From: an uncultured Spirochaetia bacterium
Lineage (GTDB): Bacteria > Spirochaetota > Brachyspiria > Brachyspirales > Brachyspiraceae
Direction: 5' to 3'
Length of the DNA stretch: 36,730 bases
Assembly (NCBI GenBank): GCA_947040945.1
Contig: CAMRCO010000011.1
Coordinates: 1 to 36,730 of the forward strand
Below the pieces are notes generated by a model. That model saw only the letters and a list, made by a program, of their open reading frames with translations. It searched no databases and was not told where the DNA came from. Position 1 is the first letter of the stretch. Each line of letters starts with the position of its first letter. The translations under genes were made by a program, and so were the position numbers. Shown here in pieces: positions 1 through 36,730 of the stretch.

Positions 1-26
1 ATTAAACTTTTTTACAAAAAATTAGA

Positions 27-662
27 TTAAACTTTTTTGTATACAAAGAAATGTATTGAAAGTCCTTTGGCTCTCATTTTCTCTTCATACAGAGTAACTT
101 TATAGCCTTCTAAATATGGCTTATACTTTTCATCTAATGTATTTTCAAATAGGGTAGTACTTTCGAATACTGGGTTTATAGTTTCTAATGCATAACATTT
201 ATCATCTGTAACAGCATGAAATAATGCATCACTTTTTAATATTGAATGTACTAGGCTTAAAAAATTATGTGTGAATATGCGTCTATGTGTATGTCGTTTT
301 TTAGGCCAAGGGTCTGGGAAGTTTAGGTATGCTTTGTCGAAATAATAATTTTCTTTAAGTAAGTTTTCAATAATGGTATTTGCTTCACCAAATAATATTG
401 TAATATTTTTTAGGTTTCTTTTGTATGCTTTTGATAATGTTTTTTTGGCAGCTTTGAGTGAATACTCTATACCTATAAAATGTGTTTGAGGATTTTCTAA
501 TGCATGTTCAACTAAAAATTTTCCATTGCCAGAACCTATTTCTATTTCATAATTTGCAAATGATTCTAACCTTTGTTTAAGGCATTCTTTTGTGTCCTCA
601 TCAGATGCTGTTAATATATATTGTTTTATAATTTCGTCTGTAAGTGTAATATTGTTTCTGAT
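27..662 (-). CDS. trmB: tRNA (guanine-N7)-methyltransferase TrmB, apparent ATC start
   Basis: TrmB makes m7G46 in tRNA using S-adenosylmethionine. Translating the minus strand gives about 211 residues with the SAM-binding motif EIEIGSGNGKF (about residues 39-49), FIGIEYS, and the family signature NFPDPWPKKRHTHRR, ending HFFVYKKV. The frame is open from a stop at 690-692 to the stop at 27-29. It holds no GTG or TTG, and its only ATG is at 75-77, close to the C-terminus. A good Shine-Dalgarno AAGGAG (670-675) sits 7 bases before an ATC codon at 660-662, so I place the start there. ATT at 666-668 is too close to the AAGGAG. The upstream barrel gene ends at 682, so the two are probably co-transcribed. 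Product identity is nearly certain; the start is the uncertain part. Confidence 0.9.
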   Translation of the reverse strand: MRNNITLTDEIIKQYILTASDEDTKECLKQRLESFANYEIEIGSGNGKFLVEHALENPQTHFIGIEYSLKAAKKTLSKAYKRNLKNITILFGEANTIIENLLKENYYFDKAYLNFPDPWPKKRHTHRRIFTHNFLSLVHSILKSDALFHAVTDDKCYALETINPVFESTTLFENTLDEKYKPYLEGYKVTLYEEKMRAKGLSIHFFVYKKV

Positions 663-681
663 ACTAATTCTCCTTAATTTC

Positions 682-1788
682 TTAAAAAACTATTTTTCCC
701 ATTAAATAATATCTTTCATCGGTCGAGCCTTGAAATCCAAAAGTAAACTGATTATATTTTATATATGCAGTATATTCAAGTAGGAATAAACTGTTGTCTT
801 TATTAACATTATTATCACTACTATAGGGTAAATAAAACATAGGTCTTATGGCTATATTAAATACGCTATACTCAATGCCAATTTCATTTCTTATATAATG
901 GGCAACATCGACTTTTAACGTGTATTCTAAAAGCAAATTAATCCATAGCTTTTCATCTAAGAGTGGAATTTTACCTGCACTTGATACTTGAAATAAATGC
1001 TGTGAGAAGTCGAAGTCATCTGGTGAAAGAGAGCTTTTGCTATTATTCTGATATAAAGCAGACACTTCAAAATATTCAAAATTAAATTTTACCAATGCTG
1101 CGAGTGGGATTGAGTCTTCCCAAAAACCTTGAGAGTATGATACTTCATAATAATTTCCGATTAATCCAGCTCTAAATCCAGGCTGATTTTCTATTCGAGG
1201 TAAATACCAATGAGGCGTATTTGCATTATAAGAATCTGAATCAATAACCGAAGGCATTAACATAAAAGTAAAACCATTCACATCATTTACACTTCTTGTT
1301 CGCATAGATATAAGTATTCTAGTAAAAAAAATAGTTTCGATGCCAGCATCATAAAGTGATAAGTCAGCAGTAGGTTCAGTATTTACACCAAGGTCAAATT
1401 TGCTTGAAACTGTTATAAATGGTTTTATAGAAGTTGACCAATGAGGATAAAAATTGCGACTTACCATAAGATACATACTAGGCATATAAAATATTGACCT
1501 GCTAAAATCAGCCCCAATATCCATTGTTAGGTGAACATCTATTTTTGAAAGCTCACCTAAAAGTGTGGTAGGGCCAAGGCTTTCTATTGTTCTAACTTTT
1601 TTATAACTATTATGTATGTAGTCGTATGGGATTAATCTTCTTGTGTATCTTTTATTTTCAAAGCCTATATAAGGATGTATATTTTTATATGTAGAGAGGA
1701 GATCTTGAAATTTTGTAGTGTATGGGGACACTCCATATAGTGTTAGTCCATAAAATATTGTTAAAAAAATTATTATAATTATTTTCAT
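682..1788 (-). CDS. Predicted outer-membrane beta-barrel protein, unknown function
   Basis: The 368-residue product starts with a signal peptide (MKIIIIIFLTIFYGLTLYG, about residues 1-19). The body is rich in Tyr, Phe and Ser/Asn with many short alternating hydrophobic stretches, and it ends in YYLMGKIVF. A C-terminal strand closing on Phe is the usual recognition signal for outer-membrane barrel assembly. I do not recognise a family. It is followed 19 bases later by trmB, with no terminator seen between them. An exported barrel in the outer membrane is an inference from composition and the C-terminal residue; a periplasmic protein is possible. Confidence 0.7.
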   Translation of the reverse strand: MKIIIIIFLTIFYGLTLYGVSPYTTKFQDLLSTYKNIHPYIGFENKRYTRRLIPYDYIHNSYKKVRTIESLGPTTLLGELSKIDVHLTMDIGADFSRSIFYMPSMYLMVSRNFYPHWSTSIKPFITVSSKFDLGVNTEPTADLSLYDAGIETIFFTRILISMRTRSVNDVNGFTFMLMPSVIDSDSYNANTPHWYLPRIENQPGFRAGLIGNYYEVSYSQGFWEDSIPLAALVKFNFEYFEVSALYQNNSKSSLSPDDFDFSQHLFQVSSAGKIPLLDEKLWINLLLEYTLKVDVAHYIRNEIGIEYSVFNIAIRPMFYLPYSSDNNVNKDNSLFLLEYTAYIKYNQFTFGFQGSTDERYYLMGKIVF

Positions 1789-1812
1789 ATATAAAATATA
1801 TCATAGTGTGCA

Positions 1813-1851
1813 AAAATAGACAAATACATAAATACTGTATTTGCCTATTTT
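1813..1851 (-). terminator. Terminator after the agcS remnant
   Basis: Two 15-base arms (1813-1827 and 1837-1851) pair with a single mismatch around a 9-base loop. Read on the minus strand the hairpin is followed by a run of five T. It lies 10 bases past the stop of the symporter remnant, as a Rho-independent terminator for that unit would. Confidence 0.7.
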
Positions 1852-1860
1852 ATATTGTGA

Positions 1861-2306
1861 TTAATTTTTTGTGCTAACCTCTTTATCCCAACACTGCATA
1901 GCTTCGTGCTTTAGTTCAGGAGTTCGGTATACTGTATACACAGGTGTTTTTATTTCTTCTTTTAATTGCTTTTCATAATCGTTTAGAACTATCATTGCAG
2001 GTTTAATCATTATAAATATAACAACAATATTCATAAGTGCCATAAAGCCCATGAAAAAATCTCCAAGATTCCAAGCAAGTGGCATATTTATAAGAGCATC
2101 TGCTATTACCATAAATAAATTCATAGCAATAACTATATACTCAAGTTTTACTGGGCTATTGATTGATCCAGCTACCGCTTTTATATAAAAGAAGTTTCCA
2201 AGCACAGGACTATAGGCAAATAGAAGTACGCATAAAGTAATGAATCCTCCACCAAATGCCCCTAAATGCCCTGCCATTGCAAATTGTAAAAGAGCTATGC
2301 CTTGTA
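1861..2306 (-). pseudogene. C-terminal remnant of an AgcS-type sodium:alanine/glycine symporter
   Basis: An open frame (its first ATG is at 2314-2316) encodes about 150 residues that match only the last third of the AgcS family: HLGAFGGGFITLCVLLFAYS, then LGNFFYIKA, NMPLAWNLGDFFMGFMALMN and a charged tail with PVYTVYRTPE. Full-length members have about 450-480 residues and 10 or more membrane segments, so some 300 N-terminal residues, including the core transport segments, are missing. Immediately upstream and in a different frame is the start of an unrelated regulator gene. The junction is at about 2306, so the remnant is a deletion scar. A functional transporter is very unlikely. A terminator follows. 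Confidence 0.85.
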
Positions 2307-2375
2307 GACTTTCCATTTGTCAGATATAAGTGATAATGTTACTTCTACTGGACAAGACTTTTGGCTAAATTTCAT
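2295..2375 (-). pseudogene. N-terminal stub of an HxlR-family transcription regulator
   Basis: From an ATG at 2373-2375, preceded by AAAGGAG at good spacing, the minus strand reads MKFSQKSCPVEVTLSLISDK followed by WKV, then YKA and a stop. CPVE(x)nTL..I..KWK is the typical opening of HxlR-type winged-helix regulators (normally about 100-120 residues). Homology stops after WKV, where the sequence passes into the symporter remnant in another frame. The start signals look intact, so the stub may still be translated as a 26-residue peptide, but it lacks the recognition helix and wing. Confidence 0.75.
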
Positions 2376-2403
2376 TGAGAGTTACTCCTTTAGAAAATAT
2401 TTT

Positions 2404-3378
2404 TTACTCAGTAGCTCCATTCTTCATTAAATACTCTACAATTTCAGTATGATTATTCTCTGAAGCGACCATTAAAGCAGTATGTCCCCAATGATTTTTA
2501 ATGTTAAGGTCAGCGCCATTTTCTACTAGGTACTTAACTATTTCTAAATGTCCATCTTGAGAGGCACTAATCAAAGGGGTATATTCCATAGCATTCTGAA
2601 AATTAATATCTACGCCTAAGTCTAGTGATTCTTTTACTTTCTGAAGCCAGCCTGCAGATGCTCTGTCTACAATATCTACATCACTAATATCCGCTTTGTT
2701 TTCTATTAAGTAGTTAATTATTTCTGTTGAGTTATATTCCATAAGCTCTTGCCAAACTGTGTTTCCACTATAGCTATAGTTAAACCCTTTGATGGCATTG
2801 AGGTCAGCGTCCGCATCAATTAAATATTTCACTACCTCAGGGGTCTCGCCTCCATGTTGCATAGAAGCCGTTAATGCTGTGTGGCCATATTCTGTTTTGA
2901 AGTTAATGTTCGCTCCACTTTTTATTAAGTATTTTACTATTTCTAAATATTTAATAGCTTTTGCCTCGTCATCATTATAAGAAGCGGAATATGAAGCCTT
3001 GATTAATGCAGTATATCCGTCATAATTATCACTGATGTTTGGGTCAGCACCAGCATTAATTAAATATTTAACGACATCTATTTGCCCTTCGCTTGAAGCG
3101 AGCATTAAAGCTGTGAATCCTGAACTTTCACGCTTGAAATTCACTGAAGCCCCACTTTTAATTAAAGCTTTCACGGCTTCTAAGTCGCCACTTTCAGAGG
3201 CTTCTGTTAGGGTTTCGTTTTTTTCATCAAGCGACATATTGTCATAAGGAGTTGTGTCTATAATTTCTATTACTTCTTCTTTTACTCCTAAAACTACTTT
3301 GTCTTCTTCTATAACTTTATTTTCGTTTTCACTGCAAGAAACAAATAATATGAGCAACATTAATAAAATCGTTTTCAT
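2404..3378 (-). CDS. Ankyrin-repeat lipoprotein
   Basis: The 324-residue product opens with MKTILLMLLILFVSC, a lipoprotein signal peptide with the lipidated Cys at 15. An acidic linker is followed by about seven ankyrin repeats from about residue 50 to the end. Clear units include GDLEAVKALIKSGASVN, GQIDVVKYLINAGADPN, GHLEIVKYLVENGADLN and HTEIVEYLMKNGATE. Ankyrin repeats bind other proteins; a periplasmic or surface location is inferred from the lipobox. The middle repeats (about residues 185-245) are degenerate. The likely Shine-Dalgarno is AGGG before the ATG. Its partner is unknown. It runs divergently from mutL. Confidence 0.88.
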   Translation of the reverse strand: MKTILLMLLILFVSCSENENKVIEEDKVVLGVKEEVIEIIDTTPYDNMSLDEKNETLTEASESGDLEAVKALIKSGASVNFKRESSGFTALMLASSEGQIDVVKYLINAGADPNISDNYDGYTALIKASYSASYNDDEAKAIKYLEIVKYLIKSGANINFKTEYGHTALTASMQHGGETPEVVKYLIDADADLNAIKGFNYSYSGNTVWQELMEYNSTEIINYLIENKADISDVDIVDRASAGWLQKVKESLDLGVDINFQNAMEYTPLISASQDGHLEIVKYLVENGADLNIKNHWGHTALMVASENNHTEIVEYLMKNGATE

Positions 3379-3559
3379 TTTTTATACCCTAATTTTTTTA
3401 CTAAATAGAGCTTGATTTTACTATATAATTAAATATAAAACAAATATAGATGGTGAGTGTGAGGTTTAAGTCACTAAAAATACATCATATAAAATTGTTA
3501 TAAATAAAGTCTTCGTCAGTTATTTTTTTAATATTTAATAAATACCCTTTAATAGAATG

Positions 3560-3589
3560 TTGTATTGACAGTAATTTATGCTATATAAT
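3560..3589 (+). promoter_or_regulatory. Probable promoter for mutL
   Basis: A perfect -10 box TATAAT (3584-3589) lies 66 bases before the mutL ATG. A -35 candidate TTGTAT (3560-3565) gives an 18-base spacer. A better -35 match, TTGACA at 3565-3570, gives only 13 bases, which is too short. The rest of the 276-base divergent gap is AT-rich, with no other structure I can support. Confidence 0.5.
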
Positions 3590-3654
3590 GCATATATTAG
3601 TCTTCAAGGAGTGTTTGTCTTGATTAAGATAATCTTTTATGATAGCATGTATAT

Positions 3655-5487
3655 ATGTCTTATAATAATACTCAAGATAAAGAAAGCGATAATAAAGTGA
3701 TAAGAGTATTGCCTCAAAATGTAGCGAACAGAATTGCTGCAGGCGAGGTTATAGAGCGACCTGCTTCAATGCTTAAAGAATTGCTTGAGAACTCTATTGA
3801 CTCAAATGCCATAAACATAAGCGTTACGGCTGTTGATGGTGGTATTAAGAGCTTAATTGTGGAGGACGATGGAGAAGGAATTGATTTTGATTCGCTTCCA
3901 TTAGCACTCACTCATCATGCAACAAGCAAAATTAATTCAATTGATGACCTAAACGCTATATATACTCTTGGTTTTCGTGGAGAGGCTTTGGCGTCTATTT
4001 CTGATGTCGCTCACATCGAAATTGTGTCGAGTAGGGGACTTGATACAAGTGGTGGTAAAATTGTTACACATGGTGGAGAGCTTATAACACATACTCCGCA
4101 TCCATATCCTAAAGGTACTCGCATTACTGTTCAAAATTTATTCTATAACATACCCGTTAGGTTTAAGTTTCTTAAAGCAACTTCAAGAGAGTTTATTATG
4201 CTTAAAGAGGTTTTTGAGAAGGTGGCTTTAGTTAATTATGATAAGTCAATGATTCTTAAAAATGGGGACAGGGCTACATTAAGTTATAAGAAAAAAGATA
4301 CTATTAGTGAGCGTGTGTTCGACTATTTAGGCACGGCTTATAATGACGAGAGTTTTATTGAGATTGAAGCAAAACGAGACTCTTTTTCGTTTTATATGAT
4401 ATGTTCAAATCAGCGTGTTATGCATTCAAACCGTAAGCACAACTTTATATTTCTTAATGGACGAGTAATTGAAAATAAAAGCATAGGCTACTCAATTAAA
4501 AATGCTTATAATGGCATTATTCCAAAAGATAAATTCCCACTCTATTTTTTATATATAACTCTTGATCATGAAAAAGTTGATGTTAATGTGCATCCAAGTA
4601 AAAAAGAGGTGAGAATAAAAAATGAAAGAGAAATAGCAGGTGTTCTTTATAATGAAATTCTTGCACATTTTAATGCTACAAATAAGTTTGTAAGTGTTGA
4701 TATATCGAGTGGTGTTAAATATTCTGATGAGAATAGAGACTATCAAAATAATGAAGAGCCTACTTTTGACAGTTTAGGTTTAGCAAGGGACTACACTACT
4801 ACTAATACATATTCAAACTCTGACTATAATAGCACTAATCAAAAACATGAGAATGATTACTCTTCTTTATATAAAGGAACTACAACTCATTATGAGGACA
4901 CAACATTTTCTAATTATACAGTAGCTTTGTGTCAAGTATTTTCGTCCTATATAATAGCCTCTAAAATGGGGCATATGTATATAATTGACCAACATGCAGC
5001 ATATGAGAGACTTAATTATGAAAGAATGTATAAGGTTATGGTTAATGAGCGTATTGAGTATGAAAAGCTACTTATTCCACTTGAAATAGAATATAAAGAC
5101 TACGAAATTGATATTCTAGAAGATGGCAGAGAAGTGTTAGAAGGTATTGGAATAAAGTTTGAAACTAGGTCGAAGAACACAGTTATTTTAGAAGATATTC
5201 CAATTTACTTTCCTAAAAATAGTAATATAGAAATTATCATAAAGAATGTGCTTGATAACTTTATAGCGAAAGATAAAACAGATACTATTGATAAGCTCAT
5301 TAAAAATACATGCAATATGATAGCCTGTAAATATTCACCTAAAGCAGGGGACACTCTTTCTTTAAGTGATATGCAAAAATTAATAGATATGCTTGAAAAT
5401 GAAAATATACTCACAAGTTGCCCTCATGGTAGACCATTTATACTAAGAATGTCAAAAGAATACTTAGATAGCAAATTTTTTAGATAA
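3655..5487 (+). CDS. mutL: DNA mismatch repair protein MutL with endonuclease motif
   Basis: MutL links MutS mismatch recognition to strand incision. The 610-residue product has the GHKL ATPase at the N-terminus: KELLENSID with the catalytic Glu at about 42 and Asn at 46, DDGEG at 71-75, and GFRGEAL at 106-112. A low-complexity linker (about 350-420) precedes the dimerisation domain. That domain carries the nuclease metal motif DQHAAYERLNYE (445-456, matching DQHA(x)2E(x)4E), ACK at 557-559 and CPHGRP at 589-594. This is the nicking type of MutL found in bacteria without MutH. The ATG at 3655 has no clear Shine-Dalgarno. A GTG at 3697, just before IRVLPQ, would fit the usual family N-terminus as an alternative. 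Confidence 0.96.
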   Translation: MSYNNTQDKESDNKVIRVLPQNVANRIAAGEVIERPASMLKELLENSIDSNAINISVTAVDGGIKSLIVEDDGEGIDFDSLPLALTHHATSKINSIDDLNAIYTLGFRGEALASISDVAHIEIVSSRGLDTSGGKIVTHGGELITHTPHPYPKGTRITVQNLFYNIPVRFKFLKATSREFIMLKEVFEKVALVNYDKSMILKNGDRATLSYKKKDTISERVFDYLGTAYNDESFIEIEAKRDSFSFYMICSNQRVMHSNRKHNFIFLNGRVIENKSIGYSIKNAYNGIIPKDKFPLYFLYITLDHEKVDVNVHPSKKEVRIKNEREIAGVLYNEILAHFNATNKFVSVDISSGVKYSDENRDYQNNEEPTFDSLGLARDYTTTNTYSNSDYNSTNQKHENDYSSLYKGTTTHYEDTTFSNYTVALCQVFSSYIIASKMGHMYIIDQHAAYERLNYERMYKVMVNERIEYEKLLIPLEIEYKDYEIDILEDGREVLEGIGIKFETRSKNTVILEDIPIYFPKNSNIEIIIKNVLDNFIAKDKTDTIDKLIKNTCNMIACKYSPKAGDTLSLSDMQKLIDMLENENILTSCPHGRPFILRMSKEYLDSKFFR

Positions 5488-5557
5488 ACAAGCTCATGTT
5501 TAACATAGTGTTTTCCGTTAATGCTTATAGAACTAATTAAATTTGGAGATATTTAAG

Positions 5558-6409
5558 ATGAAACATATAACTTTTATTGCCTTTTTGTACGTTGTAATGG
5601 CATTGCCTGTTTATTCTTACGAAGCAGTACCTATTAAGTACTGGGATATAGTGTACGGTTCAACTATTGACGAAGTAAATGAAAAGCTTGTTGAGGCACA
5701 GATAATAACTGCTGCTATTGTGCCTGAAGAAGGTACATTATATGTAAGTCCTTATGCTGATCCTGATTTTACTTGGTATAATTATGCTTTGTCAGAATGG
5801 ATAAATATTACTTTTACTACAAGAAAGATAGAGGAGGTTTTTACAAGAGACACTTCTATTTTGCATTTTTCAAGACCTAAAGATGGCGAAGTAAAACGTA
5901 TTACAGTTAAAGGTTCTGACTTGGGAGCGAATGCTAATTCAGCTGTAGGGGATAGTACTCTTTGGGTTTATAGACTTTATTTTTATAATGATAAGCTTTT
6001 TACTGTGAGTGCGAGATATGAAAATGCTACTGTTATAAAAAGAACTAAAGCTCTAAATGATTATGAGTATGCTAATCCTGGATATGTTATGCATAAAGAA
6101 TTGTTTAAAAGAACATTAGGTTTAATGCATAATAAACTTGGTGGTTTTCATAGACAAAATACAAAAACTTTAGATGAATACACAACATTGTATTATGGTG
6201 GTTTTGAATCTCCTAATACGGGTACATTTGTTTCAGTATTTTATGGGGATAGCTTTAATGGTAAGTTTAATTATACGATTACTTTTGCTGATAATTTTTA
6301 TCTAAATACAATAGCTAAGAGATTCCAAAGAGGAAGCTATGAGCCCGGAACTGCTGGAAGTGATGTTCCTATTGAACTAGATAATGACTTGCCTGTATTT
6401 ATGGATTAA
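5558..6409 (+). CDS. Secreted protein of unknown function
   Basis: The 283-residue product begins MKHITFIAFLYVVMALPVYS, a cleavable signal peptide probably cut before YEAVP. GGAG (5545-5548) stands 9 bases before this ATG, so I prefer it to the in-frame TTG at 5543. The mature part is soluble, rich in Tyr, Phe and Thr, with no further membrane segment and no Cys. It ends in an acidic stretch, VPIELDNDLPVFMD. I recognise no domain. A strong terminator follows, and the gene sits alone 70 bases after mutL, so it is probably its own unit or the tail of the mutL transcript. It is likely periplasmic (inference). Confidence 0.8.
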   Translation: MKHITFIAFLYVVMALPVYSYEAVPIKYWDIVYGSTIDEVNEKLVEAQIITAAIVPEEGTLYVSPYADPDFTWYNYALSEWINITFTTRKIEEVFTRDTSILHFSRPKDGEVKRITVKGSDLGANANSAVGDSTLWVYRLYFYNDKLFTVSARYENATVIKRTKALNDYEYANPGYVMHKELFKRTLGLMHNKLGGFHRQNTKTLDEYTTLYYGGFESPNTGTFVSVFYGDSFNGKFNYTITFADNFYLNTIAKRFQRGSYEPGTAGSDVPIELDNDLPVFMD

Positions 6410-6433
6410 AAGTTAATATAATAATAATTTTTC

Positions 6434-6472
6434 TAGAGACATTTAATTTATTTTAAGTGTCTCTATTTTTTT
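6434..6472 (+). terminator. Rho-independent terminator after the secreted-protein gene
   Basis: A 13-base stem TAGAGACATTTAA / TTAAGTGTCTCTA (6434-6446 and 6453-6465, one G-T pair) around a 6-base loop is followed directly by seven T. This is a textbook terminator, 25 bases past the stop codon at 6409. Confidence 0.9.
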
Positions 6473-6626
6473 ATGTTTTAAGTCTAAAGTTTTTAATGCT
6501 TTTATTTAATAGGTTCGATAAGTGTAAAATCTTGTAACAATAATTAGTAAATATTTATTTCTATTTTTTATTTTATTTGCCATAATGATTAATAGTTTTA
6601 ACCTGTAGTATTTTAGTTTTATATAA

Positions 6627-6660
6627 TACCATAGACGAAAATGATGTTTTGTCTATGGTA
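6627..6660. repeat. Perfect 10-base inverted repeat forming a tight hairpin
   Basis: TACCATAGAC (6627-6636) and GTCTATGGTA (6651-6660) are exact reverse complements. Inside them AAAA (6638-6641) pairs with TTTT (6647-6650) past a bulged G, leaving a 5-base loop. No T-run follows on plus, so it is not an obvious terminator. It overlaps the start of the small open frame at 6649. An operator or RNA hairpin are both possible. Confidence 0.55.
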
Positions 6661-6906
6661 AATAATGATTATAATTCTGCAAGTAATATAGCTTTTCTTC
6701 TTGATGTTTCTGAAGTATTAGAAGATTATGCTAAAAAGATATCGGTAAATAATCTCAAAGATTCTCTGATGTTGCAAAATGATACAGCACAATTGGTCAA
6801 AGACAATCAAGAGTTTAGTGTATATGTGAGCTTATTAATAAAAGGTAATATAATTATAGTTAGAAAATGTGAAAAAGTATCAGACTTAAACTTGCTGCTT
6901 GCTTAG
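6649..6906 (+). pseudogene. Short open frame of unknown origin, probably a gene fragment
   Basis: An 85-codon frame (TTG at 6649; the frame is also open upstream without an ATG) encodes SMVNNDYNSASNIAFLLDVS, then VLEDYAKKISVNN and SVYVSLLIKGNIIIVRKC. It looks like real protein sequence, with a helical region followed by hydrophobic strands, but has no clear start, Shine-Dalgarno or signal peptide, and I recognise no family. It lies in the decayed stretch just before the broken TonB receptor, so a truncated gene remnant is the likeliest reading. A small real gene cannot be excluded. Confidence 0.4.
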
Positions 6907-6970
6907 AAGAACATTTTTCTCATTCTTTGGAGAAAGTATTTGAATAGACTAATAAAAATGTTAGAATAGC

Positions 6971-7014
6971 TTGACATTTTTATTAAAAAGTGTTAGGTTG
7001 ACCTAACATATAAA
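6971..7014 (+). promoter_or_regulatory. DtxR/TroR-like operator in the promoter of the iron-uptake locus
   Basis: An 18-base palindrome TGTTAGGT-TG-ACCTAACA (6991-7008) has perfect 8-base arms. Aligned to the DtxR/IdeR consensus TTAGGTTAGCCTAACCTAA, the stretch from 6993 or 6994 matches about 15 of 19 positions. It lies between a consensus -35 TTGACA (6971-6976) and TATAAA (7009-7014). The exact -10 is unclear, because 17 bases after TTGACA gives only TAGGTT, inside the palindrome. Either way the palindrome overlaps the core promoter, as expected for a repressor. Spirochaetes carry DtxR-family regulators such as TroR. Iron or manganese repression of this locus is inference. Confidence 0.6.
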
Positions 7015-7020
7015 ATATGT

Positions 7021-7713
7021 GTTTTAACAACTGCAAATGGGTCAGCTATATCTTCAGGGCGTTTTGGAAAGCAAGTTTCTTTACGTGGTTTTGATACTCA
7101 AAATGTAGTAGTTGTTATTGATGGATAAAGGGTCGAAACACCAAGTCATCATGGTTTTGAAATATTAAGAAGTATTCCTGTATCAATGATTGAAAGAATA
7201 GAAATACTTGAAGGAGCTAGTTCATTCCTATGGGGAAGTGACGCTATGGGTAGTTTTGTATATATTCAAACAAAACAAGGAGCATGTACAAAAGGTTTAT
7301 CTGGTTCTTTTGGGGCAAGTTATGGGAATAATTTTGAATTAATGGGACAGGTAATAAAACAAGACCATATATGAATCTAAGTTATGGTTTTGAAAATTAT
7401 TCTATAAATAGCACTAGTGAGGCATTTGTTGTTTGGTATATTAATGAGATATTCACGCTAAAAGATGGCTATAATTTTAACTTAGGAAATCCAAACTTAA
7501 AACCTGAAAATGCTTGGAGTTATGAAGGAACAGTTGAATTCTATCCTACAGATGGATTAGTTTTTTTAGTGGGTATTTTTAGAACTGATGCTACAGACCT
7601 TATTGAAAATGTTGATGCTGGTGTGTCTGTGGTTATGGGCAAAAAATGTTAGTGATGCTGATATTGACAAAGAAGGAATTAATTGTCTATTTGGTTTCGA
7701 TTTATACTTTTAA
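7021..7713 (+). pseudogene. Broken TonB-dependent outer-membrane receptor
   Basis: TonB-dependent receptors import iron chelates across the outer membrane. The plug domain is recognisable: VSLRGFDTQNVVVVIDG, then a TAA at 7126-7128, then in the same frame IERIEILEGASSFLWGSDAM and IQTKQG. After about 7360 the frame ends and most of the barrel is missing. From 7371, in another frame, the late barrel resumes with NFNLGNPNLKPENAWSYE and TDATDLIENVD. A run of six A (7641-7646) shifts the frame again, and the C-terminus reads NVSDADIDKEG...FGFDLYF, closing on Phe. The signal peptide and TonB box are absent. About 230 codons remain of a usual 650 or more. With a nonsense codon, a large deletion and a frameshift, it cannot make a receptor. 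Confidence 0.88.
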
Positions 7714-7742
7714 ATCTTAATATTGTAAAAAATGCAGTGATA

Positions 7743-7787
7743 AACTTATTTGTTACAATATAATACAATTATGGTAACAAATAAGTT
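7743..7787 (+). promoter_or_regulatory. Perfect 14-base inverted repeat centred on a TATAAT box
   Basis: AACTTATTTGTTAC (7743-7756) and GTAACAAATAAGTT (7774-7787) are exact reverse complements, 17 bases apart. The spacer holds a perfect -10 box TATAAT (7759-7764); no good -35 is visible. If transcription starts about 7 bases past the -10 (near 7771), the left arm is not transcribed. The repeat would then act as a DNA operator bracketing the promoter rather than as an RNA hairpin. It lies directly in front of the iron-transporter operon. Confidence 0.6.
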
Positions 7788-7806
7788 ATTAATAGAAAAA
7801 AACTAT

Positions 7807-8799
7807 ATGGATACTACAATTAAATATTATAAATATTCTTTTGCTATGTTTTTGTTGATAGTCATTTTATCAATTGTTTCACTTTTTGTTGGAGTAATTG
7901 ATATATCACTAGAGGGAATATTAAATAGTGATTTTAAGCAAATTAATATTTTGCTTATTTCTCGTCTACCTAGACTATTAGCTATTTTTTGTGCGGGTAT
8001 TGGTATGAGTGTAGCAGGACTTATTATGCAAAATTTATGTATGAATAAATTTGTTTCCCCTTCTACAAGTTCAACCATTGCTTTTGCTCAATTTGGAGTA
8101 CTACTATCATTAATTTGGTTTAATGGTTTAGTTTTATGGCAAAAAACAACTATTATTTTTATAATTTCAATAATGGGGACATGGATTTTTATTTGGTTTA
8201 CGCAGAAAATTAAATTTAAGAATATAATTATGGTTCCACTCATTGGTATTATGTTTGGAAATGTAATTGGTGGGATTACAACTCATTTTGCCTATACTCA
8301 TGGAGTTATGCAATCATTAAACTCGATACTTGTAGGTGACTTTTCTTTAATTATTAGAGGAAGATATGAAATAGTATTTTTAGTTATACCACTAATTATT
8401 ATTTCGTATATTTATGCGAATCATTTTAATATTGTGGGTCTGGGTGAAGATTTTTCAAAAAATTTAGGAGTAAATTATAAAAAGATTTTATTTTTAGGTT
8501 TATCTATTGCCGCACTTATAACGACAAGTATTGTAATTACTGTTGGAACTATATCTTATCTTGGTTTAATTGTTCCAAATATTGTATCTATGTTTCGTGG
8601 AGATAAAATTAGAGGAAATCTTTTAGATGTTTCTTTGTTTGGAGCGTTATTTGTTCTTGTATGTGATATTTTGGGTAGGATTTTGATATATCCTTATGAG
8701 CTACCTATAGACTTGATTACAGGTGTTGTGGGGAGTTTTATTTTTCTTATGCTTATGCTTAAAAATTTAAGTCCTACTGTAAAGGTAAAAAATAAATGA
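7807..8799 (+). CDS. Iron-siderophore ABC transporter permease, FecCD family (CeuB/YclN type)
   Basis: Inner-membrane subunit moving ferric siderophore from the binding protein into the cytoplasm. The product is almost entirely hydrophobic with about nine membrane segments. It has the family motifs SRLPRLLAIFCAGIGMSVAG near the N-terminus, and LGVNYKK and GTISYLGLIVPNIV in the coupling region that contacts the ATPase. The frame is open from a TTG at 7750 with ATGs at 7771 and 7807, none with a good Shine-Dalgarno. I chose 7807 because 330 residues and a short tail before the first membrane segment fit the family. A start at 7771 would be nearly leaderless from the TATAAT at 7759. It overlaps the next gene by ATGA. 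Confidence 0.9.
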   Translation: MDTTIKYYKYSFAMFLLIVILSIVSLFVGVIDISLEGILNSDFKQINILLISRLPRLLAIFCAGIGMSVAGLIMQNLCMNKFVSPSTSSTIAFAQFGVLLSLIWFNGLVLWQKTTIIFIISIMGTWIFIWFTQKIKFKNIIMVPLIGIMFGNVIGGITTHFAYTHGVMQSLNSILVGDFSLIIRGRYEIVFLVIPLIIISYIYANHFNIVGLGEDFSKNLGVNYKKILFLGLSIAALITTSIVITVGTISYLGLIVPNIVSMFRGDKIRGNLLDVSLFGALFVLVCDILGRILIYPYELPIDLITGVVGSFIFLMLMLKNLSPTVKVKNK

Positions 8800-9755
8800 T
8801 TAAAACTATATATGCAAAAAAAATGCTTATTATAGCTATATTGACATTAATTCTTATTTTAGTTTATCAATTTATTTTTGTTGATATGGATTTTTTATAT
8901 TATGCTATGTATATAAGAACACCAAAACTTATAGCTATGATTATAGCCTCTTTTTGTATTGGTTGTGCAAGTATAGTTTTTCAATCTATTATAAATAACC
9001 GAATTGTAACACCTTGCCTTTTGGGGATGAATGCTTTGTATATTCTTGTGCATACTTCTATAGCATTTGTTTTTGGAGTATCAAGTGTTTTTTTATCGAA
9101 TAAGAATATATCTTTTACTATTGATATAGTATTAATGTCATTTGTATCTACAACGGTTTATAGTTTTCTATTTCGTAAAACAAAATATAATATTTTATAT
9201 GTACTTTTGTCAGGTACAGTAATGGCAACATTATTTAGAAGTATATCAAATACTTTAATACGAACTATTGACCCTAATGAATATGATGTGCTTCAGGCTA
9301 GTTTAATTGCAGGGTTTTCTGATGTGAATAGTGATATTATTTTAATGTCAGTTATAATTATAATTTTTGTTATTTTTATATTTAGAAAAGAGATAAAACT
9401 GTTAGATGTAATTACATTAGGTAAAAATCAGTCCATAAACTTAGGTGTAGACTATGATAAAACTATAAGCAAGCTTTTACTTGGTGTAACGCTTTTTATT
9501 ACAGTTGCAACAGCTTTAGTAGGTCCAATTTCTTTTTTAGGTTTAATCATTGCTAATCTATCAAGAGAATTATTTAAAACTTATCGCCATTCATATTTAA
9601 TGATGGGTTCGTTTTTAATTGGCGTTATTGTGCTTATTTTTGGGCAAATTCTTATTGAACATGTGTTTTCATTTAACACAGTAATTTCTGTTTTTATTAA
9701 TCTTTTTGGTGGAATATATTTTTTATACTTAATTCTAAAAAACAAAGGCATGTAA
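8796..9755 (+). CDS. Iron-siderophore ABC transporter permease, second FecCD subunit (CeuC/YclO type)
   Basis: Partner permease of the preceding gene; the two form the membrane channel. The 319 residues contain about nine membrane segments. Family landmarks are RTPKLIAMIIASFCIGCASI at the start, LGVDYDKTI before the coupling helix, and VGPISFLGLIIANLSRELF. The start ATG overlaps the previous stop (ATGA), indicating translational coupling. The ATPase gene starts 3 bases after the stop. Confidence 0.92.
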   Translation: MIKTIYAKKMLIIAILTLILILVYQFIFVDMDFLYYAMYIRTPKLIAMIIASFCIGCASIVFQSIINNRIVTPCLLGMNALYILVHTSIAFVFGVSSVFLSNKNISFTIDIVLMSFVSTTVYSFLFRKTKYNILYVLLSGTVMATLFRSISNTLIRTIDPNEYDVLQASLIAGFSDVNSDIILMSVIIIIFVIFIFRKEIKLLDVITLGKNQSINLGVDYDKTISKLLLGVTLFITVATALVGPISFLGLIIANLSRELFKTYRHSYLMMGSFLIGVIVLIFGQILIEHVFSFNTVISVFINLFGGIYFLYLILKNKGM

Positions 9756-9758
9756 TCT

Positions 9759-10511
9759 ATGAAAATTAAATTATTAAATAAATCTTATGGTTCAAATAAA
9801 ATTGTAGAAGATGTTAGTTTTAAATTACCACGTGGCAAAGTAATTTCTTTTATAGGACCAAATGGTGCTGGAAAATCTACAGTTTTAAATATTATTACAA
9901 GGTTAGTAAAAAAAGATAGTGGAGAAATTGAATTTGATAATAAAAAAATGGAAAAATGGAAAAGTAATGAATTATCAAAAAGGCTTGCTATTCTAACGCA
10001 AACTAACAATATAACAATGAAACTTACTGTAAAAGAACTCGTGTCTTTTGGTAGATTTCCTTATAGTGGAAGTAATCTGACAAAAGAGGATCATGATAAA
10101 GTTTATGAAGCTATAAAATATATGGAGCTTCTCGAACTTGAAAATAGATTTATTGATGAATTATCAGGTGGGCAAAGACAACGTGCTTATATTGCTATGG
10201 TAATTGCTCAAGATACAGATTTTGTATTTTTAGATGAGCCTACTAACAGTTTAGATATATATCACTCATCAAATATGATGAAAATACTTCGTAGATTATG
10301 TGATGAATTTGGGAAGACTGTTATTTTGGTACTGCATGAAATTAATTTTGCTGCTACCTATTCTGATTATATAGGGGCATTCAAAGACGGAAAATTATAT
10401 AAATTTGATGAGGTATCAAAAGTCATAACAAGTGAAACCTTAAAAGAATTATATAATGTAGATTTCTCTATTAAGATGATAAACGGCAAACCAATTTCGA
10501 TTTATTACTAG
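9759..10511 (+). CDS. Iron-siderophore ABC transporter ATP-binding protein (CeuD/YclP type)
   Basis: Cytoplasmic ATPase driving the two permeases. The 250 residues show all ABC motifs: Walker A GPNGAGKST (33-41), Q-loop Gln at about 81, signature LSGGQRQR (135-142), Walker B FVFLDEP (155-161) and the switch His in VLHEIN (193). LTVKELVSFGRFPYSG is typical of the siderophore (FepC-like) subfamily. It is coupled to the permeases by a 3-base gap and followed 62 bases later by the binding protein. Confidence 0.95.
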   Translation: MKIKLLNKSYGSNKIVEDVSFKLPRGKVISFIGPNGAGKSTVLNIITRLVKKDSGEIEFDNKKMEKWKSNELSKRLAILTQTNNITMKLTVKELVSFGRFPYSGSNLTKEDHDKVYEAIKYMELLELENRFIDELSGGQRQRAYIAMVIAQDTDFVFLDEPTNSLDIYHSSNMMKILRRLCDEFGKTVILVLHEINFAATYSDYIGAFKDGKLYKFDEVSKVITSETLKELYNVDFSIKMINGKPISIYY

Positions 10512-10524
10512 TTAATATAAAGGT

Positions 10525-10547
10525 TAGACTATAGCCTATTATATAAT
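10525..10547 (+). promoter_or_regulatory. Possible internal promoter and operator before the binding-protein gene
   Basis: The 62-base gap has a near-palindrome TAGACTATAGCCTA (10525-10538, one mismatched pair) and a perfect TATAAT (10542-10547), 27 bases before the start codon. No convincing -35 is seen at standard spacing. A separate promoter would let the binding protein be made in excess over the permeases; this is weakly supported. Confidence 0.3.
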
Positions 10548-10573
10548 AATATACTTCAAAGGAGATTTTAAAA

Positions 10574-11521
10574 ATGAAAAAAATATTTTATATTATTTTT
10601 ATGGTTGTTATGAGTATGTCTTTTTTAGCTTGTGCTTCTAATGATATAGACACAAAGGCAGAAATGATTGTAATACAAGTGGATAATGGAAAAAAAGAAA
10701 TGATAGACGTAGAGGTTCCATTTGATCCACAGAGAGTAGTTTGTTTAAATTATATTTCTATTGATATTCTTGATAAGTTGGGACTTGGAGACAGAATTGT
10801 AGGTATGATTAAAAATGGTTCTGTTCCTGAGCATCTTAAAAAATATGAAGATAATGAGAACATTGCTAATTTAGGTGGAATGAAAGATATTGATATGGAA
10901 GCTTTAATGGCATTGCAGCCTGATATAATACTATCAAGTGATAGAACTGCCTCAAAATATAATGAGTTTATAAAAATCGCTCCAACTGTGGCTTCTTATA
11001 TTGATTATAAAAAAGGTTTTTATAATGGATTTAAAGAAAATGTTCTAAAACACACCACTATTTTTAATAAAAGTAATGAAGTGGAGGTAATTATAGCAGA
11101 TTATGACAAAAGGATTAAAGCATTAAAAGAAAAGAGTAGTGGTAAAACTGCTATATTGGGTATTTTCTCTGGTGGAACATTTAATACATTAGGCAATAAT
11201 GGGCGTATTTCTATTATAACTACTGACTTGGGATTTGAGAATACTGCTTCTGATATTGATGTAAACCATGGTAATATTTCATCTTATGAATTATTGCTAG
11301 CTAAAAACCCTGAGTATATTTTTGTATTAGATAAAGATACTGCTGTCGGTGCAGAGGCTAAATCGGCAAAAGAAATGCTTGATAATGAACTCGTACATCA
11401 GACTGAAGCATATAAAAATAACAATATCATATACTTAGAGCCGGGTGGGGTTTGGTATTTAGCAGATGGAGGAATTACCTCAATGGATATTATTCTTAAA
11501 AATTTAGAGAATTCTATTTAA
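10574..11521 (+). CDS. Siderophore-binding lipoprotein, CeuE/FatB/YclQ type
   Basis: Periplasmic receptor for ferric siderophore, anchored by lipid. The 315 residues begin with a lipoprotein signal, MKKIFYIIFMVVMSMSFLAC (Cys 20), after a strong AAAGGAG. The two-lobed class III fold is marked by VPFDPQRVVCLNY, LGLGDRIVGM and LQPDIILSSDR. Towards the C-terminus NHGNISSYE carries His 232 and GVWYLADGG carries Tyr 295. In Campylobacter CeuE a His and a Tyr with nearly the same spacing coordinate iron bound by tetradentate catecholates. The gene order permease-permease-ATPase-lipoprotein equals ceuBCDE and yclNOPQ. The catecholate substrate is inferred; the adjacent outer-membrane receptor is broken. 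Confidence 0.93.
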   Translation: MKKIFYIIFMVVMSMSFLACASNDIDTKAEMIVIQVDNGKKEMIDVEVPFDPQRVVCLNYISIDILDKLGLGDRIVGMIKNGSVPEHLKKYEDNENIANLGGMKDIDMEALMALQPDIILSSDRTASKYNEFIKIAPTVASYIDYKKGFYNGFKENVLKHTTIFNKSNEVEVIIADYDKRIKALKEKSSGKTAILGIFSGGTFNTLGNNGRISIITTDLGFENTASDIDVNHGNISSYELLLAKNPEYIFVLDKDTAVGAEAKSAKEMLDNELVHQTEAYKNNNIIYLEPGGVWYLADGGITSMDIILKNLENSI

Positions 11522-11624
11522 ATGCTTAGAGTTTTATTTTATCTGAATAGTAAGCAAATGTATTTTTCATAAAACATAATAAAAAAGAGTTGTTATTTTC
11601 TAAAAAAGGATTGCAGAACTTTAA

Positions 11625-12281
11625 GTGCTAGTAAAAAAACTTTATGAGGGAAATATCAAAACAACATCTAAAGAGGTAATGCTAACTCCTACATTAAAAG
11701 CGAAGTCCACGCATAATTTTGAAAACGGTACTAGTCATAATACGAAAACTATTAATGTTAGTATAGTCATGATTAAGAGTAGTTCTCCACCGCCTGATTA
11801 TTATATGGAAGATATTAATTTTGAAATTGAAAATAAGTTTATAGATGCAGCTTGGAAAATATATTGGCTTTGATATAGTTTTTTATGTGGTAGTGATTCT
11901 GATATAGATAGTGTTGTAGATTTAGATGTTACAGCAGGTGTTCGTTATCAATTAAATATTCGTGATGCGTCTGGTTTTTCGAATACAAATCCTTTACATT
12001 CACTTTTTCCTGAAGTAGGTATAGTATTAAAATCTGTTGATATGCTTACTATTAAAGGTCATGGTGAAATATTAGATATTTTTGAAAAAGATATTGAAAC
12101 TATAATTGACTTGGAACTTGCGAGAATAAGTTTTTATTTTTTAATACTTGTTGATAACTCTAAAGTAATGGATATTATGACAGAGGAACAGTTTAGTAAA
12201 ATCAATGATATAAATTATGAATATCAAAAGTTTGCTTTAATATTAAAAAAGTTAAAATCTTATAGTATGCTAATTAACTAG
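11625..12281 (+). pseudogene. Broken gene of unknown function, interrupted by one TGA
   Basis: One reading frame runs from a GTG at 11625 to a TAA at 12279-12281, interrupted only by TGA at 11871-11873. The first part includes LYEGNIKTTSKEVMLTPTLK. After the TGA come VVDLDVTAGVRYQLNIRDAS, LFPEVGIVLKS and a charged helical tail ending KKLKSYSMLIN. Alternating hydrophobic stretches suggest part of a beta-barrel, but no signal peptide or clear Shine-Dalgarno remains. I do not recognise the family. It is probably a truncated, inactivated outer-membrane-type gene. Two separate small genes are a less likely reading, since both parts share a frame. Confidence 0.5.
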
Positions 12282-12379
12282 TATATAATAATAGTTTTTT
12301 TCTAGACTAATATAATTTAAGTTTTTTTTGTTAATGACATAGCATGCGAGTAGAATCAAAATAATATATGTCATTTACT

Positions 12380-12408
12380 TTGCAAAAAAGTATTTATTGT
12401 GATATCAT
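12380..12408 (+). promoter_or_regulatory. Promoter for gatA
   Basis: TTGCAA (12380-12385) and TATCAT (12403-12408) are separated by exactly 17 bases and lie 28 bases before the gatA ATG. A 9-base inverted repeat AATGACATA / TATGTCATT (12333-12341 and 12367-12375) flanks the region upstream; its role is unknown. Confidence 0.6.
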
Positions 12409-12436
12409 TGTAAGAAATATAATATAGGATTTTTGT

Positions 12437-13888
12437 ATGAAATTAACAGATTTAACTATAAAGCAAGTACATGAGAAGTTGTACAAAAAAGAAATTAGTA
12501 CTAAAGAGCTTTTAGAAAGTGTGATTAATGCGGTTAAGGAAGACGATAAAAGAGAAGATAAAATATATTCTTATATAGAATTATTTGAAAGTGATGCATA
12601 TAATCAGGCAGAAAAAGCTCAAGAGAAAATAAACAAAGGCGAAACTTTGCCTCTATTAGGTATTCCTGTATCAATTAAAGATAATATTTTGTACAAGGGT
12701 CATTTAATGACAGCTTCAAGTAAAATGCTTGATGGATATGTCGCTCCATATACATCTCCTGTTGTAGAAAGGCTTATAGAAGCTGGTGCTATAATTGTTG
12801 GTAGAACTAACATGGATGAATATGCTATGGGTGGCACAACTGAGACATCAATATATGGCGTTACAAGAAATCCTCGTAACAGAAATTATGTGCCCGGTGG
12901 TTCATCAGGTGGTTCTGCTGCAAGTGTTGCTGGTAATTTTTCTTTTGGCTCTTTAGGTAGTGATACTGGTGGGTCAGTTAGACAACCCGCTTCTTTTTGT
13001 GGTGTTGTTGGAGTTAAACCTACTTATGGACGTGTGCCTCGTGAGGGCTGTGTTGCTATGGCTTCAAGCCTAGATCAAGTAGGAACATTTGGAAAAGATG
13101 TTTATGATGCTGCTTTAATGACAAAAGTGGTGTCAGGTTATAATAAAAAAGAGTCTACAACACTAAATATTCCTGTAGGTGATTATGATAAGGCTAATGA
13201 AAAAGATATTTCTGGTGTTAAAATAGGATTGCCTATTGAATATTTTGAGTCTAATTTAATATGTGCTGATGTTAGGAGAAATGTTGAGCAATCTATAAAA
13301 AATTTAGAAAAAAATGGTGCAAAAATAGTAAATATTAATCTTCCTCACTCTAAATATGGCTCTATGGTTTATACTGCTGTAATGTGTCTTGAGGTAGCGA
13401 GTAATATGGGGCGTTTTGACGGAATAAGATATGGTTTTCATCCTCAGGGCGACTTCAATCTTGAAGAATACTATATTGAAGCTAGAAGTAAATCATTTGA
13501 TTTTGAAGCTAAGGCTAGAATTATTTTCGGTAGTCTTTTAGCGGGTAATAAATGCTTTGAAAGTCATTATAAACATGCTTTAAAAGTTAGAGCTCTTATG
13601 CAGGCTGATTTTGAGAATGCTTTTAAGGAAATAGATGTTATAATTTCCCCAACAACACCTGTTACAGCTTCTTTGCTTGGTTCTCGTGACCAAACTGAAA
13701 CAGAATTAAACTTTTTAGCAGATAGTTATACATCAAATATTAACTTGGTGGGTCTTCCTGCGATGAGTGTTCCTTGTGGAGTTGATGGTAATGATATGCC
13801 TGTGGGGCTACAAGTTATAGCTAATAAATTTGAAGAGAGTACTATGTTTAGTGTTGCCTATGCGCATGAACGTTTGCTTAATTCTTAG
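12437..13888 (+). CDS. gatA: Aspartyl/glutamyl-tRNA amidotransferase subunit A
   Basis: GatA releases ammonia from glutamine for the conversion of Glu-tRNA(Gln) and Asp-tRNA(Asn) to the amidated forms, working with GatB and GatC. The 483 residues are full length for the family. The amidase triad is visible: Lys 81 in GIPVSIKDN, cis-Ser 156 in PGGSSGGSAAS and nucleophile Ser 180 in GSDTGGSVRQPA. AGGA precedes the ATG. gatB and gatC are not in the window, so the complex is encoded at more than one locus. Its presence implies an indirect route for Gln-tRNA and/or Asn-tRNA. Confidence 0.97.
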   Translation: MKLTDLTIKQVHEKLYKKEISTKELLESVINAVKEDDKREDKIYSYIELFESDAYNQAEKAQEKINKGETLPLLGIPVSIKDNILYKGHLMTASSKMLDGYVAPYTSPVVERLIEAGAIIVGRTNMDEYAMGGTTETSIYGVTRNPRNRNYVPGGSSGGSAASVAGNFSFGSLGSDTGGSVRQPASFCGVVGVKPTYGRVPREGCVAMASSLDQVGTFGKDVYDAALMTKVVSGYNKKESTTLNIPVGDYDKANEKDISGVKIGLPIEYFESNLICADVRRNVEQSIKNLEKNGAKIVNINLPHSKYGSMVYTAVMCLEVASNMGRFDGIRYGFHPQGDFNLEEYYIEARSKSFDFEAKARIIFGSLLAGNKCFESHYKHALKVRALMQADFENAFKEIDVIISPTTPVTASLLGSRDQTETELNFLADSYTSNINLVGLPAMSVPCGVDGNDMPVGLQVIANKFEESTMFSVAYAHERLLNS

Positions 13889-13954
13889 TTTAGTGCTTTA
13901 TTTTACATTTATTGTTTAAAATGGTTGGTTTTGAGTAAAAAAGTGTGAAAAAAT

Positions 13955-13993
13955 TGGTATAATAGCTTGATTTTTTTATTATTTAGGTATAAT
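13955..13993 (+). promoter_or_regulatory. Tandem promoters of the ribosomal supercluster
   Basis: The 287-base gap between gatA and rpsL holds two consensus -10 boxes, TATAAT at 13958-13963 (extended by an upstream TGG) and TATAAT at 13988-13993. The second has TTGATT at 13967-13972 as a -35 candidate with a short 15-base spacer. Transcription from either leaves a leader of about 175-210 bases before rpsL. The leader contains a small hairpin (14122-14139, stem TCATCG/CGGTGA) but no structure I can assign to a known ribosomal-protein autoregulatory site. Confidence 0.6.
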
Positions 13994-14175
13994 ATAAACA
14001 GTATTGTCAGGTAGGAATTAAAGCTTTACAAATATAAGTGTTTTTGACCTTATAGTAAAAAGGCTCGTTACTTCTTAATTGGAATAGCGTTTTCGTACTA
14101 TTAATAATTTGAGTATTATAGTCATCGTTTGGTCGGTGATTGGTTTGAAATAAAAATATTTTAGAGGATTGTTGT

Positions 14176-14550
14176 ATGCCTACAATTAATCAGTTGATTA
14201 GAAAAGGTCGCAAGCGTATAGTTAATAAGACTAAGTCGCCTGCGCTTCAGAAATGTCCGCAAAGAGAAGGGGTTTGTACTCGTGTTACAACGACTACGCC
14301 TAAAAAACCTAACTCAGCTATGCGAAAAATTGCCCGTGTTCGTTTAACAAACGGTATTGAAGTTACAGCTTACATACCTGGAATTGATCACACACTTCAA
14401 GAGCACAATAGAGTTCTTATACGTGGCGGTCGTGTTAAAGATTTACCTGGTTGTCGTTACCACATTATTAGAGGTACTCGTGAAGCAACAGGTGTTGAAA
14501 ATAGAAAGAAAAGTAGAAGTAAGTATGGTTCTAAGAGACCAAAGGCTTAA
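14176..14550 (+). CDS. rpsL: 30S ribosomal protein S12
   Basis: Decoding-centre protein of the small subunit; 124 residues, usual length. It has [12 protein letters not shown] with the Lys equivalent to E. coli Lys 43, and GGRVKDLPG with the equivalent of Lys 88. Both are the unmutated residues of streptomycin-sensitive ribosomes. AGAGGA precedes the ATG. First gene of the str operon; rpsG follows after 12 bases. Confidence 0.98.
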
Positions 14551-14562
14551 GTGGAGTAATAT

Positions 14563-15033
14563 ATGGCAAGACGAAGAAGAGCTAAAGTTAGGGTTGTCTC
14601 AGGCGATCCTATATATGGAAGTATCGTTGTTACTAAGTTTATAAATAGACTCATGTATGAAGGTAAGAAAAGTAAGTCTGAGGCTATTTTTTATAAAGCT
14701 TTGGAGATAACTAAAGAGAAAGTAGGTAAAGAAGGTTTGGAGGCTTTTAACGAGGCTTTAGACAATATAAGACCTAGAGCGGAAGTTAAGTCTAGACGAG
14801 TTGGTGGTTCTACATATCAGGTTCCTGTTGATGTTAGACCAGATAGACAAAATTCGCTTGCTTTTAAATGGCTTATTAATGCAGCGAGAGCACGTGGTGG
14901 AAGAAGCATGATAGAAAAGCTTGCTAATGAAATGATAGACGCAGTTAATAATACTGGTGGCGCTGTACGTAAGAAGGAAGAAATACATAGAATGGCAGAA
15001 GGTAACAAAGCTTTTGCTCATTTTAAATGGTAG
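14563..15033 (+). CDS. rpsG: 30S ribosomal protein S7
   Basis: Primary 16S rRNA binder nucleating the small-subunit head; 156 residues, usual length. Recognisable by [10 protein letters not shown] at the start, [20 protein letters not shown] in the middle, and [20 protein letters not shown] at the end. It lies between rpsL and fusA in the standard str order, with short gaps on both sides. In other bacteria S7 represses this operon; no matching site was identified here. Confidence 0.98.
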
Positions 15034-15050
15034 TATAGGGAGATTTTTAA

Positions 15051-17132
15051 GTGGCACGTGAATATTCATTAGAAAACACCCGTAATATTGGTATTATGGC
15101 TCATATTGATGCTGGTAAAACCACGCTCAGTGAACGTATACTTTATTATACAGGTAAAACATATAAGATTGGAGAGGTTCACGAAGGTGGAGCTGAAATG
15201 GACTGGATGGAGCAGGAAAAAGAACGTGGTATTACTATTACGTCTGCTGCTACAACTTGTTTTTGGAAAGGTAATAGAATTAACCTTATAGATACTCCCG
15301 GTCACGTTGATTTTACAGCTGAAGTTGAGCGTTCTTTAAGAGTTTTGGATAGTGCTGTTGGTGTTTTTTGTTCAGTTGGTGGGGTCCAGCCTCAAAGTGA
15401 AACTGTATGGAGACAAGCTAGCGATTATAAAATCCCTAGGGCAGTATTTGTTAATAAAATGGATAGGGTTGGTGCTGATTTTTATTCTGTTTTAGAACAG
15501 ACTAGAACAAGGCTTAAGGCTAATACTCATCCTATAGTGTTACCTATTGGTGCTGAGAGTAATTTCGAAGGCGTTGTTGATTTAGTTACAATGAAAGAAT
15601 TTGTTTGGTCTGGTACTGATGACGGAACAACTTACGATATAAAAGAGATTAGAGAAGAGCTTAAAGCTAAGGCTACTGAGTATAGAGAGGCTTTACTTGA
15701 GGCGATAGTAGAACATGATCATGATATCATGGAGAAGTATTTGAATGGGGAAACGATTGATGAGGCGACTGTTGTGTCTCTTATAAGGACTGCTACTTTA
15801 TCTGCTGAATTTTTTCCTATGATGTGTGGAACTGCTTTTAAGAATAAGGGTATTCAGTCTTTGATAGATTCTATCATAGCGTATATGCCTTCTCCTCTTG
15901 ATAAACCAGAAATTGAGGGTGTTGATGTTGATGGTAATCTCCTAACAAGATCTGTGTCTGATACTGAAAAGTTTAGTGCTTTGGCATTTAAGATTATGAC
16001 AGACCCTCATGTTGGTAAGATAGCATTTTTTAGAGTTTATTCTGGTGTTTTAGAATCTGGTTCTTACATTTATAATGCTACGAAAGGTAAACGTGAGAGA
16101 ATAGGTAGAATACTTCAGATGCATGCTAATAAGCGTGAAGAAATTAATGAAGTATATGCAGGAGATATTGCCGCTGCTGTTGGTCTTAAAGATACAACTA
16201 CAGGCGATACACTTTGTCCTGAAAATGCTCCTATAATTCTTGAGTCGATGAATTTTCCAGAGCCTGTTATTACAGTTGCTATAGAGCCTAAAACGAAAGG
16301 TGATAGAGATAAAATGTCTACAGCTTTATCAAGGCTTGCTGATGAGGATCCTACATTTAAGGTTAGCTTTAATGAAGAGACAAGTCAGACAATTATCGCA
16401 GGTATGGGTGAACTTCACCTTGAGATTATTTGTGATAGGATGAAAAGAGAGTATAAAGTTGAGGCTGACGTTGGTCGTCCTCAAGTTTCATATAGAGAAG
16501 GGATTAAGAATAAAGTTGAAGTTGAAGGTAAATTTGTTCGTCAGTCTGGTGGTAAGGGTCAATATGGTCATGTATGGCTTAAAGTTGAGCCTAATGAGTC
16601 TAATGCTGGATTCAAGTTTGTTAATGATATTGTTGGTGGATCAGTTCCACGTGAATATATTCCTGCTGTTGAGAAAGGTTGTATTGAAGCTTTAGCTACA
16701 GGTATTTTGGCTAATTATCCAATGCTTGATGTTATAGTTACTCTTTTTGACGGTTCATCTCACGATGTTGACTCATCTGAAATGGCGTTTAAGATAGCGG
16801 GTTCGATTGGATTTAAAGAAGGTTGTAGGAAAGCTGATCCTTATCTGCTTGAGCCTATGATGCAAGTTGAGGTCGTAACTCCTGATGATTACATGGGAGA
16901 TATTATAGGAGACTTAGCGTCAAGACGTGGACAGGTTCATGGATTTACGGATAGAAGTGGTTATAAAGTAGTTAATGCTACAGTTCCGCTTGCTGAGATG
17001 TTTGGGTATTCTACAAGTGTTAGGAACGTATCTCAAGGGCGAGCGAGTTATAACATGCAGTTTTCTCAGTATGAGGAAGTGCCTAAGAGTGTTGCCGAAG
17101 AGATTATCGGTGTACGAATGGGTGGTAAGTAA
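15051..17132 (+). CDS. fusA: Elongation factor G
   Basis: Translocation GTPase, 693 residues, full length. The GTP-binding motifs are all canonical: AHIDAGKTT (P-loop), [11 protein letters not shown] (switch I), DTPGHVDF (switch II) and NKMDR. The later domains include [32 protein letters not shown] and [11 protein letters not shown]. It starts with GTG behind AGGGAG at good spacing. Its normal switch I contrasts with that of the neighbouring EF-Tu. Confidence 0.98.
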
Positions 17133-17206
17133 ATAGTTTGGTAAGATTAAGGTAATGAAAGTAAAAATAAATTGACTTTTTAGTAAGTATTTATGGAGGA
17201 TTAAAA

Positions 17207-18427
17207 ATGGCTAAGGGAAAATATGAAGGTACTAAGGTACACGTTAACGTCGGAACTATAGGGCACGTTGATCATGGAAAAACAACATTGACAGCGTCTA
17301 TAACAGCTGTTTCATCAGCTATGTTTGGTGGTACGTATGTTAAATATGATGAAGTTGCTAAAGCTTCAGAGAGTCAGGGACGTCGTGACTCAACAAAAAT
17401 TCTTACAATTGCGACATCACACGTAGAATATGAGTCTGATACTCGTCACTACGCTCACGTTGATTGTCCTGGACACGCTGATTATATTAAGAATATGATT
17501 ACAGGTGCGGCTCAGATGGATGGAGCTATACTTGTTGTGTCAGCTGAAGATGGAGTTATGCCTCAAACAAAAGAGCATGTACTTCTTTCTAAGCAGGTTG
17601 GTGTTGAGTATATAGTTGTGTTTTTGAACAAGTGCGACAAATTAGATGATCCAGAAATGGCTGAAATCGTTGAAGCAGAAGTTCTTGAAGTTTTAGATCA
17701 TTTTGGTTTTGATGGCGCTAAGTGTCCTATCATTCGTGGTAGTGCTACTAAGGCTATTCAAGCAGTTGAAGCTGGAAAAAATCCAAGAGAAGATGCTGAT
17801 TGTAAATGTATTTTAGATCTTCTAAATGCATTAGATACACATATTCCTGAGCCTATTCGTGAAACTGATAGAGATTTTTTAATGCCAATAGAAGATGTTT
17901 ATTCAATTCCTGGACGTGGAACTGTTGTAACAGGTAGAATTGAGCGTGGAAAAATTGAAAAGGCTACTGAAGTAGAGATAGTTGGAATCAAAGAGACACA
18001 AAAGACAATCTGTACTGGTGTAGAAATGTTCAAGAAGGAAGTTGTTGGAGTTGCTGGGTACAACGTTGGTTGTTTACTTAGAGGTGTTGAGCGTAAGTCG
18101 GTTGAGCGTGGTCAAGTTTTGGCTAAGCCTGGCACAATTACTCCTCATAAGAAGTTTGAAGCTGAGGTTTATGTATTAAGCAAGAAAGAAGGTGGACGTC
18201 ATAGCGGTTTTGTTACAGGTTATCGCCCACAGATGTATTTTAGAACAACAGACGTTACAGGTGTTCTTACATTAAAAGACGATGTTCCAATGATTATGCC
18301 TGGTGATAATGCTAACCTTTCAATAGAGCTTATAGTTCCTATTGCTATGGAAGACGGACAACGTTTTGCTATACGTGAAGGTGGTAAGACTGTAGGTAAC
18401 GGTGTTGTTACAAAGATTTTAGAGTAA
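17207..18427 (+). CDS. tuf: Elongation factor Tu with atypical switch I
   Basis: Delivers aminoacyl-tRNA to the ribosome. The 406-residue product has the P-loop GHVDHGKT (19-26), DCPGH (86-90, with the catalytic His 90) and NKCD (141-144). Domains 2 and 3 follow, with [27 protein letters not shown] and [12 protein letters not shown]. Switch I departs from the near-universal ARGITI: it reads [18 protein letters not shown], with about five extra residues before it. The Mg-binding Thr (67, E. coli 61) is kept, but the preceding Arg-Gly-Ile becomes Lys-Ile-Leu. GGAGGA precedes the ATG. Only one tuf copy is in the window. I believe Brachyspira EF-Tu looks similar. Confidence 0.97.
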
Positions 18428-18477
18428 TTTATATTTCTATTGAAGTATAAAAATTATTAAAGCGAGAAATTCAGACT

Positions 18478-18789
18478 ATGAAAGAACAAAATATACGAGT
18501 AAAACTTAAGGCATTTGATGTTGAGCTTATTGATCAGTCAGCACAATCTATAGTTGTCAGTGTTAAGAAGACTAATGCTAGAGTATCTGGACCTATTCCA
18601 CTACCTACTAGTATTCGTAAGACTACAGTTATAAGAAGCCCACACGTTAACATTAAGTCAAGAGAACAGTTTGAGATGCGAATACATAAAAGAATAATAG
18701 ATATTTTTAATGTATCAGCACAAACAACTCAGGCTTTACAAGAATTAAAGTTACCTGCAGGTGTTTCAATTAAAGTAAACGAAGTATAA
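18478..18789 (+). CDS. rpsJ: 30S ribosomal protein S10
   Basis: Small-subunit head protein, also the NusE antitermination factor; 103 residues, usual length. Motifs include VRLKAFD (here VKLKAFD), GPIPLPTSIRKTTVIRSPH and SREQFEMRIHKRIIDI. First gene of the S10 operon, 50 bases after tuf. The Shine-Dalgarno is weak (GCGAGA). No separate promoter is clear in the gap, so read-through from the str part is likely. Confidence 0.97.
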   Translation: MKEQNIRVKLKAFDVELIDQSAQSIVVSVKKTNARVSGPIPLPTSIRKTTVIRSPHVNIKSREQFEMRIHKRIIDIFNVSAQTTQALQELKLPAGVSIKVNEV

Positions 18790-18849
18790 AAAAAGAGATT
18801 TTAGAGTTTGATTATGAGTAATATAAAAATTAGTATAGAGGGTGTGCCG

Positions 18850-19494
18850 ATGATTGGTATAATTGGCAGAAAATTGGGCATGACGACCATATTTGATGAG
18901 ACAGGCGGCGCTGTTGCTGTGACTGTTATTGAAGCAGGTCCATGTACCATAATGCAGATACGAGAAAATGAAAAAGATGGTTATAGTGCGATACAACTTG
19001 GTTATGGCGCTGTAAAAGAAAAACATTTAAAGAAGCCTCAAATAGGCCAATTTAAAAAGTTAAATTTAGAACCTAAGAAGTACTTAAAAGAGTTTAGAAT
19101 TGAGGATATTAGTCCTTATTCTATTGGACAAGAACTTAAGGCTGATATATTTCAGATTGGAGATTTTGTCGATGCTGGTTCTTTAAGTAAAGGATGTGGT
19201 TTCTCTGGTGTTATGAAAAGACATAACTATCAGGGTGGGCCTATGTCTCACGGTTCTAATTTTAGAAGACGTGCTGGTTCGATAGGGTGTAATAGTTATC
19301 CTGCTCGTGTTTGGAAAGGCAAAGGTATGCCTGGACACATGGGTGATGCTCTTACAACTATACAGAACTTGAAGGTTGTAGAAATAAGACCAGATGATAA
19401 TCTCATTATGGTTAAAGGTTCTATTCCCGGTTCTGTGAATAGCATAATAAAACTTACTGCGTCTGTAAAAAAACGTAATAAGAAAAAACAGTAG
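18850..19494 (+). CDS. rplC: 50S ribosomal protein L3
   Basis: Early-assembly protein reaching the peptidyl transferase centre; 214 residues. I chose the ATG at 18850 (MIGIIGRKLGMTTIF, the normal family start, with GAGG 8 bases upstream) over in-frame starts at 18808 and 18814. The loop near the catalytic centre reads GGPMSHGSNFRRRAGSIGCN followed by SYP. With this start the loop places Asn 148 and Ser 149, positions where pleuromutilin-resistant Brachyspira are reported to change, so the unmutated state is present. Confidence 0.96.
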   Translation: MIGIIGRKLGMTTIFDETGGAVAVTVIEAGPCTIMQIRENEKDGYSAIQLGYGAVKEKHLKKPQIGQFKKLNLEPKKYLKEFRIEDISPYSIGQELKADIFQIGDFVDAGSLSKGCGFSGVMKRHNYQGGPMSHGSNFRRRAGSIGCNSYPARVWKGKGMPGHMGDALTTIQNLKVVEIRPDDNLIMVKGSIPGSVNSIIKLTASVKKRNKKKQ

Positions 19495-19520
19495 ATTTTG
19501 TAATAAGGTAGGGTAAGATA

Positions 19521-20174
19521 ATGGAAGTAGTAATACTTAATGAACATGGAGATGAATCTGGCAAGCTAGAGGTTTTAGATGCCTTATTTATGTCAGATGT
19601 TAATAAGAATGTCCTTTATGAGGCTATTAAAAATGAGCTTGCTAACAAAAGGCAAGGAACTCATTCTACCAAAACGCGTGCAGAGGTTTCTGGTGGAGGA
19701 CGAAAGCCTTGGAGGCAGAAGGGGACAGGACGTGCAAGAGCAGGTTCGACACGTTCTCCTGTTTGGGTAGGTGGAGGTAAGTCTCACACACCTAAGCCAC
19801 GTGATTATAGTTATAGATTGCCTAGAAAAGTTAAGCGTAAAGCTCTTTTGTCAGTGTTATCTATGAAATATTCTACTAATATGCTTAAGGTTTATGAAGA
19901 TTTTACTTTTGAGCAAGCTAAGACTAAACGTATGGCTAGTTTTATTTCTAAGGCAAAAGGTCCTAATAGTAGAAGAATAGCTTTTGTTGTTGGTAAAGAG
20001 GATGCTTTAGGAGATAATTATAATAAACTTCTATTGTCTCTTAGAAATATTAAGGATTTGAAGCTTGTTAATGCTGACAGTATGTCGATTCATCCGCTTT
20101 ATTATGCTGATGAAATTTACTTTACAAAGACAGCGTTATCTAAATTAAATAAAAGGGTTCAATCCCTAGTTTAA
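19521..20174 (+). CDS. rplD: 50S ribosomal protein L4
   Basis: Large-subunit protein lining the exit tunnel; 217 residues. The tunnel loop reads KPWRQKGTGRARAGSTRSPV with no insertion or deletion of the kind linked to macrolide resistance. The C-terminal half is standard. It lies between rplC and rplW; in other bacteria L4 autoregulates the S10 operon, but no site is identified here. Confidence 0.97.
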   Translation: MEVVILNEHGDESGKLEVLDALFMSDVNKNVLYEAIKNELANKRQGTHSTKTRAEVSGGGRKPWRQKGTGRARAGSTRSPVWVGGGKSHTPKPRDYSYRLPRKVKRKALLSVLSMKYSTNMLKVYEDFTFEQAKTKRMASFISKAKGPNSRRIAFVVGKEDALGDNYNKLLLSLRNIKDLKLVNADSMSIHPLYYADEIYFTKTALSKLNKRVQSLV

Positions 20175-20186
20175 GGGTGAAAGATT

Positions 20187-20492
20187 ATGGAAAAAAATAT
20201 ATATTCGCTTATAATTGAGCCAATACTAACTGAAAAGAGCAATTTGCTTAGAACCGAGCCTCGTAATACAGAAAAGCGTTATTATGTTTTTAGAGTAAGG
20301 CAAGATGCTAATAAGACAGAGATTAAGAAGGCTATTGAAAAGATTTACAATGTGAAGCCTATCGACTGTAAAATAATGAATGTGAAGCCTAGAAAAAAGA
20401 ATCGTAGAATGAGTAAAAGTGGATATACTCGCTCTTACAAAAAGGCGATAGTGGTTTTAGATGGTAAAGAAAAGATAGATATTCTTAAGTAA
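20187..20492 (+). CDS. rplW: 50S ribosomal protein L23
   Basis: Sits at the tunnel exit and docks trigger factor and SRP. It has 101 residues, with the typical IIEPILTEKS start and YVFRVRQDANKTEIKKAIEK, followed by VKPIDCKIMNVKPRKKNRR. AGGGTGA precedes the ATG. Gaps to rplD and rplB are 12 bases each. Confidence 0.97.
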   Translation: MEKNIYSLIIEPILTEKSNLLRTEPRNTEKRYYVFRVRQDANKTEIKKAIEKIYNVKPIDCKIMNVKPRKKNRRMSKSGYTRSYKKAIVVLDGKEKIDILK

Positions 20493-20504
20493 GAGGGAAA
20501 ACTA

Positions 20505-21341
20505 ATGGCTATTAAGAAATTTAAACCAACAACTCCGAGTATGCGTTACCGTACAGTTGTTGATTTTGCTGAAATAACAACTGATAAACCTTGTAAAAGC
20601 CTTACAAAGGGAAAGAAGCGTATAAGCGGTAGAGGTTCTAATGGAAGAATAACTATGCGTCGCAGAGGCGGTGGGCATAAGAAGTTATTGAGATTAGTTG
20701 ATTTTAAGAGAGATAAGCATGATATAGAGGCTAAAGTAGCCACTGTAGAGTATGATCCTAACAGAAGTGCTCGTATTGCTTTACTTCATTATACTGACGG
20801 TGAGAAACGCTACATTTTATGGCCTGTTGGTCTTAATGTAGGGGATAGAGTTCTTAGTGGAGAGACTGCAAAGGTAAAAGTAGGTTGTACTTTACCTCTT
20901 TCAAAGATACCAATGGGTACTATAATACATAATATTGAACTTACTCCCGGAAAAGGCGGACAACTTGTTCGTGCTGCGGGTTGTGGAGCTCAGATAACAG
21001 CTAAGTCTGGTGGATATTGTGTTATAAGACTTAGATCAGGTGAAGAAAGACGTGTTCTTGAAAACTGTTATGCTACAATTGGTCAGGTTGGTAATGTAGA
21101 TCATTTCAATACGACTGATGGAAAAGCAGGTGTTACAAGACATAAAGGAAGACGTCCTAAAGTTAGAGGTGTTGTTATGAACCCAGTTGATCACCCGCAT
21201 GGTGGTGGTGAGGGTAAAAGTGGACAAGGTAATCCGCATCCAGTTTCACCAACAGGTGTTTTGGCTAAAGGTTATAAAACAAGAAAGAAACATAAATACT
21301 CAGATAGACTTATAATGAAGAAGAGAGGGGGTAAGAAATAA
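20505..21341 (+). CDS. rplB: 50S ribosomal protein L2
   Basis: Needed for subunit joining and peptidyl transferase activity; 278 residues, usual length. Hallmarks are [35 protein letters not shown], and [20 protein letters not shown] containing the conserved His of the catalytic-centre loop. Its stop overlaps the rpsS start (TAATG). Confidence 0.98.
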
Positions 21342-21610
21342 TGTCTCGCTCAATTAAAAAAGGACCATTTTTAGATAAGAATTTATTTAAGAAAGTACAG
21401 GCTGGCGATAATAAGCACCAGATTAAAACATATAGCAGAGCATCTACAATAATACCTGAAATGATAGGTTATACTATAAATGTTCACAACGGAAAAGCAT
21501 TTGTACCTGTATATATTCAAGAAAACATGATAGGTCATAAACTCGGTGAGTTTTCACCAACTAGAGTTTTTAGATCTCATGCGGGTGCTGGTAAAGTGGG
21601 AAAGAAATAA
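21341..21610 (+). CDS. rpsS: 30S ribosomal protein S19
   Basis: Small-subunit head protein bound with S13; 89 residues. It begins [19 protein letters not shown] and contains [20 protein letters not shown] and [16 protein letters not shown], all standard. Translation is coupled to rplB by one shared base. Confidence 0.98.
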
Positions 21611-21619
21611 GGAATTATT

Positions 21620-22048
21620 ATGGAATACAAAGTAAAAGTTCGTTATATACGTGTGGGTAGAAGGAAGGTTTCAAGACTTATACCTTTTATTAAAGGGATA
21701 TATGTAGCAAGAGGGCTTGCTAACCTTACAACTATGCCACAAATGTCATCTAAAATTTTAAGAAAAGCTATAAAAACTGGTATAGCTGATGCACTTTTTA
21801 AGTCTAGAAATATCAATCCAGATACTTTGTGGGTTAAAAATGCTTATGTGGATCAAGGACCAACTCTTAAAAGGATACGTCCTGCAAGTCGTGGTAGTGC
21901 TGATCCGATACTTAAACCATTTTCGCATCTAACAGTAATTTTAAGTGATGACAAAATGCCAGATAAGAAAAGACGTGTTAAGTCTGGCGGTCATAAGAAG
22001 GTTAAAGTAGAGACTTTGGAAAATAAGCCAGTAGAGATGGAGGGGTAA
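21620..22048 (+). CDS. rplV: 50S ribosomal protein L22
   Basis: Exit-tunnel protein. The core matches the family (VRVGRRKVSRLIPFIKG-like start, then GPTLKRIRPASRGSADPILK at the tunnel hairpin and SHLTVILSD). At 142 residues it is about 30 longer than usual, because of a Lys-rich tail from about residue 113 (KMPDKKRRVKSGGHKKVKVE and on to the end). The tail may touch rRNA at the surface (inference). One base separates it from rpsC. Confidence 0.97.
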   Translation: MEYKVKVRYIRVGRRKVSRLIPFIKGIYVARGLANLTTMPQMSSKILRKAIKTGIADALFKSRNINPDTLWVKNAYVDQGPTLKRIRPASRGSADPILKPFSHLTVILSDDKMPDKKRRVKSGGHKKVKVETLENKPVEMEG

Positions 22049-22049
22049 T

Positions 22050-22787
22050 ATGGGGCAAAAAGTTAGTCCAATAGGATTTCGTCTTGGAGTTAATAAGACT
22101 TGGTCAAGCAGATGGTTTGAAGATGTTAACAATTATGGTGATAGTCTACATGAGGACTTAAATATAAGACGTTGTATTAATACTTATTACTATAAGACGC
22201 TTAAAGATGAACAAAAGAAAATGGGTGGAAAGAAAGACTCTTTTGACGCGGCTATATCAAATGTCGAGGTCATCCGTTTTCCTGATAGAATAAATGTTTT
22301 TATCTCAACTTCAAGAGCTGGAGTTGTAATAGGTCCTAAGGGTGTTAGAGTAGAGGCAGTTAAGGCTAAAGTACAGAAGTTTGTAACAAAGCCTGTTCAT
22401 TTCTCAATAACTGAGGTTAAAGATCCTGAAGTTAATGCGACTTTGGTAGCACAGTCAGTTGCTCGTCAGCTTGAAATGCGTGTTGCTTTTAGACGTGCTA
22501 TGAAGGGTGTTATAACACAGGCTATGAAAAAAGGTGCTAAGGGTATAAAGGTTATGTGTTCAGGAAGATTAGCTGGTGCTGATATTGCGAGAACTGAGCA
22601 GTATAAAAATGGTTCAGTACCTCTTCATACTTTAAGAGCAAATATAGATTATGGTACAGCAGAAGCTCTTACTACTTTTGGTATCACAGGCATAAAAGTT
22701 TGGATATATAAGGGTGAGATTTTAGATAAGAAAGAAAAACTTCAAGACGATGCTGGTAAGGTTATCAGTGCGAAAGGAGATAGATAG
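22050..22787 (+). CDS. rpsC: 30S ribosomal protein S3
   Basis: mRNA-entry protein with a KH domain; 245 residues. It starts [20 protein letters not shown]; the KH loop is [13 protein letters not shown], followed by [20 protein letters not shown] and [20 protein letters not shown]. Between the first helix and the KH domain there is an extra polar stretch ([19 protein letters not shown], about residues 54-72) compared with the usual protein of about 220 residues. Its stop overlaps the GTG of rplP. Confidence 0.97.
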
Positions 22788-23200
22788 TGTTACAGCCATC
22801 AAGAATGAAATATCGCAAACACCATAGAGGTAGAATGCGTGGAAAGGCTAAAAGAGGTAGTGATTTGTCATTTGGAGATTATGGTCTAATGGCTTTAGAG
22901 CCTGTTTGGCTTACAGACAGACAAATTGAAGCTGCTCGTGTTTCTGTTTCAAGACATGTTAAACGTGTAGGTAAATTATGGATAAAAGTTTTTCCAGATA
23001 AACCTTACACTAAGAAACCTGCTGAAACTAGAATGGGTAAAGGAAAGGGATCTCCTGAGTATTGGGTAGCAGTAGTTAAGCCTGGTAAAATAATTTTTGA
23101 AATATCTGGTGTGTCAGAAGAACTTGCTATGAGTGCTTTTAGACTAGCGGGATTCAAGCTTCCAATTAAGACTAAGTTTATTAAGAGGGAGAATGTATAA
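22787..23200 (+). CDS. rplP: 50S ribosomal protein L16
   Basis: Organises the A-site region of the large subunit; 137 residues. The GTG start (TAGTG overlap with rpsC) is supported because it gives [20 protein letters not shown], the standard opening. [11 protein letters not shown]-like (here [16 protein letters not shown]) and [20 protein letters not shown] follow. The AAAGGAG in the rpsC tail serves as Shine-Dalgarno. Confidence 0.98.
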
Positions 23201-23406
23201 TGGCTACAAAGAAAGAATTATATAAAGATATGACGGTACAAGAGTTAAATGCGGCGTTAAATAAACTACAAAAAGAGTATCAAGAGTATAGATTTGAGAA
23301 AGTTGTAGGCGATGCTAGAAAGACACATGAAATAAAGCTAGCTCGTAAAAATATCGCTCGTGTTAAAACTTTTTTACATAAGCATGAACTTTTAGAAAAA
23401 AAATAG
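23200..23406 (+). CDS. rpmC: 50S ribosomal protein L29
   Basis: Small helical tunnel-exit protein; 68 residues. [20 protein letters not shown] and the pattern of Arg/Lys-rich helices ending [19 protein letters not shown] fit the family. Its start shares one base with the rplP stop. Confidence 0.96.
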
Positions 23407-23418
23407 TGAGGATTTATT

Positions 23419-23772
23419 GTGGAAAGTCAAGTAAAAAAATATAAAAGGGTACTTGAAGGCTTAGTTGTAAGTGATAAGATGGATAAAACTATAGTCGTTA
23501 AAGTAGAGAGTCGACAAAAACATCCTCTTTATGGTAAAACAATAAGTAAGAACAAGCGTTTTAAAGCACATGATGAAAAAAACGAGTGTATAGAGGGTGA
23601 TTTGGTTCGCATTATCGAATGCAGACCTTATAGTAAAGAGAAGAAGTTTAGATTAGTTAGCATTTTAAAACGTGCTGAGAGAGTTGAACTTGTGGGTGTT
23701 GAGTCTGATGTTCAAAACGTGTTAAAGCGTGAGAAACAAGCACCACAAGAAACTGTCGTGGAGGAGAACTAG
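23419..23772 (+). CDS. rpsQ: 30S ribosomal protein S17 with C-terminal extension
   Basis: 16S rRNA-binding protein. The core has [39 protein letters not shown] and [17 protein letters not shown]. It starts with GTG behind GTGAGGA. At 117 residues it is about 30 longer than the usual S17. The extra tail after about residue 90 is acidic and Gln/Val-rich ([18 protein letters not shown] and on to VVEEN), with no recognised motif. Confidence 0.96.
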
Positions 23773-23773
23773 T

Positions 23774-24142
23774 ATGATACAAGTACTAACAATGTTAAAC
23801 GTTGCCGACAATACGGGCGTTAAAAAAATTAAGTGTATTAAAGTTCTTGGCGGAAGTCGTAGACGTTATGCCACATTAGGTGATGTAATAGTATGTTCTG
23901 TTACTGATATAATTTCTACTTGTTCTATCGAGAAAGGTAAAGTTATTAAGGCTGTTATAGTTAGAGTTAAAAAAGAAGTTAGACGTAAGGATGGCTCTTA
24001 TATACGCTTTGATGAGAATGCAGCTGTTATAGTTGATGATAAAAGAGAGCCACGTGGAAAACGTATATTTGGACCTGTTGCTAGAGAGCTTAGGGAAAAA
24101 GGCTTTATGAAAATAGTATCTTTGGCACCAGAGGTAATATAA
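23774..24142 (+). CDS. rplN: 50S ribosomal protein L14
   Basis: Large-subunit interface protein; 122 residues, exactly the usual length. I take the ATG at 23774 ([20 protein letters not shown]), with GGAGGA just upstream at the end of rpsQ, over a GTG 45 bases earlier that would overlap rps[31 protein letters not shown] and [12 protein letters not shown] confirm identity. Confidence 0.98.
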
Positions 24143-24484
24143 ATGAAAAAGAAAATAGACGTAAGTTATAGAAAATATAAGATTAAGAAAGGTGATACTG
24201 TAGAAGTTATTGCAGGCTCTGATACCGGTAGACGAGGCGAAGTTCTCTCTATTGATAGACAGAAAGGTAGAGTTTTTGTTAAAGATATTAATTTAGTAAA
24301 AAAGACTATGCCTAAAACTCAAGAGAACCAGAAAGGTGGTATAGTTGAGAAAGAAGCTTCTATAGATATTTCTAATGTAATGTTTGTAGGAAAATCAGGG
24401 AAACCTGAGCGTATTGGACGTAAAGTTATAGATGGTGTTATTAAGCGTTATACTAAAAAATCAAACGAAATGCTTGATAAGTAG
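24143..24484 (+). CDS. rplX: 50S ribosomal protein L24
   Basis: Assembly-initiating KOW-domain protein; 113 residues. [20 protein letters not shown] is the KOW motif, followed by [20 protein letters not shown] and the family C-terminus with Lys-rich tail. It begins immediately after the rplN stop. Confidence 0.97.
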
Positions 24485-24495
24485 GGAGTTTTTAT

Positions 24496-25059
24496 ATGTC
24501 AGTGTTAAAAGATAAATATGAGAAAGAAATAAAACCTGCTATGCTTAAAGAACTGGGTATAAGTTCAATTATGGCTGTTCCTAAAATAGAAAAGATAGTT
24601 GTTAACATGGGTGTTTCTAATGCGGTAACTGATAAAAAGTTTGTAGACTCAGCAGTTGAAGAACTTAGTCGGATTGCAGGACAAAGAGCAGTTGTTACAA
24701 GAGCTAAAAAATCTATTGCTAACTTTAAGTTAAGAGAAGGAATGCCTATAGGTTGCCGAGTAACGCTTAGAGGGGATAAAATGTTCGACTTTTTAGAGCG
24801 TTTAATATTCATTGCGTTTCCTCGTGTTCGTGACTTTCAAGGTATACCTAGACGTGGTTTTGATGGAAAAGGCAATTATAATTTAGGTATTAAAGAGCAT
24901 ACTATTTTCCCTGAAATAAGCTTTGATAAAACAGATGCTGTAAAGGGACTTAATATAACAATAGTTACAACATCGGATAATGATGAGACTGCTCGTGATC
25001 TTTTATCACGTGTAGGATTACCATTTCGTCATAAACCTCAAACTCAGGAGAGTAAATAA
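24496..25059 (+). CDS. rplE: 50S ribosomal protein L5
   Basis: 5S rRNA-binding protein of the central protuberance; 187 residues, usual length. [47 protein letters not shown] and [20 protein letters not shown] are typical. Its stop overlaps the rpsN start. Confidence 0.98.
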
Positions 25060-25244
25060 TGGCACGTTTAGCTTTAAGAGTGAAAGCAGAAAAAAAACAG
25101 AAGTATAAAACAAGAGCGTATAACAGGTGCCCAATATGTGGTAGACCTCGTGCTTTTATTAGACTCTATAAAATGTGTAGAATTTGTTTTAGAGATTTAG
25201 CTAACAAGGGTTTAATACCTGGCGTTACAAAGTCAAGTTGGTAG
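25059..25244 (+). CDS. rpsN: 30S ribosomal protein S14, zinc-binding type
   Basis: Small-subunit head protein of the short zinc-binding form; 61 residues. Four Cys at 24, 27, 40 and 43 ([19 protein letters not shown] then RICFRDL) form the zinc site. The end [11 protein letters not shown] is standard. The zinc form makes this gene a possible target of zinc-limitation responses, but no second copy is visible. Confidence 0.98.
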
Positions 25245-25257
25245 GGGAGGTATAGAT

Positions 25258-25659
25258 ATGAGTATTCATGATCCAATTGCAGATGCTTTAACTATTATAA
25301 GGAATGGTTGTATGGCTAAAAAAACTAGCGTTACTATGCCTTATTCTAAAAAAATGATAAATATACTTGAAATTTTGAAGAAAGAAGGTTATATTTATAG
25401 CTTCAAACAGATTGATGTTAAAGATAAAAACTTTTTTCGTATTCAAGTTGATCTTAAATATTATGAAAACAAGGCTGTTATCGAAGGTTTGAAGAGAGTT
25501 TCTTCTCCTGGTTTACGCATTTATGTTTCTGTAGACTCAATGCCTCAGGTTAAAAATGGATTTGGGGTGTCGGTAATATCTACAAGTAAAGGTGTTATGA
25601 CAGGTAGAGATGCTATTAAAGAGAAGGTTGGTGGCGAAGTTTTATGTTATGTATGGTAG
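25258..25659 (+). CDS. rpsH: 30S ribosomal protein S8
   Basis: Central-domain 16S rRNA binder; 133 residues. DPIADALTIIRNGCMAKK, VSSPGLRIYVSVDSMPQV and GFGVSVISTSKGVMTGRDA are family motifs. AGGGGAGG precedes the ATG. In E. coli S8 represses the spc operon through rplE mRNA; no such site was sought successfully here. Confidence 0.98.
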   Translation: MSIHDPIADALTIIRNGCMAKKTSVTMPYSKKMINILEILKKEGYIYSFKQIDVKDKNFFRIQVDLKYYENKAVIEGLKRVSSPGLRIYVSVDSMPQVKNGFGVSVISTSKGVMTGRDAIKEKVGGEVLCYVW

Positions 25660-25668
25660 AGGTAATAT

Positions 25669-26241
25669 ATGAGTAGATTAGCAAATAAATCAATATCAAT
25701 ACCAAGCGGTGTTGAGGTTAGTATTCAAGGCTCTAAGGTTACTGTAAAAGGTAAGCGAGGGGAGTTGACAAGAGAATTTTTTGATTATATAATGATAACC
25801 AAAGAAGACAATTCTATATGGGTTAAACCTCCTAAAAGTGATCTTACTGATCCAGAAGAAATTAAATCACATAAGAAAAAATATTCTTCACAGTTGGGGC
25901 TTGTTTGGAGACTGATAAGTAATATGATTGAAGGCGTGAATACAGGTTATAAAAAAGTTCTGCTTTTAGAGGGTACAGGTTATCGTTCTAATGTGCAGGG
26001 TAATATAATAACTCTTCAACTTGGTTTTTCTAATGATATAAAGATGAATGTTCCAGAGGGTCTTACAGTTACTGTGGAAAAAGATACTAAGATAATCATA
26101 GAAGGCAATGATAAGGAATCTGTAGGTGAGCTTGCTATGGTTATAAAGAAGAAACGCCCAGTAGAGCCTTATAAAGGCAAGGGTGTAAGATTCGAAAACG
26201 AACGTGTGAAACGTAAAGAAAGTAAAAAGGCTTCAAAGTAA
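25669..26241 (+). CDS. rplF: 50S ribosomal protein L6
   Basis: Factor-binding-region protein; 190 residues, about 10 longer than usual. The first domain (SRLANKSISIPSGVEVSIQG) carries an extra charged loop near residues 60-76 (PKSDLTDPEEIKSHKKK). GYRSNVQGNIITLQLGFS and RPVEPYKGKGVRFENERVKR follow. A Lys-rich tail KESKKASK ends the protein. Confidence 0.97.
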   Translation: MSRLANKSISIPSGVEVSIQGSKVTVKGKRGELTREFFDYIMITKEDNSIWVKPPKSDLTDPEEIKSHKKKYSSQLGLVWRLISNMIEGVNTGYKKVLLLEGTGYRSNVQGNIITLQLGFSNDIKMNVPEGLTVTVEKDTKIIIEGNDKESVGELAMVIKKKRPVEPYKGKGVRFENERVKRKESKKASK

Positions 26242-26253
26242 GGGGTAGATATT

Positions 26254-26610
26254 ATGAGTTTGCAAGATAAAATGAAAACGCAACGTGCTCGTAGAAAAAG
26301 AAGTATTCGTATTAAAATAGAGGGTACTCAAGATAGTCCTAGGCTTACTGTTTATAAAAGTCTTAAATATGTATCAGCACAAATAATAGATGATACAAAA
26401 GGCGTTACTCTAGTTTCTGCTAGTTCACAAGAAAAAAGTGTTACAAGTGGCAAAAATGTAGAGGTAGCTAAAGAGGTTGGTAAACTTTTGGCACAGAGAG
26501 CGAAAGATAAAAATATAGACAAAGTTGTTTTTGATAGAAATGGCTATATTTACCATGGTAAGATAAAGGCTTTGGCAGATGCTGCTCGTGAGTCTGGATT
26601 GAAATTTTAA
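26254..26610 (+). CDS. rplR: 50S ribosomal protein L18
   Basis: 5S rRNA-binding protein; 118 residues, usual length. [37 protein letters not shown] and [20 protein letters not shown] are typical. It has the standard place between rplF and rpsE. Confidence 0.97.
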
Positions 26611-26621
26611 GGAGTATTATT

Positions 26622-27143
26622 GTGGCTTATCATGATAAAAGGAACATGGACGAAAAAAGTCCTTATGAAGAAAGATTAATATCTCTTAATAGAGTAGCTA
26701 AAGTTATGAAGGGTGGAAGAAGATTTAGGTTTTCAGCTCTCATGGTTTTAGGTGATAAAAATGGTAAAGTTGGCATTGGTTATGGAAAAGCTAACGAAGT
26801 GCCAGATGCTATCAGAAAGGCTGTTGAACAAGCTAAAAAAAATATAGTCTCTATTAACTTGAAAGGGGAAACAATTCCTCATGATGTTGTTGGAGAATTT
26901 AGAAGTAGTAATATTATAATGAAGCCTGCTAGTCGTGGTACTGGCGTTATAGCTGGAGGTCCTGCTCGTGCTGTATTAGAGCTTGCGGGAGTGAAGAATA
27001 TACTTTCTAAGTCATTAGGTAATAATAATCCTATGAACTTAGCTAAAGCGACTCTTGAGGGTCTTATTTCTCTTAAGACAGCTAAGTATATAGCTGAAAA
27101 AAGAGGACTTACAGTAAATCAAGTATATGGGAGAGCTGAATAA
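26622..27143 (+). CDS. rpsE: 30S ribosomal protein S5
   Basis: Decoding-fidelity protein; 173 residues. It starts with GTG behind [26 protein letters not shown] is the N-terminal RNA-binding region and spectinomycin loop. [20 protein letters not shown] and [20 protein letters not shown] follow. Its stop overlaps rpmD. Confidence 0.98.
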
Positions 27144-27325
27144 TGAATAAAAAAGTTATTGTTACTTTAACAAAATCTCCTATAGGCTATGAAAAATCAC
27201 AAAGAGGAACAGTAGTTGCCCTTGGATTTAAGAAGAAGAGAAGAGTTGTGGAGCATGAATGTACTCCTCAAATAGCTGGAATGATAAATAAAATATCTCA
27301 TTTGGTAAAAGTAGAGTATAAGTAA
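27143..27325 (+). CDS. rpmD: 50S ribosomal protein L30
   Basis: Small large-subunit protein, absent from some bacteria; 60 residues. [20 protein letters not shown], then [20 protein letters not shown] and [14 protein letters not shown] fit the family. Coupled to rpsE by one shared base. Confidence 0.95.
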
Positions 27326-27340
27326 GATAAGGATTTACTG

Positions 27341-27841
27341 ATGTCAATGCAAACTAATGAAAAAATATTAAGTGCTCCTAGTGGGTGTAGTAAAAATAAA
27401 AGACGAGTAGGTCGTGGTCAGGGTTCTGGCTGGGGTTGTACAGCTGGTCGTGGTAATAAAGGAGCTAAGTCCCGTTCTGGTTATAGTAGAAGAATGGGTT
27501 TTGAGGGAGGTCAAACTTCTCTTGTTAGAAGAATTCCTAAATTTGGTTTTACTAATGGTGCATTTAAGAAAAAAGTTGCTATAATAAATGTTGGAGAATT
27601 AGAGTCTCTAGAGCTTAATGCGATTACTAGAGATGATTTCTTTAAATTTGGAATATTGCCTACAATGAAAGATTATATTAAACTTTTGTCTGTTGGTGAA
27701 ATTAAGACTGCTATAACTTTAACAGTAGATAAAGCAAGTAAAAAAGCAATAGAAAAAGTAGAGGCTGCTGGTGGTAAAGTTATAATAAATGAACGTAAGA
27801 AATGGGTTAGAGTAAAAGTGAAGAAAAGTGTTCAAGGGTAA
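27341..27841 (+). CDS. rplO: 50S ribosomal protein L15
   Basis: Late-assembly protein of the large subunit; 166 residues. KNKRRVGRGQGSGWGCTAGR and GNKGAKSRSGYSRRMGFEGG are the Gly/Arg-rich N-terminal arm; GGQTSLVRRIPKFGF follows. The ATG at 27341 is followed by another at 27347. The first is nearer the usual spacing from AAGGA. Confidence 0.96.
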   Translation: MSMQTNEKILSAPSGCSKNKRRVGRGQGSGWGCTAGRGNKGAKSRSGYSRRMGFEGGQTSLVRRIPKFGFTNGAFKKKVAIINVGELESLELNAITRDDFFKFGILPTMKDYIKLLSVGEIKTAITLTVDKASKKAIEKVEAAGGKVIINERKKWVRVKVKKSVQG

Positions 27842-27847
27842 TTTATA

Positions 27848-29176
27848 ATGTTTAAAATTATATCTAATATATTCCAAATAGCTGAACTAAGGCGCAGAAT
27901 TATATTTACTATGCTTGCTGTTGTGGTTTATAGGGTGGGTAGTCATATACCTACTCCAGGGATTGATCCTACTGCTCTTTTGTCGTATATTTCGACAGCT
28001 CAGGGTGGGCTTCTTACAATAATGGATTTGTTTTCTGGTGGTGCTTTATTTAGATTTTCTATTTTAGCATTAGGTATAATGCCTTATATTTCGGCTTCTA
28101 TCATTATGCAACTTCTTGGAATTGTTATTCCTGCTTTAGAACGTTTGCAGAAAGAAGGCGAGACAGGACGAAAAAAGATAAATCAATATGTAAGATATTT
28201 GACATTAATTTTATGTTTGGTTCAATCGACTGCGATGGCGTCTTGGATACAAAGTATAGAAGAAGGTTCTATGATATATATGGAGCCGGGTGTTGGATTT
28301 ATACTTTTGGTTGCTGTTACTGCTACTGCTGGAACTTTGTTCTTGATGTGGTTGGGTGATCAAATTACAGAGTCTGGTTTAGGTAATGGAATATCTATAA
28401 TAATATTCGCAGGAATTGTTGCTCGTATACCAGTAGGTGTTTATGATGTTATTCAAAAGAAAAATACACAGTACTTAAGTTCTTTAGTTATAGTATTGTT
28501 TTTCATAATATTTGCTATAGTGATATTTTGTGTTGTTTACGAAGAAAGTGGACAAAGGAGAATCCCTGTTCAATATGCGAAACGTGTTGTAGGAAGAAAA
28601 GTTTATGGGGCACAAGCTACTCATATTCCTTTTAAGATTAATCCATCGGGGGTTATTCCTATCATATTCGCATCAGCTTTAATTGCGATACCTTCACAAA
28701 TAGCAAGTCTTACAAGAGGTGTTGCTTGGCCTTGGCTCGATACCATTCTCGGATTTTTTTCTTATGGTAATTGGGCTTACATAGCTTTATACGGATTTTT
28801 GGTTATAATGTTTGCGTATGTTTACACATCTGTTCAATTTAATCCAGACGAGATAGCTGATAACCTTAAGCGTTCAGGTGGATTTATACCAGGGTACAGG
28901 CCCGGTACTCAGACTGCTGAATACTTGAAAGGTGTTTTGGGCAGAATAACAATTGGTGGTGCATTGTTTTTAGCGGCTATTGCAATTTTTCCAGATTTGA
29001 TGACTAAGATTCCTGTATTTACACCGTTTAAGGGATCGCAAAATTCTCTGGTCTATTTGATGGGTGGTACATCAGTTATGATTAGTGTAAGTGTTGCTGT
29101 TGAGCTTATAAAACAAATTGAGACGCATCTTCAAATGCACAATTATGACGGATTTTTAAAGAAGGCTAGGAGATAG
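27848..29176 (+). CDS. secY: Protein translocase subunit SecY
   Basis: Central channel of the Sec translocon in the inner membrane; 442 residues with ten membrane segments. Motifs include [51 protein letters not shown], and [18 protein letters not shown] near the ribosome/SecA-binding loops. It has no adk or map downstream, unlike many bacteria; infA follows after 5 bases. The Shine-Dalgarno appears to lie in the rplO tail. Confidence 0.98.
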
Positions 29177-29181
29177 TTAAT

Positions 29182-29400
29182 ATGGCTGAAAAAGAAACGA
29201 TCGAAGTCGAAGGTAGGGTGGTTGAGTCGTATCCTAATGCTACTTTTAGAGTAGAATTAGAGAATGGACATACTATATTAGCACATATATCAGGAAAAAT
29301 GCGTATGAATTTTATTCGTATACTACCTGGTGATAAAGTAACAGTAGAAATGTCACCTTATGATTTGAGTAAAGGTAGAATAATTTATCGTTATAAGTAA
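29182..29400 (+). CDS. infA: Translation initiation factor IF-1
   Basis: Single OB-fold factor that binds the A site during initiation; 72 residues. [39 protein letters not shown] and [20 protein letters not shown] are nearly invariant family motifs. It sits between secY and rpmJ in the usual place. Confidence 0.98.
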
Positions 29401-29411
29401 TGGAGTAAAGC

Positions 29412-29528
29412 ATGAAGGTAAAAAGCTCAGTGAAAAAACGTTGCAATGATTGTCAAATTGTAAGACGTAAAGGGATAATTAGGGTTATTTGTAAAAAAAA
29501 TCCAAGACATAAACAAAAACAGAAGTAG
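29412..29528 (+). CDS. rpmJ: 50S ribosomal protein L36
   Basis: Smallest ribosomal protein, 38 residues: [28 protein letters not shown], then [10 protein letters not shown]. The zinc ribbon ligands Cys 11, Cys 14, Cys 27 and His 33 are all present, so this is the zinc-binding form. TGGAG precedes the ATG. Confidence 0.97.
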
Positions 29529-29547
29529 TTTTAAGGAGTAAAGAAAT

Positions 29548-29940
29548 ATGGCACGTATAGTAGGTGTTGAAATACCCAATAATAAGCGAATAGAAATTGG
29601 ACTTACAGCTATATATGGAATAGGACGCTCACTTGCACATGTTATTTGTGACAAGGCGGGTATAGATTATTCTACAAAGGGTAAAGACCTAACAGACTCT
29701 CAAGTTACAGCATTAAGAAATGCTATTGAATCTACTACAAAAGTAGAAGGTGACTTAAGAACAGAAATACATATGAACATTAAACGTCTTAAGGATATAC
29801 ATTCTTATAGAGGTATGCGTCATATTAGAAGACTGCCTGTTCGTGGACAGCGTACAAAAACTAATTCAAGAAGTGCTCGTGGTGGTAGTGGGTCAAGAAG
29901 ACCTATCGCTGGAAAGAAAAAAGCACCGGGTAAAAAATAA
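29548..29940 (+). CDS. rpsM: 30S ribosomal protein S13
   Basis: Head protein contacting the P-site tRNA and the large subunit; 130 residues. [38 protein letters not shown] and [20 protein letters not shown], then TNSRSARGG, are standard. The Lys/Arg-rich tail is typical. First gene of the alpha operon portion; AAGGAG precedes the ATG. Confidence 0.98.
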
Positions 29941-29957
29941 ATTAATGGGGGTACATT

Positions 29958-30371
29958 TTGGCTACAGGTAAAGGCGTTAAAAAAAACGTAAAAGATAAAA
30001 AGCAGAAAAAAGATAGAAAAGTAGAAGCTTTTGGTATAGTTCATATAAAATCTTCTTTTAATAATACTATAATTACAATTACAGATAGGAATGGAGATAC
30101 TTTGTCTTGGGCAAGCTCAGGGCTAGGTGGTGAATATAAAAGTAGTAGGAAGTCGACTCCATTTGCAGCTCAAGTTGCAAGTGAGAAGGCATCTAAAAAA
30201 GCTTACGAAATGGGCGTTAGGGAAGTAGAAGTGCACGTTAAAGGTCCTGGAATGGGTAGAGAGGGTGCTATTCGTGCTGTTGAAACCTCTGGGATTAAGG
30301 TTAAACTTATTAAAGATGTAACACCTATGCCTCATAATGGTTGTAGGCCTAAGAAAATGAGAAGAAACTAG
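29958..30371 (+). CDS. rpsK: 30S ribosomal protein S11, TTG start
   Basis: Platform protein near the mRNA exit; 137 residues. I chose the TTG at 29958 because it has GGGGG upstream and gives [18 protein letters not shown], the usual basic N-terminus, before [18 protein letters not shown]. No in-frame ATG or GTG precedes the conserved core. [20 protein letters not shown] and [18 protein letters not shown] finish the match. Confidence 0.96.
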
Positions 30372-30380
30372 GAGATTATT

Positions 30381-31001
30381 ATGGCAAGATATACGGATGC
30401 TACTTGTAGATTATGTCGAAGAGAGCGAATGAAATTAATGCTTAAGGGTGACAGATGTACAACTCATAAATGTGCTATAACAAAAAAGCGAGATGTACCT
30501 GGACCTGTTAATAGAAAAATGAAACAGCTTAGTGAATTTGGTGTTCAGATGCGTGAAAAACAAAAAGTTAAGCGTATTTATGGAATACTTGAAAGACAGT
30601 TTAGGAAATATTTTCAGGAAGCTACTCGTTTACGTGGCGTTGCAGGTCATAACTTGCTTCGTTTGCTTGAGCTTCGTTTAGATAATGTTGTTTATAGATT
30701 AGGTTTTGCTAAAAGTAGAGCACAGGCTAGACAATTTGTTTCGCATGGCTTTATAGCTATTAATGGTAGAAAAATGACAATTCCTTCATATAAATCTAAA
30801 GTGGGTGATAAGATTACACTTACACCAAAAGGTGAAACAGTAGGTTTCCTTAGAGAAATAGTGGAGAATATGAAAAGTGAGTATGTTCCTGCTTGGCTTG
30901 AGTTATCATCTAAAGAGGGTGCTGTTGTAACTCTTCCTATACGTGAACATGTTGAGTATCAAATCAACGAACAGCTCATTATTGAATATTATTCTAAGTA
31001 G
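30381..31001 (+). CDS. rpsD: 30S ribosomal protein S4, zinc-binding form
   Basis: Early 16S rRNA binder and, in other bacteria, translational repressor of the alpha operon; 206 residues. The N-terminal zinc site is intact: Cys 9, 12, 26 and 31 in [19 protein letters not shown] then TTHKC. The S4 domain reads [20 protein letters not shown], then [14 protein letters not shown]. Standard position before rpoA. Confidence 0.97.
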
Positions 31002-31019
31002 ACTTAAATTGGAGGAAAA

Positions 31020-31991
31020 ATGGTAGCGCTCAAAAAAATATTAGAATCTATTAAGCACCCGCATAAGGTTACTTTTGAAGCAGGAGATTTTACTCCTACT
31101 TATGGTAAATTTACAGCTCAACCTTTTGAACGTGGGTATGCTACGACTGTTGGAGTTGCTTTAAGGCGCGTTTTACTTTCTTCAATTCCTGGATATGCTA
31201 TATCCGCTATAAAGATTGAAGGTGTGAGTAATGAGTTTGAAAACTTTGCAGGAATAAAAGAAGATACGATAGTTATGATGATGCATTTTAAAGGTGTTAC
31301 AGTTTCATTGGCAGAACATCTTGATTTAAAAGTAATTCATATTAAAAAAGAAGGACCTTCAATGTTTACAGCAGCAGATATAGCAGCTGCAGACTCTGAG
31401 GTTACTGTGTATAATCCAGATCATCATATAGCTACTATAGAAGAAGGCTATACTTTAGAAATGGACTTACAGATTGAATGTGGATATGGTTATTCACCTG
31501 CTAATCTTGACAGTATGGAAGCGGTTGATGCTATAGGGCTTGATACTGTTTATTCACCTATTACAAGTGTGAAATATGATGTTAGTGATATAAGGGTTGG
31601 ACAGAGAACAGATTATGGTAAACTTACATTAGAGATTGAAACTAAAGGCAATATTGCTCCTGATAGAGCTTTATCGTATGCTACAAAAATTCTTCGTGAT
31701 AATTTAGCTACTTTTTTAATGCCAGAAGAAATTGATCTTAATGATGGTATAAAAACTGATACAAGTAAAAATGATGTTTTAGAAGTACTTAAGAAGAAAC
31801 ATGTAGAGGATCTTGAGTTTTCTATAAGAACTGCTAATTTCTTGATAGCGTCAGATTTGAAAACTTTAGACAAAGTAGCTCAAAAAACTGAGCAAGATAT
31901 TTTGAGATTTAAAGATTCTAATGAAATGATAATTGAAGAGATTAAAGAAAAACTTGATGAGTTTGGTGCACATCTTGGAATGAAATCATAA
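31020..31991 (+). CDS. rpoA: RNA polymerase alpha subunit with divergent C-terminal domain
   Basis: Scaffold subunit of RNA polymerase; 323 residues. The assembly domain is standard (PFERGYATTVGVALRRVLLS, SSIPGYAISAIKIEGV, DIRVGQRTDYGKLTLEIET). The C-terminal domain (about 260-323) keeps the Arg (270) and Asn (273) equivalent to E. coli Arg 265 and Asn 268 in FSIRTANFL. The second DNA-contact patch, normally LGKKSL, reads SNEMII, losing the Gly, Lys and Ser equivalent to 296, 298 and 299. TGGAGGA precedes the ATG. Confidence 0.97.
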   Translation: MVALKKILESIKHPHKVTFEAGDFTPTYGKFTAQPFERGYATTVGVALRRVLLSSIPGYAISAIKIEGVSNEFENFAGIKEDTIVMMMHFKGVTVSLAEHLDLKVIHIKKEGPSMFTAADIAAADSEVTVYNPDHHIATIEEGYTLEMDLQIECGYGYSPANLDSMEAVDAIGLDTVYSPITSVKYDVSDIRVGQRTDYGKLTLEIETKGNIAPDRALSYATKILRDNLATFLMPEEIDLNDGIKTDTSKNDVLEVLKKKHVEDLEFSIRTANFLIASDLKTLDKVAQKTEQDILRFKDSNEMIIEEIKEKLDEFGAHLGMKS

Positions 31992-32006
31992 AGAAAGGAT
32001 AATATA

Positions 32007-32387
32007 ATGAGACATAGAGTCAGTGTTAAAAAATTTAATAAAACATCAGCCCATAGAGTTGCTATGTTTAATAATATGCTTACATCATTTTTTAAATATG
32101 AAAAAATAGAAACTACTAAAGAAAAGGGTAGAGCATTAAAACAATTAGCTGATAGTATTATACATAAAGCTAAGAAAAATGATTTGCACAATAGAAGAAT
32201 AGTTGCTAGATATATAAAAGATAAAAAGATTTTAGCTAAACTTTTTGATGATATAGCTCCTAGATATACTGAAAGAAATGGTGGCTATGTTAGAAAATTT
32301 CTTACATATAAAAGATTTGGTGATGCTGCTGATATGTGTATGATTATGCTTTGTGAATCTGATAATTCATCTATAGATAAGAAATAG
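32007..32387 (+). CDS. rplQ: 50S ribosomal protein L17
   Basis: Tunnel-exit-side protein and last gene of the supercluster; 126 residues. MRHRVSVKKFNKTSAHRVAM, the RALKQLADSIIHKAKK helix, and PRYTERNGGYVRKFLTYKRF fit the family. AGAAAGGA precedes the ATG. The sequence after the stop has no clear strong terminator before the hairpin at 32466. Confidence 0.97.
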   Translation: MRHRVSVKKFNKTSAHRVAMFNNMLTSFFKYEKIETTKEKGRALKQLADSIIHKAKKNDLHNRRIVARYIKDKKILAKLFDDIAPRYTERNGGYVRKFLTYKRFGDAADMCMIMLCESDNSSIDKK

Positions 32388-32465
32388 CGTACTCTCGTAA
32401 TTTTCTTAATAATAATTTAATCAAACTAGAATAAATCATAAAATAAAAATCAATTAAATGTACAT

Positions 32466-32499
32466 TATACTCTCACCTAGATAATTTGGGGGGAGTATA
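32466..32499 (+). terminator. Hairpin between rplQ and rho; weak terminator or rho leader
   Basis: TATACTCTCACC (32466-32477) pairs with GGGGGGAGTATA (32488-32499), with one A-G mismatch and one T-G pair, around a 10-base loop. It is followed by TTTGC rather than a long T-run, so it is a poor terminator by itself. It ends 24 bases before the rho ATG and could act in the leader of rho. The remaining 136-base gap is AT-rich, with no promoter I can place confidently. Confidence 0.4.
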
Positions 32500-32523
32500 T
32501 TTGCTATATTAAGGCAAGAATCA

Positions 32524-34011
32524 ATGGATAATATAGAAAATACAAATGAAGATAAACAAGAAGGTTTTGTACTTAAAAAAAAAGTTAAACCTAAGTTTAC
32601 TGCAAAAAAAAATGTTGTAAAGTCAAAAACTTATAGTAAGCAACAATCTAAAGTAAAACCAACTGCCGATAAATATAGTAATTCTGAAACAACTGAAACT
32701 TATAATACACTCGATAGAGAAGATATCGCTTTAGAAGATGGAGTTAAGTATCCTCCTCTTTATGTACGTGAGATTAGCTCGCTTAGTTTTGACGAGCTTG
32801 TAATTAAGGCAGAAGAATATAGTATAAAAACAGATGCTAATAATATTAGACGGCAAGATATTATACATTCTATACTTAGATTTCATATAGCATCTGGAAG
32901 CAAAGTTATCGCAAATGGTACACTTGAAATACTTTCTGATGGGTATGGATTTTTAAGGTCTAAAAATAACAATTATTTAGTGGGTCCTGATGATATTTAT
33001 GTTTCCCCTACACAAATTAGACTTTTTGGGCTTAGAACAGGGGATGTAGTTTTAGGTGAAACTAGACCACCTAAAGATAGTGAAAAGTTTTTCGCTTTAC
33101 TACGTGTAGAGGAAGTTAATGGAGAGGCTCCTAATAATTTATTTAAGAGACCTTTATTTTATAAAATGACTCCGATATTTCCAAATGAGAGAATTAATTT
33201 AGAGTTTAGCCCTAATAAAATTTCTACTAGACTAATTAATTTAATTTCTCCTATTGGTAAGGGGCAACGTGGATTAATCGTTTCGCCTCCTAAAGCTGGT
33301 AAAACAGTTATACTCCAAGAGATCGCTAATGCTATATGTACAAATTATAGCGATATAATGCTTTTTATACTTCTTATTGATGAGCGACCTGAAGAGGTTA
33401 CAGATATGCATAGAAATGTGCCACAGGCTGAAGTTATCGCTTCTACTTTTGATGAGCCACCAGAAAAACATGTTCAAGTTGCTGATTTAGTTTTAGAAAA
33501 GGCAAAACGACTTGTTGAATGTGGAAAAGATGTTGTTATAATGCTTGACTCTATAACTCGTTTGGCAAGAGCGTATAACTTAGTCGTTCCTGCAAGTGGA
33601 AAGGTTCTTACAGGTGGAATTGATTCAAATGCTCTTCATAAGCCTAAAAGATTTTTTGGTGCTGCGAGAAATATTGAGCATGGTGGATCTCTTACAATAA
33701 TAGCAACTGCTTTGGTCGACACAGGTAGCCGTATGGATGATTACATTTATGAAGAGTTTAAAGGCACTGGAAATATGGAACTTCATCTTGAAAGGAAACT
33801 TGCAAATAGACGTATTTTCCCTGCTATTGATATAAACGATTCATCTACAAGACGTGAAGACTTACTTCTTACTGAAGAAGAGGTGGCTAAAATGTGGCTT
33901 TTAAGAAAGTCTATTCAAGATATGGATGGTTCCGATGTAATGGAGAAAATTTTAAGTAAAATGAACTCTACAAAGGATAATTCGGAATTTCTTAAAATCT
34001 TAAGTTCCTAA
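32524..34011 (+). CDS. rho: Transcription termination factor Rho
   Basis: Hexameric RNA-dependent ATPase that ends transcription; 495 residues, longer than the E. coli 419. The extra is a Lys-rich low-complexity N-terminus (about residues 1-60). Then come the Rho N-terminal helix ([14 protein letters not shown]), the RNA-binding cold-shock-like domain ([15 protein letters not shown]), Walker A SPPKAGKT (254-261, Ser where many have Ala), [13 protein letters not shown], Walker B with [14 protein letters not shown], and the Q-loop [13 protein letters not shown]. No strong Shine-Dalgarno is seen (AAGGCA). The Smr gene follows after 6 bases. Confidence 0.97.
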
Positions 34012-34017
34012 TGACTT

Positions 34018-34602
34018 ATGAGCGATATTTCTCAAGAAGAAAAAGATAAAAAACTTTTTGAGTTTTATGTAAAGCATGGCTATTTGCCAGATAGTTATAA
34101 AGATATTTATTTTCAAAATGAAAATAAAAATGTAAGCTCGAAAAACAAAATTGATATTAAAGAAAATAAAATTGATATTAAAAAAAATACTGAAGCCTCA
34201 TCTTTAGAAAGTGAAGAGGCTTTGTTTCTTGAAGCACTTAAAAACTCTAATTTTAATAACCACTATAAAAAATTACTTGCTACTGATAAAAAAAATAATC
34301 ATAAAAAACATAAACCAAATATTAAATATGCTAATCCAAAAGAGAAACTTGATTTGCATAACTTAACTCGTGAAAGAGCTTTAAGTGAGCTTAGGGAGTT
34401 TATAACAAAGTGTGTGAGGTATAATGTTAGTCCTGTTATTATTGTGCATGGTAAAGGATTTAGAAGCGAGGGAGGAATTGCTGTTCTTAAAGATATGGTT
34501 GAATGTTATTTAAACACAGAAGGGAAAGAATACATTTCTTATTATAGCGATGCCCCAGCAAACCTTGGAGGTAGTGGGGCAAAAATAGTTTATATAAAAT
34601 AG
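34018..34602 (+). CDS. Small Smr-domain protein
   Basis: A 194-residue protein with a C-terminal Smr domain (about 108-194). LDLHNLTRERAL begins at 111, IIVHGKG ends at 147, and GGSGAKIVYI is at 184-193. These match the LDLH, HGKG and GG(T)GATxV motifs of Smr proteins, which bind or nick nucleic acids. The N-terminal half is polar and Lys/Asn-rich, with a short direct repeat (KIDIKENKIDIKKN, 44-57). It lacks MutS2 ATPase domains. It is probably co-transcribed with rho. The stop lies only 7 bases from the end of the convergent fliE. Function in this organism is unknown. Confidence 0.88.
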   Translation: MSDISQEEKDKKLFEFYVKHGYLPDSYKDIYFQNENKNVSSKNKIDIKENKIDIKKNTEASSLESEEALFLEALKNSNFNNHYKKLLATDKKNNHKKHKPNIKYANPKEKLDLHNLTRERALSELREFITKCVRYNVSPVIIVHGKGFRSEGGIAVLKDMVECYLNTEGKEYISYYSDAPANLGGSGAKIVYIK

Positions 34603-34609
34603 GGCTTTA

Positions 34610-34942
34610 TTAACGCATTGATGTTACTTCTTGATAGGCACGAACTGCTCTGTCAACTACAGCCTTTGTAAAGCTAAGTGACATTTCAGCTTCAGCAATA
34701 CTATTCATAACTTCAGCTATGTCAATTTGTTCAGGATTAACCCCTGCTTCAATAATTAAATTGTCAGAATGAACTTGTTTTTGATTCACAGAGTTTATAG
34801 CTTGGCTAAACATATATCCAAACTCTGACATGATGTCGCCTCTAGGTCCTCTGTTTACCATTTCAGGAGCACCAAAATGTCTGTCATTAGTTGTTTTTAA
34901 TGTAAACTTATAACCTTGACCTTCTATTAAATTTGTTTCCAT
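34610..34942 (-). CDS. fliE: Flagellar hook-basal body protein FliE
   Basis: Joins the MS ring to the proximal rod; 110 residues, usual length. The C-terminal half is typical: DIAEVMNSIAEAEMSLSFTK followed by AVVDRAVRAYQEVTSMR. AGGGGA precedes the ATG. It is the last gene of flgB-flgC-fliE; fliF, which commonly follows, is replaced here by the convergent Smr gene. Confidence 0.95.
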   Translation of the reverse strand: METNLIEGQGYKFTLKTTNDRHFGAPEMVNRGPRGDIMSEFGYMFSQAINSVNQKQVHSDNLIIEAGVNPEQIDIAEVMNSIAEAEMSLSFTKAVVDRAVRAYQEVTSMR

Positions 34943-34977
34943 TTTTATCCCCTTTATAATATATTTATTATGTTACC

Positions 34978-35439
34978 TTAATATCGGATAATATTCAAGG
35001 CACTATTAAACATATTTTTTGCTGATTGTATCATCGTTGCATTTGCTTCATAAGCACGTGATGCCTCCATCATATCAACCATTTCAGTTACAGGGTTAAT
35101 ATTAGGCATTTCGACATATCCTGCTTTCTCCCCATATTTCATTGCATCAGGGTGAGAAGGATCATAAATGAATCTTGTAGCAGTCTCTAAATCTTTTTCA
35201 ACGCTAAAAACACGAACCCCACTACCAACTTCAGGTGCTAATGCATCGGGCAAAAAAGTAGATTTATATTTAGCACTGTCATCACGAGGAGCAAAAACAA
35301 CACGGCTTCTTCTAAAAGCACCACCCTCAGTTGTTCTTGTTGTGTTCACATTTGCAATATTGTCGGCGATAACGTCAAGTCTTACTCTTTGAGCGGTTAA
35401 AGCGCTTCCAGATGTGTTTATAATTGAAAATATACCCAT
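34978..35439 (-). CDS. flgC: Flagellar proximal rod protein FlgC
   Basis: Rod subunit in the periplasm; 153 residues. It has the axial-protein N-terminal motif LTAQRVRLDVIADNIANVNT and a C-terminus NPVTEMVDMMEASRAYEANA with SALNIIRY. The middle contains SRVVFAPRD and GSGVRVFSVEKD. The gaps to flgB and fliE are 18 and 35 bases, consistent with one operon. Confidence 0.97.
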   Translation of the reverse strand: MGIFSIINTSGSALTAQRVRLDVIADNIANVNTTRTTEGGAFRRSRVVFAPRDDSAKYKSTFLPDALAPEVGSGVRVFSVEKDLETATRFIYDPSHPDAMKYGEKAGYVEMPNINPVTEMVDMMEASRAYEANATMIQSAKNMFNSALNIIRY

Positions 35440-35457
35440 AATTAAATCCTTTGTCTA

Positions 35458-35880
35458 TTAACTGACACCTATTACTTTTCTAATTTGTCTATATTGAGAG
35501 TTTACAATTTGTGTAAACAACTGATAACGCATTGTGTTTTTTGCCTCTTCAGCCATTTCTTTATCAATATCAACATTGTTTTTATCGTTTCTGTAACTTG
35601 TATCATAATCTACTATTATATTTGGTTTTACAGTTTTATAATCTTGTGGAATTTCAAAAGGTATATGTCGAGGGTCTGTCATATTTGCTTTCATGCCAGT
35701 GTTTTTTTCACTATTTAAAGCACGATTAAGCTCATATTCAAATGTTACGTCACTTCTTTTGAAGTTGGGCGTTGAAACATTTGCTATGTTGTCGGCAATA
35801 ACTTCAGCTCTTATAGCATAGGTATTAACAAGACCCTTAGCTATAGTCATAGTTTTTGCGTAAGTTGTATCACTAAACAT
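35458..35880 (-). CDS. flgB: Flagellar proximal rod protein FlgB
   Basis: Rod subunit; 140 residues. IRAEVIADNIANVSTPNFKR is the axial-protein motif; the C-terminus NTMRYQLFTQIVNSQYRQIR is typical of FlgB. First gene of the unit. TAGGA precedes the ATG by 8 bases. Confidence 0.97.
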   Translation of the reverse strand: MFSDTTYAKTMTIAKGLVNTYAIRAEVIADNIANVSTPNFKRSDVTFEYELNRALNSEKNTGMKANMTDPRHIPFEIPQDYKTVKPNIIVDYDTSYRNDKNNVDIDKEMAEEAKNTMRYQLFTQIVNSQYRQIRKVIGVS

Positions 35881-35912
35881 AATATATATCCTAAAATTAT
35901 TCTATTATTAAA

Positions 35913-35940
35913 TTATCGTGATATATTATGATGTCATTAA
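35913..35940 (-). promoter_or_regulatory. Possible sigma-28-like promoter of flgB
   Basis: On the minus strand, TTAA (35940-35937) and CACGATAA (35920-35913) are 16 bases apart. This resembles the flagellar sigma consensus TAAA-15-GCCGATAA, with several mismatches. It ends 33 bases before the flgB ATG. A sigma-70 promoter elsewhere in the AT-rich gap is equally possible. Confidence 0.3.
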
Positions 35941-35996
35941 CTTTTTTTTAATTTATATTTATAGGGAGTTTTGATATTAGTAATTAGCAAATATGA

Positions 35997-36036
35997 ACTC
36001 TATTAATCTAATTTTAATATTTCAGACTAATAGAGT
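35997..36036 (-). terminator. Terminator hairpin after the lipoprotein gene
   Basis: ACTCTATTA (35997-36005) and TAATAGAGT (36028-36036) are perfect complements. The stem extends by three more pairs past one mismatch. It lies 14 bases past the stop of the minus-strand lipoprotein gene. The following sequence on minus (TCATATTT) is only moderately T-rich, so strength is uncertain. Confidence 0.5.
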
Positions 36037-36050
36037 GTATATTTATTAAC

Positions 36051-36584
36051 TTAAGCTTTGATCTTTACTTCATTAAATAGTCTTATTAATCTTTTAGCTT
36101 CTTTTTCTGTTACGGGTATATTAATAGATTCGTCTTTTGTTTCTATTTTAGCTGTTTTAAGTGTGCCAAAACTTTTTAATGGAGTATTAAGTGTAGCAAT
36201 TATTTTATGAGTATTATATGAATGTTCTGATATTCTTTTGTCATAGTCGAGTTTTAAAGTCTCGCCATCAGAAAATGTTAGAGTAACTTTATGATTTGCC
36301 CCAACAGTAATTGTGTTATTTGACAAGTATTCAAGCTCTAGAACTACATAGGCATTTTCGCCAACAGTTTTGAAGTTGATGTTTGTATTGAATCCGTTAC
36401 CAATACTTGACCAACGAATGTTTGAATATTCACTTTTGTCTATAGTTGTGTGAGTAGGAGTATTAGTAGTATCAGCGGTTTCAGTAATTTCAATTGGTGC
36501 GTCGTCTTTCAAAGCAATTTCTGTGGAAGTACAACCCACGAAAGATATGGCAATCACAATTAATGTGTATAGTGTCTTTTTCAT
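36051..36584 (-). CDS. Lipoprotein of unknown function
   Basis: The 177-residue product begins MKKTLYTLIVIAISFVGC, a lipoprotein signal with Cys 18. It is followed by a Thr/Glu-rich linker to about residue 50 and a small beta-rich domain (AYVVLELEYLSNNTITVG, HKVTLTFSDGETLKLDYD). The C-terminal part has IPVTEKEAKRLIRLFNEVKI. I do not recognise a family. AAGGACG stands before the ATG. Periplasmic or outer-membrane anchoring is inferred from the lipobox. Confidence 0.8.
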   Translation of the reverse strand: MKKTLYTLIVIAISFVGCTSTEIALKDDAPIEITETADTTNTPTHTTIDKSEYSNIRWSSIGNGFNTNINFKTVGENAYVVLELEYLSNNTITVGANHKVTLTFSDGETLKLDYDKRISEHSYNTHKIIATLNTPLKSFGTLKTAKIETKDESINIPVTEKEAKRLIRLFNEVKIKA

Positions 36585-36665
36585 TTAGCGTCCTTATTTT
36601 GTGTTCTATAGAATGTCGGAATTATAGGGTCAGTTTTTTACTATGAGTAGGAATAAACGTCTTCT

Positions 36666-36730
36666 CTATGTTTTAGCAAATCCACCGTCTGTGTACCAAA
36701 ACCCGCTTTTACTTCCAGTACAGTGCACTT
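36666..36730 (-). other. Possible 3' end of a gene entering from the right edge
   Basis: Read on minus from the window edge, a frame is open to TAG at 36666-36668 and gives VHCTGSKSGFWYTDGGFAKT. Two other frames are also open over this short stretch: another on minus, and a plus-strand frame from the ATG at 36643. Coding and direction therefore cannot be decided. The bases 36585-36665 hold the upstream region of the lipoprotein gene, with no promoter I can place. Confidence 0.25.

Follow-up and report, generated by a model that had tools for sequence, protein, structure and literature searches.

The window, i.e., the whole stretch of 36,730 nucleotides that was analysed, is the beginning of contig C11 of the host assembly (2.17 Mb, 130 contigs), and the host belongs to a family that includes named Brachyspira species. 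The features of interest, all on the minus strand, are given below in the order in which that strand is read:

682..1788, minus strand: upstream gene from the ORF list, 368 aa, with a signal-peptide-like N-terminus; ends 19 nt before the ATC
690..692, minus strand: TAG stop in the trmB frame, 5′ of trmB, which bounds any upstream start
670..676, minus strand: Shine-Dalgarno sequence TAAGGAG (7 bases; AAGGAG = 675-670), 7 nt (669-663) from the ATC
660..662, minus strand: ATC start codon of a frame without canonical start, presumably read as fMet
27..662, minus strand: trmB, tRNA (guanosine(46)-N7)-methyltransferase, 211 residues, stop TAA 29-27 (TIGR00091, PF02390)

The product of the 27-662 frame matched the profiles TIGR00091 (122.8 bits vs. 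a cut-off of 112.65) and PF02390 (132.5 bits) and is by family TrmB, with a predicted m7G46 methyltransferase activity. For the upstream gene, searches gave no Pfam or NCBIfam matches; its product is possibly an outer-membrane protein. Following TAG 692-690, the minus strand reads TTT TTT AAG AAA TTA AGG AGA ATT AGT ATC AGA AAC AAT. No ATG, GTG or TTG start was found in the trmB frame back to this stop, and the first such codon in the frame is ATG 77-75, situated 195 codons past the ATC (codon 196). Reading of the frame thus bore out the earlier statement, made in a sequence-only reading of the locus, that it holds no GTG or TTG and has its sole ATG (75-77) near the C-terminus. The reported distance of 7 bases between AAGGAG (670-675) and the ATC was likewise correct, with the Shine-Dalgarno (SD) sequence extending one base further, to TAAGGAG. 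A second ATH codon, ATT 668-666, follows the SD two codons 5′ of the ATC. We rejected it as the trmB start because the SD is just 1–3 nt away; moreover, the position of the ATC agrees with that in relatives. As the sequence-only reading had proposed, trmB almost certainly starts at the AUC codon 660-662, since its frame contains no canonical start and relatives carry AUC, AUU or AUA (collectively AUH) at the matching codon. The gene combines the lack of a usable ATG, GTG or TTG with a properly spaced SD and a weak codon kept in relatives.

Homologues of trmB were present in 31 of 31 genomes of the order, and start codons were compared in the 30 with an intact N-terminus (in G028 the gene is cut by a contig end). 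In the aligned N-termini, the codon homologous to ATC 660-662 was AUH in 8 of 30 genomes (which represent few independent events and not eight independent tests, because AUH was inherited), TTG in 22 and ATG or GTG in none. All TTG genomes belong to the Brachyspira-like genus g3 and read TTG AGA. In 12 of them an in-frame TAA directly precedes the TTG and blocks any upstream translation in frame, which marks the TTG as the start. G001, the only other congeneric genome compared (65% protein identity; L004, = locus L033), has no canonical start and an ATC at the equivalent codon, in the context AAGGGG TTCGTT ATC CGT AAC AAT. The start regions of the remaining AUH genomes are AAGGAG TTTTATT ATT AGA (G003), AAGGAG AATAATT ATT AGA (G023), AGGAG AATTATT ATA AGA (G005), GAGG AAAATAAA ATT AGA (G002) and, in the two genomes that represent the sister family, GGAGG ATACG ATC CGC (G029) and GGAG TTCTGCC ATT AAA (G030). 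The spacing between SD and start was 7–8 nt in seven of the eight AUH genomes and 5 nt in G029. By our own count, the mean SD match was 5.4 bases in the AUH genomes vs. 4.1 in the TTG genomes. Residue 2 of TrmB was Arg in 29 of 30 sequences and Lys in one, so that homology pins down the position of the start.

The canonical codons at hand differed among the AUH genomes. The host (G000), G001 and G003 have none ahead of the SAM motif, while G005 and G023 have a single one, unusably late, one codon ahead of the motif. The first in G029, a TTG 26 codons into trmB, also comes too late to be used. G030 has a GTG five codons 3′ of its ATT and G002 a TTG six codons 5′ of its ATT, both without an SD. 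Judged by these codons, the AUH start is forced in six genomes and favoured in G002 and G030, because canonical codons without SD exist nearby in these two. Outside the order, canonical starts were available in 94 of 95 trmB loci beyond the confirmed Brachyspirales set; the exception, L070, is a short variant in which no canonical start lies well upstream of the motif, and its N-terminus differs from that of Brachyspirales trmB. As a separate observation, an out-of-frame ATG (CATGAGG) in G002 (L031, 1380-1430) opens a 10-codon frame that overlaps the trmB start, possibly by chance.

An error in sequencing or assembly, or a start codon lost recently and in the host genome alone, might be suspected from the 130-contig assembly, the position of trmB at the very end of a contig and the single base that separates ATC from ATG, but this explanation, considered already in the sequence-only reading together with an indel joining the frame to an upstream start, is negligible in probability, because the independently assembled sister species carries ATC and six other genomes carry AUH at the equivalent codon. 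The canonical codon sought in close relatives was absent from the nearest of them and from the seven genomes besides the host that have AUH; it was encountered only as the TTG of most g3 genomes, which are more distant from the host than the sister species G001.

In the TrmB tree, AUH is found on all deep branches. The TTG genomes are surrounded by the sister family (AUU, AUC), G002 (AUU), genus g1 (AUC, AUC), G003 (AUU) and G005/G023 (AUA, AUU). The tree itself gives two gains of TTG and is also compatible with a single origin, the exact branching order being rough owing to several long branches and unsettled bootstrap values. The simplest reading of these sequences is that the AUH start is ancestral to the order, or nearly so, and that UUG replaced it inside genus g3. 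The non-AUG start of trmB looks like a long-kept, order-wide trait.

To place this start in its genomic background, we surveyed 832 kb of the host genome (~38%), with 785 coding-like ORFs, 756 of which were scored. Their starts were ATG in 667 (88%), GTG in 43 and TTG in 39, with none in 7; the weak start of trmB runs against this trend. trmB was the top-scoring coding frame without a canonical start in these 832 kb, where the other AUH candidates were antisense or broken frames, with the exception of murF. In 343 kb of G003, trmB alone emerged as an AUH candidate that is conserved and has a strong SD, the others being again antisense or broken frames. We rejected the idea that the genome uses AUH starts generally, as the two surveys yielded trmB in both and murF only in the host. 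The murF gene (L145 16010-17371, plus strand, contig C3) overlaps with the last part of murE and lacks ATG, GTG and TTG for 155 codons; candidate starts are an ATA that shares bases with the murE stop (ATAA) and an ATT preceded by AAGGA. In the sister species, GTG stands in place of this ATA, so the murF AUH start is private to the host, and it could be a sequence error. Elsewhere in the window, a coding-like frame at 11630-12281 (plus strand) is broken by an in-frame TGA and its downstream part is startless; it resembles a gene in decay or an error in the sequence.

The gene preceding trmB was also compared. Its homologue adjoins or sits near trmB across the family (45–53% identity) and is directly 5′ of it in G001, G003, G005 and G023. 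In these four genomes and the host, the upstream gene ends about 20–92 nt before the AUH codon, and it is probably co-transcribed with trmB. In the TTG genomes the homologue is found 200–761 nt from trmB, or its place is taken by another gene or a contig end, and in many of them a candidate promoter-like sequence, TTGACA ... TATATCAT, is visible ahead of trmB. The arrangement would suit a scenario, dependent on one or two events, in which the start was weak while trmB shared an mRNA with the upstream gene and eased to UUG after trmB had moved away. G002 contradicts this pattern: a hairpin and a T-run are located between trmB and its upstream neighbour, yet the gene has an ATT with an SD.

Such proximity raises the possibility that ribosomes enter trmB from the upstream gene, by frameshifting or read-through, and that no separate trmB start is used. 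In the host, the upstream gene ends in a T run (GTTTTTTAAG) at which slipping by +1 would bring ribosomes into the trmB frame. We consider this extremely unlikely, as the frame relation is not conserved (+1 in the host vs. −1 in G001), the distance between the two genes varies over the range given above, trmB is separate from the upstream gene in G002 and the TTG genomes, and joining a tRNA methyltransferase to a protein that appears to be exported would make no sense. Reinitiation, in which ribosomes that have just terminated on the upstream gene begin again at the AUC close by and the codon is used only through translational coupling, would account for the short distances in the AUH genomes vs. 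the long ones, or the other neighbours, in the TTG genomes. Still, a separate SD is kept at the correct spacing, gaps of 40–92 nt are long for reinitiation, G002 retains its ATT and SD despite the hairpin and T-run, and the association with TTG amounts to one or two events. Reinitiation thus seems to us a rather improbable explanation.

The AUH codon may also be a frozen, nearly neutral relic: little TrmB would be needed, nothing would drive the codon to ATG, and there would be no regulation. TrmB is non-essential in many bacteria, AUH was inherited along the deep branches, the AT-rich composition disfavours G, and murF has an AUH start in the host genome alone. Taken by themselves, the counts may be compatible with neutrality at the third base, given an AT-rich genome and eight inherited AUH cases, among which the lack of G is not improbable. 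Against a relic speak the changes that the codon has undergone: its third base has been C, T and A, and TTG has arisen, but it never became ATG, the start of 88% of the scored genes and a single change away. The AUH genomes also have longer SDs. Overall, we regard the relic as unlikely.

We favor instead, as the likely reading of the whole, that trmB starts at AUC and that an ancestral non-AUG codon has been kept as a weak-start brake that is probably sensitive to IF3. Known AUH starts lower initiation because their third base is mismatched to the CAU anticodon, and the resulting complexes are rejected by IF3. On this model, trmB would probably be translated from a transcript shared with the upstream gene. 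The ordinary initiator tRNA would read AUC 660-662 through a third-position mismatch, while the good SD at 7 nt would hold initiation in place. The weak P-site codon would act as a constant brake limiting the yield of a low-dose tRNA methyltransferase. As IF3 rejects such codons, trmB output would probably also respond to IF3 and to start-codon fidelity. Translational throttling of this kind, with its probable IF3 sensitivity, is in our analysis a probable function of the codon. The DNA itself shows which codon is the start, where it lies and that it is conserved; the reduced yield and its reason are inferred, as is the IF3 sensitivity, the latter by analogy with infC, pcnB and ccpN.

The initiator tRNA and infC, which encodes IF3, were examined as well. 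The anticodon of the initiator tRNA is the ordinary CAU in G000, G001, G002, G003 and G017. An altered initiator tRNA was discarded as a candidate: when initiator-like anticodon loops were sought by pattern, with any base allowed at the first anticodon position, each genome gave one GGGCTCATAACCC loop, corresponding to tRNA-Met CAU, and two further matches, GGGTTAATAACCC and GGGATAATAACCC, fall outside tRNA genes. Among loci L113–L142, inspected by eye, every Brachyspirales infC that we read carries an ATG immediately before its conserved N-terminus. Of 11 other spirochaetes sampled, at least 6 (L114, L115, L117, L119, L121, L128) lack any infC ATG, GTG or TTG from the upstream stop to the conserved region, and ATA or ATT occupies the start place, as in classic IF3 autoregulation. 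It may be a coincidence that in the order AUH is found on trmB and not on infC. That the start-codon-fidelity control which most bacteria have on infC was lost in this order from infC, now starting with AUG, and is carried by trmB, so that m7G46 modification and with it tRNA stability would track the IF3 level or growth state via AUH, is very unlikely in our estimation.

To our knowledge, only a handful of bacterial genes keep an AUU, AUA or AUC start. Classic infC, under translational autoregulation with AUU, AUA or AUC, resembles trmB in combining AUH with a good SD over a long evolutionary distance. It differs in that IF3 is an initiation factor with feedback; trmB is not, and has no direct feedback loop. 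The infC of Brachyspirales departs from the classic form by its ATG start. In E. coli pcnB, an AUU start limits poly(A) polymerase (Binns and Masters 2002, as cited in PMC13009471). Both pcnB and trmB have a weak AUH start and code for a low-dose RNA-acting enzyme, with limitation of yield as the proposed role; pcnB, however, is another gene for another enzyme in another phylum, and its limit was tested experimentally, whereas that of trmB is deduced. The AUU of cvfC1 and the AUA of ccpN in S. aureus are conserved starts with extended SDs that deliver ~10% of what AUG yields; in rich medium, ccpN reaches 30% (PMC13009471). They share with trmB the AUH codon, the strong SD and conservation, in their case across genera. 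Their products are unlike TrmB, CcpN being a repressor of transcription and CvfC1 a small protein whose function is unknown, and both starts have ribosome-profiling proof, whereas the trmB start is read from sequence. Within open-licence papers, our literature search retrieved no report of trmB or a tRNA methyltransferase with an AUH start. Conserved AUH starts are therefore already known (infC, pcnB, ccpN, cvfC1), while trmB, within the open-licence literature, appears to be a new member, and the history of its start across the order seems new as well.

Gene callers restricted to ATG, GTG and TTG will shorten trmB in these genomes or label it a pseudogene. The order-wide trmB case adds tRNA modification as a new function class to the genes with AUH starts, and the genomes of the order, with AUC, AUU, AUA or UUG at this codon, form a natural series that makes the idea of a start-codon brake testable.
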